Positions 1-64,000 of a stretch of DNA of 64,000 nt are shown here, one piece after another (position 1 is the stretch's first letter; the number at the start of each line of letters is the position of its first letter). A model generated the notes under the pieces. That model was not told the DNA's origin. It ran no database searches and saw nothing but the letters and a program-made list of their open reading frames with translations. Source of the stretch: Acidaminococcaceae bacterium. Its GTDB lineage: Bacteria > Bacillota > Negativicutes > Acidaminococcales > Acidaminococcaceae. The stretch spans positions 1-64,000 of the forward strand of contig JAKVKY010000006.1 of the NCBI GenBank assembly GCA_022484685.1, in the 5' to 3' direction. The position numbers and the translations under genes were made by a program.

Positions 1-23
1 TTTAAAATATTTTCTCAACGCTT

Positions 24-1175
24 TTAGAAAATGGATTTATAAATTTCCACGATCTGGTCGTGAGTGACAGCACGGGGATTACCCGGCGTGCAGGCATCCG
101 CCATGGCGGATTTAGCCAGGAAGTCCAGATCTTTTTCCTTGACGCCCAGTTCGCTCAGGTGACGGGGAATGCCCACGTCATCAGCCAATTTTTGTACCAC
201 GTCCAGGCAGGCCTTGCGATATTCCGGCTGGCTCATCTTATCCACGCCGGCCACGCCCATAGCCCGGGCCACTTCGCGATACCGTTCGCCGGTAGCTTCT
301 GCGTTAAATTTTAACACGGCGGTGAGCAGGATGGCGCAGGCCTTGCCGTGCGGAATATCATACACGGCGCTGAGAGGATGGGCCATGGAGTGCACGATGC
401 CCAGACCTACATTGGAAAAGCCCATGCCGGCGATGTACTGGCCCAGGGCCATCTCTTTCCGGGCTTCCATATCCCCGGCCACGGATTTGCGCAGCCACTT
501 GCCGATAATCTCAATGGCTTTCAGGTGCATCATGTCCGTCATTTCCCAGGCACCTTTGGTGATGTAACCTTCGATGGCATGAACCAGGGCGTCCATACCG
601 GTGGCAGCCGTCAAACCTTTCGGCATGCTGGCGCTCATCTGAGGATCTACCACGGCAACTACCGGGATGTCGTGCGGATCGGCGCAGACAAACTTGCGAT
701 TCTTTTCCACATCGGTGATCACGTAGTTGATGGTGACTTCGGCGGCCGTGCCGCTGGTGGTGGAAACGGCGATGATGGGCAGACATTTATTTTTGGTGGG
801 CGCTACGCCTTCCAGGCTGCGCACATCGGCAAACTCCGGATTGGTCATGATGATGCCCACGGCTTTGGAAGTATCGATGGAAGAACCGCCGCCGATGGCC
901 ACGATCAGATCCGCCTTTTCTTTCTTGCAGAAAGCCACGCCTTCCTGTACGTTCTGGATAGTGGGATTCGGTTTAATATGATCGTACACCGCGTAAGGAA
1001 TCTTGGCGGCGTCCAGCAACTCCGTCACATGGTTGATGACTTTAAACTTTACCAGGTCGGGATCGGTAGCGACCATAACTTTTTTCGCGCCCCGGGCTTT
1101 GATCTCAGTGACAATTTCTTTGATGGCGCCCTCGCCAAAATACGAAGTTTCGTTCAGGATGATACGATTAGACAT
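24..1175 (-). CDS. Iron-containing alcohol dehydrogenase (group III)
   Basis: 383 residues, the normal length for Fe-dependent alcohol dehydrogenases, which interconvert alcohols and aldehydes with NAD(P)H in the cytoplasm. The nucleotide-binding GGGSSIDTSK motif lies near residue 95. The metal-binding half has the DALVHAIEGY helix near 195, followed by GLGIVHSMAHPLSAVYDIPHG near 255-275 with the His ligands. The ATG follows a clear GGAGG (AGGAGGTAAGCACT-ATG). A consensus-like promoter and a palindrome lie about 140-190 bp upstream, so the mRNA would have a long structured leader. It is monocistronic here. The substrate cannot be told from sequence; 1,3-propanediol-, butanol- and lactaldehyde-type enzymes all share this fold. 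Confidence 0.93.
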   Translation of the reverse strand: MSNRIILNETSYFGEGAIKEIVTEIKARGAKKVMVATDPDLVKFKVINHVTELLDAAKIPYAVYDHIKPNPTIQNVQEGVAFCKKEKADLIVAIGGGSSIDTSKAVGIIMTNPEFADVRSLEGVAPTKNKCLPIIAVSTTSGTAAEVTINYVITDVEKNRKFVCADPHDIPVVAVVDPQMSASMPKGLTAATGMDALVHAIEGYITKGAWEMTDMMHLKAIEIIGKWLRKSVAGDMEARKEMALGQYIAGMGFSNVGLGIVHSMAHPLSAVYDIPHGKACAILLTAVLKFNAEATGERYREVARAMGVAGVDKMSQPEYRKACLDVVQKLADDVGIPRHLSELGVKEKDLDFLAKSAMADACTPGNPRAVTHDQIVEIYKSIF

Positions 1176-1208
1176 AGTGCTTACCTCCTAGTTTTATTAA
1201 ACTGCAAC

Positions 1209-1274
1209 CTTGACTAAAACCCAGGCGTCCTGGCTGCTATCAACCGCTGCGACTCAAGGCGCCGGTTTTCCCGT
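1209..1274 (-). other. Structured leader of the alcohol dehydrogenase mRNA
   Basis: Between the predicted promoter and the ATG the sequence folds. AAAACC-GGCG pairs with CGCCGGTTTT, CCTTGA pairs with TCAAGG, and a small inner hairpin CCAGG-CGT-CCTGG lies inside. No poly-U terminator follows. It may be an RNA-stabilising or regulatory leader. It matches no riboswitch motif I know. Confidence 0.4.
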
Positions 1275-1316
1275 ACATACATCCATGTATCTACGTAGTC
1301 TTGTTATCTTAGTCTT

Positions 1317-1345
1317 ATTATACTGCTGTATACGCTTTTTGTCCA
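1317..1345 (-). promoter_or_regulatory. Promoter of the alcohol dehydrogenase gene
   Basis: On the minus strand TGGACA (-35, 1340-1345) and TATAAT (-10, 1317-1322) are separated by 17 bp, a near-consensus sigma-70/SigA promoter. The predicted transcript start is about 135 nt before the ATG. Confidence 0.7.
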
Positions 1346-1349
1346 CCAA

Positions 1350-1364
1350 GGACATTTAGTGTCC
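1350..1364. promoter_or_regulatory. Palindromic operator candidate upstream of the -35 box
   Basis: GGACA-TTTAG-TGTCC is a 5-5-5 inverted repeat ending 4 bp from the -35 hexamer of the alcohol dehydrogenase promoter. That is a typical place for an activator or repressor. The cognate regulator is not evident in this window. Confidence 0.45.
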
Positions 1365-1713
1365 CGTATAAACTTATTTGGGCAGCCTACCAGTATAAAA
1401 ATAGTGGACCGGGTGAATGTAAACCATGTATAAGCCAGTCTGGGAGCGGCTTAGAAGCTTTTTTAAAAAAATCGCTCGTAAATCGTCATAGCAGTGCCAA
1501 AAATGGTTTTTTGATACAGAGTAGCTACTTTTTAAACTGGCCTTTAAACGCGTTTAAACGCCTATAGAGCGATTTAGTATTTTTTACTGTATAAAAAGTC
1601 AAAAAAACAATAAAAGTTGAGGCCTTTTAGTGAGTTTTAGGTCTATATACCACTATATATAGTGTTTACACTTTGCTCAAATTCGCAAAATACCCTTTTT
1701 GAGGGTAAAAAAG
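1365..1713. other. Gene-free AT-rich gap with two perfect palindromes
   Basis: No supportable ORF is seen in this stretch. It holds two perfect palindromes, TTTAAACGCGTTTAAA at 1543-1558 and CACTATATATAGTG at 1651-1664, in otherwise AT-rich sequence. They could be protein-binding sites or remnants of a lost element. Confidence 0.4.
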
Positions 1714-1753
1714 AACCCCTTTCCCACCCCTATGAGGGGGTAAAAAAGGGGGT
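1714..1753 (-). terminator. Terminator after the flavodoxin-like gene
   Basis: AACCCCTTT pairs with AAAAAGGGGGTT, with an inner CACCCC/GGGGG stem. On the minus strand it is followed by a T-rich run (TTCTTTTTT). It lies about 45 bp past the stop codon of the FMN-reductase-like gene. Confidence 0.6.
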
Positions 1754-1796
1754 TATTTTAGCTTGTGGATCCGCTGCTGGGCTAACTTATAAACTT

Positions 1797-2333
1797 TTAT
1801 AAATTTTTGCCCATGGCGTAGGCTTGTTTGGCCGCGGGCTTGCCCACAATCTCGCCTTTCTGCCAGACGCCGGCGCCGTACAGCACGCCTTTTTCCTGCG
1901 CACCCGGCAAACAATCGGCGTAGCCGCGGAAACATTCCACCGCCCGTTCCAGGTTGGCCACTTCCGTGTCGGCCGCCGTCACGATAAAGTACAGCTCCTT
2001 GCCGGAAATTTCCTGATAACGGGGCACGGTCCGGTCGATGAAAGTTTTCATCTGGCCGTCGATGGCGTAAAAATAAACCGGACTGGCCAGCACGAGCACG
2101 TCGGCGTTAATCAGTTTGGGCAACAGCTTTTCCATATCATCTCGCAGCACGCATTTGTGGGTCTGGTTGCACACGCCGCAGCCGCTGCAAAAACCAATCT
2201 CGTAGTCGGCGATGAATAATTTTTCTACCTCGTGGCCGGCTTCCTGGGCGCCCTGGATAAACTGGTCACACAAATAATCCGAGTTGCCGCCCTCGCGAGG
2301 ACTGGCAGATATAACCAAAACTTTTTTACTCAT
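1797..2333 (-). CDS. Flavodoxin-family NAD(P)H-dependent FMN reductase
   Basis: 178 residues. The N-terminus VLVISASPREGGNSDYL is the FMN-phosphate loop of the NADPH-dependent FMN reductase / iron-sulfur flavoprotein family. A cysteine-rich segment, CSGCGVCNQTHKC near residue 50, is typical of family members that donate electrons or carry a redox-active cysteine cluster. LASPVYFYAIDGQMKTFIDR near 80-100 is the usual flavin-contact region. The ATG at 2333 is chosen over an in-frame upstream start at 2414 because it follows AAGGAG, and the upstream part encodes no family sequence. Likely a cytoplasmic quinone/flavin reductase; the substrate is unknown. Confidence 0.85.
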   Translation of the reverse strand: MSKKVLVISASPREGGNSDYLCDQFIQGAQEAGHEVEKLFIADYEIGFCSGCGVCNQTHKCVLRDDMEKLLPKLINADVLVLASPVYFYAIDGQMKTFIDRTVPRYQEISGKELYFIVTAADTEVANLERAVECFRGYADCLPGAQEKGVLYGAGVWQKGEIVGKPAAKQAYAMGKNL

Positions 2334-2362
2334 GGTGACACACTCCTTAATTTTTAAATTAA

Positions 2363-2486
2363 GCGGGGCAGTGCGTTTGCAGTTGGCACTCGCTGCGGCA
2401 TGATTGTTCACCAAACCGTTAGCCGCCGGGGCGTTACCCGGCTGCGTCGAGCCTTAGCATAGTGCCTTGCAAACGCCCTCCCCCGT
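2363..2486 (+). repeat. Covarying hairpin repeat, copy A
   Basis: Intergenic element of about 125 bp. The outer stem pairs a GCGTTTGCA arm with TGCAAACGC. A second helix pairs GCACT with AGTGC, with a CG/CAT internal loop. The inner hairpin is CCGGG-GCGTTA-CCCGG, preceded by GTTAGCCG and followed by CTGCGTCG. On the minus strand it starts 7 bases after the stop codon of the hydrolase ending at 2493. Same family as the copies at 3733, 15639, 25783 and 28494. Confidence 0.75.
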
Positions 2487-2492
2487 CTTTAT

Positions 2493-3611
2493 TTACTTCT
2501 TAACTTTTTCCCACCAGGGAGAAAAAGATTCGGCGCTGCCAATATGGACCAGGGCGCCAATTTCCGGGGTTAGCAATTGATAGTTCTTACCGGCGCTGGC
2601 CGCCGCCAAACGTTTATAAGGTTCGTCCCAGTCATGGGTGGAGAGGGCGAACTTGCCGTTGTGGGCTGGCAGAACCGCTTTTGCTTTGACATCCAGGGCT
2701 GCCTGGGCCACCTGCTCCGGCAGCATATGGATACGGGGCCAGTTCTTATTATACTGCCCGTCTTCCAAAATTGCCAGGTCAAAACCGCCGAACTGCTGAC
2801 CGATGGCGGCAAAATGTTTACCGTAACCGCCGTCGCCGCTGTAAAAGACTTTGCGGCCCGGGGTGATAAAGGCAAAACCCGCCCATTCGGTCTGATTCCG
2901 TTTTAACAGGCGTCCCGAAAAATGCTGGGCCGGCAGAACCTGCACGCTGAAATCCGGCGCCAGTTTTACTTCCGTGTTCCAGTCTTCTTCGTGCAGCTGT
3001 GACCGCGCAAAACCCCACTCTTCAAAATATTCGCCCACGCCCAAGGGACAGACAATATTTTTAAGCTTAGGCTGCAGCGCCTTGATGGCGTCGTAATCCA
3101 GATGGTCCCAGTGGTCGTGGCTCATGATGAGCACGTCGATCTGCTCCGGGAAATCCGCCGCCGTGTACACGCAGCTCCCCGCAAAAGCTTTATTCACCAA
3201 AAAGAGGGGCGAGCCGTAGTCGCTCAGCACCGGGTCGATTAAAATCCTGTAACCGCCCAGCTGCATGTAGTAGCTGGAATGTCCCAGCCACACCACCACA
3301 TCCTGCTTGGGGTCCAGCTTGCGTAAATCTGTTTTCCGGGTGGGCACCGCAGCCGGCGGTACTAAGCCCGCCTTGTCCCCGAACAAAAATTTTAAGGTGG
3401 CCGTAAAACTGCCGCCGTCCCCTTCCACGATCTGCGTCACCGGTTCCAGACACTGGAACTCGCCGAGCACGTAGTGAGGCGATTTTTGGATCCGGGCCAG
3501 GCGCGCACCGCTGGGAGCGCGGCCAAACTTAGGCGTCAGCGTATACGCAAAGGCACCTGCGGCCAGGACAACTATGAAAATTACTAAACCAATGAACATC
3601 TTCTTAAACAT
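2493..3611 (-). CDS. Membrane-anchored metallo-beta-lactamase-fold hydrolase (UlaG/NAPE-PLD-like)
   Basis: 372 residues. One hydrophobic N-terminal segment (residues 4-24) anchors or exports the protein. The SHDHWDHLDY metal motif (HxHxDH) near residue 165 and later Asp/His ligands (FYSGDGGYG, LPAHNGKF) place it in the MBL superfamily. The WLGHSSYYMQLGGYRILIDPVL stretch is typical of the branch containing UlaG, RomA and N-acyl-phosphatidylethanolamine phospholipase D. The start follows GGAGGCGGA. The ATG lies opposite a divergent gene across a hairpin repeat. The substrate is unknown; a lipid or cyclic phosphodiester is possible by family. Confidence 0.85.
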   Translation of the reverse strand: MFKKMFIGLVIFIVVLAAGAFAYTLTPKFGRAPSGARLARIQKSPHYVLGEFQCLEPVTQIVEGDGGSFTATLKFLFGDKAGLVPPAAVPTRKTDLRKLDPKQDVVVWLGHSSYYMQLGGYRILIDPVLSDYGSPLFLVNKAFAGSCVYTAADFPEQIDVLIMSHDHWDHLDYDAIKALQPKLKNIVCPLGVGEYFEEWGFARSQLHEEDWNTEVKLAPDFSVQVLPAQHFSGRLLKRNQTEWAGFAFITPGRKVFYSGDGGYGKHFAAIGQQFGGFDLAILEDGQYNKNWPRIHMLPEQVAQAALDVKAKAVLPAHNGKFALSTHDWDEPYKRLAAASAGKNYQLLTPEIGALVHIGSAESFSPWWEKVKK

Positions 3612-3732
3612 TCCGCCTCCGATTGCTGTAACCTTCTTTTTAAAGCGCTAACCTCTGCTCTAATCTTATTGTAATTCCTGGAGCGTACTCCATGTCAAGC
3701 AAACTTTAGCATATTGCGCTAACGTATAAAAA

Positions 3733-3864
3733 GCGGAGCGGTGGCGGCCTTTGTGAGGAGCTATGCTGAGGCACGACGCAGCCGGGCACCGCCCCGGCGA
3801 CTAACAATTTTAAAGAACAAGTATGCCGAAGCCAGCGACCAGAACAAAGACTGCCACCGCTCCG
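3733..3864 (-). repeat. Covarying hairpin repeat, copy B
   Basis: Same family as copy A but in the opposite orientation, between divergently transcribed genes (this fills most of the 366-bp gap 3612-3977). Outer stem GCGGAGCGGTGGC pairs perfectly with GCCACCGCTCCGC and extends to CTTTGT/ACAAAG. The core on the minus strand reads GTTAGTCG then CCGGG-GCGGTG-CCCGG then CTGCGTCG. Confidence 0.75.
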
Positions 3865-3977
3865 CGCTTCTTATTTTAAACTTATGGACTAACCAGCTCC
3901 TGAATGTTAAAATAAACTATACGTAATTACTATCTGTCATCACCTACGCCCTTAAATGTAGCAAAGGAGAATCCACC

Positions 3978-4949
3978 ATGCGTTTTTATACCGCACTGAC
4001 CAACGGCAAAGAACAAGTCTTCATCAGTTTTGACGGCGGCGTGAATGCCTACCGCGCCAAAGATCTGGGGCTGGACCAGCCCGACCTGAACGCCATCATC
4101 CGGGACTGGACGCCTTCCCTGGCCGCCATCGTCACCACGGTGGCCAAAACCTACGCTTTGGAACCGGCGGACCAGGATCACCGGACCACGGCTAAAAAAG
4201 TCGGCGCGGCCAAAACTGCGCCCCGGCTTAACAGCCTCGCCATCCTGCCCTGCCCCGTAGCCAAACTCAAACTGCGCGCGCCCATCCCCCGGCCCCTGCA
4301 GGATATCGTCTGCCTGGGCATCAACTACGACGAGCACGCCAAAGAAGCCGGCGGTTTTTCTAAGGAAGCTTTCGGCGGCGAGCGCCCCTACACCATTTAT
4401 TTTTCTAAACGCGTCAGCGAAGCTGTAGCCACCGGCGGCACCATTCCCGCCTACACCGGGCTGGTGGACAGCCTGGATTACGAAGCAGAACTGGGCGTGG
4501 TCCTGGGCCGGGATGCTAAAAAAGTAGCGCCGGACCAGGTGCATAAATATATTTTCGGCTATACCGTGGTCAATGACGTGAGCGCCCGCAACCTGCAGAC
4601 CCGTCACAAACAATGGTATCTGGGCAAGAGCCTGGACGGTTTCTTCCCCATGGGTCCCTGCATCGTGACGCCGGACGAGATCCCGGAGGTGTATGATCTA
4701 ACCATCGGCAGCACCGTGAACGGTGAACAGCGCCAGCACAGCAACACCCACTTTATGATCCAGAACGTGGAAGGCGCCGTCAGCGAACTGTCCCGGGGCA
4801 TGACCCTCAAGGCCGGCACCATCATCGCCATGGGTACTCCCGCCGGTGTGGGCATGGGCTTTAAGCCGCCCAAATTTTTACAACCCGGCGACCAAGTCGT
4901 GTGCGAGATTGAAAAAATTGGCAAGCTGGAAAATGTGATTGGCAAATAA
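3978..4949 (+). CDS. Fumarylacetoacetate hydrolase family protein
   Basis: 323 residues with the FAH C-terminal fold. DIVCLGINYDEHAKE near residue 108 opens the domain. DYEAELGVVLG near 170 gives the ExE metal ligands, and YTVVNDVSARNLQ near 198 holds the next acidic ligand. GTIIAMGTPAGVGMG near 280 is the conserved turn near the active site. Family members hydrolyse or decarboxylate 2-oxo acids (fumarylacetoacetate, acylpyruvates, 2-hydroxyhepta-dienedioate). The residue-1-100 region is the usual variable N-terminal domain. The ATG follows AAAGGAG with good spacing. It stands alone on the plus strand and ends at a bidirectional terminator. The exact substrate is not deducible. Confidence 0.9.
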   Translation: MRFYTALTNGKEQVFISFDGGVNAYRAKDLGLDQPDLNAIIRDWTPSLAAIVTTVAKTYALEPADQDHRTTAKKVGAAKTAPRLNSLAILPCPVAKLKLRAPIPRPLQDIVCLGINYDEHAKEAGGFSKEAFGGERPYTIYFSKRVSEAVATGGTIPAYTGLVDSLDYEAELGVVLGRDAKKVAPDQVHKYIFGYTVVNDVSARNLQTRHKQWYLGKSLDGFFPMGPCIVTPDEIPEVYDLTIGSTVNGEQRQHSNTHFMIQNVEGAVSELSRGMTLKAGTIIAMGTPAGVGMGFKPPKFLQPGDQVVCEIEKIGKLENVIGK

Positions 4950-5040
4950 AAGCATAACTCTGTAAATTTTCTCAAAGCCTTTACTTCTTTTATCTATTTC
5001 TGTCTCGCGGCTGCCGCAACGGTAACCACTTTTCTGTAAT

Positions 5041-5079
5041 AAAAAAATCTCCTGCCACTTAGTGACAGGAGATTTTTAT
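5041..5079. terminator. Bidirectional terminator between convergent genes
   Basis: AAAAATCTCCTG-CA pairs with TG-CAGGAGATTTTT, giving a stem flanked by A and T runs. It can stop transcription from the FAH-family gene on the plus strand and from the peptide-binding protein gene on the minus strand. Confidence 0.85.
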
Positions 5080-5095
5080 TGTTTCACGTGAAACT
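5080..5095. promoter_or_regulatory. parS: parS-like site, origin-distal
   Basis: TGTTTCACGTGAAACT matches the ParB-binding consensus TGTTTCACGTGAAACA at 15 of 16 positions. It lies directly against the stop codon of the binding-protein gene. Two perfect sites occur near parA/parB in this window, so this is probably a third, outlying ParB loading site. Confidence 0.8.
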
Positions 5096-6652
5096 TTATT
5101 CCTTGCTCAGGTCCTGGAACTCAAACATACCTTCCAGCATGGGGTTGAACACATAGCCCTTCACGTTCTTGCGCAGAGGTACCATGCTGTCAGCCTGGAA
5201 GAGCAGCACGTAAGCGGCATCGTCGATAGCCAGCTTTTGCGCGTTCTTGTAGATGGCGGTACGCTGACCCTGATCGCTAACGGCCAGAGCCTGAGACAGG
5301 TACTTATCCATCGCGGGGTTCTTGTACCGGTCACGATAAACCGGCAGACCCTTCATGGTGGAATCGTAGAAGCAGTTCATGTACTGGTAAGGATCGCCAA
5401 AGTCAGGCATCCAGGTTCCCAGAGCCATCTCGTAGTCGCCGTTCTGCAGTTTCTCCCGCAGGGTAGCCCAGGCAATCTTTTCCAGTTCGCACTTGATACC
5501 CACCTTTTGCAGGCTGTTCTGGATCAGCAGCGCTTCTGCTTCCCAGAAGCTTTCGTAGTTGGCGTAGGAGAGCTTGACGGTCATGCCGTTCTTGCCGGCA
5601 GCCTGGAGCAGGCTCTTGGCTTTTTCGATATCGGTGGTGTAACCTTTCAGGCTTTCATCATAGCCCCACATTCCTTTCGGGATGGGTCCGCCCAGTTTCA
5701 GGCCTTTGCCCTTGATGGTGCCGTCCAGGATAGCTTTGTAATCCATGGCGTAGTTCATGGCCTGGCGTACTTTCACATCGTTGAAAGGTGCCTTGCCGTT
5801 GTTCAGGTACAGATAACTTACTTTCAGACCGGGCGCCTGGTTAATCACGATATCTTTGTTCTTAGCCAGCTCGGTCATCTGTTCCATCGGAATATCCTTG
5901 GCAATATCCACGTCGCCTTTTTCTAACTGCAGGCGCTGACCGCTGGCATCCTTAATAATCTGCAGGATGACGGTCTTGAGAGCGGGTTTCTTGCCCCAGT
6001 AATTTTCGTTAGCTACCAGTTTCATGTTCTGGCCCCGGTTCCATTCAGCTAACTTGTACGGGCCGCTGCCCATGGTTGCTGCTGCCAGATAGCCGCTGCC
6101 CATGTCGTCGCCCTTAGCTTTGTCCATAACCTTGGGGTTCACCAGGTTGCCGCAGTTGGTAGCCAGGGTGTACAGGAAAGGCGAGAACGGTTTGTCCATG
6201 ATGAACTTTACCGTGTTGGCGTCTACTACTTCGACGCTCTTCAAAGTCGGGAAGTAATCAGAGGGGCCTTTCTTTAATTTCAGGATCCGGTCGAAAGTAA
6301 ACTTAACTGCCTTGGCATCTAACGGCGTGCCGTCCTGGAACTTCACGTCCTTGCGGAGCTTAAAGGTCCATTGCAGACCGTCGGCAGAGGCCTGCCAGCT
6401 TTCAGCCACGGAAGGCTGCACCTCGGTGCTGCCTTTCTTGTAGGTTACCAGACGATCGTAGCAGGGATAGCTGACAATCCACACATCCATGGAGACGCCC
6501 GGGTCAATCGTAGCAGGTTCCACGCCGGTAGCTACCACCAGGGTATCCTTGGGCGTTCCCTTGCCGGCGCTGCCGCCGCTCTTATTGCCGCCGCAGCCGG
6601 CGATCATGAGCAGGGCGCACAGTGCTACCAGGAGCACAAACAGTTTCTTCAT
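5096..6652 (-). CDS. Peptide ABC transporter substrate-binding lipoprotein (DppA/OppA-like, second copy)
   Basis: 518 residues. Signal peptide with lipobox IAGC (Cys20) marks a lipoprotein. It belongs to the SBP_bac_5 family: TLVVATGVEPATIDPG at the mature N-terminus, GSGPYKLAEWNRGQ near 195, and VRQAMNYAMDY near 300. It would capture di/oligopeptides and deliver them to the permease encoded just upstream. It is clearly paralogous to the gene at 11748-13328; many blocks are nearly identical, including KKGPSDYFPTLK and DASGQRLQLEKGD versus DASAQRLQLEKGD. It is the last gene of the cluster, has its own predicted promoter at 6698-6726, and ends at a parS-like site. Confidence 0.92.
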   Translation of the reverse strand: MKKLFVLLVALCALLMIAGCGGNKSGGSAGKGTPKDTLVVATGVEPATIDPGVSMDVWIVSYPCYDRLVTYKKGSTEVQPSVAESWQASADGLQWTFKLRKDVKFQDGTPLDAKAVKFTFDRILKLKKGPSDYFPTLKSVEVVDANTVKFIMDKPFSPFLYTLATNCGNLVNPKVMDKAKGDDMGSGYLAAATMGSGPYKLAEWNRGQNMKLVANENYWGKKPALKTVILQIIKDASGQRLQLEKGDVDIAKDIPMEQMTELAKNKDIVINQAPGLKVSYLYLNNGKAPFNDVKVRQAMNYAMDYKAILDGTIKGKGLKLGGPIPKGMWGYDESLKGYTTDIEKAKSLLQAAGKNGMTVKLSYANYESFWEAEALLIQNSLQKVGIKCELEKIAWATLREKLQNGDYEMALGTWMPDFGDPYQYMNCFYDSTMKGLPVYRDRYKNPAMDKYLSQALAVSDQGQRTAIYKNAQKLAIDDAAYVLLFQADSMVPLRKNVKGYVFNPMLEGMFEFQDLSKE

Positions 6653-6697
6653 CTTTCTTCCTCCCCTTCATAGGAAATCTAATAAATATACACAGGT

Positions 6698-6726
6698 ATT
6701 ATACCACAGAAAGCGGCGCCTGTGAA
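6698..6726 (-). promoter_or_regulatory. Promoter of the second binding-protein gene
   Basis: On the minus strand TTCACA (6721-6726) and TATAAT (6698-6703) are spaced by 17 bp, about 45 bp before the ATG. The downstream binding protein could therefore be expressed independently of the operon. Confidence 0.6.
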
Positions 6727-6782
6727 AAAGCCTTCAGCGTGTTCCGGCGCTTTTACGCCGGTGCACAACAAACTTCAGGCGC
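6716..6782. other. Nested hairpin between aminopeptidase and binding-protein genes
   Basis: GCGCCTG (6716-6722) pairs with CAGGCGC (6776-6782). Inside it CCGGCG-CTTTTA-CGCCGG forms a tight hairpin. It lies 3 bp past the aminopeptidase stop and overlaps the -35 box of the next promoter. It may act as mRNA 3' end or processing site. Confidence 0.45.
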
Positions 6783-6785
6783 AGT

Positions 6786-7703
6786 TTATTTCACCGTAAA
6801 ACCCGCCGGCAATTTAATGGCCGGTTCCGTATGGATTACCGGATGGCGAATGAGCATATCGCAGTGGGCCTGGCAATGATTCTTGCCCAGGTTGTAGCTG
6901 TCGCCCACGGCAAAATGTACGGTGCCTAAACCTTTTTCATCCACGCTCATGTTGTGGTGCAGCGTTTTATTATACGCCGGGTTAAAACCCAGGGCAAACT
7001 CGCCGATCATCTGGGCGTCGGGACCCAGTTTACCGATATAGTCCAGGATCTTAGGCGTGCCGCCTACGATACGTCCTTCCCGGAACATAACTTTTTCCGG
7101 CGGTTCCGGTACCCAGCTGCGGGTCACCGTGCCGTCCACCACCAGGGTGCCGGTAAAAGTAGACTCGATGGGGCAGGTGTAAATTTCTCCGTCCGGCATC
7201 TGGCTCAGCTCGTCGCTGCGGGTTAAACCGTTGGCCACGATCCAGTCCTTGCCGTAAGTGGAAAATTTAATATCCGTGCCCTGGGGCGAAGTGATGTGGA
7301 ACTCTTTGACTTTGAGCAGTTCCTGCTTCACGCCTTCCAGAAACTGGGTGCAGCTTTGGTAATCAAAAGGACCCCAGAAGGCGTCCTCAAAATAATTTTC
7401 CTGCCAGTCGTACAGATCCACGATGCGGCAGCCCCGGGCAAACATGGCCGCCCGCACCAGCCGGCATTTGTCATAATGTTCCCCGTACGGATTGTAAAAC
7501 TCAATGGCGTGGGACGCCGTCTGCAGCTTGGCATCCGTGGGCGCCACTTTCGTAGCATCCACCAAAAAATGTTTCTGCGGCAGCAGGGCGGCTAACTTTT
7601 TAGCTAACGCCTGCGTGTGCGCATTCTGGTAGCAGACCGCGATGGCCGTTACCGGCACGCCGCCTCCCGCCAGAGAAACTTCCAGATTCTCCAGTACCTT
7701 CAA
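6786..7703 (-). CDS. M29-like aminopeptidase (COG2309 family)
   Basis: 305 residues. The C-terminal half (GEFALGFNPAYNKTLHHNMSVDEKGLGTVHFAVGDS...) has the Glu/His/Asp pattern of the aminopeptidase T / M29-like family, whose members are metallopeptidases or the related ring dioxygenase NicX. Within a peptide-uptake operon, cytoplasmic peptide hydrolysis is the natural inference. The start is taken as TTG at 7703. It overlaps the TGA of the upstream ATPase gene as TTGA and follows a GGGGGG Shine-Dalgarno-like run at 7714-7719. An alternative TTG at 7724 has no ribosome-binding site. Several family metal ligands are visible but were not checked one by one. Confidence 0.8.
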   Translation of the reverse strand: MKVLENLEVSLAGGGVPVTAIAVCYQNAHTQALAKKLAALLPQKHFLVDATKVAPTDAKLQTASHAIEFYNPYGEHYDKCRLVRAAMFARGCRIVDLYDWQENYFEDAFWGPFDYQSCTQFLEGVKQELLKVKEFHITSPQGTDIKFSTYGKDWIVANGLTRSDELSQMPDGEIYTCPIESTFTGTLVVDGTVTRSWVPEPPEKVMFREGRIVGGTPKILDYIGKLGPDAQMIGEFALGFNPAYNKTLHHNMSVDEKGLGTVHFAVGDSYNLGKNHCQAHCDMLIRHPVIHTEPAIKLPAGFTVK

Positions 7704-8662
7704 CTTTTTGTAACCCCCCAACAAGCGAGGAAATGGCCGGGCTCAAATTGTGCCAGCGGCGGCCTTTCACTCTTACAACGCAAATCAACTAAAGGACAAC
7801 GGTTCTGATACGGACAGCCCCGTTCCTGGGCCACGTTCTCTGTCATATCGGCGGCCTTGGTCAGCGGCTTTAATTTTTTGCCGACGGCCGGCAAAGCGGC
7901 GATCAGTTCCCGGGTGTACGGGTGCAAAGGCTCCAGCATAATTTTTTCGCTGGGTCCCAGCTCCACGATCTGCCCGGCATACATGACGGCGGTACGGTCG
8001 CTGATATATTTGACCACCGCCAGATTGTGCGAAATAAAAATATAGGTCAGGTGCAGCTTTTGCCGCAGGTCGTTAAGCAAATTTAAAACCTGGGCCTGCA
8101 CCGACACGTCCAGAGCGGACGTCGGTTCATCCAAAATTAAAATTTCCGGTTCCGTGGTCAGGGCCCTGGCGATGGAAATCCTCTGCCGCTGCCCGCCGCT
8201 AAATTCGTGGGGGTAACGGTCCAGACAGGATGCGTTCATGCCTACCAGTTCCAGCAAAGCTGTGACCTTGGCGTGCATCTCAGCCTTGGAAAGTTTGGTC
8301 ATGATCTTTAACGGTTCCGTCAAAATTTCTTCCACGGTCATGCGCGGGCTCAAAGAAGAATAAGGATCCTGGAAGACGATCTGCACGAAGCGGCGCAGCG
8401 GCCGTAAATCTTTTTCTTTCAGGCTGGTCACGTCGGTGCCGTCCAGGATAATCTTGCCCCGGGTCAAAGTTTCCAAACGGATGATGAGGCTGGCCAGGGT
8501 ACTTTTACCGCAGCCCGACTCACCCACGATACCCAAGGCTTCGCCCCTCTGAATATCCAGGGTGATGCCGCGGACCGCGTGGATATAACTTTTTTTGCCC
8601 ATCATGGTTTTCTTCACGAAAACCTTATCTACATTTTCAAGACGCAGTAATGGCAGTGTCAC
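7700..8662 (-). CDS. dppF: Peptide ABC transporter ATP-binding protein (DppF/OppF-like)
   Basis: 320 residues. Walker A GESGCGKST (47-55), signature FSGGQRQRIS (about 160), Walker B ILILDEPTSALD, switch His in FISHNLAVV. The C-terminal oligopeptide extension has the RGCPYQNRCPLVDLRC cysteine motif typical of Opp/Dpp ATPases, some of which bind an iron-sulfur cluster there. It pairs with the other ATPase to drive peptide import. The start is a GTG with GGAGG 9 nt upstream, overlapping the end of the preceding ATPase gene by 26 bp, which implies translational coupling. Confidence 0.92.
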   Translation of the reverse strand: MTLPLLRLENVDKVFVKKTMMGKKSYIHAVRGITLDIQRGEALGIVGESGCGKSTLASLIIRLETLTRGKIILDGTDVTSLKEKDLRPLRRFVQIVFQDPYSSLSPRMTVEEILTEPLKIMTKLSKAEMHAKVTALLELVGMNASCLDRYPHEFSGGQRQRISIARALTTEPEILILDEPTSALDVSVQAQVLNLLNDLRQKLHLTYIFISHNLAVVKYISDRTAVMYAGQIVELGPSEKIMLEPLHPYTRELIAALPAVGKKLKPLTKAADMTENVAQERGCPYQNRCPLVDLRCKSERPPLAQFEPGHFLACWGVTKS

Positions 8663-9677
8663 CGGCCTCGGCCTCCTTCCAGCAGCAAACGCTGCGGCCG
8701 TCTCCGGCTACATGCAGCGGCGGATGTTTGGCGGTGCAGTTTTCCCCGCACACGCTGCAGCGAGGCGCAAAACGGCACCCGTCCATGTGCTCCCGGGGAT
8801 CCGGCACCATGCCGGGAATAGCGCACAATTCCAAACGCTCCGCCCCTTTGGGGGTAAAGCCCGGAATCGCGGCCAGTAAAGCTTTGGTATAAGGATGGCG
8901 GGGCGTCGTTAAAACTTCCACCGCCGTACCTGCTTCCACAATCTCGCCGGAATACATGACGGCGATACTGTCGCACACCTGAGCGATAACGCCCAGATCG
9001 TGGCTGATAAAGATGACGCCGGCGCCGGCTTTGTCGGCCGCTTCCTTGACCAGGCCCAGGATCTGCGCCTGAATGGTCACGTCTAACGCGGTAGTCGGTT
9101 CGTCCGCGATCAAAAGTTTGGGCGAGCAGCTTAAGGCGATGGCGATCATGGCCCGCTGCCGCATGCCGCCGGAAAGTTCGTAGGGATAAGCTTTGAGCAT
9201 TTTTTCCGGTTCCTTAATATGCACGTTTTCCAACATGGCGATAGCGCGGGCATGGGCCTCGCCGCCCTGCAGGTGCTGGTGGGTGCAGATCACGTCTTCC
9301 AGCTGCTGCCCCACGGTAAAGACCGGGTTCAGGCAGGTCATCGGTTCCTGGAAGATCATGGCAATCTCTTTGCCCCGATAGTGCGCCATTTCTTTTTCGC
9401 TCTTGGTGGTCAGCTCTTCCCCGCAAAAGTTAATACTGCCTTGCAGGGATTTGCTGCCGCCCGGGAGCAGCTGGGTCACGGCGCTGGCAGTCATGGATTT
9501 GCCGCTGCCGGATTCGCCCACCAGGCCCACGATCTCACCGGCGTGGACCGTCAGGTTCACGTGGTGCAGGATGGGGATCAGCTCCTGCTCCTTGCGCAGG
9601 GTGACATTCAAATCTTTAATTTGTAAGATGGGAGCAGCTGCTGCCGCGCCCGTAGTTTTGCTGTCTGTGCTTGTCAT
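8637..9677 (-). CDS. dppD: Peptide ABC transporter ATP-binding protein (DppD/OppD-like)
   Basis: 346 residues. Walker [10 protein letters not shown] near residue 55, signature LSGGMRQRA near 170, Walker [13 protein letters not shown], His switch FISHDLGVI. The C-terminal Cys motif [17 protein letters not shown] is typical of the family. An Ala-rich N-terminal lead of about 18 residues precedes the ABC domain. The ATG follows AAGGA. Together with DppF it forms the ATPase pair of the importer. It begins 39 bp after dppC in the same operon. Confidence 0.92.
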
Positions 9678-9715
9678 TTTTTATCCTTGTTCACGCTGTG
9701 CCCGGCACAGCTTTT

Positions 9716-10558
9716 TTAACCTTGTTTGCTCTTAGGATCCAGGATATCCCGGATGCCGTCGCCTAATAAGTTAAAGCCCACTACCGTTACCAGGATGGAA
9801 AGTCCCGGGAAGGCGGCGTACCACCACTGGTCGATGGCATACGCCCGGGCGGAGTTGACCATGGCGCCCCATTCAGGAGTAGGCGGCTGGGCGCCCAGAC
9901 CGATGAAGCTCATGGACGCCGCCATGAGGATGGCATCGCCCAGACCCAAAGTCATCTGCACCATGATCGGCGTCAGGGAGTTGGGAATAATATGTTTCCA
10001 GATAATCCAGAACGGCGGTGCGCCAAACGTGCGGGCAGCTTTCACATACTGCCGCTGCTTTAAGCTCAGTACCTGGCCCCGGACTAAGCGGACGTACACA
10101 GGAATCTTGACGATGGAAACCGCCAGCATGGTATTGAACAGGCCTAAACCTAACGAAGCCGTCAGGGCCAGGGCCAGCACCATGGACGGAAAACTTAAGA
10201 CCATGTCGCTGATGGACATGATGACGTTATCCACCTTGCCGCCGGCGTAACCGGAAATGCTGCCGAAGAGGATGCCGAAGAAAGCGGACACGCACACGAT
10301 GGCGATGCCCACTGAAACAGAAATCCGACAGCCGTACAGCACCCGGGTAAAAATATCGCGGCCCATCTCATCGGTGCCGAAAAGATGTTTTAAAGCGGGC
10401 GCGCCTAAGCGGTGCGGCACATCAATCACATTGGGATCGTACGGCGCGATCACCGGCGCAAACACGCCGACTAAAATTACCAGCAGGACGATGCCGGCGC
10501 CGATGGCGGTGAGGCGGTTGTATTTTAAAATTTTGAGCGCGCGTTCCGTGAAGGTCAT
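9716..10558 (-). CDS. dppC: Peptide ABC transporter permease (DppC/OppC-like)
   Basis: 280 residues, BPD_transp_1 permease with about six membrane segments. An N-terminal OppC-type segment (TAIGAGIVLLVILVGVFAPVIAPYDPN) includes the conserved APYDPN motif, and LFGTDEMGRDIFTRVLYG is a family hallmark. The EAA-loop region KAARTFGAPPFWIIWKHIIPNS contacts the ATPases. Its ATG overlaps the dppB stop in an ATGA arrangement, so the two permeases are translationally coupled. Confidence 0.93.
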   Translation of the reverse strand: MTFTERALKILKYNRLTAIGAGIVLLVILVGVFAPVIAPYDPNVIDVPHRLGAPALKHLFGTDEMGRDIFTRVLYGCRISVSVGIAIVCVSAFFGILFGSISGYAGGKVDNVIMSISDMVLSFPSMVLALALTASLGLGLFNTMLAVSIVKIPVYVRLVRGQVLSLKQRQYVKAARTFGAPPFWIIWKHIIPNSLTPIMVQMTLGLGDAILMAASMSFIGLGAQPPTPEWGAMVNSARAYAIDQWWYAAFPGLSILVTVVGFNLLGDGIRDILDPKSKQG

Positions 10559-11574
10559 TTGTCCACCTCCCTGATCTGAGGATCCAGGAAGCGGTACAAC
10601 ATGTCCACGATAAAGTTAATGAACACGTACACGCAGGACACGATCATGGTAAAACCCATGATGGCCGGGAAATCCAGGAACGTGATGGCTTCCACCACGT
10701 ACTTGCCCATGCCGGGCCAGGCAAAAATCGTCTCCGTGATAATAGCGCCGGACAGTAAATCGGCCAGGGTCAAACCCGCGATGGTGACCGTGGGCAGCAG
10801 GGCGTTCTTTAACGCGTAGTGGTAGAGGATGCGCCGGGTGGGGATGCCACAGGACCGGGCCGTACGGATATAATCTTCCTCCAGCACGTCGATCATGCTG
10901 CTGCGTACCTGCCGGGCAATAATCGCCAGCTGCACATAAGCCAGGCACACCGCCGGCAGGATCAGATGATGGATGGCGCTAAGGACCACGTCCATCTGAC
11001 CGGCAAAGAGCCCGTCTAAAATATACATACCCGTCACCTGAGGCGGCGGCGTCATAAAAGTATCCAGCCGTCCCGATGCCGGGAAGATAGGAATCCATTT
11101 ATAAAAAATAATGAGCGCCACCACGCCGGACCAGAACAAAGGTGTAGACACACCGATGAGGGAAACGATACGGCACAGGTGATCGGGCCACTTGTTGCGA
11201 TGCACGGCGGCCACCACGCCCAGGATGATACCAAAAATCACGGCCAGGATCATGGCGGACAGCGTCAGCTCCAAAGTCGCAGGGAAAAACTTTTTCAGTT
11301 CACTGGATACCGGCTGCTGGCTGCGGATACTGATACCCATATCTCCGTGCATCAGACCGGTCACATATTTATAGTACTGTTCCGTCAGCGGACGGTCCAG
11401 ACCTAATTCCACCCGGGCCCGGGCCAAAGTTGCCGCGCTGGCCTTATCGCCCACCATCATCCGGGCGGGATCGCCGGGTATGACATGGCTCAGGGCAAAG
11501 GTAATGATGGACACGCCGATCAAAACCAGGAGCAGGTGTATAATTTGGTTCCGTATGTAATGAAAGGAAAACAA
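10555..11574 (-). CDS. dppB: Peptide ABC transporter permease (DppB/OppB-like)
   Basis: 339 residues. The N-terminus has the family pattern IRNQIIHLLLVLIGVSIITFALSHVIPGDPAR, and the EAA loop reads RTARSCGIPTRRILYHYALKNALLP. It forms the heterodimeric channel with DppC. The start is a TTG with a GGGGG run 7 nt upstream. It lies after a strong stem-loop that separates it from the first binding-protein gene, so permease expression probably depends on read-through. Confidence 0.92.
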   Translation of the reverse strand: MFSFHYIRNQIIHLLLVLIGVSIITFALSHVIPGDPARMMVGDKASAATLARARVELGLDRPLTEQYYKYVTGLMHGDMGISIRSQQPVSSELKKFFPATLELTLSAMILAVIFGIILGVVAAVHRNKWPDHLCRIVSLIGVSTPLFWSGVVALIIFYKWIPIFPASGRLDTFMTPPPQVTGMYILDGLFAGQMDVVLSAIHHLILPAVCLAYVQLAIIARQVRSSMIDVLEEDYIRTARSCGIPTRRILYHYALKNALLPTVTIAGLTLADLLSGAIITETIFAWPGMGKYVVEAITFLDFPAIMGFTMIVSCVYVFINFIVDMLYRFLDPQIREVDK

Positions 11575-11643
11575 AGAAAAACCCCCAAGTAAAAAATTTA
11601 ATTTATACCTTACAGATTATACCACAAAGTGCCCACTGAAAAA

Positions 11644-11687
11644 ACAGGTAAAACGTGACGGTTTACGCCGCCACGTTTTGTGCCTGT
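11644..11687 (-). terminator. Intra-operon terminator between binding protein and permeases
   Basis: AAAACGTGACGG pairs with CCGCCACGTTTT, extended by ACAGG/CCTGT, and is followed on the minus strand by a T-rich run. It lies about 60 bp past the stop of the first binding-protein gene. Partial termination here would make more binding protein than membrane complex. Confidence 0.8.
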
Positions 11688-11747
11688 AAGCTTTATGCCT
11701 ACCTAACTCTTAAAATCAGACTGCTGCGTTAACTTGAGGACCAAACT

Positions 11748-13328
11748 TTAAGACTTGCTCATGTCCTCAAAGTTGAACATGCCGTCCAGCATCGGGTTGT
11801 ATACGAAGCCTTTGACATTAGCCCGCTGCGGTACGATGGTACTGGTCTGGAAGAGCAGGATGTAACCGGCTTCGTCCACCACGATCTTCTGCGCCTGGCG
11901 GTACAGGTCGGTACGTTGTTTCTGGTCGGTAACTTCCACGGCCTGACGGATCAGCTGGTCCACCTTGTCGTTCTTATAGAAGCTGCGGTCGCCGGAAAGG
12001 CCGAACATCTTGCTGTCATACCAGCAGTTCATGAACATGTACGGATCGGCAAAGTCCGGGGTCCAGCTGCCTAAGCAGATCTCGAAGTTGCCCTTGTCTA
12101 CCCGTTCACGCAGGGTAGCCCAGGCCACCTTGTCCAGTTCGCACTTGATGCCGGCTTTTTGTAAACTGTTCTGGATCAGCAGCGCTTCTGCTTCCCAGAA
12201 GGTCTTGTAGTTGGAATAAAGCAGATGCACGGTCAAATCTTTTTGTCCGGATTCCGCCAACAGCTGTTTAGCCTTCTCCACGTTGGTGGTGTAACCGGTC
12301 AGACTGTCGTCGTAACCCCACATTCCTTTGGGGATAGGTCCCTTCATGGGCACGCCTTTGCCTTTGACGCTGCCGTCGATGATGGCTTTATAATCCATGG
12401 CGTAGCTCAAGGCCTGACGTACTTTCACGTTATTGAGGGGCGCTTTCTGGTTGTTCACATACAGATAGCTGACCAGGAAGTTGGGATACTCTCCCACCTT
12501 GATGTCCTTGTTCTTCGCCAGTTCCTCGGTCTGCTCCACCGGAATGCCTTCCGCGATATCCAGGTCGCCTTTTTCTAACTGCAGGCGCTGAGCGCTGGCA
12601 TCCTTAATGACCTGGAAGATGACTTTCTTCAGGGACGGTTTCTTGCCCCAGTATTTATCGTTGGCCGTCATGGTCACATGCTGGCCCCGGGCCCATTCGC
12701 TTAACTGGTAGGCGCCGCTGCCCATGGTATGTTCGGCCAGGTAGGCGGTGGCATTGTCATCGCCCTTGGCTTTTTCCATGACCTTGGGGTTGATGACGCT
12801 GGCGCCGCTGGTAGCCAGGGTGTACAGGAACGGTGCAAAAGGTTTGCTTAAAGTAAACTTAACCGTGGTAGCATCCACAGCCTCCACCGTTTTTAAAGTC
12901 GGGAAGTAATCAGAAGGTCCCTTCTTCATCTTCATCAGACGGTCAAAGGAAAACTTGACAGCCTTGGCATCTACCGGCGTGCCGTCCGGGAACTTGGCGT
13001 CTTTCTTTAATTTAAAGGTCCAGGTTAAACCATCCGGGCTGGCGGTCCAGCTTTCAGCCAGGCTGGCTTCCACTTCGGTGCTGGCCTTGCCGTTATCCGT
13101 CTTATATTTTACCAGGCGGTCATAGCAGGGATAGCTGATGGCCCAGGTACCGTTATCCATGGAAACCGCCGGATCCAAAGTCGCAGATTCAAAAGCCGTA
13201 CCGATAACCAGGGTATCCTTCGGCGTCTTGGCGCTGCCGCCGCTACTGCTCCCGCTGCCACCGCAGCCGCTCAGGCTGGCAGCCAGTAATCCTGCCAGTA
13301 CAACCAGACTCAGTTTCTTCAAACTCAT
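11748..13328 (-). CDS. Peptide ABC transporter substrate-binding lipoprotein (DppA/OppA-like, first copy)
   Basis: 526 residues. Lipobox LSGC (Cys22) after an Ala/Leu-rich signal sequence, then a Gly/Ser linker. SBP_bac_5 family: TLVIGTAFESATLDPAVSMD, MGSGAYQLSEWARGQ near 200, VRQALSYAMDY near 305. It is the leading gene of the peptide-uptake cluster and a recent paralogue of the copy at 5096-6652. The ATG at 13328 is preferred because it follows GGGAGGGG; an upstream in-frame start has no ribosome-binding site. A structured leader with a terminator-like stem precedes it. Confidence 0.92.
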   Translation of the reverse strand: MSLKKLSLVVLAGLLAASLSGCGGSGSSSGGSAKTPKDTLVIGTAFESATLDPAVSMDNGTWAISYPCYDRLVKYKTDNGKASTEVEASLAESWTASPDGLTWTFKLKKDAKFPDGTPVDAKAVKFSFDRLMKMKKGPSDYFPTLKTVEAVDATTVKFTLSKPFAPFLYTLATSGASVINPKVMEKAKGDDNATAYLAEHTMGSGAYQLSEWARGQHVTMTANDKYWGKKPSLKKVIFQVIKDASAQRLQLEKGDLDIAEGIPVEQTEELAKNKDIKVGEYPNFLVSYLYVNNQKAPLNNVKVRQALSYAMDYKAIIDGSVKGKGVPMKGPIPKGMWGYDDSLTGYTTNVEKAKQLLAESGQKDLTVHLLYSNYKTFWEAEALLIQNSLQKAGIKCELDKVAWATLRERVDKGNFEICLGSWTPDFADPYMFMNCWYDSKMFGLSGDRSFYKNDKVDQLIRQAVEVTDQKQRTDLYRQAQKIVVDEAGYILLFQTSTIVPQRANVKGFVYNPMLDGMFNFEDMSKS

Positions 13329-13376
13329 ACAAACCCCTCCCACCTCATAGACTTGCAAATATTATTTTCAAAATAA

Positions 13377-13425
13377 CAAAGGAGCCCTGGTCTCCGTATC
13401 CAATTACGAAACTTAGGCTCCTTTG
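13377..13425 (-). promoter_or_regulatory. Terminator-like structured leader of the peptide operon
   Basis: CAAAGGAGCC pairs with GGCTCCTTTG on the minus strand. Inside, a second stem CGTA-ATTGGA-TACG is separated from the first by an asymmetric internal loop (TAAGTTT / GAGACCAG). A TTATTTT run follows. This looks like an attenuator or small aptamer controlling the operon, but I do not recognise it as a known riboswitch class. Confidence 0.5.
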
Positions 13426-13633
13426 CCACTTTGACTATTTTTATTCTCCTGCAGGAGGAAAAAATCCTGCACAAAGTTAATAGTTTTTGTAAAAAAACGA
13501 TGTTTTTTTATGTTTTTTGTACACCTGTACGCAAGATTCTCCTGTAAAAATACTTTTAAAGATTCATGTTCGCAACGGCAAGACAAAGTTGCCTACGCAT
13601 CAATGCCTGTAAAAATACCCTGCTGCCTGCCTG

Positions 13634-14422
13634 TTACAGCACCCGGTCCCGGTACATCTTGCGCGCTTCAAAGTACACCGGTACCAGACCGCACTCTTTG
13701 GCTAACACCGAGGCTAAACCCAACCGTCTGGTCACATGGGTCTTGTTGTGAGCGTCGCTACCCACGGTGCAGTAGCGTCCGCCCAAACCGGCATAACAGT
13801 GGCCGATGTCCAGCATGGTCTTGATGGCCTGCTGGTTATCCAGACGCCGGGTATTAAATTCCAGCGGGATCTGGCGTTCCACCAGTTTGCCCAGCAGCTG
13901 CTGGTACAATTTTAAGTGCTCTTCCAGATGCAGTTCCCCTTCCGGGCCTGTATAAGGCCAGTAACGGCAGATATAATCAATGTGGGCAAACGCATCAAAA
14001 TTTTTGTGGCTGTCCACGCAGGCGATGGCCGTTTTTACATACAGTTCCTCCGCCTGAAGCTGGGTCAAACCCTGGTACGCCTTTTTGTAATACAGATCCT
14101 CTTTGTTCATCATGTGGACGGCGCCCAGCACGTAATCAAACGCGTAGCCCTGAGGCACGGCGTCATCCTTGGCCGCCAGGTGGGGCTGCATGCCCACCTC
14201 GATGCCCAGTAGCAGTTTCCCCGGCCGGCGCAGCTTTTGGTATTCAGCAAAATAAGCGTCCCGGTCAAAAATAAATTTCTTGGGGTCGCCCGGATATTCA
14301 TAATCCCAATGCTCGGTGACCACCATACCCAGCTTGGGCTCATCCTTAACCTGAGCCCAGGCCTGCGCCAGCGTCATACTGGAATCGCTGGAAAAACCAC
14401 AATGCACATGGGTATCAAACAT
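13634..14422 (-). CDS. PHP-domain histidinol-phosphatase family protein (HisJ-like)
   Basis: 262 residues. The N-terminal FDTHVHCGFSSDSSM is the first PHP metal motif (HxH), VVTEHWDYEYPGD gives the next His, and TVGSDAHNKTHVTRRLG near the C-terminus supplies the final Asp/His ligands. HisJ dephosphorylates L-histidinol phosphate in histidine synthesis. No other his genes are nearby, so another phosphoester is possible. The gene lies 12 bp downstream of ychF and is probably co-transcribed with it. Confidence 0.85.
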   Translation of the reverse strand: MFDTHVHCGFSSDSSMTLAQAWAQVKDEPKLGMVVTEHWDYEYPGDPKKFIFDRDAYFAEYQKLRRPGKLLLGIEVGMQPHLAAKDDAVPQGYAFDYVLGAVHMMNKEDLYYKKAYQGLTQLQAEELYVKTAIACVDSHKNFDAFAHIDYICRYWPYTGPEGELHLEEHLKLYQQLLGKLVERQIPLEFNTRRLDNQQAIKTMLDIGHCYAGLGGRYCTVGSDAHNKTHVTRRLGLASVLAKECGLVPVYFEARKMYRDRVL

Positions 14423-14434
14423 GTTGCCGCCCCC

Positions 14435-15541
14435 TTACACATTAAAGCGGAACTCGACCACGTCGCCGTCCTGCATCACATAATCCTTGCCTTCCATGCG
14501 GACCAGGCCTTTATCCCGGGCCGCCGCCTTGCTGCCGCAGGCTACCAGGTCCTTGTAGCTGACAATCTCGGCCTTGATAAAACCGCGTTCAAAATCCGTA
14601 TGAATCTTGCCGGCCGCCTGAGGCGCTTTCATACCGATATTGATGGTCCAGGCCCGGCTTTCCATCTCGCCGGCGGTTAAAAAAGTCTGCAAACCTAAAA
14701 GTTTAAATCCCGCCCTGATCAACCGGTCCAAACCAGCTTCTTTCAGGCCCATCATGTCCAGATATTCCTTGGCTTCGGCCTTCTCCATCTCGGCGATGTC
14801 GGCCTCAATCTTGGCGCTGATGGTCACCATCTGGGCGCCTTCTTTTTGTACATACTCCGTCAGCTTCTGCACATAGGGGTTGGCGCTGGCATCCGCCGCT
14901 TCGCTTTCCGCCACGTTGGCCACATAAATCACCGGCTTCATGGTTAACAGATGGGCGTCGTACAAAGAAGCTTTCTGTTCCTCGGTCAGTCCCTGGCCCC
15001 GGGCCGGGATGGCCTCGCCTAAAGCGGCGTTGACTTTTTTCAATAATTCCTTAAACTCGCCGGCTTTTTTATCGTGAGCCTTGATGAGTTTTTCTACCTT
15101 GGGCAGTTGTTTCTCGATGGATTCCATGTCGGCCAGGCACAGTTCCGTGTTGATAATCTCAATATCCCGCACCGGATCGATGCTGCCTTCCACGTGCGTG
15201 ATATTGCCGTCCTCAAAGCAGCGGACCACCTCGCAGATGGCGTCCACCTCGCGGATATGGGACAGGAATTTGTTGCCCAGACCTTCACCTTTGCTGGCGC
15301 CTTTCACCAGACCGGCGATATCCACGAAGCGCATGGCTGCCGGCACAATACGGCCGCTGTTGAACATCTTGGACAAAACCGTCAGACGTTCATCGGGAAC
15401 ATCTACCACGCCCACGTTGGGCTCGATGGTGCAGAAGGGATAGTTGGCGGCTTCGGCGCCGGCTTTGGTAATAGCGTTGAACAGGGTGCTCTTGCCTACG
15501 TTAGGCAGACCGACAATACCCATCTCTAAATTTGTACTCAC
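14435..15541 (-). CDS. ychF: Redox-regulated ATPase YchF
   Basis: 368 residues. G1 [15 protein letters not shown] near residue 10, [20 protein letters not shown] (G3 and switch II), NVAE in the G4 position that gives ATP over GTP preference, and the C-terminal TGS domain ending VVEFRFNV. YchF/OLA1 binds ribosomes and responds to oxidative stress. The start is taken as GTG at 15541 (protein begins [11 protein letters not shown]), with AAGGAG 8 nt upstream. The ATG at 15547 is only 2 nt from that ribosome-binding site. Confidence 0.95.
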
Positions 15542-15638
15542 TTGCATCGCTCCTTAACTATATTTACTGTTAGACATTGTTTAACTTCTGTATCATATAA
15601 TTTTACAATATTCGCGGGGTTTACGCAACTAGCTTAAG

Positions 15639-15770
15639 AAAGAGAGCGTGTACCTTTGTGTCCGCGCAACCGGATGCGGCAAGCAAAATTCACAATAAAT
15701 GTCAGCCGCCGGGGCGTTACCCGGCTTCTCCGCCCGCATCACGGCGCTTACAAAGGTACACGCCCTCTTT
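15639..15770 (+). repeat. Covarying hairpin repeat, copy C
   Basis: Outer stem GCGTGTACCTTTGT pairs with ACAAAGGTACACGC, flanked by AAAGAG/CTCTTT. The core has GTCAGCCG then CCGGG-GCGTTA-CCCGG. An intermediate helix pairs ATGCGG with CCGCAT. On the minus strand it begins 3 bases after the crcB stop codon, a position like that of copy A. Confidence 0.75.
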
Positions 15771-15772
15771 AC

Positions 15773-16150
15773 TTACAATATAGATTGTATCACCTGCATA
15801 CCGACTGCCACACAGATTAAGCCGGCGGCTACGCTGCAGGTGATGTTGGCGACGGCGTAGACGGGATGGAGGTAGAGCAGGTTAAAAGTTTCCAGGGAAA
15901 AGGTGGAGAAAGTGGTGAGCCCGCCCAGGACGCCGGTGATGGCAAAAAGTTTAAGGAACATGGGCAGCTCCGGATGTCTTTGAAAATAACCGGCCAGAAG
16001 CCCGATGCAGAAACAGCCGAGCAGATTTACGATCAAGGTACCGTAGGGAAAAGCCGGAGCTTTATCCCCGTACACCGTCAGGGTAATTAGATAGCGCAGT
16101 AAGGCGCCGAGCCCGCCGCCCACCAGGACCATCAACATGTCTAAATACAT
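15773..16150 (-). CDS. crcB: Fluoride efflux channel CrcB/Fluc
   Basis: 125 residues, four membrane helices, the normal length for one Fluc subunit; Fluc works as an antiparallel dimer exporting F-. Family motifs are visible: GGGLGALLRYLIT at the N-terminus, GTLIVNLLGCFCIGLLAG with the pore-lining Asn near residue 45, and GVLGGLTTFSTFSLE near 80 with the phenylalanine-box and Na+-site region. The single gene implies a homodimer. A fluoride riboswitch directly upstream confirms the role. The ATG follows AAGGAGGAAGAA. Confidence 0.97.
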   Translation of the reverse strand: MYLDMLMVLVGGGLGALLRYLITLTVYGDKAPAFPYGTLIVNLLGCFCIGLLAGYFQRHPELPMFLKLFAITGVLGGLTTFSTFSLETFNLLYLHPVYAVANITCSVAAGLICVAVGMQVIQSIL

Positions 16151-16171
16151 TTCTTCCTCCTTGGGGCATAG

Positions 16172-16254
16172 AAAAAGCTGATGCCCTCTTTTTTATTAGA
16201 AGTCATCAGCTTTAAAAGCGGTTTCAGCAAGGCTGCGGGAGTACTTCATTCCCG
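16172..16254 (-). ncRNA. Fluoride riboswitch with overlapping terminator
   Basis: On the minus strand CGGGAATGAAGTACTCCCG is followed by AGCTGATGACTTCTA, the conserved crcB-motif 3' part. The loop bases GAAGT can pair with ACTTC to make the family's pseudoknot. AAAGCTGATG, part of the aptamer, can instead pair with CATCAGCTTT, which is followed by TTT, forming a terminator (16174-16213). Fluoride binding should hold the aptamer and let crcB be transcribed. Confidence 0.93.
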
Positions 16255-16275
16255 TGGCTGTTATTATAACAAACT

Positions 16276-17943
16276 TTAGCACCGGGCGCAAGAAGTTAGT
16301 TTCTCAAACAGAGTCTTGTACAATACCAGCGGCATGATAGGCTTCGTGATATAAGCATCCATGCCCGCTTTTCTGGCAGCTTCGACCGTTTCATCAAAGG
16401 CATCTGCCGTCATGGCCAGGATCGGTATCGTCCGGGCATCCGGCCGGTCCAGTTTGCGGATAGCCTGGGTAGCCTGCAGTCCGTCCAGGACGGGCATACG
16501 GATATCCATTAAGATCAGCTGGTAATAACCCGGGGCCGCAGCCTTAAACTTGGTCACGCCCTCCTGGCCATCTCTGGCCCATTCCACCAGGACCTTTTTA
16601 TTTTTTAAAAGCAGCTGGGCAATCTCAGCGTTCAAATAGTTATCCTCACACAAAAGTACCCGATGCCCGGCCAGACCTTCATCAATTACCCTGGCCCTGG
16701 CCTGCTCCTTTTTTTCAGCAGTCCCTTCCTTATCCCAAGCCTGCAAAGGCAGGTCCACCACAAACTTGGTGCCTTGATGCAGTACGCTGGTCACCTGGAT
16801 GCTACCGCCCATAAAATCCACGATCTTTTTGACAATGGCCAGCCCCAGTCCCGTACCGGTCACATTAGGCAGTTCGGAACGGTGTTCCTGGGAAAAAGGT
16901 TCGAACATGCGCTCCATAAATTCCCTGCTCATACCGATGCCCGTGTCTGCTACCGTAATCCGGCGAGTACAGCCCTGTACCGGCGGTTCCAGTGCTTCCA
17001 CCTTAACAGAAACCCTGCCGCCCGCCGGCGTATACTTAATAGCATTGGAAATAATATTCAGTAATACCTTCTTGACCTGGACTTTATCCACCATCAGCAT
17101 TTGCCTCGGCCAGGTAGACGTATCTTTAACCAACAGCACCTTTTTCACCGTGGCGGAAGGCTCCATGGCCGTGACTATCTCTTCCCAATATTTGCAGCCA
17201 TCCACCGCTTCCGGTTTCAGCACCAGCTTGCCGCTTTCAATCCGGGACAGGTCCAGGGTATCATTCACCAGATCCAGCAGCAGGTTGCCCGAGCTCTGAA
17301 TCTTAAGCAGAAAGGCTTGTTTTTGGGCTGGATCCCGTTCCTGTACCGCCAGTTCCGTGTACCCGATGATACCGTTAAGGGGCGTCCGCAGGTCGTGGCT
17401 CATGCTGGAAAGAAAGACTGATTTGGCTTCGTTGGCCTTGGCGGCAGCGTTCAACGCCTCGCTTAAATGCCGGTCCCGTTTTGCCAATTCCTGCTGCATC
17501 TGCAGCTCTGCGCTCACATTACGATACGAAGCATAAAACAGCCGGCCCTCCGGCAAATCTTCCCGGTGCGTCACATCCAAGGCAACCCAGATATAGTTGC
17601 CGGTACTGGTCATAAGCCGCAGGGGTTTAAGCTGAAAATGCTGTTTGGTAAAGCCTTCCCGGAAAGCTTCGATAACCTCCTCCAGGTCATCCGGATGCAC
17701 ACCGCTGAAAGCATTTGTATGATAATCTGCACGCAGCTTACTCGTCGCCGGTGCTTTCAATTCCGGGGCAGATACGTCCGGATTAATCATGCGTATCATA
17801 TACTTATTAGCAAATCTCAATTGCTGGTGCAGTTCGTCCGGCATAAAAAGAACGCAGACACCCACTGGAAGATTATCCAGGATATCTGCTATCTGCTGAT
17901 TCTTAATGTCGCTGCTCGCGGTTATTTTTTTATTTACCGTCAT
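16276..17943 (-). CDS. Soluble hybrid sensor histidine kinase with PAS and receiver domains
   Basis: 555 residues and no membrane segment. A PAS-type sensor occupies about residues 20-155 (FREGFTKQHFQLKPLRLMTSTGNYIWVALD). HisKA has the phospho-His in FLSSMSHDLRTPLNGIIGY near 180. The HATPase_c domain shows NIISNAIKYTP, ADTGIGMS and GTGLGLAIVKK. A C-terminal receiver at about 430-550 has LILMDIRMPVLDG with the phospho-acceptor Asp near 480. No response regulator or Hpt gene is adjacent, so the output partner is elsewhere. It would sense an intracellular signal. Confidence 0.92.
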   Translation of the reverse strand: MTVNKKITASSDIKNQQIADILDNLPVGVCVLFMPDELHQQLRFANKYMIRMINPDVSAPELKAPATSKLRADYHTNAFSGVHPDDLEEVIEAFREGFTKQHFQLKPLRLMTSTGNYIWVALDVTHREDLPEGRLFYASYRNVSAELQMQQELAKRDRHLSEALNAAAKANEAKSVFLSSMSHDLRTPLNGIIGYTELAVQERDPAQKQAFLLKIQSSGNLLLDLVNDTLDLSRIESGKLVLKPEAVDGCKYWEEIVTAMEPSATVKKVLLVKDTSTWPRQMLMVDKVQVKKVLLNIISNAIKYTPAGGRVSVKVEALEPPVQGCTRRITVADTGIGMSREFMERMFEPFSQEHRSELPNVTGTGLGLAIVKKIVDFMGGSIQVTSVLHQGTKFVVDLPLQAWDKEGTAEKKEQARARVIDEGLAGHRVLLCEDNYLNAEIAQLLLKNKKVLVEWARDGQEGVTKFKAAAPGYYQLILMDIRMPVLDGLQATQAIRKLDRPDARTIPILAMTADAFDETVEAARKAGMDAYITKPIMPLVLYKTLFEKLTSCARC

Positions 17944-18119
17944 GAAATGTGTCCTCGTAGCCCCTTAAAGGTAGCTGCACTAAAAACATGGACGCTGTCC
18001 CCGGAAAAATTTTGGTCCGGGTACACGGATGATAAGGTCACGTCCTTTGCAAGAATTTTCTTTTAGTATAGCTATTATAGCATAAATTAACAAGTACTTG
18101 CTACAAAAATGTATAAAAA

Positions 18120-18149
18120 CTGGCCCCGGTACAAAAAATCCGGAGCCAG
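18120..18149 (-). terminator. Terminator after the autotransporter gene
   Basis: CTGGC-CCGG pairs with CCGG-GCCAG, and the minus strand continues with TTTTTAT, 45 bp past the autotransporter stop codon. Confidence 0.85.
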
Positions 18150-18194
18150 AAAAGAAAGGAGAAGAGCTAGGAAAGGAAGGGATGTGCAGGGATT

Positions 18195-21100
18195 TTAGAA
18201 AGTCCAACGTGCGCCAACATTGACCTGCAGGTTAGATTTCAATTGTCCCAGATATTTGCTGAGTTCACCATAAACCACCATGTTCTTGCCGGCTTTGGCC
18301 GTACCGCCCAGGCTCAGTTCGCACCAGTTGTGGGCCACCGTGTTACTGTAAAGAACACTGTTAGCGCCATCCGCAGCTTTAATATGGATACCGCCGCTAA
18401 AATCGTGGTAGTAATTAGCCTTACCGTACAGGGTACCGCCTTTAAATTCTTTGCCGGCGGCTACGCCTAACCTGGCGATGGCTTTATTCTGGGCATCCAC
18501 ATGGGCGTTCATGTTGGTAGAAGTTACATAGTCGGCGCCCTGGATCCGGCCCAGGATCAGTTCTGCCTGCGGTTCTACGTAGAACCCGTGGCCTAACTGT
18601 TTGCGCACTCCGTATTCGCTGCTGAGGCTGTAAGCCCAGGTATGATAATCCGCATGGGATTTATTATCGCCTTCGCTGACCAAATCATAATCATTGCTGT
18701 ATCTGCCGGCTTTAAAAATTACGTCATAATACTGGCCGTTCTTTTTTACGCCGGTCTGGTACAAGGAAAGCGTGGTCTCGCTTAAATCACCGCTGCCAAT
18801 TTCGTAACTGCCGCTGCCCTTGGCATGGGAAACGGCCAGACCCCGGTAAGTTGTTTCGCCGGAGCCACGGCTTTCTTTATCGAAACCGGCCTGGAACAAA
18901 TTGTATTTGACGCTGCTCTCGTTATGGTCCAGTTTGCCGTGATGGTACCGCGCCCACACACCGGCCTCGGCAGGATTGGTCTGACGCAGATCGCCTAACC
19001 GTTTTTCCAGGTTGTTAACTTCGCCTAAGAACAACTCATGCAATCCCAGATGGGTTTGAGCTATGCTGCGTACCGGCCCGGTAATTGTCGTTACCGTATT
19101 ACCGCCGGTATTCCCGCCGCCACCGGTATCGCCACCGCCCGTACCATCGCCGCTATCACCGCCACCTGTATCACCACCACCAGCATTACCACTGTCGCTA
19201 ACATTATTAATCGTAATATTAGTCAGATACCATTTACCGTCCGTATCCTTAATGACCGTAGGCGTATATTGATACAGATTATATTCTCCCTGCTTACCGG
19301 TAAAAATAAGCGTAGACGGAGCGGCGCTGACCACTTCGGCCTTGCCAGCAAGCGTACTGCCTGCGGCCAAATCCGCCGTAGCCAGGTATGGATCATATTT
19401 TACCTGGATATAGGCATTAGTGGTTGCCGCATCGGCTCCCGCAATACTCAGCTTATCGGCTACATTCTGAGCCAGGTCGCTGTTAATTTTGAAGATGCCG
19501 TTATTTCCGGAAAGTCTGCCAATCGTCAGAGTCCTGCCGTCCGTAGACGGATTCCGGGTGGCCTTATCCCAGGTCAGATCCACCACACCACCTTCGTTTA
19601 AGGTCAGCCTGGGGATGGAGTTGGCGCTTACCGTATAATCTTTCGTAAAAGTGGCCGCGTCATTCTCAGCATAGAAAGAACCATAGCGGTTATCATACAC
19701 CGGTTCCCAGGCGGCACCGCCGCCAACGATCAGATTCACCACGCCGTCGTTCATTTCTTTCACGTTACCTTGCAGATAAGAATCCGGCTGATCCAGGGTT
19801 ATATTAAGTACGGCATTCTCATTCTTGGCCCCCACGTCACCTTGTAGTTTCACAATCTGTCCTAAAGAATCCGTACCATCAGTGCCTACATTAATGACAC
19901 CGTTAGTATCAGCATACAACGAAGCTGCGATAAATGCTGCTCCGCTCACCGGTGTCACCACTGCACTGATATCTACGCTCTTCCGCAACTGCACCGTGCC
20001 GTTCTCACTATATATACCTGCCGCATGGATGCCGGAATTATTGCCGGCAGCACCGCCCACAGCTGCAGCTGCAATCGTTACCGGCCCGTTAATCTCTATC
20101 CCGTTAGTACTTTTATTAATAATACCTACCGCGTCAGCGCTGGAGTACTCCGGGGTCACTCCTGACCCGGCGCTGCCGCCAGTGGCTTGTACATCAAAAA
20201 TCCAGCTGCCGATAAGCGAGGCTCTGCCGCTATTCTCATTAGCAAGCCCGTACGCTTCCGCAGAAACGTTGCTGGTAGCAGCGGTAGCCGTACCGCCGGC
20301 AGCACGAACCAGCAGGGAATTAACCGCCGTGCCGTCCCCGGTTCCCAGGGTACTGTAATTATTCTTAATCCCGTAAGCCTGAGCATAGGCGTTATCACCG
20401 GTACCGCCCTGGGCATTAACTTCAGTCATGTTTATGGAGGTTGCATAGATAGTATGAGGCGCATTTTCATTATAAATACCGTAGGCTGTTGCATAAGCAG
20501 TATCGCCGGTACCACCCTGGGCTTTAACTAAAGCAAAAGTCAGGGGGCCCGTAGTAGCTTCATCCGTCTGGTTCCTAAGACCGTAGGCTTCCGCCGAAGC
20601 ATCGCTGGCTACGGCTTCTGCTGCACCGGCTGCAGGTGCGCCGCCGGTTGCCTGTACGGAGAAAGTCGTAGGACCGGTAAGTGTCAGGCTCTGATAGTTG
20701 TCAATGCCACAAGCAAAGGCATAGACAAGGGCCCCGTCACTACTGGTACCACCCTGGGCCGTTGCGGTAATCTTATTGGCGCCGCCGCTCATGGTAAGGG
20801 TACCAAAATTCATGATGCCCCTGGCCTCGGCCGTAGTTTCATCCGCGGCGGTTTGTCCCGCAGCGGTGGCTGTAATTTCAAAATTAGTGCCGTTAAGCGT
20901 ACCATTGTTGCTGATGCCATAGGCCGCAGCATTAGCAGAAGGTCCAAAACCGCCTGTAGCCGTCACATTGCCGGTCAGCTTACCGGTAGTGGTAAAAATA
21001 TTATTATTCTCATTGTATAGCAAAGTAGCCAGAGCAGTAGCATTACCATTAGTTCCGGCATTACCGCCGGTGGCGCTGACATTGGTAAAATTAACCACTC

Positions 21101-22682
21101 CCACCGTCATCTCGGCAGCAACCGGCCCACTGCTATTACCTACATTATTAATTCCATAGGCATACGCCTCGGCATCAGCTCCGGTACCGCCTTGGGCAGA
21201 CACCGTGATAAAATTCACATCGTCCGCCGTAAAGGATGTGCCCTGATTATGAATACCATAAGCAGTTCCAATAACATTCCCGGCCAGGTTGCCGGCTTCA
21301 AAACGCTGGCCCCCCGTAGCCTGCACGGAAAAAGTTATCTTGCCGTGCAGGTCCGTAGTATTACTGGCAAAAATACCGTAGGCCGTAGCGGAAACATCAG
21401 TATTTTCATCCAGGCCGGAAGAGTTGCCACCTATGGCTGTTACGGTTATGGTATTGGCAATACCCGTTGTTCCCATGGACAGGTTCACCGCATCACCGGC
21501 ATTTTCCCCGGCAGCCAGACCGTAAGCCTGACCCACCGCGCTGGTATCGCTGATCCCGCCCGCAGCCCGCACCGTAATATCAAAGGTACCCGTGGTCACA
21601 GAACCCTCCTGGTTCTGCACACCAAATGCCGTGGCATCCGCACTGCCGCCGCTGTCGGCACTGCCGCCTTTGGCAGAGATGTTGTTCAACGCCAGGGCAG
21701 CGGTCGTAACCGTACCCCCACTCACATTAGAAATACCGGAAGCAAAACCCAGGGCGTTAGTACCGGTAGTACCTGTTGCTTTAACATAATCAATGATCAG
21801 ATTGTCCGTAATAAGAGTCGCAGCACTTCCCGAATTATATAAACCATACGCTTCACCATAAGCATCTCCTGCCGAAGAAGTTCCGCCGCTGGCTACAGCA
21901 CCGCCTTTGGCATCTGCGCTTAGCGTGGTCTCACCTCTCAAAGTCAGGCTGCCATAATTTTCGGCTCCATAAACGGTAGCACTCACATCATTGAGGATTC
22001 CCTGTGCCGTACCTCCCGTAGCCTTGGCAGCAATAGAATTAGCACCGCCGGTAACACCTATGGTAGTAAGGGGCTGCGTCAGCACGCCGTCATTCCCGTT
22101 CACAATACCGTGAGCTTTAGCTTTAGCCTCCTCAGACTCGTCGGTAACAACACCGCCGGCTGCCGTCACGGACATGGTAACTGTTTCAGTAGTCAGGGTC
22201 CCGGCTATTGCCCCGATACCGATGGCTTCCGCAACCCCTTTCCCATTCCCGGCGCCTGTTGCGGTCACCTGGGCCGACAAAGTCCCATGGATATTTGTCA
22301 CCGCCGCCTCATCCAGGGAACCTGCTCCTGCCGCCATAACATAACCCGTATCCTGGCTGCCATCATTAGACACCCTAACGGTGTAATAGTTGCCGGCGGC
22401 CGGCGTCGTCAGATAAACGGACATGGGCTGCGTGCCGGAACCATCATTGCCGATACCCACATAAACCGTATTACCGGCTTCGGTGATAACGGAAGAGGCC
22501 GGACTATTTTGATTGACATTGATACTATTATAAGGAAGGCTGGCCGTACTTTGGTTGGTGGTAGGAGAAACCATCTGCGTAATTGCCAGGGGTTGTGCCC
22601 ACACCGTTCCCGAAATACCGCTTATGATAGACGCGGTTATTGCCATAGCTAACCATTTTTGCCTGCTTTGTACCTTAGACAT
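18195..22682 (-). CDS. Type V autotransporter with AYGI-repeat passenger
   Basis: 1495 residues. A signal peptide (about 1-29, ending VWAQP) is followed by a very Gly/Ala/Thr-rich passenger. From about residue 190 to 950 it holds roughly 16-17 imperfect repeats, each with an A-[YHF]-G-[ILV]-x-N core (AYGLYN, AFGVQN, AYGIHN, AYGINN, AYGISN, AYGIYN, AYGIKN, AYGLAN). This suggests a long beta-helix. A pertactin-like part follows. A Gly/Asp/Thr linker lies near 1164-1196. The C-terminal beta-barrel (about 1200-1495) ends in Phe (NVGARWTF), as BAM substrates do. No enzymatic motif is visible; adhesin is the likely role. The ATG follows AGGAG. It is divergent from a membrane-bound LuxR-type gene. 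Confidence 0.93.
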   Translation of the reverse strand: MSKVQSRQKWLAMAITASIISGISGTVWAQPLAITQMVSPTTNQSTASLPYNSINVNQNSPASSVITEAGNTVYVGIGNDGSGTQPMSVYLTTPAAGNYYTVRVSNDGSQDTGYVMAAGAGSLDEAAVTNIHGTLSAQVTATGAGNGKGVAEAIGIGAIAGTLTTETVTMSVTAAGGVVTDESEEAKAKAHGIVNGNDGVLTQPLTTIGVTGGANSIAAKATGGTAQGILNDVSATVYGAENYGSLTLRGETTLSADAKGGAVASGGTSSAGDAYGEAYGLYNSGSAATLITDNLIIDYVKATGTTGTNALGFASGISNVSGGTVTTAALALNNISAKGGSADSGGSADATAFGVQNQEGSVTTGTFDITVRAAGGISDTSAVGQAYGLAAGENAGDAVNLSMGTTGIANTITVTAIGGNSSGLDENTDVSATAYGIFASNTTDLHGKITFSVQATGGQRFEAGNLAGNVIGTAYGIHNQGTSFTADDVNFITVSAQGGTGADAEAYAYGINNVGNSSGPVAAEMTVGVVNFTNVSATGGNAGTNGNATALATLLYNENNNIFTTTGKLTGNVTATGGFGPSANAAAYGISNNGTLNGTNFEITATAAGQTAADETTAEARGIMNFGTLTMSGGANKITATAQGGTSSDGALVYAFACGIDNYQSLTLTGPTTFSVQATGGAPAAGAAEAVASDASAEAYGLRNQTDEATTGPLTFALVKAQGGTGDTAYATAYGIYNENAPHTIYATSINMTEVNAQGGTGDNAYAQAYGIKNNYSTLGTGDGTAVNSLLVRAAGGTATAATSNVSAEAYGLANENSGRASLIGSWIFDVQATGGSAGSGVTPEYSSADAVGIINKSTNGIEINGPVTIAAAAVGGAAGNNSGIHAAGIYSENGTVQLRKSVDISAVVTPVSGAAFIAASLYADTNGVINVGTDGTDSLGQIVKLQGDVGAKNENAVLNITLDQPDSYLQGNVKEMNDGVVNLIVGGGAAWEPVYDNRYGSFYAENDAATFTKDYTVSANSIPRLTLNEGGVVDLTWDKATRNPSTDGRTLTIGRLSGNNGIFKINSDLAQNVADKLSIAGADAATTNAYIQVKYDPYLATADLAAGSTLAGKAEVVSAAPSTLIFTGKQGEYNLYQYTPTVIKDTDGKWYLTNITINNVSDSGNAGGGDTGGGDSGDGTGGGDTGGGGNTGGNTVTTITGPVRSIAQTHLGLHELFLGEVNNLEKRLGDLRQTNPAEAGVWARYHHGKLDHNESSVKYNLFQAGFDKESRGSGETTYRGLAVSHAKGSGSYEIGSGDLSETTLSLYQTGVKKNGQYYDVIFKAGRYSNDYDLVSEGDNKSHADYHTWAYSLSSEYGVRKQLGHGFYVEPQAELILGRIQGADYVTSTNMNAHVDAQNKAIARLGVAAGKEFKGGTLYGKANYYHDFSGGIHIKAADGANSVLYSNTVAHNWCELSLGGTAKAGKNMVVYGELSKYLGQLKSNLQVNVGARWTF

Positions 22683-22846
22683 ACTTTCTCATCTCCTTCT
22701 TCCTAAAATATGCAATACCAGGTTTACTTAAAAAGTAGGAATCATCACCTCCTTTCATGTATACATGTCAAGTTCATAGGAACTTTCACTTTTCTGTCGA
22801 ATGTAACATTACTTAATCCAGCACAAAACAGAAAGGAAATACCGCT
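22683..22846. promoter_or_regulatory. Divergent control region of autotransporter and LuxR-type gene
   Basis: This 164-bp gap has a perfect 12-bp palindrome CATGTATACATG (22756-22767) and a GTTC-N4-GAAC-type inverted repeat just beside it, both operator candidates. On the minus strand AAAGGAGGTGAT, complementary to the 3' end of 16S rRNA, occurs about 65 nt before the autotransporter ATG but has no properly spaced start codon. Confidence 0.5.
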
Positions 22847-24394
22847 ATGCTGAAAATGATCCTTGGCTTAGGATTAAATGTGGGCTGGCTCTGGTCCGTG
22901 GCCCTGGACGGCCCCCTCCTGGAACAAACAGCTCCTTACTGGCAGCTGACTCCGGAAACACTCTTTTTGCTTTTTTTCCTGGGCCATACTCTGAGTGCTT
23001 TTGCGTGTGGCTATCTGCTCAAACATACTTCCTTAAAACTTTACTTCTTATTAAAAATAGGCCCGGCTCTAACCGCCTTCTGCACCGGTCTTTTTTTGAC
23101 GCTGCCGGTTTACTGTGCCTGCCCTCAAATAATTCCTTCTTATATGGGCCTGCTGGCCGCTATCCTGGCCGGCATCGGGGCGCCGCCGCTTTTGCTCAGC
23201 TGGTGCGCCGCCATCGGTTCCCTAAATCTTGTAACCGCCGCCCAAACTTTTGCCGGCAGCGTGGTCCTGGCTACCCTCATCACCTTCGGCGCTGGGGTTC
23301 TGCCCTTAATATTGCAACAGCTGATCTTCACCAGCCTGCCCCTGCTTTCCTTATATTTATTCCTGACCAGTCCTCACCCGGCACAAAACCAGCCGGGGAA
23401 TATCGATCTTACTTTCAGCCTGCTCTTTCCCCGGCAACTGCTGCTAATCCTGGCTCTAATCTATGTGGCCGGCGGTTCCATGTTCCAACTGCTCTTTCTA
23501 AATACCGAACTGACACAGTATTTCTATCTTTCCAACATTGCCTACGCCTTGATCTGCCTGGCCGGTGCCGTTGTACTGACCCGGGTACAGATACCTGATC
23601 TTTATCTTCTTTACAAACCGGTTTTACCTTTGACCGGTTTAGGCTTCCTGCTCTTACCTTTAATCCCGCCTTTATTTTCCTTCTTATTATTACAAGGCGG
23701 CCTGGCTGCCTTTGATATGTATACCTGGCTTTTAATTGCTTCCCTAAGCAGGGCGCATCTGCGGCCTTATACCGTAACCGGTTACGGGCTGGGCTGGATT
23801 ACCCTGTGCATCTTTGGCGGCAACATCCTGCAAAAATTACTTAGCTCTGCCGCCGGTAACCTACCACCCACGGCCTATGTAGCTGCTGTCGCCGGCGCTA
23901 TCTGCCTGTTGGCTACTCAGCTTTATCCCCGGTTTCCCAGTCATAAAGATCCGGTACCGGTTTTACTGCCGCCGCCGTCTGAAGCTATTCCTCCTCTTCC
24001 ACCGGAAGCAACACCTTCTGTCCCTGATGTGGTTCCTGCTCCCGCACCTGTTCCAGCCGTAACAAAGATTGCAGCTCCTGAACCGGAACCTTTACCGGTA
24101 AATTTAGCAACCATTCCTTTACCTGTCGTGCCTAAGACAGAACCCGCAGCTGCATCTCTCCGGGCTACGGCCGCCATTTATCATGTGGAAACTTTAAGGA
24201 TTCTCTTAACGCCCAGGGAGCGCCAGGTTCTTTACCTGCTAACCCAGGGCCGGAATTACAAGGCCATCGCCGACAAGCTGGGAATTTCCCAAAATACGGT
24301 CAAGTTCCATATCAGCCACATCTACGATAAGTTTGGCGTGTATAGCCGCCAGGAACTTTTACAGCTGTTAGAACACGCCACCATAGAAAACTAA
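22847..24394 (+). CDS. Membrane-anchored LuxR-family regulator with MFS-like N-terminal domain
   Basis: 515 residues. Residues 1 to about 365 are strongly hydrophobic with about 10-12 membrane helices arranged like a small transporter. A Pro/Ala/Glu-rich linker (about 370-440) follows. The C-terminus is a LuxR-type HTH: LTPRERQVLYLLTQGRNYKAIADKLGISQNTVKFHISHIYDKFGVYSRQELLQLL. Such one-component proteins occur in Firmicutes and Actinobacteria and are thought to sense a ligand or membrane state. The ATG follows AAAGGAA. It is divergent from the autotransporter, which is the most likely target. No partner kinase is present. Confidence 0.9.
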   Translation: MLKMILGLGLNVGWLWSVALDGPLLEQTAPYWQLTPETLFLLFFLGHTLSAFACGYLLKHTSLKLYFLLKIGPALTAFCTGLFLTLPVYCACPQIIPSYMGLLAAILAGIGAPPLLLSWCAAIGSLNLVTAAQTFAGSVVLATLITFGAGVLPLILQQLIFTSLPLLSLYLFLTSPHPAQNQPGNIDLTFSLLFPRQLLLILALIYVAGGSMFQLLFLNTELTQYFYLSNIAYALICLAGAVVLTRVQIPDLYLLYKPVLPLTGLGFLLLPLIPPLFSFLLLQGGLAAFDMYTWLLIASLSRAHLRPYTVTGYGLGWITLCIFGGNILQKLLSSAAGNLPPTAYVAAVAGAICLLATQLYPRFPSHKDPVPVLLPPPSEAIPPLPPEATPSVPDVVPAPAPVPAVTKIAAPEPEPLPVNLATIPLPVVPKTEPAAASLRATAAIYHVETLRILLTPRERQVLYLLTQGRNYKAIADKLGISQNTVKFHISHIYDKFGVYSRQELLQLLEHATIEN

Positions 24395-24526
24395 CTATCT
24401 CTGGTTTATTTATAAAATAAAAAAAGACGTCTGCCACTACCGGATTCGGGTAGGTAGCCGTCAAAATACATCTTTAGATTGATAAAAACTGTTTCCAGGC
24501 AAAAAAATAACCCGGCTATCAAAAAA

Positions 24527-24564
24527 TGCACCCCTCCTATCCGTTACAAAACAGGAAGGGCGCA
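24527..24564 (-). terminator. Terminator after the M48 protease gene
   Basis: TGC-CCC-TCCT pairs with AGGA-GGG-GCA, and the minus strand then reads TTTTTT. It sits 33 bp past the protease stop codon. A weaker GACG/CGTC stem at about 24428-24465 could serve the LuxR-type gene on the plus strand. Confidence 0.8.
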
Positions 24565-24596
24565 CTTAATTATCCGGGAAATTTTAACAAGTTTAC

Positions 24597-25694
24597 TTAT
24601 AAAATGCTTTGCAGCTTAGACTGCAGGTTAGCGGCGCTGGTATAGTCCCCCGCGTCCACGATATCCTGGGGTCCTACATACACGGTGGTGCCGCTGACCG
24701 TTACCGGTTCGCCGTTGTGGTGGTTGTGGTACACCGCCGCCAGGTTGCCTGCCGTAAAATAAGCCCGCTCCTTGCCGCTCAAATTACCGGATGCCGCCGG
24801 AGTAAAGAAAGCTTTGCCATTCACGGTGATGGCGCCGGTCTTGCTGTCCACCTTAACTTTGCCGCCGCTCCACTCCGTGATCTTATTGTTGTAATTATTC
24901 AACCGCGCCACGTTGGTCGGGTGATCGTTAAACATATCGCCCACAAAGGAAGACGCTGCGCTGGAGCTCTTGGACTTTTCGATGACCCGTTCCCACACCG
25001 CCGCCCCGGCGCCGATATTATAACCGGCTCCCGTGTAATAGGTAAAGGCCAACTCATCCGCTTCGTCTTCCATAGGTTTGGTAATCAGTTTGGCCCGGCC
25101 AATATTAAGAGCCAGAGCCGTACCTGCCTGGGCAATGCCGCTGGCGCCACCGGTCAGCACCGCTCCCGCCAGGGCTACGGTCATAGATTTTCTGGCGCCG
25201 GTCATGGGATGATTTTTCTGGCCATGACCCAGCTCATGGGCAATAACCACCGCCAGTTCCGGTTCATTATAGGCCAGGGTGTCAAAGGCGCCGATGTTCA
25301 CGCTCAAATTGTGACCCAGGGTACAGAAAGCGTTAAAGCTTTTTTCGTTATTCACAAAATAATTATAAGGTTTTTTCTTGATGGACGGATCCACGGCGGC
25401 GATGGAAGTGCTCAGACGCCCCATGATATTTTCCAGCATGGCGTTAGCCGTGTAATCATTATTCACGCCGTAAGTTTTCTTCACCTCGTCCATGTATTTA
25501 TAACGGCCTTCGTTATTAAAATAATTTAAAGCCTTTTCCTGCTGGGCATAAGCCTGACCTGCGGCAATAACGTTGCCCAGATCTCCCAGGCCAAAAGCTG
25601 CTGCCGGCGTAGCCGGTACCAGGCAGACTCCCATCGCTACCGCGATGGCTGCTGCCAAAACCAAACCGTGCATTTTCTTTGCATACGTGCGCAT
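24597..25694 (-). CDS. Exported M48-family zinc metalloprotease
   Basis: 365 residues. A cleavable signal peptide ends in ATPAAA near residue 34. HELGHGQKNHP gives the HExxH zinc site near residue 175, and EDEADELAFTYYTGAGYN near 225 supplies the third ligand Glu. The arrangement resembles the soluble periplasmic YcaL/LoiP/BepA group, which acts in envelope protein quality control and fits a diderm host. The C-terminal 100 residues hold short repeated beta segments (VDSKTGAITVNGKAFF, VTVSGTTVYVG). The ATG at 25694 follows AAGGAGGT; a longer reading frame upstream has no family sequence. Confidence 0.9.
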   Translation of the reverse strand: MRTYAKKMHGLVLAAAIAVAMGVCLVPATPAAAFGLGDLGNVIAAGQAYAQQEKALNYFNNEGRYKYMDEVKKTYGVNNDYTANAMLENIMGRLSTSIAAVDPSIKKKPYNYFVNNEKSFNAFCTLGHNLSVNIGAFDTLAYNEPELAVVIAHELGHGQKNHPMTGARKSMTVALAGAVLTGGASGIAQAGTALALNIGRAKLITKPMEDEADELAFTYYTGAGYNIGAGAAVWERVIEKSKSSSAASSFVGDMFNDHPTNVARLNNYNNKITEWSGGKVKVDSKTGAITVNGKAFFTPAASGNLSGKERAYFTAGNLAAVYHNHHNGEPVTVSGTTVYVGPQDIVDAGDYTSAANLQSKLQSIL

Positions 25695-25782
25695 AAGCTT
25701 ACCTCCTTGTCCACCATACAAATCGTTTGTGATTCTCATCTTGCCTATATTATAAACCAAATACGTAAAAATTTGTACTAAG

Positions 25783-25925
25783 GGAAGAAACAGGACGGGG
25801 TAGTCTTTGTTTCCGCCCTCGCGGCGCCATGCTTGGTTAAGCATAACCGTTAGCCGCCGCGGCGTTACGCGGCTGCGTCGTGTCGCCGCATAGGGCTCAC
25901 AAAGGCTCCCCCGTCCCGTCTTCTA
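25783..25925 (+). repeat. Covarying hairpin repeat, copy D
   Basis: Outer stem GGACGGGG-AG-CTTTGT pairs with ACAAAG-CT-CCCCGTCC. The second helix pairs GCCCT-CG-CGGCG with CGCCG-CAT-AGGGC. The core has GTTAGCCG then CCGCG-GCGTTA-CGCGG then CTGCGTCG. Compared with copies A and C, both sides of the core stem changed (G to C and C to G), so pairing is kept. Part of the 444-bp gap 25695-26138. Confidence 0.78.
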
Positions 25926-25962
25926 CTTAAGGCATATTTATATTTGGAATAGGATAAAAAAG

Positions 25963-26133
25963 AGGATAGGCAGTAATCGCAGCGCGAATCGGAAGGATGC
26001 GTAGTTTTAGTAGGTTAGCGAAGCGTCGCGAGCATGAAGGCCCGTGCGCAGCACGGGAACAGCATGCGAGCAGCTGAGCCAACCACTAAAACAGCATCCT
26101 GTAGTCTTGAGCGCTTAGATTACTGCCTATCCT
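25963..26133. repeat. Large nested inverted repeat after the DUF362 gene
   Basis: AGGATAGGCAGTAATC pairs perfectly with GATTACTGCCTATCCT. Inside it a second long arm (AGGATGC plus TTTTAGT-GGTT) pairs with its complement ending GCATCCT. The tip is the hairpin CCCGTGC-GCA-GCACGGG. Only one copy is seen here and its core differs from the repeats at 2363, 3733, 15639, 25783 and 28494. On the minus strand it starts 5 bases after the DUF362 stop. Confidence 0.65.
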
Positions 26134-26138
26134 TGATT

Positions 26139-27182
26139 TTATTCCTTATCCAAATCCACCAGTTCATACTTATCATGGCCCAGCCCCAACTCTTTCCCGT
26201 AGGTCAGCTGGCGCAACCCTTTACGGCTTTCGATGCGTTCCTTCAGGTCGTGACTTTCTTCACCACTGACGCCGTATACCAGGTCGATGGCCGCCTGGTC
26301 CACCGCCACGATATCCGTAGAACCCAGGATGCCGATGTCCTTCAGCTTAGGCTTTTCGGCACTAGTGCCAGCGCAGTCGCAGTCCACGGACATCTTGTTC
26401 ATCACATCGATAAAGGCAATCTTTTTACCAAAATGATCCACGGTGCCCTTGGCCGATTCCACCATCCGTTCCATGAAAGATTCGCCCATAGGCCAGCCCT
26501 GGCCGTGTACCATCAGCTTGCCAACCTTGCCGTCGGCGCAGCCGATGCCGATATTCTTGATGGAGCCGCCGAAGCCGCCCATGGTATGCCCTTTAAAATG
26601 GGTCAGCACCAGCATGGAATCGTAATTCAGCTCGTGTTTGCCCACGCTGACTTCCGTAAGCTGCTTGCCGCCTTTAATCGGCAGCATGGCGGCGCCGTCC
26701 TCATCCATGATATCCACCGGGCTGAAGGTCCAGCCGTTGGTCTTTAAAGTTTCCCGGTGACCGGCCGTGGTCCGCCGGGGACTGTTATAAAGCACATTGC
26801 ACTCTACGATGGTACTGCCCGGCACGCCCGCCAGAAAATCTTTGACCATGCCCCGGTCCAAAATATTGGGCCCGTTCGGTTCGCCCGTGTGCAGTTTCAC
26901 CGCGATCTTGCCGCTCAGGTCCTGGTTAATGCGGGCATACACTTTTTTCAGTCCTGCCGCGCTGATGTCCCGGGTAAAATAAACTTTGCTGGTGGCGCCG
27001 GTACGTTCCGCCAAAGGTTTAAAACCGGGCGGCGTTCCTAACTTGATGGCCGTGGCCGCCGTAGTTTTAGCCGCGCCCGGTGCCGGCGCCGCCGCTTTTG
27101 TGGCCGGAGCTGCTCCGCAGGCTGTGCCTAACAAAGACAACATCACTAAAGATAAAGTCGCTGCATATTTTAAGTTCCGCAT
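26139..27182 (-). CDS. DUF362-domain lipoprotein
   Basis: 347 residues. Lipobox LGTAC (Cys22) predicts a lipoprotein, followed by an Ala/Pro linker. The DUF362 fold is visible in KLHTGEPNGPNIL, LTHFKGHTMGGFGGSIKNIGIG and GILGSTDIVAVDQAAIDLVYG. DUF362 proteins often carry 2[4Fe-4S] domains; this one lacks the CxxCxxCxxxCP motif and has only scattered Cys (DVMNKMSVDCDC). The biochemical function of the family is unknown. It lies upstream of no obvious operon partner, although the ferredoxin-like aldo/keto reductase precedes it by 70 bp on the same strand. Confidence 0.85.
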   Translation of the reverse strand: MRNLKYAATLSLVMLSLLGTACGAAPATKAAAPAPGAAKTTAATAIKLGTPPGFKPLAERTGATSKVYFTRDISAAGLKKVYARINQDLSGKIAVKLHTGEPNGPNILDRGMVKDFLAGVPGSTIVECNVLYNSPRRTTAGHRETLKTNGWTFSPVDIMDEDGAAMLPIKGGKQLTEVSVGKHELNYDSMLVLTHFKGHTMGGFGGSIKNIGIGCADGKVGKLMVHGQGWPMGESFMERMVESAKGTVDHFGKKIAFIDVMNKMSVDCDCAGTSAEKPKLKDIGILGSTDIVAVDQAAIDLVYGVSGEESHDLKERIESRKGLRQLTYGKELGLGHDKYELVDLDKE

Positions 27183-27252
27183 TCACAACCCTCCCCCTTT
27201 ACAACTGCCGCGGCCACCATTTTACCCATCGGGCCGCATCCTCTCAGCGTGA

Positions 27253-28395
27253 TCACGCCTGGGGTTTCTCAAATACTTTGGCCACTTCCTGCAGCAAATC
27301 CGTGATAGGCAGATGCTGCGGACAAACTCTTTCGCACTGCCGGCATTTGATGCAGGCCGACGGTTTGCTGTGACCGTCCGTGGTGTGCACGTCAAAATAA
27401 AAATCGCTGTTAAAGTCGCTGGCGTAGCGACGCTTGGCATTCAAATCCGCAAACAGTTCCGGGATCATGATCTTTTTGGGACAACCGGCGGCACAATAAT
27501 GGCAGGCCGTACAGCCGATGGAGTTTTCTTTTTTCAAAAGATCCGCCACCTCAAAAACGGCGACCCGCTCCTGAGGACTCAGCGGCTGGAAATTTTCCAT
27601 ATAACTCAGATTGTCTTCCATCTGCGCCAAGCTGCTCATACCGCTTAAGACCATGGCGATGCCTTCAAAGGAAGCGGCAAAACGGATGGCGTAGCTGGCG
27701 TTGGAACTGCCGTGCAGGTCCTGCAAGATCCTGGCCGCGGCCGGCGGCAGGTTCACCAGGGCGCCGCCCTTTACCGGTTCCATGACGAGAACCGGTTTCT
27801 TAAACTTGCGGCACATCTCGTACACGGCCCGGCTTTGCACGCCGCCGTCCTCGTAATCATTGTAGTTAAACTGAATCTGTACCATCTCCACCTCGGGATG
27901 TTCCGTGAGCACCTGCTCCAGGACTGCCGGCTTATCGTGGAAGGACATGCCGATATGTTTGATCTGGCCCTTTTCTTTAAGTTCCTGCAAGAACTCAAAG
28001 GTATGACACTTTTTATAGTGAGCATAACTGTCGCTGGTCACCGCATGGGCAAAACCATTATCAAAATAAGTAACGCCCGCTGCCGTCAGCTGGTCTTGAA
28101 AAATTTTGCGCATCTCCGCCTCATCTTTAAAAAGATAGCCGGACAGCTTGTCCGTCAAGATAAATTTATCCCTGGGATAACGGCTGGTCAGGGCAGCTTT
28201 CAGCGCCGTCTCACTTTTACCGTTAATATAACCGTGGGCCGTATCAAAATAAGTAAAGCCCCGGTCCAAAAATAAATCTACCATCTTTTTGACCTGCTCA
28301 ATATCTACGGTACCATCCATGCCTACCGTACCAGTGGTCATCGGCAGACGCATACAACCAAAGCCAAATTTTTTCGTGCCAAAGTTCACGCCCAT
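27253..28395 (-). CDS. Aldo/keto reductase with C-terminal [4Fe-4S] ferredoxin domain
   Basis: 380 residues. The N-terminal AKR barrel has FGFGCMRLP, YFDTAHGYINGKSE (catalytic Asp/Tyr), LTDKLSG (Lys) and later AVTSDSYAHY in the catalytic-His strand. The C-terminal part has CTACHYCAAGCP and CIKCRQCERVCPQ, two four-cysteine sets for [4Fe-4S] clusters. This two-domain architecture is common in anaerobes; the redox partner and substrate are unknown. The ATG at 28395 is chosen because GGAAG lies 7 nt upstream, giving MGVNFGTKKFG as in relatives; an ATG eight codons earlier lacks a good ribosome-binding site. Confidence 0.92.
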   Translation of the reverse strand: MGVNFGTKKFGFGCMRLPMTTGTVGMDGTVDIEQVKKMVDLFLDRGFTYFDTAHGYINGKSETALKAALTSRYPRDKFILTDKLSGYLFKDEAEMRKIFQDQLTAAGVTYFDNGFAHAVTSDSYAHYKKCHTFEFLQELKEKGQIKHIGMSFHDKPAVLEQVLTEHPEVEMVQIQFNYNDYEDGGVQSRAVYEMCRKFKKPVLVMEPVKGGALVNLPPAAARILQDLHGSSNASYAIRFAASFEGIAMVLSGMSSLAQMEDNLSYMENFQPLSPQERVAVFEVADLLKKENSIGCTACHYCAAGCPKKIMIPELFADLNAKRRYASDFNSDFYFDVHTTDGHSKPSACIKCRQCERVCPQHLPITDLLQEVAKVFEKPQA

Positions 28396-28493
28396 ACGCA
28401 CACTTCCTTTCACTTTCACGCGCAGGTGATTCGAAGATACTTCTTCTGATTCTAATTTTATCCCTTAGAGCCTGCTTCATGTCAAGTTATTTC

Positions 28494-28630
28494 GTGTGCG
28501 GGCGGGGAAGTCCTGTCCTTTGTCACTCGCGGCGGCATATCTGTTCTTAGTAACATTTAGCCGCCGCGGCGTTACGCGACTGCGCCTGGCCGCCGCATAG
28601 TGACCTGCCAGGACTTCCCCGCCCGCACAC
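28494..28630 (+). repeat. Covarying hairpin repeat, copy E
   Basis: Outer stem GTGTGCGGGCGGGGAAGTCC pairs perfectly with its 22-bp complement ending at 28630. The second helix TCACT-CG-CGGCGG pairs with CCGCCG-CAT-AGTGA; the CG/CAT internal loop is identical to copy D while the paired bases differ. The core is TTAGCCG, CCGCG-GCGTTA-CGCGA, CTGCG. It occupies most of the 331-bp divergent gap 28396-28726. Confidence 0.78.
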
Positions 28631-28726
28631 TTATATATTTATACGTGCGTAAATTAAGGAAAGTGGTTATAATAGAATAAGTATTTATAAAATTTAGTTG
28701 GTGTCTAACGAAGTACGAGGTCGCAA

Positions 28727-29734
28727 ATGTATTTACAACTTTTGGCCAGCGCCCACAATAGAAAAATATTATACATGTCCGTACTGACGGCTTTGCTTTT
28801 GCGCTTTCCGGCCCTGCCCTGTTACGCCCAGACTAAAATTACGGCGGCGCCGGATGCCACCGGTGTTTATGCGGCCAACCTGCTGGCAGGCAGCGCTTTG
28901 AATTTAGACGGGCTTCACAGCCGCAGCATAATCTTGCTGGCCCGGCACAGTCTGCAGATCCTGTCCGAAAAAAATGCGGGCCGGCCTGTGTATCCCGCCT
29001 CGCTGACCAAGATCATGACCGCCGTCGTCGTCACGGACAAACTGACAGACCTGGACGCCCGAATTGCCGTGCCCGGTGATTTTTTTGAATTTCTGGAACA
29101 AAGTCACGCTTCCGTAGCCGGTTTTAAACCCGGCGAAAGTATAAGCGTGCGTGATTTACTATACGGCGTGCTGCTGCCCAGCGGCGCCGATGCTTCCTTA
29201 ACTTTGGCCCGGCAGACCGCCGGCAGCGAAGAAGCTTTTGTGGATTTGATGAACGCCAAGGCGCTGGCTCTGGGTATGACCAGCACCCATTTCATGAATC
29301 CCACCGGTCTGCACCACCCACTGCAGTACACCACCGCCGCCGACATGGCCAAACTTTTGGACTATGCCCTGAACCGGCCGGTCCTGCGCCAGATGCTGAC
29401 CACTAAATATTACCGGACCGCGGCTACGCCGGAACATCCCCAGGGATTGTTCCTCAAAGAACGGCTGTTCTTTTTACTGCGGGAGCAGGCCCGGCTGCGA
29501 AATAAACCTGAACTGGATAGCGGCGCACTTTCTCCCACGACGCAAATTTTGGGCGGCAAAACCGGCGCCACCAGTGATGCCGGCCTGTGCCTGGCCAGCT
29601 TCGCCACCATCCACGGCCGGGAATATATCCTGGTTACCACCGCCGCCATGGGCGACATCTTCGTGGACCGCTTCCATGTTACCGACGCCCTCCAAATTTA
29701 CGGCCAGCTGGACCAACTGCTGGGAAAAGTATAA
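28727..29734 (+). CDS. dacF: D-alanyl-D-alanine carboxypeptidase (penicillin-binding protein, DacF-like)
   Basis: 335 residues. An N-terminal hydrophobic signal segment (about 15-33) exports it. The S11 peptidase motifs are SLTK near residue 91 (catalytic Ser) and KTG near 282. The SxN motif is SGA in LPSGADASL rather than SGN, as seen in a subset of family members. It trims D-Ala from peptidoglycan stem peptides. The C-terminal PBP5 domain is absent (the family is usually about 380-400 residues). The start follows GAGG. Its original terminator seems to have been displaced by the toxin-antitoxin cassette and an IS (see 29732-31846). Confidence 0.9.
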   Translation: MYLQLLASAHNRKILYMSVLTALLLRFPALPCYAQTKITAAPDATGVYAANLLAGSALNLDGLHSRSIILLARHSLQILSEKNAGRPVYPASLTKIMTAVVVTDKLTDLDARIAVPGDFFEFLEQSHASVAGFKPGESISVRDLLYGVLLPSGADASLTLARQTAGSEEAFVDLMNAKALALGMTSTHFMNPTGLHHPLQYTTAADMAKLLDYALNRPVLRQMLTTKYYRTAATPEHPQGLFLKERLFFLLREQARLRNKPELDSGALSPTTQILGGKTGATSDAGLCLASFATIHGREYILVTTAAMGDIFVDRFHVTDALQIYGQLDQLLGKV

Positions 29735-29758
29735 CCAACTGCTAAACTTAAAAAAGCT
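29732..29758 (+). repeat. Direct repeat 1 flanking the toxin-antitoxin cassette
   Basis: TAACCAACTGCTAA then AAAAAAGCT after a 4-bp insertion, beginning at the dacF stop codon. A matching copy follows the yoeB stop at 30358-30380. This is consistent with a duplication made when the cassette entered. Confidence 0.65.
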
Positions 29759-29788
29759 ATCATAATATCATTTTTATAATACTATGTA

Positions 29789-29817
29789 TTGACAGAGCAA
29801 TATTTTATCCATATAAT
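29789..29817 (+). promoter_or_regulatory. Consensus promoter of the relB-yoeB operon
   Basis: TTGACA (29789-29794) and TATAAT (29812-29817) with a 17-bp spacer, an exact consensus. The transcript start would be close to the Shine-Dalgarno AAAGGA at 29825-29830. Confidence 0.88.
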
Positions 29818-29840
29818 TTAAGTGAAAGGATGTGATTATC

Positions 29841-30095
29841 GTGACGATGACTACACTAAGTGTACGCATGAATGAAACGGACAAGAAAAACTTTGAGGAA
29901 TTTTGTGAGAATGTAGGAATGAACGTCTCTGTAGCCATCAACATGTTTGCCAAAACAGTAGTCCGGGAACAAAGGCTGCCTTTTGAAATTGTGGCAGATC
30001 CATTTTACAGCCGTGAAAACCAGGAACGCCTGCATAAGGCTATTGACGATTTAAATGCCGGTAAAGGCAAAGAGCACGAACTTATAGGTGCCTGA
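29841..30095 (+). CDS. RelB/DinJ-family antitoxin
   Basis: 84 residues. A ribbon-helix-helix N-terminus (LSVRMNETDKKNFEEFCENVGMNVSVAINMFAKTVV) binds DNA, and the C-terminal tail (EIVADPFYSRENQERLHKAIDDLNAGKG) should wrap the toxin. It belongs to the RelB/DinJ group. The start is taken as GTG at 29841 because AAAGGA lies 10 nt upstream; GTG 29832 is too close to it and ATG 29847 too far. The stop is 1 base before the yoeB ATG. GC content is lower than in the flanking genes, suggesting acquisition. Confidence 0.92.
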   Translation: MTMTTLSVRMNETDKKNFEEFCENVGMNVSVAINMFAKTVVREQRLPFEIVADPFYSRENQERLHKAIDDLNAGKGKEHELIGA

Positions 30096-30096
30096 T

Positions 30097-30360
30097 ATGA
30101 AGATAATCTGGCAGGAAGATGCGTGGGCCGATTATCTGGCTTGGCAGGGGCAGGATAAGAAAACGTTGCGGCGCATTAATCAATTAATCCTGGATATTAG
30201 CCGCAATGGTAATACTGGCATCGGCAAACCGGAGCCGCTAAGAAATGATAAATCCGGATTTTGGAGCCGGCGCATCGACAGTACGAACAGAATTGTCTAC
30301 CGTCTCCGCGATGGCTATATTGAAATTGCTCAATGTGGCACGCACTATAAAGATAAATAA
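30097..30360 (+). CDS. yoeB: YoeB-family mRNA interferase toxin
   Basis: 87 residues, near the E. coli YoeB length. The residues important in E. coli YoeB fall at the same numbers: Glu46 (KPEPL), Arg65 (STNRIVYR), His83 and Tyr84 (GTHYKDK). YoeB cleaves mRNA at the ribosomal A site. The pairing with a RelB/DinJ-type antitoxin rather than YefM is a mixed module, as often found. The ATG at 30097 overlaps the antitoxin stop region (TGATATG), implying coupled translation. The active-site set is intact, so it is probably functional. Confidence 0.95.
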   Translation: MKIIWQEDAWADYLAWQGQDKKTLRRINQLILDISRNGNTGIGKPEPLRNDKSGFWSRRIDSTNRIVYRLRDGYIEIAQCGTHYKDK

Positions 30361-30380
30361 CCAACTGCTAACAAAAAGCT
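30358..30380 (+). repeat. Direct repeat 2 flanking the toxin-antitoxin cassette
   Basis: TAACCAACTGCTAA followed by CAAAAAGCT, starting at the yoeB stop codon; partner of the copy after dacF at 29732-29758. Confidence 0.65.
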
Positions 30381-30386
30381 CCTCAC
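30373..30386 (+). terminator. Left arm of a terminator split by the IS element
   Basis: AAAAAGCTCCTCAC here pairs with GTGAGGAGCTTTTTT at 31832-31846. Without the inserted element the two arms are separated by about 10 bases and form an ideal Rho-independent terminator for dacF or yoeB. The right arm is now beyond the IS. Confidence 0.8.
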
Positions 30387-30448
30387 TTCATTCTGAAGTG
30401 CACCCCAAATGTTAGACAAAAAATAACATTTGGAGGTGCACTTTTTGT

Positions 30449-30946
30449 ATGACAAAATTTAGTGAAGAATTTAAAGCAAAGATGGTCCAAGAAAGGCTTT
30501 CAGGTAAAACATTTAAAGCCATTTCCAAAGAATTTGGCGTTGGGAAAAAAACTGTAGTAGATTGGTGTGCCCGCTACGAAGCTGGCGGAACAGATCAATT
30601 GTTAAGAGTTAACAGACGGTATACGCCCGAATTCAAGAAAAAAGTAGTTGAATACAGGTGGGAACATGGGCTATCATTAACACACACGGCAGTCCAGTTT
30701 AAAATTCCTGGTTCTAGTATCGTTTACCAATGGGAACGCAATTACCTCGAGAGAGGTATGTCTGGGCTGCTTTCAAAGAAGAAAGGCAGGCCGAGTAAAA
30801 TGCCTAAAAAACCTAAGAAGAAAGAAGATTTAACTAGACTGGAACAGTTAGAAGCTGAAAATGCTCAGCTTCGCATGGAGAATGAATTCCTAAAAAAATT
30901 AGACGCCTTGGTTCAACAGCGGAAAAAGCAACCAAAAAAGAATTAG
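30449..30946 (+). CDS. IS3-family transposase OrfA
   Basis: 165 residues. Two helix-turn-helix segments are visible, FKAISKEFGVGKKTVVDWCARY and LTHTAVQFKIPGSSIVYQW. A leucine-zipper coil near 130-155 (LEQLEAENAQLRMENEFLKKL) precedes the end. OrfA binds the IS ends and regulates transposition. The last codons overlap the slippery heptamer A AAA AAG, which lets a fraction of ribosomes enter the OrfB frame. Confidence 0.95.
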   Translation: MTKFSEEFKAKMVQERLSGKTFKAISKEFGVGKKTVVDWCARYEAGGTDQLLRVNRRYTPEFKKKVVEYRWEHGLSLTHTAVQFKIPGSSIVYQWERNYLERGMSGLLSKKKGRPSKMPKKPKKKEDLTRLEQLEAENAQLRMENEFLKKLDALVQQRKKQPKKN

Positions 30947-31794
30947 CCCTAGTTGTTTTCGAGCTCAAGGCGAGATTTCCGCTCAAGGCTCTGCTAAAGT
31001 TTGCCAAGCTGGCACGCAGCACATACTACGCCATCATCAAGTCATTGCATAAGGCGGACAAATATGCAGAGATCAGAGCCAGGATTCACCACATCTGTGA
31101 AAGCAATTTTGGCAGGTATGGTTACCGTCGTGTGACAGCCGAAATGCACAGGCAGAATATTTACATCAATCACAAGGTGGTGATGCGCCTAATGGAGGAA
31201 GAAGGCCTCACCAGCAAGGTACGCATGAAAAAATATCGTTCCTACAGAGGCCAGGTTGGCAAGATTGCCCCTAACATTATCGACAGGGACTTCAAAGCTG
31301 ACAGACCTAACCAGAAATGGACCACAGACATAACAGAGTTCTCCCTTTTCGGGAAGAAGCTCTATCTTTCCCCCATACTGGACATGTTCAACGGGGAAAT
31401 CGTCAGCTACGACATTTCTACGGCACCGGCTTTGCCTCAGGTCATGAACATGCTGGAGAAGGCCTTTGCCAAGGTTAAGGAAACCAAAGGCATAATATTC
31501 CACTCAGACCAGGGCTGGCAGTACCAGCACGCCTACTACCAGAAGACATTAAAAAATCACGGCATTATCCAAAGCATGTCCCGTAAGGGGAACTGCCTGG
31601 ATAACTCCGTGATGGAGAACTTTTTTGGGCTTCTGAAATCAGAACTACTCTATTTACAAGAATTTAAGTCTCTGGAAGACTTTGAAAAGAAATTACACGA
31701 ATATATCTATTACTATAACAACAAGAGAATCAAACTCAAACTAAAAGGAATGAGTCCGGTAGAATACCGAACTCATTCCAGATTAGTCGCTTAA
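30934..31794 (+). CDS. IS3-family transposase OrfB (made as an OrfAB fusion)
   Basis: About 286 residues counted from the frameshift site. The rve integrase core carries the DDE triad: Asp in TTDITEF, Asp in HSDQGWQYQH, Glu in SVMENFFGLLKSE 35 residues later. No ATG, GTG or TTG occurs in this frame between the shift site and a TTG at 31045. That TTG lies inside the conserved KFAKLARSTYY region, so expression must come from the -1 frameshift. All catalytic parts are intact. Confidence 0.93.
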   Translation, partial: KKELALVVFELKARFPLKALLKFAKLARSTYYAIIKSLHKADKYAEIRARIHHICESNFGRYGYRRVTAEMHRQNIYINHKVVMRLMEEEGLTSKVRMKKYRSYRGQVGKIAPNIIDRDFKADRPNQKWTTDITEFSLFGKKLYLSPILDMFNGEIVSYDISTAPALPQVMNMLEKAFAKVKETKGIIFHSDQGWQYQHAYYQKTLKNHGIIQSMSRKGNCLDNSVMENFFGLLKSELLYLQEFKSLEDFEKKLHEYIYYYNNKRIKLKLKGMSPVEYRTHSRLVA

Positions 31795-31831
31795 TAAACT
31801 GTCCAACATTTTGGGTGCAGATCAATTCCCT

Positions 31832-31846
31832 GTGAGGAGCTTTTTT
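31832..31846 (+). terminator. Right arm of the terminator split by the IS element
   Basis: GTGAGGAGCTTTTTTT, complement of the arm at 30373-30386. Together they bracket the insertion symmetrically and lie 12 and 4 bases from the target duplications. Confidence 0.8.
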
Positions 31847-32040
31847 TGCCGCTTAACTATATTGCTAACGCACAGGTTTAAAAATTTTTGAGAACCGGAC
31901 GCGGAACCGGCAGCTAAAATCCTACTTTTTGGTGCGTGTCTTACCTAAAAGTGCCTACTTGTGCGACCACTGCCGCTGCGTTATCATGAGGCCACAAACA
32001 AAAATGTTTTAGTTGCTTAGTCAGATAGGAGGTCATCATC

Positions 32041-32937
32041 ATGAATTATACCGGTCCTGTTTTCCGTCCGCCTTTTGAGGCGAACTCTTTACTCTTGCAA
32101 GTTACCGTAGGCTGCAGCCACAATGCCTGTACTTTTTGCACCATGTACAAAGATACCTGTTTTGCGGTGGCGCCTATGGAACAGATTGAACAAGATTTAC
32201 GGGAAGCCCGGGCTCAGCTCAGCACGGTGCGCCGCATCTTTTTGGTCAACGCCGATCCGTTTGTGCTCAGCGCTGCCAAATTAAAAGCCATCGCGGAAAA
32301 GATTAACGAGATTTTCCCGGAAATCCAAACTATTTCCGCCTACGCTTCCGTCAAAAATATCATCGGCAAGACGGACGAGGAATTAAAAGAACTGCGCCGG
32401 CTGAAAATCAATCAGCTCAATATCGGTGTGGAATCCGGTCTGGACAAAGTCCTGCACCATCTGAACAAAGGCTTTACCCTGGAGGAGGCCCGCACCCAGC
32501 TGCAGCGTTTAAATAAAGCCGGCATGGATTTTTCCGCCAACATCATCCTGGGCGCCGCCGGCGAAAAAGATTCCCTGGAAAATGCCCGGGCCAGCAGTAA
32601 ACTGATGAACGAAGTAAAACCGTACCTGATCTTTCTGGCCACCCTGCATGTGGATCCGGGCAGCAAGTTATACGAAGAATTACAAGCGGGCCAATTTGTA
32701 GAAAATACCCTGGGCGGCAACCTGGAAGAGGAAGCCGAGTTCCTGCGTAACCTGGATCTGCCCAACTGCGTTTTCTTCGGCATCCACACTTCCAACGTGG
32801 TGCCCCTGTTGGGCAAGCTGCCTTACGATAAAGAATCCTTGCTCCGGGAACTGGAACAAGGCAAAAAATCCCTGCCGGAAAAAGTTCTCAATGCCCGTCC
32901 CCAAAAGGGTTACGAAGGGGTGTCCATCCTTGAATAA
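32041..32937 (+). CDS. Radical SAM protein
   Basis: 298 residues. GCSHNACTFCTMYKD near residue 22 gives the three cysteines (C-x4-C-x2-C) that would bind the [4Fe-4S] cluster; this spacing differs from the classical C-x3-C-x2-C. LRRLKINQLNIGVESGLDKVLHHLNKGFTLEEA is the typical barrel strand and helix of the Elp3/coproporphyrinogen-oxidase-like branch. The substrate is unknown. A strong AGGAGG precedes the ATG. The next aldo/keto reductase gene overlaps its last codons, so both may be made from one transcript. Confidence 0.9.
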   Translation: MNYTGPVFRPPFEANSLLLQVTVGCSHNACTFCTMYKDTCFAVAPMEQIEQDLREARAQLSTVRRIFLVNADPFVLSAAKLKAIAEKINEIFPEIQTISAYASVKNIIGKTDEELKELRRLKINQLNIGVESGLDKVLHHLNKGFTLEEARTQLQRLNKAGMDFSANIILGAAGEKDSLENARASSKLMNEVKPYLIFLATLHVDPGSKLYEELQAGQFVENTLGGNLEEEAEFLRNLDLPNCVFFGIHTSNVVPLLGKLPYDKESLLRELEQGKKSLPEKVLNARPQKGYEGVSILE

Positions 32938-33613
32938 ACCAGAAAATAAAACTACCAGTCCCGTTCCCCAGCTGGAACTGCGCAACGGCGTACAAGTGCC
33001 GCAGCTGGGCCTGGGCGTTTTCCTGGCCGGCCAGGGTATCCAGACCGAGCAGGCGGTGCTGTGGGCTTTAGAGGCCGGCTACCGTCATATCGATACCGCC
33101 GCCGTCTACGGCAACGAAAAGGAAGTCGGTCTGGCGTTAAATGCTTCCGGCGTCCCCCGCCGGGAAATTTTTCTCACCGGTAAGATCTGGAATGAACATA
33201 TCCGCAAGCGCCTGACAAGGGCAGCTTTCTTTCAGACTTTAGAAAACCTGCAGACAGAATATCTGGACCTGTGCCTGCTGCACTGGCCGGTTGCCGGTAC
33301 CCGGGCCGCCTGGGAAACCCTGGAAGAATTATATGCGGAGGGCCGGATCCGGGCCATCGGCGTCAGCAATTTTCTGCAGCATCCGGCTCTAAACCTGCTG
33401 GCGCAAAAGTATCAGCGCAGCCCGGCCCAGATTGTGTTACGCTGGGACATCCAGCGCGGGCTGGTGGTGATTCCTAAATCTTCCCACCAAAACCGCATTG
33501 CCGAAAACATCAAGCTCTTTGATTTTGCTCTGAGTCCGGAGGATATGCAGCTGCTGCAGTCGCTGAATCTGAACCTGCGCGTGGGCCCGGACCCGGATAA
33601 TTTTAATTTTTAA
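32930..33613 (+). CDS. Aldo/keto reductase with a ~50-residue internal deletion
   Basis: 227 residues; the AKR family is normally about 275. Tetrad residues are present: Asp and Tyr in HIDTAAVYGNE, Lys in LTGKIWN, His in LCLLHWPV. AIGVSNFL at about 145 is followed directly by HPALNLLAQKYQRSPAQIVLRW, so the stretch that normally holds (N)Q-EFHP and the AWSPLG strand is missing. The C-terminal cofactor motif IPKSSHQNRIAEN remains. The start is TTG at 32930 with AAGGGG 9 nt upstream; it overlaps the radical SAM stop by 8 bp. Folding and activity are uncertain. Confidence 0.8.
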   Translation: MNKPENKTTSPVPQLELRNGVQVPQLGLGVFLAGQGIQTEQAVLWALEAGYRHIDTAAVYGNEKEVGLALNASGVPRREIFLTGKIWNEHIRKRLTRAAFFQTLENLQTEYLDLCLLHWPVAGTRAAWETLEELYAEGRIRAIGVSNFLQHPALNLLAQKYQRSPAQIVLRWDIQRGLVVIPKSSHQNRIAENIKLFDFALSPEDMQLLQSLNLNLRVGPDPDNFNF

Positions 33614-33621
33614 GAAGTGAT

Positions 33622-34242
33622 ATGATGAAAACCGATCGCATCCAGGCTTTCAGCGATGGTATCTTTTCCATCCTGATCACCATCCTGGTCCTGGAATTCA
33701 AACTCCCCGACGGCTATGTCCAGGGAAATTTACTGCAGGCGGTACTGCAACAGTGGCCGACTTTGGTGGCCTACGTGATGACCTTCACCTATATCGGCAT
33801 CCTCTGGCTGTTCCACCATGATATGTTCAGCTGCGTACAGCGCATCGACGCCCGCTTAAATATCTTAAATCTCAGTTCCATCTTCCTGATTACCTTGCTC
33901 AACTATTCCATGTCCTTGTTAGCAGAGAGCCTGGTAACCTTGAACACTCGTGATTTGCAGTTTGCCCTGACTTTTTACGCCTTATTGGCGCTGGGCATCT
34001 CCATGTCCTACTTTGCCTTTTACCATTATCTGGCCCACAAACCCTCCCTGTTAGCCAGCAGCAGATACCAGCTGCAATTCCGGCGTCTGCAAAGATGTCC
34101 GCTACTCAGCAGCTCCATCTACTTTGCAGCCCTGCTTGCGGCTAATCTTAAGGTGTACGCCGGCCTCATCTTTTTAGTAGCAGGTATCCTGTTTCACGGT
34201 TTTGCCTACTGGAGGGCGGTCAGACATACAGTAACTACATAG
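33622..34242 (+). CDS. TMEM175-like potassium channel (DUF1211)
   Basis: 206 residues with about six membrane segments. The N-terminal RIQAFSDGIFSILITILVLEFKLP contains the FSDG motif typical of TMEM175/DUF1211. Bacterial members have one such repeat and form tetrameric K+ channels. YIGILWLFHHDMFSCVQRID near 55 follows the family pattern. It starts 8 bp after the aldo/keto reductase gene and ends at a strong bidirectional terminator, so it is likely part of the radical-SAM transcript. Confidence 0.85.
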   Translation: MMKTDRIQAFSDGIFSILITILVLEFKLPDGYVQGNLLQAVLQQWPTLVAYVMTFTYIGILWLFHHDMFSCVQRIDARLNILNLSSIFLITLLNYSMSLLAESLVTLNTRDLQFALTFYALLALGISMSYFAFYHYLAHKPSLLASSRYQLQFRRLQRCPLLSSSIYFAALLAANLKVYAGLIFLVAGILFHGFAYWRAVRHTVTT

Positions 34243-34251
34243 GTTCATAAA

Positions 34252-34290
34252 AAAGCAGCCGGGAAGTAATTATAACTTCCCGGCTGCTTT
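34252..34290. terminator. Bidirectional terminator
   Basis: AAAGCAGCCGGGAAGT pairs with ACTTCCCGGCTGCTTT, an unbroken 16-bp stem with A and T runs on the outside, between the channel gene and the convergent HxlR gene. Confidence 0.92.
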
Positions 34291-34338
34291 AACTTTTGTA
34301 AAATAAAATTTATGCGGGTTTTCTGCACCCGCCGCAGC

Positions 34339-34737
34339 TTATACTTCCGGTTCGCCTTCACACTGGGTGGCCGGATAATATTTTTTGCTCCAGGCCTCAA
34401 TGCTTTTTAAGGCCGGGATCAAAGCCTGTCCTTTCGGCGTCAGGGAATATTCCACCCGGGGCGGAACCTCAGGGAAAATTTCTTTGTGAATCAAACCTTC
34501 CTCTTCCATCTCCCGCAGCGACTCGTTCAAAACTTTCTGGCTAATGCCCCCCGTCACCCGCTGCAGGGCCAAAAATCTTTTAGTGCCTTCGTCCAGATGA
34601 CACAGGATCACGGCCTTCCACTTGCCGCGAATTTGTTCAAACCCTAAATCCAAAGCGCAAATATATTTTTTATCGTGATACTTGATCAAGGCGCCGACCT
34701 CCCTTGTAAACATTAATGCTTTACCGTTCATCATCAT
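34339..34737 (-). CDS. HxlR-family transcriptional regulator
   Basis: 132 residues, winged-helix HxlR fold: LGFEQIRGKWKAVILCHLDEGTKRFLALQRVTGGISQKVLNESLREMEEEGLI then VPPRVEYSLTPKGQALIP. Such dimers usually control a nearby gene in response to redox or electrophile stress. The N-terminal 25 residues are a little longer than usual; three consecutive ATG codons leave the exact start open. No clear ribosome-binding site is visible. The MFS gene just upstream on the same strand is a possible target. Confidence 0.88.
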   Translation of the reverse strand: MMMNGKALMFTREVGALIKYHDKKYICALDLGFEQIRGKWKAVILCHLDEGTKRFLALQRVTGGISQKVLNESLREMEEEGLIHKEIFPEVPPRVEYSLTPKGQALIPALKSIEAWSKKYYPATQCEGEPEV

Positions 34738-34764
34738 ATTTATATCATAACATTTTTTTCGTGG

Positions 34765-35931
34765 TCATAACACTTTTTTATACACATACCTGGCGATTAC
34801 AATCAGCGCCACCAGGAGCATAGCTAAAAAGCCGAAGGACACGTAAAGATTGCTCCGGTGAGCGATAAAACCGATCACCGCCGGCCCCATCAAAGTACCC
34901 ACATACCCCAGGATGCTGACTGCCGCCACCGCCATGCTGATGGGCATTTCTTTTTGCCGCCCCAGCAGGGAATAAAAAACGGGCACGATATTGGCGCAGC
35001 CGATGCCGATAGCAAAAAAGCCTGCGTACAGCAGGGGCAGATTCCGGGCGCACAGGAGCAGGACAAAACCTGCCACCGCTACCCCGGTGCCGTACAAAAC
35101 TACCACGCGTCCGCCTAATTTTTGCGTCAGCCAGTCCCCGGTCAGACGCATGCTGAGCATGGCCGCCGAAAAAAGGGCGAAGCCCGTGCCCGCCAGGGAA
35201 AAATCCACGCCTTTCAGTTCCGTTAAAAAGACGCCGCTCCAGTCTAACATGGCGCCTTCCACCACAAAACCCAGGCAGCAGATGACGCCGATATAAGTGA
35301 CGATGCCCCTGGGAATGGCAAACAGGGAAGTATCTTGTTGGGCGCCGCCGTAGGGCAGCAAAAAGCGGCCGAAGCTGACCAGCAGGAGCAGGATCAAAAG
35401 TACGGCGCAACCCGTGGCTTGTCCCGGCGCCAGGCCCAGTTTTAACCACACGGCAAACAGTCCCGCGCCGGCAAAACAACCCACGCTCCAAAAAGCGTGG
35501 AAGCCGGACATGAGTCTTTTGCCCACCGCTTTTTCCACCAGCACGGCCTGGATGTTCACCGTCACATCCACCAGTCCCATGGAGGCGCCAAAGGCCAGGA
35601 GCACCGGCACTGCCAGCCAGAAAGTCTGCACCTGGCTCAAGGCCAGTAAAAAGCCGGCGTACAAACAGGCGGCCACCGTCAAAACTTTGCGGCAACCAAA
35701 CCTGGCCGCGGCCAGTCCGGATAAGGGCATGGTAATGAGGGCCCCGCCGCCGATGCACAGCAGCAAAAGTCCCAGCACGCCTTCGTTCAGCGCCAGCCGC
35801 GTTTTAAAGAGCGGCACCAGGGGCGCCCAGCTGGCGATGCCAAACCCGCCGATAAAAAAGCAGGCCCGGGTGGCCAGTTCCTGCCATAAACCCGGTTGTT
35901 CCTGTTTTAGCTTAATGCTTGTTTCACGCAT
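34765..35931 (-). CDS. MFS transporter (YbjJ-like)
   Basis: 388 residues with about 12 membrane helices. The N-terminal half holds FIGGFGIASWAPLVPLFKTRL and the loop GLAAARFGCRKVL, in the position of the MFS loop 2-3 motif. GASMGLVDVTVNIQAVLVEK near 115 and GFHAFWSVGCF near 145 match the group including E. coli YbjJ and fucose-permease-like carriers. Substrate unknown. It lies 28 bp upstream of the HxlR gene on the same strand, so the two may be one operon. Confidence 0.88.
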   Translation of the reverse strand: MRETSIKLKQEQPGLWQELATRACFFIGGFGIASWAPLVPLFKTRLALNEGVLGLLLLCIGGGALITMPLSGLAAARFGCRKVLTVAACLYAGFLLALSQVQTFWLAVPVLLAFGASMGLVDVTVNIQAVLVEKAVGKRLMSGFHAFWSVGCFAGAGLFAVWLKLGLAPGQATGCAVLLILLLLVSFGRFLLPYGGAQQDTSLFAIPRGIVTYIGVICCLGFVVEGAMLDWSGVFLTELKGVDFSLAGTGFALFSAAMLSMRLTGDWLTQKLGGRVVVLYGTGVAVAGFVLLLCARNLPLLYAGFFAIGIGCANIVPVFYSLLGRQKEMPISMAVAAVSILGYVGTLMGPAVIGFIAHRSNLYVSFGFLAMLLVALIVIARYVYKKVL

Positions 35932-36025
35932 GCCCTTACCTCAGTTCCCTCAGACTAAATATTTTTTCGTACCAGACTATTATAGCCCAACCGGAGCCGC
36001 TGGTAAAACTATTTCTGTACATAAC

Positions 36026-36057
36026 AAAACGGTGGGGAATTTTTCCTCACCGTTTTT
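36026..36057 (-). terminator. Terminator downstream of the cyclophilin-like gene
   Basis: AAACGGTG-GGAA pairs with TTCC-CACCGTTT. The minus-strand transcript then has TTTTG. It lies 45 bp past the stop codon of the gene at 36101. Confidence 0.8.
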
Positions 36058-36100
36058 TAGGACACTAGCATCATTTAATTTACGCCTGGCATTTCCATTT

Positions 36101-36619
36101 TTACTGTGCCGCCGTGATTTCCAATTTTCCTGTCAGCTTTTCCAGATCGGCGCCGCCGCTTACCACTTTGCCGATCTCAATTAAATCTGCGGACACCGGC
36201 GCGTAATCTTTATAGAAAAAGGTCAGGTTGCCCCAGGGAATAAAATAGGCCAGCGTTCCTGTGGTGGCGTGAGCCACAACTGCGTCCTGAGTTTTTAATT
36301 TCTGCGGTGGATAAAAAAGCTTTTCGTTGTCGCTGAAATTTTTTACCTCCACGGTAAGGGGCAGCTGCTTATAAAAATCCTGAGCCGCCTGACTGTTGTT
36401 TAACGCCACCCTAAAAGTCTGACCGTTATTTTTAACTTCCAGCTGCATGGTTCCCTGCGCCTCCCCGGTGATAGTTTTTTCTGCAGTCGCTGCGTTTTTA
36501 GCATTCGTAGTAACGGTTGCCGTATCCTTAGCGGCGGCAGTCTGAGTTTTCGCAGCATCGCCGCAGCCACCCACCGCCAGCAAACTCACCGTCAGGATCA
36601 GCAGTAAAAATTTTCTCAT
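36101..36619 (-). CDS. Cyclophilin-like-fold lipoprotein
   Basis: 172 residues. Lipobox VGGC (Cys19). After an Ala/Thr-rich linker, the domain reads LEVKNNGQTFRVALNNSQAAQDFYKQLPLTVEVKNFSDNEKLFYPPQKL and ends with YAPVSADLIEIGKVVSGGADLEKL, the cyclophilin-like domain (PF18050 type) common beside hydrolases and reductases in anaerobes. Prolyl isomerase activity is not implied; the role is unknown. A second, diverged member lies at 37954-38478, and together they bracket an exported hydrolase. Confidence 0.85.
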   Translation of the reverse strand: MRKFLLLILTVSLLAVGGCGDAAKTQTAAAKDTATVTTNAKNAATAEKTITGEAQGTMQLEVKNNGQTFRVALNNSQAAQDFYKQLPLTVEVKNFSDNEKLFYPPQKLKTQDAVVAHATTGTLAYFIPWGNLTFFYKDYAPVSADLIEIGKVVSGGADLEKLTGKLEITAAQ

Positions 36620-36715
36620 GCTCGTACCTCTTTCATAAAAAATTTTATCCGCTTCAACCTCCGGCGCGCGGCAACAAAATTTTCGTTACCACACGCCGCC
36701 GTTTTATCAAAATTT

Positions 36716-37828
36716 TTATTTTAAGTATTTGTCAAAGAAGGCCTGGATCTTGTCAAAGGGAATGATGTCCTTCTTGTCGTACAAATCCGTGTGCACGGCG
36801 CCGGGAATAATCAGGAGTTCCTTGTTATCACCTTTCAATTTCTTAAAGGCAGTCTCGCTAAAATAACGGGAGTGAGCCTTTTCCCCGTGGATCACCAGGA
36901 CGGCGTTGCGAATCTCGCCGGCATACGCCAGGATGGGCATGTTCATGAAAGACAGCGCCGAAGTCTTATTCCAGCCGGCGTTGGAGTTCACGGAACGGGG
37001 ATGATAACCGCGTTTAGTCTTGTAATAATCATAGTAATCTTTCACAAAGAAAGGCGCATCTTTGGGAAGCACCTCCGGTACGCCGCCGGCTTTGGCATAA
37101 GTGCCGTTCTTATAGTCAGCGGTCCTTTGGGCGTTCAGTTCCTCACGGGCCTTGTAACGGCCGTTGGCATCCACGCTGTCAAAATAACCGTTGGCCGTAA
37201 CCCTGGTCATATCGTACATGGTGCTGGCTACCGTAGCCTTGATGCGGGTATCGTTAGCCGCTGCGTTCAGGGCCATGCCGCCCCAGCCGCAGATACCGAT
37301 GATGCCGATGCGGCTTGCGTCCACGTTGTCCCGGGTGGAAAGAAAATCTACCGCCGCGGAAAAATCTTCCGTGTTAATATCTGGAGACGCTACATCCCTG
37401 GGCGTGCCGCCGCTTTCCCCGGTAAAGCTGGGATCAAAGGCGATGGTCAAGAAACCCCGCTTCGCCATTTCCTGGGCGTACAAACCGGAAGACTGTTCCT
37501 TCACGGCGCCGAAAGGTCCGCTGACGGCGATGGCTGCCAGCTTGCCCGTAGCATGTTTGGGCGCATACATATCTGCCACCAAAGTAATGCCGTAACGATT
37601 GTGGAAAGTAACCTTCTTATGTTCTACCTGGCTATCCTGGGGGAACACCTTATCCCACGCCGTGGTTACCTGCATTTTCTTTTCTCCCTTCATAGCTAAA
37701 GTCTGCAGGGGCTGCGCAACAACTTTTGCAGTTGCCACTGTCCTGCCTGCGGCGGCGGCAGTACCAAACTGCATCCCTGCCGCTAAAATTACTGCTGCCA
37801 TTAATGCTCCTAAAAATTTTTTCTGCAT
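36716..37828 (-). CDS. Exported alpha/beta hydrolase
   Basis: 370 residues. Signal peptide about 1-27 (ends GTAAAAG). The core has LAAIAVSGPFGAVKEQSSGLYAQEMAKRGFLTIAFDPSFTGESGG, the nucleophile elbow region GIIGICGWGGMALNAAANDTR (a Cys replaces the usual Ser in GxSxG, as in the dienelactone-hydrolase group), and GAVHTDLYDKKDIIPF with the catalytic His. Many homologues are annotated as S15-like or dienelactone-hydrolase-like. The start ATG at 37828 follows AAAGGA; an in-frame ATG six codons earlier lacks one. Neighbouring cyclophilin-like lipoproteins and the divergent LysR suggest a periplasmic detoxification unit. Confidence 0.86.
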   Translation of the reverse strand: MQKKFLGALMAAVILAAGMQFGTAAAAGRTVATAKVVAQPLQTLAMKGEKKMQVTTAWDKVFPQDSQVEHKKVTFHNRYGITLVADMYAPKHATGKLAAIAVSGPFGAVKEQSSGLYAQEMAKRGFLTIAFDPSFTGESGGTPRDVASPDINTEDFSAAVDFLSTRDNVDASRIGIIGICGWGGMALNAAANDTRIKATVASTMYDMTRVTANGYFDSVDANGRYKAREELNAQRTADYKNGTYAKAGGVPEVLPKDAPFFVKDYYDYYKTKRGYHPRSVNSNAGWNKTSALSFMNMPILAYAGEIRNAVLVIHGEKAHSRYFSETAFKKLKGDNKELLIIPGAVHTDLYDKKDIIPFDKIQAFFDKYLK

Positions 37829-37953
37829 GATAAATCCTTTCTGCATCCTGCACCTTAAATTTTCAACTTGGTTTAAAAAATATTTTCTGCTACTGCCGGT
37901 AATTTTCCCGGCCTGTTTTATTTCGTCAATTATTTTATTTAGGCAGCCTGTTT

Positions 37954-38478
37954 TTATTTTGCTAACTCAATTCGCAGGGTAATATCCTGAGGGAGCGTAT
38001 CCATCACGGCCAGGGGCGCATTAATCACGCCCAGGTTCACCTGGAAGCCGAACTGCTTGGAGATATCTTCGTCCTTGTAGAGGATGGTAAAATAATTGCC
38101 GTCCGTGGCAAAATCGATATCGCCGTTCTGCCAGCCGTTGTGTACGTCTGCCTGGTCGTAGGACAAAGGTTTGGCCATGACGCCGCAGTAATCGTGGCTG
38201 TACTTGTTCAGTTTTACTTCGTAGGGCAGGCGGGAGATTAATTCTTTAGCCGACTTGGTATCGTTTAAAGTAGCCGGGATAATGGTCTTACCCACGATCA
38301 GGTTGACCTTGGTCCCCTGGGTTAACTTACGGGTGGCATATTTTTCTGCCGCCGCCGGCCTTTCCGCCACGGCTACGGGCGCCGGTTTGGCTGCCGAACT
38401 TTGTCCGACTGCGCCGCCGCAACCCGTCATTAATAAAAATAAACTCATTAACGCTAAACCTAAAATAGATTTTTTCAT
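37954..38478 (-). CDS. Cyclophilin-like-fold lipoprotein, second copy
   Basis: 174 residues. Lipobox MTGC (Cys20), Ala/Pro-rich linker, then KVNLIVGKTIIPATLNDTKSAKELISRLPYEVKLNKYSHDYCGVMAKPL, GDIDFATDGNYFTILYKDED and an EDIS-type C-terminal end. It shares the cyclophilin-like fold with the protein encoded at 36101 but is much diverged. It is the first gene of the minus-strand group and is divergent from a LysR-type regulator about 290 bp away. Confidence 0.82.
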   Translation of the reverse strand: MKKSILGLALMSLFLLMTGCGGAVGQSSAAKPAPVAVAERPAAAEKYATRKLTQGTKVNLIVGKTIIPATLNDTKSAKELISRLPYEVKLNKYSHDYCGVMAKPLSYDQADVHNGWQNGDIDFATDGNYFTILYKDEDISKQFGFQVNLGVINAPLAVMDTLPQDITLRIELAK

Positions 38479-38687
38479 CGCTCCTGTTCCTTTCCTTTTC
38501 CTGACTGCAAATTTCCTAACAAATTTTTTTGGCTTATTTCCTGGCTAAATTTCTTAAGGCCAGTCCAGATTTTTTTATTTCTTACTTCGTCTTCATTGTA
38601 TGGTTGCCGCCTTAAAATAGCAAATACTTATCTTACATGATTTATCATGCTTGCCAAGCATATTATCCAGAGCTATAATTACATTAA

Positions 38688-38727
38688 AAAGACCTGGCGC
38701 CTGCTTACAGCAAGCGAGCCAGGTTTT
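38688..38727 (+). terminator. Terminator-like hairpin before the LysR gene
   Basis: ACCTGGC pairs with GCCAGGT, with an inner CTT/AAG stem; followed by TTTTACC. It lies in the leader of the LysR-type gene and could attenuate its transcript. Confidence 0.5.
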
Positions 38728-38764
38728 ACCAAAAGCATTGGTATCTTTTCAAGGAGGTTTTACC

Positions 38765-39655
38765 ATGGAACTGCGTCTTTTACGTTATTTCTTAGCCGTG
38801 GCCAAGGAGCAAAGCATCACCGGGGCCACGGAAATTTTACACGTCACCCAGCCCACGCTCTCCCGCCAGCTTTCGGAACTGGAAACAGAATTAGGCACCA
38901 AGCTTTTAATTCGTGGCAAGCGCCGGGTCACCCTGACGGAAAAAGGTCTGCTCTTTCGCCAGCGGGCCGAGGAAATTCTTTCCCTGACAGAGAAGACGGA
39001 GCAGGAAATCAAAACTCCGGACCTGTTTGCCGGCGGCGCTATTTATATCGGCTGTGCCGAATCGGACAACATACGTTTCTTAGCCCAGACCGCCAAGGAT
39101 CTGCAGCAGGATTATCAGAATTTACGTTACCATCTCTCCAGCGGCAACGCTGCCGATGTGCAGCTGCGCCTGGAAAAAGGCTTGCTGGATTTTGGCGTGC
39201 TCATGGATCCTTTCGATAAGAGAAGTTACAATTGTCTGCCGCTGCCCGGTGTAGATACCTGGGGACTGCTCATGCGCAAAGACAGTCTGCTTACCACCCA
39301 CGCCCATATCACCCGGGAAGAACTTAAAAATTTGCCGCTCCTGGTCAGCGAACAAGATCTGGCTGCAGGTAACGACAGTCCCTATAATGCCTGGCTGCAC
39401 CAAAGTTTTACAGATCTGAATATCGTGGCTACCTATAACTTAATTTTTAACGCGGCGCTCATGGTCCGGGAAGGCATGGGTTACGCCCTGACCCTGGATA
39501 AATTAGTCAGCACCGGTCCGGACAGCGCTCTCTGTTTTAAACCTCTCTTCCCCCAACTGGAAGCCCATATTTATTTTGTGTGGCGCAAATACCAGATCTT
39601 TTCTCCTGCCGCCAAACTGTTCCTGGAACACATGCGACAAAAATACGGCGCCTAA
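38765..39655 (+). CDS. LysR-family transcriptional regulator
   Basis: 296 residues. The HTH is MELRLLRYFLAVAKEQSITGATEILHVTQPTLSRQLSELETELGTKLLIRGKR-type at residues 1-55, followed by the effector-binding domain starting IYIGCAESDNIRFLAQT. The closest pattern is the CbbR/YofA-like branch. It would bind the 290-bp divergent region and control the exported hydrolase and cyclophilin-like genes. The ATG at 38765 has AAGGAGG upstream. The effector is unknown. Confidence 0.93.
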   Translation: MELRLLRYFLAVAKEQSITGATEILHVTQPTLSRQLSELETELGTKLLIRGKRRVTLTEKGLLFRQRAEEILSLTEKTEQEIKTPDLFAGGAIYIGCAESDNIRFLAQTAKDLQQDYQNLRYHLSSGNAADVQLRLEKGLLDFGVLMDPFDKRSYNCLPLPGVDTWGLLMRKDSLLTTHAHITREELKNLPLLVSEQDLAAGNDSPYNAWLHQSFTDLNIVATYNLIFNAALMVREGMGYALTLDKLVSTGPDSALCFKPLFPQLEAHIYFVWRKYQIFSPAAKLFLEHMRQKYGA

Positions 39656-39660
39656 AAATA

Positions 39661-39720
39661 AGGCCAGCTTCTTCTTTCACAACAGTTATTGTTGCTTCAA
39701 GAAGAATCTGGCCTGTTTTT
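39661..39720 (+). terminator. Terminator after the LysR gene
   Basis: AGGCCAG-TTCTTC pairs with GAAGAA-CTGGCCT, followed by GTTTTTATTTT, a few bases beyond the LysR stop codon. It also faces the end of the minus-strand gene at 39743. Confidence 0.88.
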
Positions 39721-39742
39721 ATTTTGTGGCTGCTCTCAGAAC

Positions 39743-40249
39743 TCAATGTCTAAAACAATACACCGTGCTGCCATGGTTGGGGTAAGTTTTATCGGCGTAA
39801 AAACTGCCCTGGCTCCGCATGCTATCATACAATCTGGAGTTACTGGTCCGGAAATAACCGTTCCGCACTCTGCTCAAAATAGCACGAGCGGCCTCGTCAG
39901 CCGTAGGCGCCGTGGTCCAATATTCCGTGTACGGCGCATTAGTGCCTACAAAAACAGCATAGCGGGATGTATTGGTCAGCTTGCTTTCCATGGTGCTCTG
40001 GCTAACCTGCATCACATTGACCGCCGCCAGACTGCTGGAGCTGGAACGAGAACTGGAACTTTGAGAACGGCTGGTCTTATAAGACGGACGCGCCATCCCT
40101 CTACTGCTGCTACTACTGGAACTGCCGCTCCCGTAACTGGTCGCCGCCCAGGCGTGACCCGCCGTCAGTTCCGTGCCGACTCCCGTAAAAATACTGCCGC
40201 CCAGTATCAGGGCTAATGTCAAACCTGCAACGATAGTTTTCTTAAACAT
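39743..40249 (-). CDS. Exported serine-rich protein, unknown function
   Basis: 168 residues. Signal peptide about 1-34 (ends HAWAA). Residues 37-75 are almost entirely Ser with scattered Arg/Lys/Tyr. A folded part follows (MQVSQSTMESKLTNTSRYAVFVGTNAPYTEYWTTAPTADEAARAILSRVRNGYFRTSNSRLYDSMRSQGSFYADKTYPN). I do not recognise the family. The pattern suggests a secreted or envelope protein with a flexible linker. The start follows GGAAGGATATGTTT. It stands alone between two terminators. Confidence 0.75.
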   Translation of the reverse strand: MFKKTIVAGLTLALILGGSIFTGVGTELTAGHAWAATSYGSGSSSSSSSRGMARPSYKTSRSQSSSSRSSSSSLAAVNVMQVSQSTMESKLTNTSRYAVFVGTNAPYTEYWTTAPTADEAARAILSRVRNGYFRTSNSRLYDSMRSQGSFYADKTYPNHGSTVYCFRH

Positions 40250-40322
40250 ATCCTTCCCTCCTTACCCTAAAATAAATACTAGAAATCTTTGCTGTACTTT
40301 AATTATAAGCTAAAAAATTTTC

Positions 40323-40352
40323 ACCCGTACTGAGGAAAAACTCAGTACGGGT
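40323..40352. terminator. Terminator stem, proximal
   Basis: ACCCGTACTGAG pairs perfectly with CTCAGTACGGGT, followed on the plus strand by TAATTTTTT. It lies between the serine-rich gene and the end of the liv operon. Confidence 0.75.
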
Positions 40353-40403
40353 AATTTTTTATTTCTGAATCAAATCCGCCCCTATTCCCCGGGAAATAAA
40401 AAT

Positions 40404-40433
40404 AGACCCCGCAGCTTTTTTGCTACAGGGTCT
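40404..40433 (-). terminator. Terminator of the liv operon
   Basis: AGACCC-GC-AGC pairs with GCT-C-GGGTCT. The minus strand continues with TATTTTTATTT. It is 17 bp past the DUF951 stop codon. Confidence 0.8.
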
Positions 40434-40449
40434 AATTTTTTGGATTGGT

Positions 40450-40650
40450 TCACTGCGCCTGGCGGCTGATAACTTCCTTCACCGCCTTTAAAAATTTAGT
40501 GCGGGGTAACATCACAAAATGTCCGCAACCCTGGCATTTCAGCCCAAAGTCCATCCCGGTACGGGTAATTTCCCAGGTATTGGACCCACAGGGATGCGCT
40601 TTTTTCATCCTGACCACGTCCCCCACATTGAAGACGTCGCCGCTACTCAT
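40450..40650 (-). CDS. DUF951 family protein
   Basis: 66 residues, the usual length. FNVGDVVRMKKAHPCGSNTWEITRTGMDFGLKCQGCGHFVMLPRTKF contains three Cys, the last two as CQGC, and the family's HPCG and RTGMD motifs. DUF951 genes often sit beside parB, ychF or ribosomal genes in Firmicutes; function unknown, possibly nucleic-acid binding. It starts 2 bp after the CBS-ACT gene and is its operon partner. Confidence 0.9.
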   Translation of the reverse strand: MSSGDVFNVGDVVRMKKAHPCGSNTWEITRTGMDFGLKCQGCGHFVMLPRTKFLKAVKEVISRQAQ

Positions 40651-40652
40651 GG

Positions 40653-41315
40653 TTATTTATTAACCTTAACGGTAGAGATATCGGTAACGTTATAGCCCGC
40701 TTCGCGGATATCTTCAATTACATCCATGCCGAAGGCGCTTAAATCAGCGGCAATGGTAACTTCGGTATGCGTGTCGTCAGCCGAACGGAGGCAGTTAACG
40801 GAAATAATATTGATGCCCCGGTCCGCAAACATTTTACCCAGCTGGGCGATGACGCCGACTTTATCGGTGCAGTCGATCGTGATACGGGTGCAGCTCTTGT
40901 CCAGGCCAAAAATTTCTACCATGGCGCGGAACAAGTCGCTATCGGTGACAATGCCGATGAGACAGCCCTTATCATCTACCACGGGCAGAGAATTAATCTT
41001 ATGCTTATACATCTGGCCGGCAATATCTTCCAGGCCGCTGTTGCCGCGCACGGTGATCACGTCCTTGGTCATCACGTCGCGTACTTTAAAACGGCTCAGC
41101 AGATAGTTAGCTTCGTAACGGCTCAGGGTGCTGGCCTCGGAAGGAGAAGCACGGCCTACGTCGCCATCGGTAATGATACCCAGGACCCGCTTAATGTCAT
41201 CTACGACGGGGACACGGCGGATATTTTTACTCTTCATTAATTCCTGAGCTTCCAGCATGGTCTTATCTTCGGTAATGGTAATGACGTTAGTCGTCATAAT
41301 ATCTTTTACTAACAT
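40653..41315 (-). CDS. CBS-ACT domain protein (AcuB-like)
   Basis: 220 residues. Two N-terminal CBS domains (VKDIMTTNVITITEDKTMLEAQELM and VRDVMTKDVITVRGNSGLEDIAG) plus a C-terminal ACT-type domain from about 145 (ITIDCTDKVGVIAQLGKMFADRGINIISVN). CBS modules bind adenosyl compounds and ACT modules bind amino acids. Being 20 bp downstream of livF, it may sense branched-chain amino acids or nucleotide state for the transporter. The ATG follows AAAGGAG. Confidence 0.9.
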   Translation of the reverse strand: MLVKDIMTTNVITITEDKTMLEAQELMKSKNIRRVPVVDDIKRVLGIITDGDVGRASPSEASTLSRYEANYLLSRFKVRDVMTKDVITVRGNSGLEDIAGQMYKHKINSLPVVDDKGCLIGIVTDSDLFRAMVEIFGLDKSCTRITIDCTDKVGVIAQLGKMFADRGINIISVNCLRSADDTHTEVTIAADLSAFGMDVIEDIREAGYNVTDISTVKVNK

Positions 41316-41335
41316 AATGCACGCTCCTTTTTCTC

Positions 41336-42040
41336 TTAGCCACCCAAATAAGCTTTTTGTACAGCTTCGCTGTTCTGGAGTTCTTTAGCCGTACCGGCCA
41401 GGGTGATGCGCCCTGTTTCCAGCACGTACGCCTTGTCGGCAATATCCAGCGCCATCTTGGCGTTCTGTTCGACCAACAGGATGGTAGTACCACTCTCATT
41501 GATCTCTTTAATTATATTAAATATTTCCTTAACAAGCAAGGGAGCTAAGCCCATGGAAGGTTCGTCCAAAAGCAGCAGGCGCGGACGACTCATCAGCGCG
41601 CGGCCCATGGCTAACATCTGCTGCTCGCCGCCGGACAGCGTTCCGGCTACCTGCAGCTTGCGTTCCAGCAGACGCGGGAACTTTTTGAAAACCTCTTCCA
41701 GATCCTGGCTGATGCCGGCTTTATCTTTGCGCAGATAAGCGCCCAGCTGCAGGTTTTCCATAACCGTCATGTTGGAGAACACATGGCGGCCTTCCGGTAC
41801 CTGGCACAAGCCCATACCCACGATCTTGTGGGCGGACACGCCGGTAATATCCTTATCTTCAAACTTAATCGTGCCGGTCTTCGGTTTCATCAGGCCGCTG
41901 ATGGTGCGCAGCGTGGTAGATTTACCGGCGCCGTTGGAACCAATCAGGGTAACAATCTCGCCGTCGCTGACGTCGATGCTGATGCCCTTAATGGCGTGAA
42001 TGGCACCATAGAAAACGTTAATATTATCTACTTTTAACAT
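41336..42040 (-). CDS. livF: Branched-chain amino-acid ABC transporter ATPase LivF
   Basis: 234 residues. Walker A GSNGAGKST near 35, signature LSGGEQQMLAMGRAL near 135, Walker B LLLDEPSMGLAP. The short length and EPSMGL distinguish LivF from LivG. Its ATG overlaps the livG stop by one base (TGATG), with GGAGG upstream. It makes up one half of the ATPase pair of the BCAA importer. Confidence 0.96.
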   Translation of the reverse strand: MLKVDNINVFYGAIHAIKGISIDVSDGEIVTLIGSNGAGKSTTLRTISGLMKPKTGTIKFEDKDITGVSAHKIVGMGLCQVPEGRHVFSNMTVMENLQLGAYLRKDKAGISQDLEEVFKKFPRLLERKLQVAGTLSGGEQQMLAMGRALMSRPRLLLLDEPSMGLAPLLVKEIFNIIKEINESGTTILLVEQNAKMALDIADKAYVLETGRITLAGTAKELQNSEAVQKAYLGG

Positions 42041-42873
42041 CAGGATGCCTCCCCGCCCAAGTACGCCTCGATGACGCGCTTGTTATGTTTAATTTCTTCC
42101 GGTTTGCCTTCGGCGATGCAGAACCCGTATTCCAAAACATAGATACGTTCGCACACGCCCATGACCAGGCTCATATCATGCTCGATCAGGAGCACGCTTA
42201 ACTTGAACTGATCCCTGATCCACTTAATCATGTTGGTCAGTTCCTTGGTTTCCTGGGGATTCATGCCGGCAGCCGGTTCATCCAGTAGTAACAGCTTGGG
42301 CTGGGTAGCCAGGGCGCGGGCAATTTCCAGGCGGCGTTGTTCGCCGTACGGCAGGTTCTTGGCAATATCGTTGGCATGTTTTTCCAGATGGAAAATTTCC
42401 AACAGTTCCATGGACTTTTCGGCCACGTAATCTTCTTCGCTAAAATACAGCTTGTCGCGCACTACGGCTTCCGCCAGGTTGTATTTCACGTGCATGTTAA
42501 AGGCAATCTTCACGTTGTCCAGCACGGACAGCTCGGAAAACAGACGAATGTTCTGGAAGGTACGGGCCATGCCCATCTGGGTAACCTGGTAAGATTTGTG
42601 GCCGTTAACCAGCTGGCCGTCAAAATGTACCTGCCCCTCAGTGGGTTCGTACACGCCGGTGATCATGTTAAAAGCCGTGGTCTTGCCGGCGCCGTTAGGA
42701 CCGATCAGGCCTACCAGCTCGCCTTCATCAATATGCATGTTCAGGTTGGAGACGGCGCGCAGGCCGCCGAAAACGATGGAAACATCTTTTAAATCCAGGA
42801 GGCGTTTCGCCGCCGTGGCATTGGCTTCTTGCAGGGCCGCAGCATTAGCCGCAGCGGTATTTTCATTTGCCAA
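42040..42873 (-). CDS. livG: Branched-chain amino-acid ABC transporter ATPase LivG
   Basis: 277 residues. Walker A GPNGAGKTTAFN near 57, NLPYGEQRRLEIARALA as the signature region, Walker B LLLDEPAAGMNPQE (typical of LivG). An extra Ala/Asn-rich N-terminal tail of about 25 residues precedes the ABC domain. The start is TTG with GGGGGT 7 nt upstream, overlapping the livM stop. Confidence 0.95.
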   Translation of the reverse strand: MANENTAAANAAALQEANATAAKRLLDLKDVSIVFGGLRAVSNLNMHIDEGELVGLIGPNGAGKTTAFNMITGVYEPTEGQVHFDGQLVNGHKSYQVTQMGMARTFQNIRLFSELSVLDNVKIAFNMHVKYNLAEAVVRDKLYFSEEDYVAEKSMELLEIFHLEKHANDIAKNLPYGEQRRLEIARALATQPKLLLLDEPAAGMNPQETKELTNMIKWIRDQFKLSVLLIEHDMSLVMGVCERIYVLEYGFCIAEGKPEEIKHNKRVIEAYLGGEAS

Positions 42874-43822
42874 TCTTCACACCCCCGATCCTTTTGGTTA
42901 AACCCTTGAACATCTGGGCTGACAGTTCCGCGCTGCCGAACAAGCCTTGCGGACGACGCAGCATCAGCACGATCATGGTCAGAGAGTACACGATCATACG
43001 CCATTCAGGGAATTCCGCCAGGTAAGCGGAAATAAAGGTCAGCACGATAGCGCCGGTAATACTGCCGGTCATGCTGCCCAGACCGCCTAACACGACCATG
43101 GTCAGGATATCGAAAGAACGCATGAAGGTGAAAGACGCCGGATGGGCGATGTAAAAGTAATGGGAGAACATGACACCGGCGGTGCCGGCAAAGGCGGCGC
43201 CCAGGGTAAAGGCCATAACCTTGTACTTGGTGGTGTCGATGCCCATGGTGTCGGCGGCAATTTCGTTTTCACGAATGGCCAGGCAGGCACGGCCGTGGGC
43301 CGAGTTCTTAAAGTTCTTAATGAAGAACAGGATGACGATCATGATCCAGAAAATGTTGGTGAAGCTGGTCAGACGGGGAATGCCCATAAAACCGGAAGCG
43401 CCGCCGACATAATCGATGTTCAGGATACAGATACGAATAATTTCGCCTAAGCCCAACGTAGCGATGGCCAGATAGTCACCGTTCAAACGCAGGGTCGGCA
43501 GACCAATCAGGAAACCCAGGAAACCGGCAGCGATAGTACCGGCAATAATGGCTACCGGGAAAGGCAGGCCTAATTTCACCGTAAAGATGGCGCCCACATA
43601 CGCGCCCACGGCCAGGAAGCCCGCATGGCCGATAGAGAACTGACCGGTGTAACCGTTAATCATGTTCAGGCTGCTGGCTAGGATAATGTTGATGCAGATC
43701 AGCACCATGTTTAATTCCCAGAAGGGACCGATGATCTCCAACTGAATTAAAACTTCAAAAATCGCGTAAATAAGCACGCAGGCGCCGAGAGCGAGTAAAT
43801 CATTTTTTCTTTGTTTATTCAT
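42863..43822 (-). CDS. livM: Branched-chain amino-acid ABC transporter permease LivM
   Basis: 319 residues with about eight to ten membrane helices. SLNMINGYTGQFSIGHAGFLAVGAYVGA and LPTLRLNGDYLAIATLGLGEIIRI are family hallmarks; AIRENEIAADTMGIDTTKYKVMAFTLGA is the ATPase-contacting loop. The start is taken as ATG at 43822 because AAGGTG precedes it; GTG at 43831 is the alternative. It begins 11 bp after livH. Confidence 0.95.
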   Translation of the reverse strand: MNKQRKNDLLALGACVLIYAIFEVLIQLEIIGPFWELNMVLICINIILASSLNMINGYTGQFSIGHAGFLAVGAYVGAIFTVKLGLPFPVAIIAGTIAAGFLGFLIGLPTLRLNGDYLAIATLGLGEIIRICILNIDYVGGASGFMGIPRLTSFTNIFWIMIVILFFIKNFKNSAHGRACLAIRENEIAADTMGIDTTKYKVMAFTLGAAFAGTAGVMFSHYFYIAHPASFTFMRSFDILTMVVLGGLGSMTGSITGAIVLTFISAYLAEFPEWRMIVYSLTMIVLMLRRPQGLFGSAELSAQMFKGLTKRIGGVKIGK

Positions 43823-43832
43823 CTTCGTCACC

Positions 43833-44729
43833 TTACACTTTCTCGCGCACGTTCTTGCCTAACAAGCCGGTAGGTTTGTAGAGCAGGATCAGGATCAAAA
43901 TCGCAAAGCTGGCTGCGTCACGGAACGTGGAACTGATGAAGCCGCTGACTAAGGCTTCCACCACGCCCAAAATCAGGCCGCCCGCCATCGCTCCGGGGAT
44001 GATACCGATACCGCCCAGTACGGCGGCAATGAAGGCTTTCATGCCAGGCATCATGCCCATCAAAGGATCGATAGAGTTATAGTAGATACCAACCAGCACG
44101 CCGCCGGCTGCTGCCAGGGCGCTGCCCAGGGCGAAGGTCAGGGAAATCGTCTTGTCCACGTTGATGCCCATCAGCTGTGCCGCATCGGCATCAAAGGACA
44201 CGGCGCGCATGGCCATGCCGGCTTTGGTTTTATTAACAATGTAAGACAGGGCTACCATCAAAACTAAGGCGCTGACCAGGATCAGGATCTGCTGGCTGTT
44301 GACAACCAGGGGCCCTAAATGGTAGACCGTGGCTTCGAAGATGGCCGGGAAAGTACGGGGTTGCGGTGATGCGATCAGCATCATGGTATATTCCAAAAAG
44401 AACGACACGCCGATGGCCGTGATCAAGATGGCGATACGGGGTGCGTTACGCATGGGCCTGTAGGCCACGCGTTCAATGATGATACCGGCTAAACCTGCGC
44501 CTAACATGGCGAAGATGATGGCCGGCAAAAAGCCGAAACCTAAATAAGTGGTGGCGATAAAACCTAAATAAGCGCCAACCATGTAAATATCACCGTGGGC
44601 GAAGTTGATCAACTTGATGATACCATAAATCATGGTATAGCCCAGGGCGATCAGTGCATAAATACTACCCAGTGAAATGCCGTTAATCATCTGCTGGATA
44701 AATTGATGCAAGAGTGAACCCATATCCAT
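43833..44729 (-). CDS. livH: Branched-chain amino-acid ABC transporter permease LivH
   Basis: 298 residues, about eight membrane helices. GISLGSIYALIALGYTMIYGIIKLINFAHGDIYMVGAY is the LivH hallmark, with RAVSFDADAAQLMGINVDKTISLTFALGSALAAAGGVL in the coupling region. Pairs with LivM. The ATG follows GGAGGG. A stem-loop precedes it at the end of the livK gene. Confidence 0.96.
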   Translation of the reverse strand: MDMGSLLHQFIQQMINGISLGSIYALIALGYTMIYGIIKLINFAHGDIYMVGAYLGFIATTYLGFGFLPAIIFAMLGAGLAGIIIERVAYRPMRNAPRIAILITAIGVSFFLEYTMMLIASPQPRTFPAIFEATVYHLGPLVVNSQQILILVSALVLMVALSYIVNKTKAGMAMRAVSFDADAAQLMGINVDKTISLTFALGSALAAAGGVLVGIYYNSIDPLMGMMPGMKAFIAAVLGGIGIIPGAMAGGLILGVVEALVSGFISSTFRDAASFAILILILLYKPTGLLGKNVREKV

Positions 44730-44761
44730 AATAAACCCTCCGTTAAATTAAAAAAAGAAAA

Positions 44762-44792
44762 AAAGCTGTGGTGATTTTGCACACCACAGCTT
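44762..44792 (-). terminator. Terminator between livK and livH
   Basis: AAAGCTGTGGTG pairs with CACCACAGCTT, followed on the minus strand by a run of T. A second degenerate hairpin with CCCGG/CCGGG lies at 44794-44850. Read-through past it would be needed to express the permeases. Confidence 0.85.
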
Positions 44793-44874
44793 CACTGCCT
44801 GGTGCACGGACTATAACCCGGGGTGCTTACCGGGGACGCAGCCAGTGCCGCGCCAATTATATCTTTGTTCTCAA

Positions 44875-46041
44875 TCAGGGATTAATCTTGGTCTTAAAGG
44901 TCTGCTTGCCATCCTTGTGTTCAATGATGACGGCGCTCTTCACAGGATTGTGCTGCGCGTTGAAGGTGACGGTACCGGATACACCCTGGAAACCGTTAAC
45001 CTTGGCCAGAGCTTCGTTAATCTTAGCGGGATCAAAAGATTTAGCATCTTCCATGGCCTTAGCTAAGAGCAGAGCGCTGTCGTACGCCAGAGCGGCGAAA
45101 ACGTCCGGACGGGCGTTATAAGCTTTCTGATACTCAGCGACGAAGTCTTTGTTCAACTTGGAATCATCATCAGGAGAATACAGGCTGGAGAAGAAGGTGT
45201 TGTTCAGAGCATTCTTGCCTGCGATCTCGGGGAGCTTGGCGCTATCCCAGCCATCGCCGCCGGCCATCGGGATGGTTAAGCCCATCTCACGGCCCTGCTT
45301 AACAATCATACCAACTTCCTGATAGTAACCGGGGATATACAGTAAATCGGGGTTAGCTGCTTTAATCTTGGTCAGGGTAGCTTTGAAGTCCGTATCTTTT
45401 TGCAGATAGAATTCTTCGGCCACGATCTGGCCGCCGTTCTTCACGAAGTTTTCCTTAAAGAACTGAGCTAAGCCTTTCGCGTAATCAGAAGAGTTATCCA
45501 CCATGATGGCGGCTTTCTTGGCTTTCAATTCCTTGGTAGCAAAGTTAGCCATAACCGTGCCCTGGAACGGATCGATAAAGCAGGTCCGGTAGTTGTAGGG
45601 CTTGGTCTTGCCATTAGCAGGATCAACTGTTACGTTCGGGTTGGTACCCATAGGCGTGATAGCCGCAATCTTGGCGCTGGCATTAACTGCCGTAGCCGCG
45701 ATAGCTGCGCTGGACAGGTTAGGACCGATAACGGCCACAACTTTATCCTGGCTGATCAGCTTTTGCATGGCGTTGGTTGCTTCGGTAGCTTCGGACTTGT
45801 TATCCGCAACTACCAGGGCTAACTTCTTGCCGTTGACGCCGCCCTTGGCATTGATTTGTTTCAGTGCCAGTTCAATGGCGTTCTTGGCGCTGGCGCCGTA
45901 GCTGGCGCTGCCGCCGGTCATTTCCAGGTTGCCGCCAATCTTGACGGTGTCTCCGTCGGCCTTCTTACCACCGCAACCGGCTAACGCGATTGTCAGTGCC
46001 ATGGCCGCTGCCATCACAGCAAATACTTTTAGTCTTTTCAT
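44875..46041 (-). CDS. livK: Branched-chain amino-acid binding lipoprotein LivK, copy 1
   Basis: 388 residues. Lipobox LAGC (Cys23), then VKIGGNLEMTGGSASYGASAKNAIELALKQINAKGGVNGKKLALVVADNKSE, the periplasmic BCAA-binding fold. DPFQGTVMANFATKELKAKKAAIMVDNSSDYAKGLAQFFKENF marks the second lobe. It is directly upstream of livHMGF. Clearly paralogous to the copy at 46238, with shared blocks such as TCFIDPFQG versus ACFIDPFQG. Either may bind Leu, Ile or Val. Confidence 0.93.
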   Translation of the reverse strand: MKRLKVFAVMAAAMALTIALAGCGGKKADGDTVKIGGNLEMTGGSASYGASAKNAIELALKQINAKGGVNGKKLALVVADNKSEATEATNAMQKLISQDKVVAVIGPNLSSAAIAATAVNASAKIAAITPMGTNPNVTVDPANGKTKPYNYRTCFIDPFQGTVMANFATKELKAKKAAIMVDNSSDYAKGLAQFFKENFVKNGGQIVAEEFYLQKDTDFKATLTKIKAANPDLLYIPGYYQEVGMIVKQGREMGLTIPMAGGDGWDSAKLPEIAGKNALNNTFFSSLYSPDDDSKLNKDFVAEYQKAYNARPDVFAALAYDSALLLAKAMEDAKSFDPAKINEALAKVNGFQGVSGTVTFNAQHNPVKSAVIIEHKDGKQTFKTKINP

Positions 46042-46074
46042 AATAAACCCCCCACCTCAAAACAAATTTATTTT

Positions 46075-46102
46075 AAAGCGGGCCGCACCTGCAGCCCGCA
46101 TT
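46075..46102 (-). terminator. Stem-loop between the two livK genes
   Basis: GCGGGC pairs with GCCCGC, with A/T-rich flanks (CTTTAAAAT on the minus strand). It lies between the stop of the first binding protein and the start of the second and may act as a weak terminator or processing site. Confidence 0.6.
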
Positions 46103-46237
46103 TAAAATCCCTCATTGGCCCTTGCTCACCTGTACCGCTTCTATATTTTTGTGCGGCTTTCAGGTTTTACTTGCTGCCAGCCTTGCGGCCGGTAAAAAAC
46201 TACTTACTGCCAACTTTACAGCTGGCTCCAAACTAAC

Positions 46238-47422
46238 TTACAGGTTGATCTTCTCTTTGAAGGTCTGCTTGCCATCTTTCATCGCGATGACGATAGCGCC
46301 CGTAATCGGGTTGTGGTTCTTGTCGTAGGTAAACTTGCCGCTGGCTACGGACAAATCCTTGGTAGCAGCTAAGGTTACGGCCAGCTTGGTGCCGTCGGTG
46401 GTGCCGGCGGTCTTCAGCGCGTTCACCAGAACTAAACCTGCGTTGTAACCCTGCATTGCGAAGACATCCGGATCCTTCTTGTTCAGGTCTTTATAAGTCT
46501 TGATGAACTTCTGGACGCCGGGATCTTTATCATCAGCACTGAAAGCGCTGGAGAAATAGCAGTTGTTCAAAGCAGCGGAGCCGGCGATTTCAGCCAGCTT
46601 GGGGCTGTCCCAACCATCGGAACCCATCATGGGCACGTTCAAACCAATTTCACGAGCCTGCTTAACAATCTTGGAAACTTCTTCGTAGTAACCGGGCACA
46701 TACAGAGCTTCCGGATTGGAAGCCTTAATCTTGGTCAGGGCTGCCTTGAAGTCAATATCTTTAGCTAAGAAAGCTTCCTTAGCTACAACCTGGCCGCCGT
46801 TCTTTTCCAGAGTCTTCTGGAAGACATCAGCTAAACCTTTGGAATAATCGCTGGAAGAATCAAACAGGATAGCAATTTTCTTGACATGCAGAGTCTTGTC
46901 GGCAAAGGTTGCCATAACCTGGCCCTGGAACGGATCGATGAAGCAGGCGCGGAAGATAAATTGTTTAACGCTGCCATCTTTGTTCAGGGTGATGCCGGGA
47001 GCCGTAGCGCAGGGAGCGATCAAAGGCACCTTGGCGCCGGTAACTACCGGTTCTGCTGCTGCGACGCAACCGCTGGTAGCAGGTCCAACCACAGCCACAA
47101 CCTTATCCTGGGTCACAATCTTGGTTACGGCGTTGCCGGATTCAGCCGGCTCGGATTTATTATCGCTGGTGACGAGACGGATCTTTTTACCGTTCACGCC
47201 GCCGGCCTTATTGGTTTCATCAATCGCCATCTGGAAACCACTCAGGGTGGACTTACCATAGTTGGCTACGTTGCCGGTCAACTCGAAGCTGGCGCCGACT
47301 ACGATTTCATTGCCCGCCGGTTTGGCGGCATCTTTCTTGGCTCCGCCACCGCAACCTGCGGTTAAAGCGGCCAGCACCATAGCAGCAAGTGCTACGCTGG
47401 AAAGCTTTTTCATCATTTTCAT
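46238..47422 (-). CDS. livK: Branched-chain amino-acid binding lipoprotein LivK, copy 2
   Basis: 394 residues. Lipobox TAGC (Cys24), then IVVGASFELTGNVANYGKSTLSGFQMAIDETNKAGGVNGKKIRLVTSDNKSEPAES, a BCAA-binding fold. It is the promoter-proximal gene of the liv cluster. The ATG at 47422 is preferred over 47428 because AAGGGA lies 9 nt before it. The two binding proteins allow different affinity or specificity through one permease. Transcription starts from the TTGACA/TATAAT promoter at 47546-47575. Confidence 0.93.
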   Translation of the reverse strand: MKMMKKLSSVALAAMVLAALTAGCGGGAKKDAAKPAGNEIVVGASFELTGNVANYGKSTLSGFQMAIDETNKAGGVNGKKIRLVTSDNKSEPAESGNAVTKIVTQDKVVAVVGPATSGCVAAAEPVVTGAKVPLIAPCATAPGITLNKDGSVKQFIFRACFIDPFQGQVMATFADKTLHVKKIAILFDSSSDYSKGLADVFQKTLEKNGGQVVAKEAFLAKDIDFKAALTKIKASNPEALYVPGYYEEVSKIVKQAREIGLNVPMMGSDGWDSPKLAEIAGSAALNNCYFSSAFSADDKDPGVQKFIKTYKDLNKKDPDVFAMQGYNAGLVLVNALKTAGTTDGTKLAVTLAATKDLSVASGKFTYDKNHNPITGAIVIAMKDGKQTFKEKINL

Positions 47423-47424
47423 AA

Positions 47425-47540
47425 ACATCTTTCCCTTCTTAAAAAATAATTTGTTGCTCTTAAGGATCTCTCAGGTCCCCTCGAACCTGAAGGCATCGCC
47501 CCTGCGACCCCTCAGCAATCCCCCGGCAACTATATCTATG
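47425..47540 (-). promoter_or_regulatory. Structured leader of the liv operon
   Basis: The leader between promoter and ATG is GC-rich in an AT-rich surrounding. CAGGT pairs with ACCTG, GGAT pairs with ATCC across the whole leader, and GGC-GAT-GCC forms a small stem. There is no T run, so control would be at translation or stability. I see no known aptamer or T-box motif. Confidence 0.45.
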
Positions 47541-47545
47541 TGCCC

Positions 47546-47575
47546 TATTATAAGTTTGAGTTCACACATTTGTCA
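47546..47575 (-). promoter_or_regulatory. Promoter of the liv operon
   Basis: On the minus strand TTGACA (47570-47575) and TATAAT (47546-47551) with an 18-bp spacer. The transcript would start near 47539 and include the structured leader. Confidence 0.85.
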
Positions 47576-47920
47576 ACGTATTTTTATGTTTTTTTGTGTT
47601 TCAAAAATTTTTTACTCAAAAAGCGTAACATATTTTTCATTTTCTCATTTTTTGTGTTCCATTAAAGTACAAAGTTCTTTATTCATTGGACAGGTAAACA
47701 TGTTTTTCCCTAAGCCTAGTGTCCAGAGGAAAAATTTTCCATTTTCTTTACACTTTTTTATTGCTTTTGGGTAATCTGCTAGTCCTGCTTACAATTATAC
47801 TTTATCCTTACACGGTACGCCTAAAATTTTCCGGCTTCCTGTCGCATTTTCTCTTTCTAATGACTCCTTATTGTTGGTTCAGCCCCTATATAATAGAAGA
47901 AAAATTCCCTTAAAAAACGA
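47576..47920. other. AT-rich gap upstream of the liv promoter
   Basis: About 345 bp of very AT-rich sequence with many T-runs between the liv promoter and the terminator at 47921. No supportable gene. It may contain UP-element or regulator-binding sequence. Confidence 0.4.
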
Positions 47921-47949
47921 AAACGCTCAGAAATCGCTTCTGAGCGTTT
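47921..47949 (-). terminator. Terminator of the parA-parB-DUF554 operon
   Basis: AAACGCTCAGAA pairs with TTCTGAGCGTTT, followed on the minus strand by TTCGTTTTTT, about 140 bp past the DUF554 stop. Confidence 0.85.
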
Positions 47950-48085
47950 GTTTTTACTTTTTGGACCTGTCCTATAGCCGCAAGCTGTTTCATCGCGCTA
48001 CGGGCGTCCTGTGCGTTTTTCATTTTTAGCCGCTCCCTGACTGGGTTTGCAGCCCCTAGTAGCAGCAAAAGGTAATTTTTGCTTC

Positions 48086-48784
48086 CTATTTAAGTAGGCT
48101 CATGATCAGCACCACGATTACCAGGGCCGGAATCTGGTTGGCAATACGGATCTGCATGACCTTACTCATGTTCACGGCAATCGCCATGATGAGGATGCCG
48201 CCGGTAGCGGTGATTTCCGCCATCAGGGCCGGGGTCATAAAACTTTGCAAGTGGGAGGCCAGGATGGTGATCAAACCTTGATAAATAAGAACACTCACTG
48301 CTGACAAACCCACTCCTACGCCCAGGTTGGCGGTAAAGATAATAGCGGTCATCCCGTCCAGGGTACTCTTGGCAAACAAAATCTGATGATCGCCGGTCAG
48401 TCCGTCCTGGATACTGCCGACGATAGCCATGGCGCCAATACAATAAATCAAGCTGGCGGCAATAAAACCTTCGCCGATGGCGCCGGTAGTACCGGTATTG
48501 CGTTTCCCCACCATCTTGACTTCTACCCAGTTGCCAAACCGCTGCAGCTTGCGGTCAATGTCCAGGATTTCACCGATGACGGTACCGATGGCGATGCTGA
48601 CTATGACGACGATGATATTCTTACTTTGAAAAGCCATCTGGCAGCCGATGACGAAGATGCACAGGGTAATACCCTGCATGATTGTCTCCTGCCATTTTTG
48701 GGGAAAGCCGCGTTTAAGAAAAAGACCCACGGTACATCCGGCCACAATGGCCAAGGCATTGACAATTGTTCCTAAACCTATCAT
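48086..48784 (-). CDS. DUF554 membrane protein
   Basis: 232 residues, about seven membrane segments. MIGLGTIVNALAIVAGCTVGLFLKRGFPQKWQETIMQGITLCIFVIG and GFIAASLIYCIGAMAIVGSIQDGLTGDHQILFAKSTLDGMTAIIF match the DUF554 (YdfK-like) family. Often next to parB in Firmicutes; transported solute unknown. It starts 2 bp after the parB stop, in the same operon. Confidence 0.93.
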   Translation of the reverse strand: MIGLGTIVNALAIVAGCTVGLFLKRGFPQKWQETIMQGITLCIFVIGCQMAFQSKNIIVVIVSIAIGTVIGEILDIDRKLQRFGNWVEVKMVGKRNTGTTGAIGEGFIAASLIYCIGAMAIVGSIQDGLTGDHQILFAKSTLDGMTAIIFTANLGVGVGLSAVSVLIYQGLITILASHLQSFMTPALMAEITATGGILIMAIAVNMSKVMQIRIANQIPALVIVVLIMSLLK

Positions 48785-48786
48785 GC

Positions 48787-49803
48787 TTACACCGTTAACT
48801 TATGCGCCTTGCCAAAGCCGGCCGGCGCGCTTGTTTTTTCCGTTCCCTGCAGTAATTCGTAAATCCGGTTCAAATCGTCTACCGAAGTATAGGTAATCTC
48901 TATCTTACCCTGTTCCTCATTCTTGGGCACCAGTTTTACTTTCGTGCCCAGGTAGCTGACCAGGTTATCTTCCACCGATTGATACTCGGCGCTTAAAGCC
49001 GGTGCTGCAGACTGGCTCTTATGCGGTTCTTTTTTCTCCATCAGGCTGGTAACCAGTTTTTGAGAATACTGGAAAGGTTTACCGGACTTGATAAGCTGGG
49101 CAATCTTTTCCACGTAACGGGAGCTCCAGCCATTTTCCAGGGTCGCTTTGGCGAGCCTGAGCTGATCGGCTTCCTTATCCAAAGTCAGGAGCGGTTTTAC
49201 CTGGCCCATGGTCAATGTTTCACGTGAAACATTTTCCTGGATGGACTTGGGTAAATGCAAAAGCCGTAACATATTAGTCACGGCCACCCGGCTGCGGCCA
49301 ACTTTTTCGGCGGCCTGTTCCTGAGTCAGATGACAGGCTGCCATTAACTGCTGCAAACCTTCCGCCTCTTCGATAGGATTCAGGTTATGCCGCTGGATAT
49401 TTTCCACCAGGGCAATTTCCATCATCTGCTCGTTGGAATAAGTCCGCAGCAGCACGGGCACTTCCGTTAAATGTACCAGCTGGGCGGCGCGCAAACGGCG
49501 CTCCCCTGCCACCAGTTCGTAATGCTTGTCCTGCTTGCGTACGATCAGCGGCTGGATGATGCCGTGTTCTTTGATAGAAGCGGCCAGTTCCGCCAGTAAT
49601 TCTTTATCAAACACCTTCCGGGGCTGATACGGATTCGGCACAATCTCCTTGATACTGATAGAGGTAGGTTCCTCGCTGCCGGTTTGGGCATCCCGGGTCT
49701 GACGGTATTCGCTTTCGCTGGTCGCCATCAGGGCACCTAAACCCATGCCTAAACCCCGGGCCGCTTTAGCCTTGGCTGGCGCCTTTTTCGTATTCTTACT
49801 CAT
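48787..49803 (-). CDS. parB: Chromosome-partitioning protein ParB
   Basis: 338 residues. N-terminal ParA-interaction tail, ParB/Sulfiredoxin CTP-binding region [36 protein letters not shown] with [10 protein letters not shown] near 110 (GxRRxxA), and [27 protein letters not shown] near 165 that binds parS. The Lys/Ala N-terminus is unusually basic. The C-terminal dimerization part follows a variable region. A perfect parS lies inside the gene at 49216-49231. The parA stop overlaps its start by 8 bp. Confidence 0.96.
49216..49231. promoter_or_regulatory. parS: parS site inside parB
   Basis: TGTTTCACGTGAAACA, a perfect 16-bp match to the ParB-binding consensus. Coding-sequence location does not hinder function. 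Confidence 0.95.
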
Positions 49804-50557
49804 CGCCGATAACCTCCTTGGCTAAATCCTGGTACACCAGGGCGCCCTTGCTCTTAGGATCGTAAACGATGATGGGCTGCCCGTGACTGGGCGCCTCGCT
49901 CAAACGCACATTCCTGGGAATGATGGTGTTATACATCTTGGTATTAAAATATTTTTTCACTTCGTTGACCACGTCGATGGACAAATTAGTCCGGGCATCG
50001 AACATGGTCATGAGCACGCCTTCCAGTTTTAAAGCCGGATTCAGGTTGCGCTGTACCAGCTGGATAGTATTCATCAGCATGCTGACGCCTTCCAGGGCGT
50101 AGAATTCGCACTGAATAGGAATCATCACGGAATTAGCTGCAGTCAGGGCATTCACTGTCAGCAGGCCCAAAGAAGGCGGGCAGTCGATGAGGACATAATC
50201 GTAGTCATGTTTCACCCGGTCCAAAGTACGCTTTAGCCTGGTCTCCCTGCTCATCAGGTTTACCAGTTCAATCTCCGCTCCGGCCAGCTGAATGGTAGCC
50301 GGCAGCAGGAATAAATTTTCGTAGGGGGTCTTGATGATAATATCTTTGGCCGGTTGATCGTTAATCAAAGTATCGTAGATACATTTTTTGATGTCCCGTT
50401 TATCAAAGCCTAAGCCGCTGGTCGTGTTCCCCTGGGGATCGCTGTCCACGATAAGCACCTTGCGGCCCATGCCTGCCAGGCAGGCGGCCAGGTTGACGGT
50501 AGTGGTGGTTTTGCCCACGCCACCTTTCTGGTTGGCTATGGCGATTACTTTTACCAC
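49796..50557 (-). CDS. parA: Chromosome-partitioning ATPase ParA (Soj)
   Basis: 253 residues. Deviant Walker [11 protein letters not shown] at 11-20, [17 protein letters not shown] (Walker A' and B region) near 115, and [12 protein letters not shown] near the end. It forms ATP-dependent dimers on the nucleoid and moves ParB-parS complexes. The basic motif for DNA binding lies in the last third. First gene of the parA-parB-DUF554 operon, with parS at 50647 in its upstream region. Confidence 0.97.
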
Positions 50558-50646
50558 GATGATTCCTCCTTCACAGACTTGGTGTTAGTTTTTCTGCTTT
50601 TTATTGTACCACATTTCTAACCACAAACATACCCTTTCTGCAAAAA

Positions 50647-50662
50647 TGTTTCACGTGAAACA
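50647..50662. promoter_or_regulatory. parS: parS site upstream of parA
   Basis: TGTTTCACGTGAAACA, perfect consensus, in the 150-bp gap between noc and parA. Confidence 0.96.
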
Positions 50663-50679
50663 TTTCCCAGGCAATAAAA

Positions 50680-50702
50680 AACTCCGGCTGCGCACCGGAG
50701 TT
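50680..50702 (-). terminator. Terminator after noc
   Basis: AACTCCGG pairs with CCGGAGTT; the minus strand continues with TTTTTTATT. It separates the rsmG-noc unit from the parA operon. Confidence 0.88.
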
Positions 50703-50707
50703 AATTT

Positions 50708-51586
50708 TTAGAACAACTTCACGCTATGTTTATCCTTGGACCCTTTGGTATTCTTAATCCGCAAGGTCACCACCACGTCGTCCCCCTCCACCACCTGCTG
50801 GGAGTTCACGGGAATGCCGGCGTCCTTGATGGAACCAACGATCTTCTTGATACTGTTCAGATAAATGCGCACGTCGTTTACGATGACCACGCGCTTCTTT
50901 TTCTCCGGTACCGTACCGGTGCCGTGCAGGATACGTTCCACCAGCGCTTCCGTCTGGCGCACGTTGTAGTTTTTCTTAACCACCGTATCCAGGACGCTGA
51001 GCTGTTCTTCTTCGCTGCGCAGCTTTAGCAGCACCCGGGCGTGACGTTCCGTCAAATCATTGTCCCGCAAAAAAGTCCGTACGCTGAGCGGCAGTTTCAA
51101 AAGCCGCAGCTTGTTCGCCACCGTGCTCTGCTTCTTGCCCACCCGGGAGGCCATCACTTCTTCCGTCATATGGAATTCCCGCAACAGCTTCTCGTAGCCT
51201 TCCGCTTCTTCCAGATAATGCAAATCTTCCCGCTGCAGGTTCTCGATCATGGCGACTTCCGCAATCTGCTGGCTGGTATATTCGCTGATGATCACCGGCA
51301 GCTCCGTCAGGCCCGCCATCTGAGACGCACGCAGGCGCCGCTCGCCGGCAATTAAAAGATAGTTGCCGTTTTCGTACGGCGCCACTAAGAGCGGCTGCAA
51401 CACACCGTACTGCCGGATGGAACTGGCCAAATCCAGCAGGCTGTCTTCTTCAAAAGTTTTCCGGGGCTGGTAGGGGTTGGGCACAATCTTCCCCACCGGG
51501 ACATGTACCACTTCCACCGGGGCCGCCTTCTTGGCCAGGCCCATCTCCTGCCCCATATCTAAAACCGTAAATCCGTCATCTGCCAT
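50708..51586 (-). CDS. noc: Second ParB-family protein, Noc-like nucleoid occlusion factor
   Basis: 292 residues. ParB fold with [49 protein letters not shown], and an HTH MTEEVMASRVGKKQSTVANKLRLLKLP. The C-terminus (VRIYLNSIKKIVGSIKDAGI) resembles Noc. A short N-terminal stretch may be the amphipathic membrane-binding helix used by Noc. The ATG at 51586 follows GGAGGT; GTG at 51601 is unlikely. Position between rsmG and parA is as in Bacillus. Whether it binds the Noc sequence here is untested. Confidence 0.88.
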   Translation of the reverse strand: MADDGFTVLDMGQEMGLAKKAAPVEVVHVPVGKIVPNPYQPRKTFEEDSLLDLASSIRQYGVLQPLLVAPYENGNYLLIAGERRLRASQMAGLTELPVIISEYTSQQIAEVAMIENLQREDLHYLEEAEGYEKLLREFHMTEEVMASRVGKKQSTVANKLRLLKLPLSVRTFLRDNDLTERHARVLLKLRSEEEQLSVLDTVVKKNYNVRQTEALVERILHGTGTVPEKKKRVVIVNDVRIYLNSIKKIVGSIKDAGIPVNSQQVVEGDDVVVTLRIKNTKGSKDKHSVKLF

Positions 51587-51602
51587 CTCTGCTACCTCCA
51601 CT

Positions 51603-52352
51603 TCAAGTCAGGGGTTTCTTGGCGGGAACGCCCGCCTTACGGGGAAACTGCTTGGGAGTCTTCCCCGTCTTAGTAATCCTTATTATAGCACGTCCGTCGT
51701 CCAGACCCGGTAACTCCACCCGGTCTGCCCGCAGGACCTTACCACCTAAAATTTTTAACGCGCCCCGGGCTTCGTCCATTTCTTCCTGGTAGGCGCTGCC
51801 CTTCAGGGCGATGACAAGTCCGCCAACCTTCGCCAGCGGCAAAGTATATTCCGCCAGCACGGAAAGTTTGGCTACGGCCCGGGCCGTCACCACGTCAAAC
51901 TTTTCCCGCAGGCGTACATCGTGCCCGGCATCTTCCGCCCGGGCATGGACACAGGTAATTTCCTTTAACCCCAAATCCTGAATCACGCTTTCCAAAAAAG
52001 TTAAGCGTTTGGTCAGCGCGTCCAGCAAAGTGACCTTTAAACCGGGCCGGTAAATCTTTAAGGCCAGCCCCGGAAAACCGGCGCCGCTGCCCACATCAAG
52101 CACCGTCTTGCCCTCCTGCAGGGCTGCGTCATCAGCCAGCAGGCTATCAATCATATGTTTCACCGCCACGTCCTCGGGACTGGTGAGCGCCGTCAGGTTA
52201 AACTGGTTGTTAGCCAGGATCAAAAGCTCGTAGTAACGGCTGAACTGCTGCAGCTGCAAGTCTGAAAGTGTAAGACCCGCCGCCGCGCCCCGTTCAGCCA
52301 GGATTTTTTTAAACGCCGGTACGTCCGGCTGCACGCTTACTTTTTCGCCCAT
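51603..52352 (-). CDS. rsmG: 16S rRNA 7-methylguanosine methyltransferase RsmG
   Basis: 249 residues. AdoMet motif I VLDVGSGAGFPGLALKIYRPGLKVTLLDAL near 80-110, with HMIDSLLADDAALQEGK before it. Methylates G527 of 16S rRNA. A Lys/Arg-rich C-terminal tail (TKTGKTPKQFPRKAGVPAKK) is longer than usual. The start is taken as ATG at 52352 with AAGGAG 12 nt upstream; an in-frame ATG at 52412 has no ribosome-binding site. It overlaps nothing and continues the mnmE-mnmG-rsmG operon. Confidence 0.93.
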   Translation of the reverse strand: MGEKVSVQPDVPAFKKILAERGAAAGLTLSDLQLQQFSRYYELLILANNQFNLTALTSPEDVAVKHMIDSLLADDAALQEGKTVLDVGSGAGFPGLALKIYRPGLKVTLLDALTKRLTFLESVIQDLGLKEITCVHARAEDAGHDVRLREKFDVVTARAVAKLSVLAEYTLPLAKVGGLVIALKGSAYQEEMDEARGALKILGGKVLRADRVELPGLDDGRAIIRITKTGKTPKQFPRKAGVPAKKPLT

Positions 52353-52433
52353 CCTGGTCACACGCTCCTTCTCCGGGTTGGTTAAAGTGCCGCGGTCATT
52401 TTTCACCGCCATGTTTGTAAAAGTTTTGCCGTC

Positions 52434-54314
52434 TCAGGCCTTTGCTTCCTGCCGGCTGTGGGCCGCCAAAGCGATGAGCAGCACGCCGATATCTGCCGGG
52501 CTCACGCCGCTGATGCGGGCCGCCTGGCCTACGCTGTCAGGTTTAACCTGCAGCAGTTTTTCCGTAGCTTCCCCGGAAAGTTCCTTGAGCTTTTTATAAT
52601 CAAAGCCTGCCGGAATTTTTTTGTTTTCCAGCTTCAGCGCTTTTTCCACCGCCTGCTGCTGTTTCACGATATAGCCGGCGTACTTGGCATGAATCTCCGC
52701 CTGCTCCGCCACCACCTTGCTGACGGCCGGCAGTTCAACCAAAGCGGCCAGACGTTCGTAGGTCATACCGTTGCGGCGCAGCAGTTCCGTGTAGCTGACG
52801 CCGGTTCGCAGCGGCGTCACGCCCATAGTTTCCAGCTGGGCATTCACGGCCGCGCTGGGCGCCGCGTGGTGCGTATCCAAAAACTGCAGCAGCCGTTCCA
52901 GGTCGCTGCGTTTCTTCGTAAACTGTTCGTAGCGCCGGTCATCCACCAGCCCCACTTCCCTGCCGATATCCGTCAGGCGTAGGTCCGCGTTGTCCTGCCG
53001 CAGCAGCAACCGGTATTCCGCCCGGCTGGTCATCATGCGGTACGGTTCGTGGGTACCTTTGGTCACCAGGTCGTCGATGAGGACGCCGATATAGGCGTCG
53101 CTGCGTTTTAAGACCAGCGCCGGTTTATTTTGTAATTTGCGGGCGGCGTTAATGCCGGCCATCAGCCCCTGGGCCGCTGCTTCCTCGTACCCGCTGGTAC
53201 CGTTGCTCTGCCCGGCGCTAAAGAGACCGCTGATCTCCTTATGCTCCAGGGAAGATTTTAACTGCAACGGGTCCAGACAGTCATAATCGATGGCGTACCC
53301 GGGACGCATCATCTCCACATTTTCCAGGCCGGGGATGGTGCGCAAAAATTCTAACTGCACCGCCGCCGGCAGCGAGCTGCTCATGCCCTGCACGTACATC
53401 TCGTTGGTGCTCAGACCTTCCGGCTCGATAAAAAGCTGGTGCCGGTCCTTATCCGCAAAGCGGACAATCTTGCTTTCGATGGACGGGCAGTAGCGGGGGC
53501 CTACCCCTTCTACCAGACCGTTGAACATCCCGGACAGCTGTAAATTTTTCTTGATAATCTCGTGGGTGCGGGGATTGGTATAGGTCAGCCAGCAAGGCAC
53601 CTGGTTCCGTTCCGTGATGGTGCTCACGTAGGAAAAGTTGCGCAGCTCCCGGTCCCCTTCCTGAATCTCCATCTTGCTAAAATCCAAACTGCGTTTATCC
53701 ACCCGGGCCGGCGTACCGGTCTTGAAGCGCATCAATTTAATATCGTGGGCTAAAAGCGACGCGGAAAGTTTATTGGCCGGACGCATACCGTTAGGACCGC
53801 TGGCAAAATTAACGCTGCCAAAAACGATGCGGCCTTTGAGATAGGTGCCCGTACATAAAATGACGCAGGGCGCGGCAAAACGGGCGCCGGTTTCATCCAC
53901 CACGCCTACGACCTGCCCCTGTTCCACGCACAGCTCGTCAATCATCAGCTGCTTCACGTCCAGGTGCGGTTCGTTTTCCACGATCTGTTTCATGAGCGTA
54001 TGATAATAAGCCTTGTCCGCCTGGGCGCGCAAAGAATGCACGGCGTAACCTTTACCCGTGTTTAACAGCCGCATCTGGATGGCGGCCTGGTCCGCGCTTT
54101 TGCCCATCTGGCCGCCCAGGGCATCCACCTCGCCCACCAGCTGACCCTTGGCGCTGCCACCCACGCTGGGGTTGCAGGGCATAAAACCAATATTGTCCAA
54201 AGTCAAAGTGGCCAGCAGCGTCTTAAAACCCAAACGCGCCGTAGCCAGGGCCGCTTCGATACCCGCGTGCCCCGCGCCTACCACGATCACATCATAACTT
54301 GCCGTCATGCTCAC
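52434..54314 (-). CDS. mnmG: tRNA uridine-5-carboxymethylaminomethyl modification enzyme MnmG (GidA)
   Basis: 626 residues, standard length. FAD-binding [23 protein letters not shown] at 12-34; [21 protein letters not shown] and [21 protein letters not shown] (C-terminal helical domain) are hallmarks. With MnmE it modifies wobble U34 of tRNA. The start is GTG at 54314 with GGAGAG 8 nt upstream; ATG at 54308 is too far from it. Confidence 0.96.
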
Positions 54315-54374
54315 CGTACCAACTCTCCAAATTTTTCTTTCATTATATATAAGTATAACACATCTGCCAACTTT

Positions 54375-55751
54375 TTATTTGCCCACACAGAAACGGGCAA
54401 AAATCTGGTTGATGATCTCGTCCGTGGCCGCCTGGCCGGTAATCTCCCCCAGGTTTTCCAAAGCCGCATGCACGTCGATGCTCAGACAATCGTACGGCAG
54501 CCGCTGGGCCGCACCGTCTGCAGCGCTGGCCAAAGACGCCGCCGCCTGCCGTAGCAAATTTTCCTGCCGGGCGTTGGCCACGTACAAAGCTTCACCGCCG
54601 TGACCCTGGGCGCCATAGACAAATTTTTGCAGCCAGGTCTGAAAAGCATCCAGGCCGGCGCCGGTCTTGGCACTCAGCGGCAGCACCGTGGCCGCCGGAT
54701 ATTTTTGCCGCAGCACCTTAATGACATCACTCTGCCCCAGGTCTGCTTTGTTTACGATTAACACGTAGGGTTTCCCCTGCACCGCCGTCAAGATTTCCTC
54801 GTCGGCTGCCGTCAAAGCTTCCGTACCGTCGATAACCACGATGGCCAGTTCCGCCTTGGCTAAAAGTTCCCGGCTGCGCTTGATACCTAACTGCTCCACA
54901 AAATCTTCCGTCTTGTGGATGCCCGCCGTATCCGCCAGCACCAAAGGGATCCCGTCCACAACCAATTGTTCCTCGATCACGTCCCTGGTCGTCCCGGCAT
55001 ACTGGCTTACCAGGGCCCGGTCCTCTTTCAAAAGCTGGTTCAGCAAACTGGATTTGCCCACGTTGGGCCGGCCCACGATCACCGTGCGCAAACCTTCCCG
55101 CAAAATCTGGCCGGTCTCGCCCCGGGACGCTAAAGTTTCCACCTGTGCCCGGGCCCGGTTGATACTTTGTTCCAGCCGGGCATAAGTTACGTCCTCAATA
55201 TCTTCTTCCGGATAATCGATGACGGCTTCCAGATTGACGATGACTGCTAAAAGTTCCTGCCGGATCTTTTCCAGCTCCCTGGACAGATAACCTTCCTGCA
55301 GCCGCAGCGAATTTTTTAAAGCCACCTCGCTCCGGGCGTTGATGATATCCATCACCGCTTCGGCCTGGACCAAATCCAGGCGGCCGTTTAAAAAGGCCCG
55401 CTTGGTAAATTCACCCGGCGCCGCCGGTTCCGCCCCGTGCTGGTACGTCAGCGCCAAAATTTTTTGCAGGCTCACCGCGCCGCCGTGACATTGAATCTCT
55501 ACCACGTCTTCCGCCGTATAGGAATGAGGCGCCGGCATGTAGACGGTTAAAACTTCATCCACGTCCACGGCGCCGTCCCGCACATGACCGAACGCCAAAG
55601 TCCGGGGCGGAAAATCTGCCAGACTTTTCTTAGCCGCAGGGACGAATATTTCCCGGGCAATGCGCAAAGCTTCCGGACCGCTGACGCGGACGATACCCAC
55701 CGCCGCCGGACCTACCGCCGTCGTAATCGCGCTGATCGTTGACGTACTCAT
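54375..55751 (-). CDS. mnmE: tRNA modification GTPase MnmE
   Basis: 458 residues. N-terminal THF-binding domain (TISAITTAVGPAAVGIVRVSG), GTPase domain with G1 GRPNVGKSSLLN near 228, G3 DTAG, G4 NKAD, and the terminal CVGK (last residues FCVGK) that supplies the catalytic-domain Cys. Works with MnmG in U34 modification. The ATG follows GGAAGAG. Begins the operon after the jag terminator. Confidence 0.97.
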   Translation of the reverse strand: MSTSTISAITTAVGPAAVGIVRVSGPEALRIAREIFVPAAKKSLADFPPRTLAFGHVRDGAVDVDEVLTVYMPAPHSYTAEDVVEIQCHGGAVSLQKILALTYQHGAEPAAPGEFTKRAFLNGRLDLVQAEAVMDIINARSEVALKNSLRLQEGYLSRELEKIRQELLAVIVNLEAVIDYPEEDIEDVTYARLEQSINRARAQVETLASRGETGQILREGLRTVIVGRPNVGKSSLLNQLLKEDRALVSQYAGTTRDVIEEQLVVDGIPLVLADTAGIHKTEDFVEQLGIKRSRELLAKAELAIVVIDGTEALTAADEEILTAVQGKPYVLIVNKADLGQSDVIKVLRQKYPAATVLPLSAKTGAGLDAFQTWLQKFVYGAQGHGGEALYVANARQENLLRQAAASLASAADGAAQRLPYDCLSIDVHAALENLGEITGQAATDEIINQIFARFCVGK

Positions 55752-55860
55752 CTGCCTCTTCCTTTCCGGACCTGCCGGCCCCGTGACTCAATTTTTTACA
55801 AAACTGCCGCTGTCTGCTTCGGACAGCCAGCTTCCTGGAAAAACGCCCGTTCATATAAAA

Positions 55861-55890
55861 AGGAGCCGTCTCCTGCCGGAAACAGCTCCT
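55861..55890 (-). terminator. Terminator after jag
   Basis: AGGAGC-GT-TCC pairs with GGA-AC-GCTCCT around a GGCA loop; followed on the minus strand by TTTTTAT. Eight bases past the jag stop. Confidence 0.85.
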
Positions 55891-55897
55891 CAAGCTC

Positions 55898-56704
55898 TTA
55901 CTTCTTTAACTCGATAACAACTTTACGGTACGGATCCGTACCCTCGCTTAAAGTGGTAATGGTTGGATCTCCCTGCAGGGCAGTATGGATGATCTTTCTT
56001 TCGTGGGGATTCATCGGTTCCAGAGCGCAGCGCTCGCCGGTACGTTTTACCTTCTCGGCCAGGCGTTTAGCCAGACGGGTTAAAGTTTCCGCCCGGCGGT
56101 CCCGGTAATCTTCTACATCGATGACGATACGCATCCGGCCGCCGGCGGCCCGGTTAGCTACCAGGTTGGTCAGGTACTGGAGCGCGTCCAGGGTTTGACC
56201 GTGCTTGCCAATCAGGATACCCATGTCATCGCCGTGTAATTTTAAAGTCACAATCCCGTTTTCCCGGTTGATAAATTTTTCCGTGTTCACGGTAATCTTC
56301 ATGGCGGCAAAAATCTTATTCAAGAAAGCCTTGGCAGCTTCAATGGCATTTTCATCCACCAGATATTCCCGGGGCTCCCGGTCTTTATGGAGCCTGGAAG
56401 CGGGAGCTTCCTGGGTCTCGGTCTTAGCTGCTGCAGCCACCGGCGCTACTTTTTCTACCGCCGGAGCAACTTCAGCCTCAGGCGCTGCCGCGGGTGCAGG
56501 TGCTGCCACTGGAGCCGCTGCGGCCTGCTCAGCCTTGGGAGTTACCCTGACCTTAGCCTTCCGGCCGCCGATCAAGCCCAACAGAGCCTTCTTCGGTTCG
56601 TCTACAATTTCTACATCTACCTGATCTTGCGTCAGGTTTAATTCTTTTAATGCTTCCTGGAGAGCTTCTTCAACAGTCTTACCGGTTTTTTCCACAGTAC
56701 TCAT
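55898..56704 (-). CDS. khpB: RNA-binding protein Jag/KhpB
   Basis: 268 residues. Jag_N domain (EKTGKTVEEALQEALKELNLTQDQVDVEIVDEPKKALLGLIGGRKAKV), an Ala/Pro/Glu-rich linker (about 65-110), KH domain around GDDMGILIGKHGQTLDALQYL, and R3H domain VIDVEDYRDRRAETLTRLAKRLAEKVKRTG. KhpB binds many RNAs and affects division; the yidC-jag order is conserved. The ATG follows GGAGT. Confidence 0.95.
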   Translation of the reverse strand: MSTVEKTGKTVEEALQEALKELNLTQDQVDVEIVDEPKKALLGLIGGRKAKVRVTPKAEQAAAAPVAAPAPAAAPEAEVAPAVEKVAPVAAAAKTETQEAPASRLHKDREPREYLVDENAIEAAKAFLNKIFAAMKITVNTEKFINRENGIVTLKLHGDDMGILIGKHGQTLDALQYLTNLVANRAAGGRMRIVIDVEDYRDRRAETLTRLAKRLAEKVKRTGERCALEPMNPHERKIIHTALQGDPTITTLSEGTDPYRKVVIELKK

Positions 56705-56751
56705 GGTAAATCTACTCCTTCAGCGCAAAATTTAACAGCCGCCCGGGCCGC

Positions 56752-57480
56752 TTATTTTTTCTGATTCTTATCTTTCTTCGCAGGTACTTTTTTCTCAGGA
56801 GCCGGTACCGGTTCCCTGGGAGCAATAGCCGCAGCCTTCGCCTTATTTTCCAGATGAGCCATGTACGTTTGCTGCGCAATCTGCATGATGTTCATGACTA
56901 CCCAGTAAATAACCAGGCCGCCGGAGAACTGCCAGCTCATGTAACCGATCATCAGCGGCATGAAGTACAGCATCATCTGATTCTGCATGCTGTTGTTATC
57001 CGCCATGGTCTGCTTAGAAGCAATATAGGTAGTTAATGCCGACAGGATGGGCATGATGAACGGAAATTCCGTGTTCTTCACGTCCGTGGCAATATTACTC
57101 ATCCATAAGAAGTTGGCCGGTCCTTCGTACACCATATCCCGCACGCCGTAATAAATGGCAAACAGGATCGGCATCTGGATCAGCATGGGCAGACAACCTG
57201 CCACCGGGTTCACACCGCTGGACTTATAAATCTTGGCCACTTCTTCGTTCAGCTTCATCTTATCGTCTTTATAACGAGTCTGCAGCTCTTTTAACTTCGG
57301 CTGCAGTTCCATCATGGCCTTGGTGGATTCAATCTGTTTCTTTGTCAGGGGGTACAGGGCCAGCTTAATGATGATGGTCATCAGCACGATGGCGACACCA
57401 TAGTTGGCATAGCCCAGCATGCCGGTAAAATGATACAACAAAGTGATAAACTGTTGCACCAGGTGACCTAAAAAGTCCAA
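56752..57480 (-). CDS. yidC: Membrane protein insertase YidC
   Basis: 242 residues, short Gram-positive-type YidC. ANYGVAIVLMTIIIKLALYPLTKKQ begins the core; Lys39 sits where the groove Arg is in E. coli YidC (VRGIMYPLTK). VNPVAGCLPMLIQMPILFAIYYGVRD and GLVIYWVVMNIMQIAQQTYM are hallmarks. The tail is Lys/Pro-rich for ribosome contact. The start is TTG with AAGGAGTG 5 nt upstream. Confidence 0.95.
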   Translation of the reverse strand: MDFLGHLVQQFITLLYHFTGMLGYANYGVAIVLMTIIIKLALYPLTKKQIESTKAMMELQPKLKELQTRYKDDKMKLNEEVAKIYKSSGVNPVAGCLPMLIQMPILFAIYYGVRDMVYEGPANFLWMSNIATDVKNTEFPFIMPILSALTTYIASKQTMADNNSMQNQMMLYFMPLMIGYMSWQFSGGLVIYWVVMNIMQIAQQTYMAHLENKAKAAAIAPREPVPAPEKKVPAKKDKNQKK

Positions 57481-57508
57481 AATATCACTCCTTCAAAACC
57501 CAGAGGGT

Positions 57509-57730
57509 TTAAATTACGGGGTCATAACCGCCTTTATGCCAGGGATGGCACCGGCAGATTCTTTTCACCGCCATCCAGCCGCCCTTAAAGGGACCGTATT
57601 TGCGGACCGCTTCCAAGGCATACTGGCTACAGGTGGGATAATATCTGCAACAGGGACGGTGTAAGGGGGAGATAAAAATCTGATAGAATCTGATGCCCCC
57701 TACTAAAATTAACTGCACAAAATTTTTCAT
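57509..57730 (-). CDS. yidD: Membrane protein insertion efficiency factor YidD
   Basis: 73 residues, family motif [61 protein letters not shown] is complete. Amphipathic protein helping YidC. Lies between rnpA and yidC as in most bacteria. The ATG is 8 bp after the rnpA stop. Confidence 0.96.
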
Positions 57731-57738
57731 GGCCTTAC

Positions 57739-58089
57739 CTAGCGCAGCAAAGCTGCCCTTTTAGCCAGGCGCAGGAACACGCGTTCATAAGTCTTGAAAT
57801 CTGCCTGGACTAATTTTTTACGCGCTACCCAGATCAGGCGCGTACCCAAAACTAATTCATCTTTGTGATGGCGGAAAACCTCACGCATCATACGCTTGGC
57901 ATGATTGCGGACGACGGCGTTGCCCACTTTCTTACCTACTGCGAAACCTATTTTTAATGTTTCATTTTCACAAGGCAAAACATAGAAAACGGCTAACGCG
58001 TCAATAACAGAATGTCCTTTTTCATACACACCCTGAAATTCCTTTTTCGACTTAATCTTGTTCAGTTTTTGCAAACCGAATTGTTTCAT
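57739..58089 (-). CDS. rnpA: Ribonuclease P protein component
   Basis: 116 residues. [22 protein letters not shown] near the start and the RNR-like region [22 protein letters not shown] are typical. Binds the RNase P RNA for tRNA 5' processing. The ATG follows AAAAGG. Confidence 0.95.
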
Positions 58090-58121
58090 GGAGACCTTTT
58101 CCTTTACTTACCCACAGGGAA

Positions 58122-58149
58122 AAAATAGGCCACTTACGCGGCCTATTTT
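58122..58149 (-). terminator. Terminator between rpmH and rnpA
   Basis: AAAATAGGCC pairs with GGCCTATTTT; the minus strand then reads TTTTTT. Partial termination would make more L34 than RnpA. Confidence 0.85.
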
Positions 58150-58155
58150 AATATC

Positions 58156-58290
58156 TTATGCGGATAATTTCTTTCTGCCCCTTTGGCGTCTTCTCTTCAG
58201 AACCTGACGGCCGCCGATGGTTGCCATCCTGGCCCGGAAACCGTGGGTCATCTTGCGCCTGTGATTATTAGGCTGGAACGTACGTTTCAT
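58156..58290 (-). CDS. rpmH: 50S ribosomal protein L34
   Basis: 44 residues, all canonical: [24 protein letters not shown]-type start, then [20 protein letters not shown]. First gene of the minus-strand origin operon. The ATG follows AAGGAGG (TAAGGAGGTAATTGCG). DnaA box and dnaA lie upstream. Confidence 0.98.
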
Positions 58291-58615
58291 CTCGCAATTA
58301 CCTCCTTACCGTGCTTAATAGTGCTTCAATCAATCTATGGGTTGTTTAAATTGATAGCTACGGCCATTATAATAAAATCTGCCCTCTATGTCAAGGAAAA
58401 ATCACGCCGTGCAGGGGTCGGCGCCAAAAATTTTTTTCAGTTCCTCAACAACTTTCTTCCATAATAAAGTCATAGTTCTTAAATGCCCTTATAAAAGTCA
58501 AAAGGTTAAATAAAAATGTTACACAATGCCTTTAAATTAAAATAAACTGGTTGTGGATAACTTTCTGGTTTTATGATAAAATAGAGTGACCACCAAAGAA
58601 AGGATGTCTCGTAGT
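58291..58615. other. rpmH-dnaA intergenic region
   Basis: Divergent 325-bp region. A perfect DnaA box TGTGGATAA lies at 58552-58560. A plausible dnaA promoter is TTGTGG (58551-58556) and TGATAA (58574-58579) with 17 bp between; the box overlaps the -35, consistent with autorepression. The rest is AT-rich without ORF. Confidence 0.65.
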
Positions 58616-59980
58616 ATGACCGATGTTAATCTGGACCGCATCTGGGCGGATTTTATCGCCAAGTTACAAAATTCTACCAGCGCGGAAAATTTCAATATGT
58701 ATATCTCGCACCTGCAGCCCCTGGCCATCGAAGGTAATGTGTTACGGGCCCAGGTCAACAGTGCTTTTTTAAAGAATGCTATCGAAGAAAAGTTCATGAC
58801 CGTCTTAAACGGTATCCTGACCGAGATTACCAACAACAGTAAGTTTCATCTGGAATTAAGCCTGGCGCAAGATTCGGCTGCCCCGGTAGAAAAAGAAGCC
58901 TACCAGCCCATCCCCCTCTTTCATAACCAGCAGCCTGCTCAGGAAAGCGACAACTTTAATAATAACTTAAACAGTACCAAGCGCTTTGATAACTTCGTGG
59001 TAGGCAACTCCAACCGTTTTGCCTGCGCGGCGGCGCAAGCTGTAGGCAACAGTGCCCCGGGTCAATCCTATAACCCTCTTTTTATCTACGGTTCCTCCGG
59101 ACTGGGCAAGACCCATTTAATCCAGGCTATCGGCAACAAGATGCTGGAACTGAATTCCCAGTTAAAAGTTTTATATCTTACCACGGAAACTTTTACCAAC
59201 GAGATGATCGTCTGCCTGAAAAATAATACCATGGATGCATTCCGGAAAAAATACCGGGGCATCGATTGTTTGATCATTGATGATATCCAATTTTTAAAAG
59301 GCAAGATTCAGACCCAGGAAGAATTTTTTAATACTTTCAATACTTTGACGGAAGCCAAGAAAGAGATTGTTATTTCCAGCGACCGTCCCCCTAAGGATCT
59401 GGACGGCCTGGAAGAGCGTTTACGTTCCCGGTTTGCCAGCGGCCTCACCGCTGATATCCAGCAGCCGGATACGGAAACCAAGATTGCCATCCTGCGTAAA
59501 AAAGCTGAAGCGGAACATGTAAATATTCCCAACGATGTCATCCAGATGATAGCAATGAGCATCAGCAGCAACATCAGGATGATTGAGGGCGCTTTTATCA
59601 AAATAGTAGCTTTTTCTTCTTTAATGAAAGAACCGATTACCGTGGACCTGGCCCGTAAAGTTTTAGATGACATGGGCAATCCGGTTCAGAGCGTCGTCAC
59701 CATCGATAAAATCATTGAGTATATCTGCGCAACCTATAAGTTAAAATTAGAAGATATCTTAAGTCATAAACGGTCCAAGGATATCGCGGAACCCCGGCAG
59801 ATTGCCATGTATCTCTGCCGCAAGTTGACCGATATTTCCCTGCCCCGTATCGGCAGCAAGTTTGGCCGGGATCACACCACGGTCATCCATGCTTGTGAAA
59901 AGATTACCAAGCTCTGTAAAGAAGATAAAAGTTTTAATCAGCTGCTGGAAAAATACGAACAGGAAATCAGTAATTCTTAA
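58616..59980 (+). CDS. dnaA: Chromosomal replication initiator DnaA
   Basis: 454 residues. N-terminal domain I, a linker near 85-110, AAA+ domain with Walker A GSSGLGKTHLIQAIG near 155 and Walker B CLIIDDIQFLKGK, and C-terminal DNA-binding domain with IGSKFGRDHTTVIHACEKI. The start at ATG 58616 (MTDVNLDRIW) is chosen since earlier in-frame starts (58586, 58604) lack proper spacing to AAAGAAAGG. Confidence 0.97.
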   Translation: MTDVNLDRIWADFIAKLQNSTSAENFNMYISHLQPLAIEGNVLRAQVNSAFLKNAIEEKFMTVLNGILTEITNNSKFHLELSLAQDSAAPVEKEAYQPIPLFHNQQPAQESDNFNNNLNSTKRFDNFVVGNSNRFACAAAQAVGNSAPGQSYNPLFIYGSSGLGKTHLIQAIGNKMLELNSQLKVLYLTTETFTNEMIVCLKNNTMDAFRKKYRGIDCLIIDDIQFLKGKIQTQEEFFNTFNTLTEAKKEIVISSDRPPKDLDGLEERLRSRFASGLTADIQQPDTETKIAILRKKAEAEHVNIPNDVIQMIAMSISSNIRMIEGAFIKIVAFSSLMKEPITVDLARKVLDDMGNPVQSVVTIDKIIEYICATYKLKLEDILSHKRSKDIAEPRQIAMYLCRKLTDISLPRIGSKFGRDHTTVIHACEKITKLCKEDKSFNQLLEKYEQEISNS

Positions 59981-59986
59981 AAAAAG

Positions 59987-60235
59987 TTATGCACATTTTT
60001 ATGTGGATAAACCTGTAGAAACTGTGGATAAAAAAGCGAGTCTGTGGAAAAAAGGTTTTTTATCAACACCTTTGAAAAGCTGTTGATAAAAAAAACACTT
60101 TCTCCACAACCTTATCAACACGGACGCCATCATCCCCCGTCCGGCCTGACAACTTTATCCACACTTTAAACAGCTCTTAATACTACGTTTACTAAGATTT
60201 TAAAATATATAAGTTTTAATAAAAAAGAAAGGACT
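59987..60235. other. oriC: Origin of replication (oriC), dnaA-dnaN part
   Basis: DnaA-box cluster: TTATGCACA (59987), TGTGGATAA (60002 and 60023, perfect), TGTGGAAAA (60043), TTATCAACA (60060 and 60112), TGTTGATAA (60081), TTATCCACA (60155, perfect). An AT-rich stretch at about 60185-60232 (AAAATATATAAG, then TTTTAATAAAAAAG) is the likely unwinding element. A further perfect box lies upstream of dnaA at 58552, so the origin is bipartite as in Bacillus. Confidence 0.9.
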
Positions 60236-60242
60236 GTGGAAA

Positions 60243-61355
60243 ATGATTTTTACATGCGACACGGCCGAATTACATAAAGCCGTCCAAACTGTCATGAGCG
60301 CTATCCCCTCCAAACCCAGCACCCCGATTTTTGGCGGTCTGCACCTGATTGCCGATCACGGTGTCATCGAACTGCAAGGTATGGATATCAGTATGGCCAT
60401 GAGTTTTAAGATTAAAGGCCAGATTGAGGAACCGGGCGAAATTCTTTTAGCTGCCAACCGCTTTGCGGAATTAGTTAAAAATATGAACGGCGAAACCATC
60501 AGCCTGACCCGTAAGGAAGAAGAAAACAGCGTCCGTTTACAATCAGGGAAAGCTGATTTTAAGATCCTGCTGATGAACGTAGCTGATTATCCTAAGTTCC
60601 CGGATTTCAACGCCGATAAAACTTTTACCCTGGCGGATGAGACTGTCAAGGAACTGATTAAGAAAACGGCTTTTGCCTGCTCCAGCGATGCTGCCCGTCC
60701 TCTTTTTACCGGCGTGCTGTGTGAACTGAGCGAAGGCAAGATTACTTTCGTAGGTACCAACACTCACCGTCTGGCTATTAAATCTCTGGCTCATGAAAGT
60801 AAGGAAAATTTAAGCATTATTATTCCGGCGGTAATCTTAAAAGAAATTAATAAGAACCTGAATGGAAAACTGCCGCAGGAAGTAAAAATTTCTTTACTGA
60901 ACAACCAGATCATGGTAGTGATTGATGATTTGATCATCGTTTCCCGTTTGATTGAAGGTAAGTTCCCTGATTATAAAAGGGTTATTCCTCCTTCTTTCTC
61001 CGTCAAGACCAAGGTGAATGTAAAAGATTTAGCCGGCGCCGTACAGCGTGTATCTTTGTGCAGCGGTGACGAGACTGATTACAGCATCATCAAGATTAAG
61101 ATTGACGAAAACGAGCTGACGGTTTTAAGCAGCAGCCCCGATGTAGGTACCGGTGAGGAAAAACTGGCCTGCCATACGGAAGGCGAAAGACTGAACGTGG
61201 CTTTCAACGCTACCTATATCCTGGATATCATGAACAATATTGAGGATGAGGAAGCTACCCTGGAAATGAATAATTCTTTGAGTCCGGTCTGCATCCGTCC
61301 GGTAGGCGAAAAGGATTATACTTACATCGTCACTCCTGTACGGGTGATTTTCTAA
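60243..61355 (+). CDS. dnaN: DNA polymerase III beta sliding clamp
   Basis: 370 residues. Three clamp folds; motifs include GGLHLIADHGVIELQGMDISM, ANRFAELVKNM, TNTHRLAIK (residue ~180), EGKFPDYKRVIP and the terminal pattern ICIRPVGEKDYTYIVTPVRVI. The ring dimer tethers Pol III. The ATG follows AAAGGA. Followed after one base by the S4 gene. Confidence 0.97.
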   Translation: MIFTCDTAELHKAVQTVMSAIPSKPSTPIFGGLHLIADHGVIELQGMDISMAMSFKIKGQIEEPGEILLAANRFAELVKNMNGETISLTRKEEENSVRLQSGKADFKILLMNVADYPKFPDFNADKTFTLADETVKELIKKTAFACSSDAARPLFTGVLCELSEGKITFVGTNTHRLAIKSLAHESKENLSIIIPAVILKEINKNLNGKLPQEVKISLLNNQIMVVIDDLIIVSRLIEGKFPDYKRVIPPSFSVKTKVNVKDLAGAVQRVSLCSGDETDYSIIKIKIDENELTVLSSSPDVGTGEEKLACHTEGERLNVAFNATYILDIMNNIEDEEATLEMNNSLSPVCIRPVGEKDYTYIVTPVRVIF

Positions 61356-61356
61356 G

Positions 61357-61608
61357 ATGAAAACAAAAACTTGTGCGATTACCACGCCTTATATTCCGGC
61401 CACGGCCCTCTTAAAACTGGCCGGGGTGGAAGCAACCGGCGGTCAGGCTGCGGAAGCGATCCTGGCCGGCGAGGTTAAGGTGGACGGTACGGTCATTCAC
61501 GAAAAAAGAAAAAAGATTTATCCCGGCAGCCATGTTATCCTGGCTGACCAGTTAGAAATTGAAGTTGTGGCGGCACACGATGAAGATCACCAACCTCAGG
61601 CTCATTAA
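61357..61608 (+). CDS. S4-domain RNA-binding protein (YaaA/RlbA-like)
   Basis: 83 residues. S4 fold with YIPATALLKLAGVEATGGQAAEAILAGEVKVDGTVIHEKRKKIYPGSHVIL. Standard between dnaN and recF in Firmicutes. RNA-binding; the Bacillus protein is linked to 50S assembly. Overlaps recF by 29 bp. Confidence 0.92.
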   Translation: MKTKTCAITTPYIPATALLKLAGVEATGGQAAEAILAGEVKVDGTVIHEKRKKIYPGSHVILADQLEIEVVAAHDEDHQPQAH

Positions 61609-62710
61609 TTTTCGTAACTATACGCTGACGGAGTTAAACTTTCCGGCGATGATTAACGTTTTTTTTGGGGCTAACGCTCAGGGAAAAACCAATCTTTTGG
61701 AAAGTATTTATTACGGCGCCCTGGGACTTTCCCATCGCACCAGTAATGAAGATGAGCTGGTGCGTTTTCGTTCCGAAGGTTTGGCGGTGCAGGTGCGTTT
61801 TGAAAAAGAGGATACGCCTCACAGCATTCAGATTAAACGTTATCTGGAACAGGAAAAAGTTAAAAAGCTGCTGCTTCTGGATGACAAGAAAATCAGCGCC
61901 CGGGAACATTATGGTTTTTTAAAAGTCATCTTGTTCTCGCCGGAAGATTTAGCCATCATTAAAGGCGATCCGGCACAGCGCCGTCGTTTTCTGGATATGG
62001 GTCTGGCACAGACTGACCCGGTGTATTATGATTTATTGGTGCAGTATAACCGGACTTTGCGGCAGCGCAATAAGCTCTTAAAAAATATCCGGGAAAAAGG
62101 CGCGCCGGAAAATCTGTTAAATACCTGGGATGAGAATCTTAGTCTGCTGGCTGCACAAATTTTACAAAAGCGGCTGGCGAACCTGACTGGTTTTACCACC
62201 TTGACCGGGAAGATTGGCACAGTACTTACCGGCAGTCAGGAAGAACTGACCATCAGGTATAATTTAAAAGCTAATAACGGTGTGTACTTGCAAGTCAACG
62301 CTGAGGATACCAGGGACTGGGCCGAGTTTTATAAGACCAGTCTTAAGGAAAGACGTTTTAAAGATGTGCTGATGGGTTATACGGGTATCGGTATCCACCG
62401 GGACGATTTATTGTTTACCATTAACGGCTACGACAGCAAAGCTTTTGGCAGCCAGGGTCAGAAACGCAGTTATGCTTTGGCCTTAAAATTAGCTCAGCTG
62501 GAATTTATCAAGCAGCAGTGCGGTGAATACCCTGTCCTGCTTTTAGATGATGTGATGAGCGAACTGGATGAAGCCCGCCGCACCCAGCTTTTACATTTTC
62601 TGGACGGACGGGTGCAGACTTTTATCACGGTCAACGACCGCAGCCTGATTCCCAGCCTGGCGGAAACTGCTTATTTTCAAGTACGCGATGGCACTATCGA
62701 GAAAGACTGA
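61580..62710 (+). CDS. recF: DNA repair protein RecF
   Basis: 376 residues. LRLINFRNYTLTELNFPAMINVFFGANAQGKTNLLESI gives Walker A GANAQGKTN near 35; C-terminal GSQGQKRSYALALKLAQLE signature and LLLDDVMSELDEARR Walker B. Loads RecA at gaps. The start at ATG 61580 is chosen (MKITNLRLINFRNY); the in-frame TTG at 61559 extends beyond the family N-terminus. Overlaps the S4 gene. Confidence 0.96.
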   Translation: MKITNLRLINFRNYTLTELNFPAMINVFFGANAQGKTNLLESIYYGALGLSHRTSNEDELVRFRSEGLAVQVRFEKEDTPHSIQIKRYLEQEKVKKLLLLDDKKISAREHYGFLKVILFSPEDLAIIKGDPAQRRRFLDMGLAQTDPVYYDLLVQYNRTLRQRNKLLKNIREKGAPENLLNTWDENLSLLAAQILQKRLANLTGFTTLTGKIGTVLTGSQEELTIRYNLKANNGVYLQVNAEDTRDWAEFYKTSLKERRFKDVLMGYTGIGIHRDDLLFTINGYDSKAFGSQGQKRSYALALKLAQLEFIKQQCGEYPVLLLDDVMSELDEARRTQLLHFLDGRVQTFITVNDRSLIPSLAETAYFQVRDGTIEKD

Positions 62711-62712
62711 TC

Positions 62713-63552
62713 ATGGATAAAGTTACAGGCGTGCTCTTTAAGATGTTAGGCAAGACGAAACTACAGGAAGATCGTTTCCATCTGGAACAAATCCGGCAGA
62801 CCTGGCCGGATTTAGTAGGCAAGGTTTTAGCTAAACATGCTTATCCCAGCCGACTGAGTCGTAGAAGGTTGACGCTTTTTGTAGATACTTCCGGCTGGTC
62901 TTCCGAATTTTTTATCAACCGCCTCTTAATCTTACAAAAAATTAATGAGGCTCTGGGTGAGGAAGTTTTAAAAGATTTGATTCTTATCAAAGGCGAAGTT
63001 GTGAAATCCAAAGCTACCATAACTAAAGCAGCGCCGCTTCCAGAGGTAGAATTAACGCCTGCGGAAGCCAAAGAGGCTTTGCAGGCCTGTCCGGTTTTAG
63101 AAGATCCTGCTTTGGCGGCTAAAGCCAAAGACTTTTTTCTGAAGCAGGCCAGACGAGAAAAACAGTTACGACAGCAGGGTGCGTCCCAATGTTCCCGCTG
63201 TGGCGCTTTTATCAGTAAGGACGAGGAATTATGTCCGGTCTGTAAAAGAGAACTGGAAGAAGAAGCCAGACAGAAACTGGCCCGGCTCTTAGCACAGCAG
63301 CCCTGGCTTACGGAAAATGACGCCAGGAAAATTACCGGTTGTTCCACCTATCTTTATATTTCTGTGAAAGAAAGCTTAAAAGCTTTTTATAACCTGAAGG
63401 TGCGGCAGGAAACTGCTACCGAGGCCGAACAAAGTCTGGCGGTTTGTTTAACGTACAGCCGGCCCCGGGAACGCATTACCGCCCTGGATTATGAGAATGC
63501 CTTAAAGGCCATACGGGGGAAGAAACAACATGTATTTTCAACTAGGAAATAA
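62713..63552 (+). CDS. DUF721 (DciA-like) protein with zinc-ribbon insert
   Basis: 279 residues. N-terminal DUF721/DciA region TWPDLVGKVLAKHAYPSRLSRRRLTLFVDTSGWSSEFFINRLLILQKINEAL. The rest is longer than classical DciA: CSRCGAFISKDEELCPVCKREL near 158-179 forms a 4-Cys zinc ribbon, followed by a helical C-terminus. DciA helps load the replicative helicase. Whether this fusion does so is inference. It overlaps remB by 23 bp. Confidence 0.88.
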   Translation: MDKVTGVLFKMLGKTKLQEDRFHLEQIRQTWPDLVGKVLAKHAYPSRLSRRRLTLFVDTSGWSSEFFINRLLILQKINEALGEEVLKDLILIKGEVVKSKATITKAAPLPEVELTPAEAKEALQACPVLEDPALAAKAKDFFLKQARREKQLRQQGASQCSRCGAFISKDEELCPVCKRELEEEARQKLARLLAQQPWLTENDARKITGCSTYLYISVKESLKAFYNLKVRQETATEAEQSLAVCLTYSRPRERITALDYENALKAIRGKKQHVFSTRK

Positions 63553-63802
63553 CAATATCATCAGGTCGGAAGAAATTATCGGCATCTTTGAAGTTTCCAA
63601 GAAGTACGACCTGGTTAAAAAGATTTGCCAGCCCCGGGGACGGGACATGGAAGTGCGGGATGTGAGCAAGACGGGCAATCATGTCAGCTGTATCATCACG
63701 GACCATGTGATTTATTTGTCCAGCATCTCGGTGCCCACCCTGGTGAAAAGGTTTAAAGCTAAATTTTGGATCGGTGAAGACGATTTTAAAGATGCAAGGT
63801 AA
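63530..63802 (+). CDS. remB: Extracellular matrix regulator RemB (DUF370)
   Basis: 90 residues. MYFQLGNNNIIRSEEIIGIFEVSKKY with VSCIITDHVIYLSSISVPTLVKRF matches RemB/YaaB. Function in Firmicutes is unclear; related RemA is a DNA-binding regulator. Placed before gyrB as in Bacillus. Confidence 0.93.
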   Translation: MYFQLGNNNIIRSEEIIGIFEVSKKYDLVKKICQPRGRDMEVRDVSKTGNHVSCIITDHVIYLSSISVPTLVKRFKAKFWIGEDDFKDAR

Positions 63803-63816
63803 AATGGAGGTTTAGT

Positions 63817-64000
63817 ATGACAGAAACAAAAAAGCCGCAAGAGGTAGTCACAGAGATGACCGCTGCGGAAAAAGCCAAACTGGAAGCCAAGCAGAAAGAA
63901 AAGTTTGAAGCGGTGGAAGAAGAGATTGTGGAAGCCACCACTGTCAGCGAAGCGTACGATGCCAACAAGATTCAGGTGCTGGAAGGACTGGAAGCAGTCC
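63817..64000 (+). CDS. gyrB: DNA gyrase subunit B, N-terminal fragment (cut by window end)
   Basis: 61 codons visible. YDANKIQVLEGLEAV at residues 47-61 is the conserved start of the GyrB ATPase domain. It is preceded by a 46-residue acidic/Lys-rich extension (MTETKKPQEVVTEMTAAEKAKLE...) that most GyrB lack. The ATG has GGAGG 7 nt upstream. The rest is outside the window. Confidence 0.92.
   Translation, partial: MTETKKPQEVVTEMTAAEKAKLEAKQKEKFEAVEEEIVEATTVSEAYDANKIQVLEGLEAV

Follow-up and report, generated by a model that had tools for sequence, protein, structure and literature searches.

A predicted fluoride riboswitch before crcB in an Acidaminococcaceae genome, with a terminator register that reaches into P3

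The fluoride riboswitch is a model for co-transcriptional folding. In the available text of the 2010 report on the crcB motif (PMC2864571), many copies of the motif are said to share sequence with a predicted terminator, and ligand is expected to raise expression. The terminators were left undrawn there as inconsistent across representatives and were annotated in Additional File 3, and the portion of the text available to us gives no terminator register. Overlap of terminator and aptamer has been studied in the B. cereus switch (PMC5499547, PMC11077080, as far as their accessible text goes), and the mechanistic literature, in its accessible parts, concerns the B. cereus and T. petrophila switches, in which the pseudoknot lies at the base of the terminator. 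According to these parts, the B. cereus pseudoknot strand forms the terminator base and an upper stem (nt 52-55) nucleates the hairpin.

The window, by which we mean the whole 64,000-nucleotide stretch analysed here, yields just one hit to any Rfam model at gathering scores over its 64 kb, that of the fluoride model RF01734 (16262-16190, minus strand; model positions 1-64 aligned). Nowhere else in the genome (1.72 Mb, 81.6% complete) does RF01734 match at E ≤ 0.001. A first-pass annotation had proposed a fluoride riboswitch before crcB and had named the Rfam search beforehand as the test on which the proposal could fall; the match reaches 43.3 bits (E 1.1e-8), where the gathering score is 34, and the aptamer lies 5' of a gene for a 125-aa protein of the CrcB (Fluc) fluoride channel family (15773-16150, minus strand), a fluoride-resistance gene. 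The protein scores 92.8 bits with PF02537 (cut-off 32.9) and 92.5 bits with TIGR00494 (cut-off 80.45), and is the sole PF02537 match at E ≤ 0.001 in the same 1.72-Mb, 81.6% complete genome. A search for related loci with CrcB gave 58, with identities of 37-70% in the best segment, the higher values being over short stretches.

P1, pseudoknot and P3 are all able to form. P1 (CGGGA/UCCCG, 16254-16250 with 16240-16236; hairpin 16236-16254) is placed by the Rfam alignment and the predicted fold, and its loop contains the pseudoknot 5' strand GAAGU (16247-16243). P3 (GCUU/AAGC, 16219-16216 with 16212-16209; hairpin 16209-16219) follows from the Rfam alignment, and the pseudoknot 3' strand ACUUC (16203-16199), read from the sequence, offers five pairs with GAAGU. 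This pairing had been proposed earlier as GAAGT/ACTTC without mention of strand; it is found on the minus strand. The sixth pseudoknot position is a G opposite an A, so that no sixth pair forms; the accessible text of PMC11077080 stresses the importance of a wobble at this position. Between P1 and P3 lies a P2 hairpin (CAGC-CUU-GCUG, 16235-16225), seen in the fold and, in the Rfam alignment, as an insertion relative to the consensus; it is absent from the first-pass annotation, as was the promoter-like TGTTATAAT ending at 16263. The predicted fold of the 100-nt leader has a z-score of -3.66, equalled by 1 of 200 shuffles.

The terminator arms reported previously, AAAGCTGATG (16213-16204) and CATCAGCTTT (16183-16174), and the T-run at 16176-16172 are also present on the minus strand. 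The lower ten pairs were given correctly, but the stem had been ended too early: beyond an A.G mismatch it takes in the pseudoknot strand as well, CUUCU pairing with AGAGG, so that the inverted repeat is predicted to fold as an intrinsic terminator hairpin (16213-16174) of 15 pairs and the one mismatch, with a 5' arm at 16213-16198, an 8-nt loop at 16197-16190 and a 3' arm at 16189-16174. The stem starts 5 nt 5' of the conserved UGAUGA joint, within P3, so that the P3 3' strand (16212-16209) is common to aptamer and terminator, and the CUUC of ACUUC recurs in the terminator apex. The same 16 bases thus contribute to P3, joint and pseudoknot when the aptamer folds and make up the terminator 5' arm in the alternative fold, and the two earlier claims, that the 3' aptamer segment doubles as the terminator 5' arm and that two mutually exclusive folds are present, hold, the terminator pairing being conserved in relatives. 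The predicted energies are -18.3 kcal/mol for the terminator versus -0.8 for the P3 segment and -3.0 for the pseudoknot duplex. The T-run reads UUUUU and then C (16176-16172 for the five U), with its first three T inside the stem. The hairpin 16213-16174 is not among the entries of a simple terminator pattern scan, which on our reading of the scan rule is because only three of the eight bases that follow the complete stem are T; given the scan result and the short T-run, partly within the stem, termination strength is uncertain. From the last stem base, 23 bases lead to the crcB ATG (16150-16148), among them a ribosome-binding-site-like AAGGAGG (16162-16156).

Upstream, an extended -10-like element with TATAAT at 16268-16263 (TGTTATAAT) adjoins the Rfam match, and a weak -35-like hexamer, TTGCGC (16291-16286; 3/6 to TTGACA), stands 17 nt 5' of it within the last codons of a hybrid histidine kinase ORF (16276-17943, minus strand; HisKA, HATPase_c, Response_reg). 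The pair is absent from the simple pattern scan because its rule calls for at least 4/6 per hexamer. We regard it as a putative promoter, read from the letters; since TGTTATAAT ends at 16263, the transcript would begin at about P1. The promoter-like sequence (16263-16291, minus strand) lies partly within the 3' end of the kinase ORF, whose stop codon is 13 bases from the Rfam match, and the pattern scan shows no minus-strand terminator between kinase and riboswitch; from this overlap and the lack of an intervening terminator, the kinase message may likewise stop at the riboswitch terminator.

Two neighbouring features may be recorded here. A 141-base hairpin between crcB and ychF (15635-15775, minus strand; -72.8 kcal/mol, z -7.14, 0/200 shuffles as good) has no Rfam match at gathering score and no match among 20 relatives; a second copy in the same genome (G000:C3:110658-110771, equal to L041 1501-1614; 82% identity over 114 bases) sits, by eye, 3' of a kinase-like ORF, its outer stem altered on both arms with pairing kept. 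A 1495-aa protein (18195-22682, minus strand) carries an Autotransporter beta-domain (PF03797), from which the host may be supposed to have an outer membrane.

RF01734 matched in 74 of 300 genomes of the class, in 61 of them above cut-off, and the 114 above-cut-off places listed were examined with their downstream DNA; two related genomes (G067 and G084; L029, L030, L102, L103, L105, L112 and others) contribute ten aptamers each to this sample, several of them spaced only a few kilobases apart. The register was defined by the terminator start relative to the U of UGAUGA, as usual at +3 or later and as shifted (long) at -2 or earlier. Two other callers of the register, one using free folding and one a zipper, were discarded, since in their output P3 was paired with T-runs or with bases past them. 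The terminator caller that was kept gave 86 usual, 17 long, 4 between and 7 without a call; the four between (L114, L151 and L155 at -1, L024 at +1) do not enter the long count, and one long call (L178) was rejected by eye since its 3' arm holds TTTT. This leaves the shifted register in 16 of 114 class aptamers, in 16 genomes of six families (L001, which is the window, L002, L003, L004, L006, L032, L033, L037, L132, L138, L142, L157, L174, L175, L176 and L177). In the window's own family (59 genomes, 9 with a match), five of six above-cut-off aptamers are shifted, the window included. Three of the shifted loci (L157, L175 and L176) belong to a different aptamer sub-type in which the joint reads UAAUGA and P3 has a different sequence, and their 3' arms fit the changed letters; at L157 (G096:C51:6322-6384) 20 consecutive Watson-Crick pairs form along the terminator 5' arm, from the P3 3' strand on. 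Past the pseudoknot strand, the terminator has one further pair in the window, a median of 4 (1-8) in the 16 shifted loci and a median of 6 (3-27) in 153 usual ones. L006 also has one such pair, though its loop, by eye, can pair further.

Conservation was assessed in an alignment, A1, of 12 of the 16 shifted loci, leaving out L033, which has the same leader as L032, and the three loci of the other sub-type. Over the nine outer pairs, 94.4% of 108 cells are paired, against 14.8-63.9% when the partner is slid by 1-3 columns. In seven of these nine columns all 12 loci are paired, all variation there on the 3' arm being A/G opposite U and C/U opposite G; the one both-sided change within these core columns is U-A to C-G in L006, and an outer column changes from A-U to C-G in L174 and L177. 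The two outermost columns are unpaired in 3/12 (L132, L138 and L142). The pseudoknot is kept in 93.3% of cells in the relatives, L138 and L142 being without two of its pairs. A shuffle control on A1 was unexceptional, with 48/500 reaching the percentage paired, 88/500 the covariation score and 186/500 the both-sided changes; it is not decisive since the aptamer side hardly varies, and it is the slide control, with the one-sided changes, that supplies the support from conservation.

For the wider phylum we built a covariance model, R1, from A1, so that its matches are selected for the shifted arm; it should be noted that searches over 40 genomes used stricter filters, which lose weak matches. 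R1 matched 21 of 398 genomes, the window's own included, and gave 21 new places in 20 other genomes of 14 families. RF01734 matched 156 of the 398, including all 20 other R1 genomes. The proteins 3' of the R1 leaders include, judged by eye, some that are CrcB-like, cation-antiporter-like, ClC-like and enolase-like. A looser 7-nt pairing test is passed by 20 of the 21 new places, L199 failing it though its hairpin is readable by eye; the same test is passed by 18/114 class and 2/90 phylum aptamers but also by 495/10,050 shuffles, and was judged too permissive. The phylum sample proper is non-random, running from the top of the RF01734 match list down to G376:C32 with two places left out (both G481:C56), and comprises 100 places, 90 newly taken and 10 already collected. 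The 90 were called as 67 usual, 9 long, 7 between and 7 without a call, and all nine long calls were rejected by eye because the pairing crosses the T-run. Among these best 100 places, nine are shifted (L181, L183, L187, L188, L189, L190, L191, L192 and L201), all of them among the ten already collected; the tenth, L039, is usual.

Could an ordinary fluoride terminator have come to pair with the P3 strand by chance alone? Some long calls are artefacts of T-run pairing (9/9 among the 90 phylum places, 1/17 in the class), and the A1 shuffle control is weak. In a stricter test against shuffled tails that preserve base composition only, 163 of 20,100 shuffles reach 7/7 pairs and 541 reach 6/7. Real loci, by contrast, reach 7/7 in 12/204 (12/114 in the class, with a further 4/114 at 6/7, and 0/90 in the phylum sample), that is 5.9% versus 0.8%. 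Two borderline cases may be mentioned: L174 fails the stricter test with only four Watson-Crick pairs, and in L132 a neighbouring block was chosen; L156, at 6/7 pairs, was not counted as shifted as free folding starts its terminator at +6. Own arms also pair better than swapped ones. With the best block taken in every tail (an earlier version was biased, its own block having been chosen as best), the own tails of 36 shifted loci, which are not independent (L197 and L198 share a hairpin and 25 have the same arm), pair 6.8 of 7 P3/joint-arm bases, with 7/7 in 28/36, versus 5.5, with 7/7 in 9/268, for tails of loci differing at two or more of the seven arm positions. Terminator start positions moreover form two groups with few between, and changes that preserve pairing occur across several families. 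We therefore consider chance extension very unlikely.

A second reading accepts the aptamer as real and takes control to be mainly translational or absent, the hairpin being a weak attenuator or just the end of the kinase message. It draws on the nearness of the kinase stop codon and the lack of a scanned terminator before the riboswitch, on the short T-run and the failure of the scan to enter the hairpin, and on the 7/114 class and 7/90 phylum aptamers without a terminator call, which show that members without a recognisable terminator occur. Against it stand the position of AAGGAGG outside both folds and the retention of hairpin and T-rich tail in the 12 aligned relatives; this reading too seems improbable, if somewhat less so than chance extension. 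The element is thus very probably a fluoride riboswitch, with crcB under the control of transcription termination, as the above-cut-off RF01734 match, the CrcB gene, the terminator energy and the conserved pairing together indicate, with the response to fluoride itself a prediction.

On this preferred reading of termination control, transcription would start at about 16256, just before P1, and polymerase would make the aptamer with P1, P2, P3 and pseudoknot. With fluoride bound, pseudoknot and P3 would hold the strand 16213-16198, no terminator would form and crcB would be made. Without fluoride, the emerging strand 16189-16174 would capture 16213-16198, taking the pseudoknot strand (CUUCU with AGAGG) first, then the UGAUGA joint and then the P3 strand, whose capture would complete all 15 terminator pairs while the T-run is still being transcribed. 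This order of displacement is suggested by the anatomy: with almost no terminator stem outside the aptamer, the pseudoknot would have to open before nucleation, the reverse of the published order.

It is an evenly balanced proposal that fluoride switches use two conserved expression platforms, and that in the second, found in the window and its relatives, the terminator 3' arm mimics the P3 5' strand and the aptamer 3' half supplies almost the whole 5' arm, so that fluoride would keep the terminator from nucleating and not from being completed. If this is true, the decision point should come earlier, with a change in sensitivity. A natural sub-group in which strands are displaced in reverse order would show which of the two steps, nucleation or completion, fluoride gates.

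How, then, does the locus compare with described systems? Overlap as such is not special, since 86/114 class aptamers share sequence with a terminator in the usual register and such overlap was already published in 2010 (PMC2864571, in its available text). In the available parts of PMC5499547, PMC8752731 and PMC11077080, the B. cereus crcB switch resembles the window in its aptamer of P1, pseudoknot and P3 before crcB, in a terminator competing with the pseudoknot and in being an ON switch, as is predicted here. The covariation model with a terminator stem P4 (PMC13273304) likewise has terminator covariation overlapping the pseudoknot strand; its accessible text names pseudoknot nucleotides, and terminator use of P3 is unmentioned there. 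The same study assayed 1901 variants. The shifted register is undescribed in the passages of running text that were searched in the open literature, and it may be known to specialists. The window does not show the B. cereus register, in which the pseudoknot strand lies at the terminator base with P3 outside: here the pseudoknot strand sits at the apex by the loop and the P3 3' strand forms the base, a contrast drawn with B. cereus as the accessible text describes it. Also unlike that description, the window has a P2 hairpin and a single terminator pair beyond the pseudoknot strand. Whereas in B. cereus, by the same partial account, nucleation occurs in the upper stem and formation of the base then disrupts the pseudoknot, in the window the pseudoknot would yield first and P3 last. 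The register also has a bearing on the A40-U48 linchpin. The G42-U17 wobble in the available text of PMC11077080 implies that G42 is the base before ACUCC; if so, A40 would correspond to the A of UGAUGA at 16206, while the final U of CUUCU, at 16198, would be the counterpart of U48, and under this mapping both would lie in the terminator arm here and only U48 in the usual register. What is particular to the window is the register together with the single pair beyond the pseudoknot strand, as modelled in the predicted fold. By analogy the general mechanism is that of the known fluoride ON-switch, with a predicted response to fluoride, and the terminator register, as read from the sequences compared, is best described as a conserved, modest variant of it.
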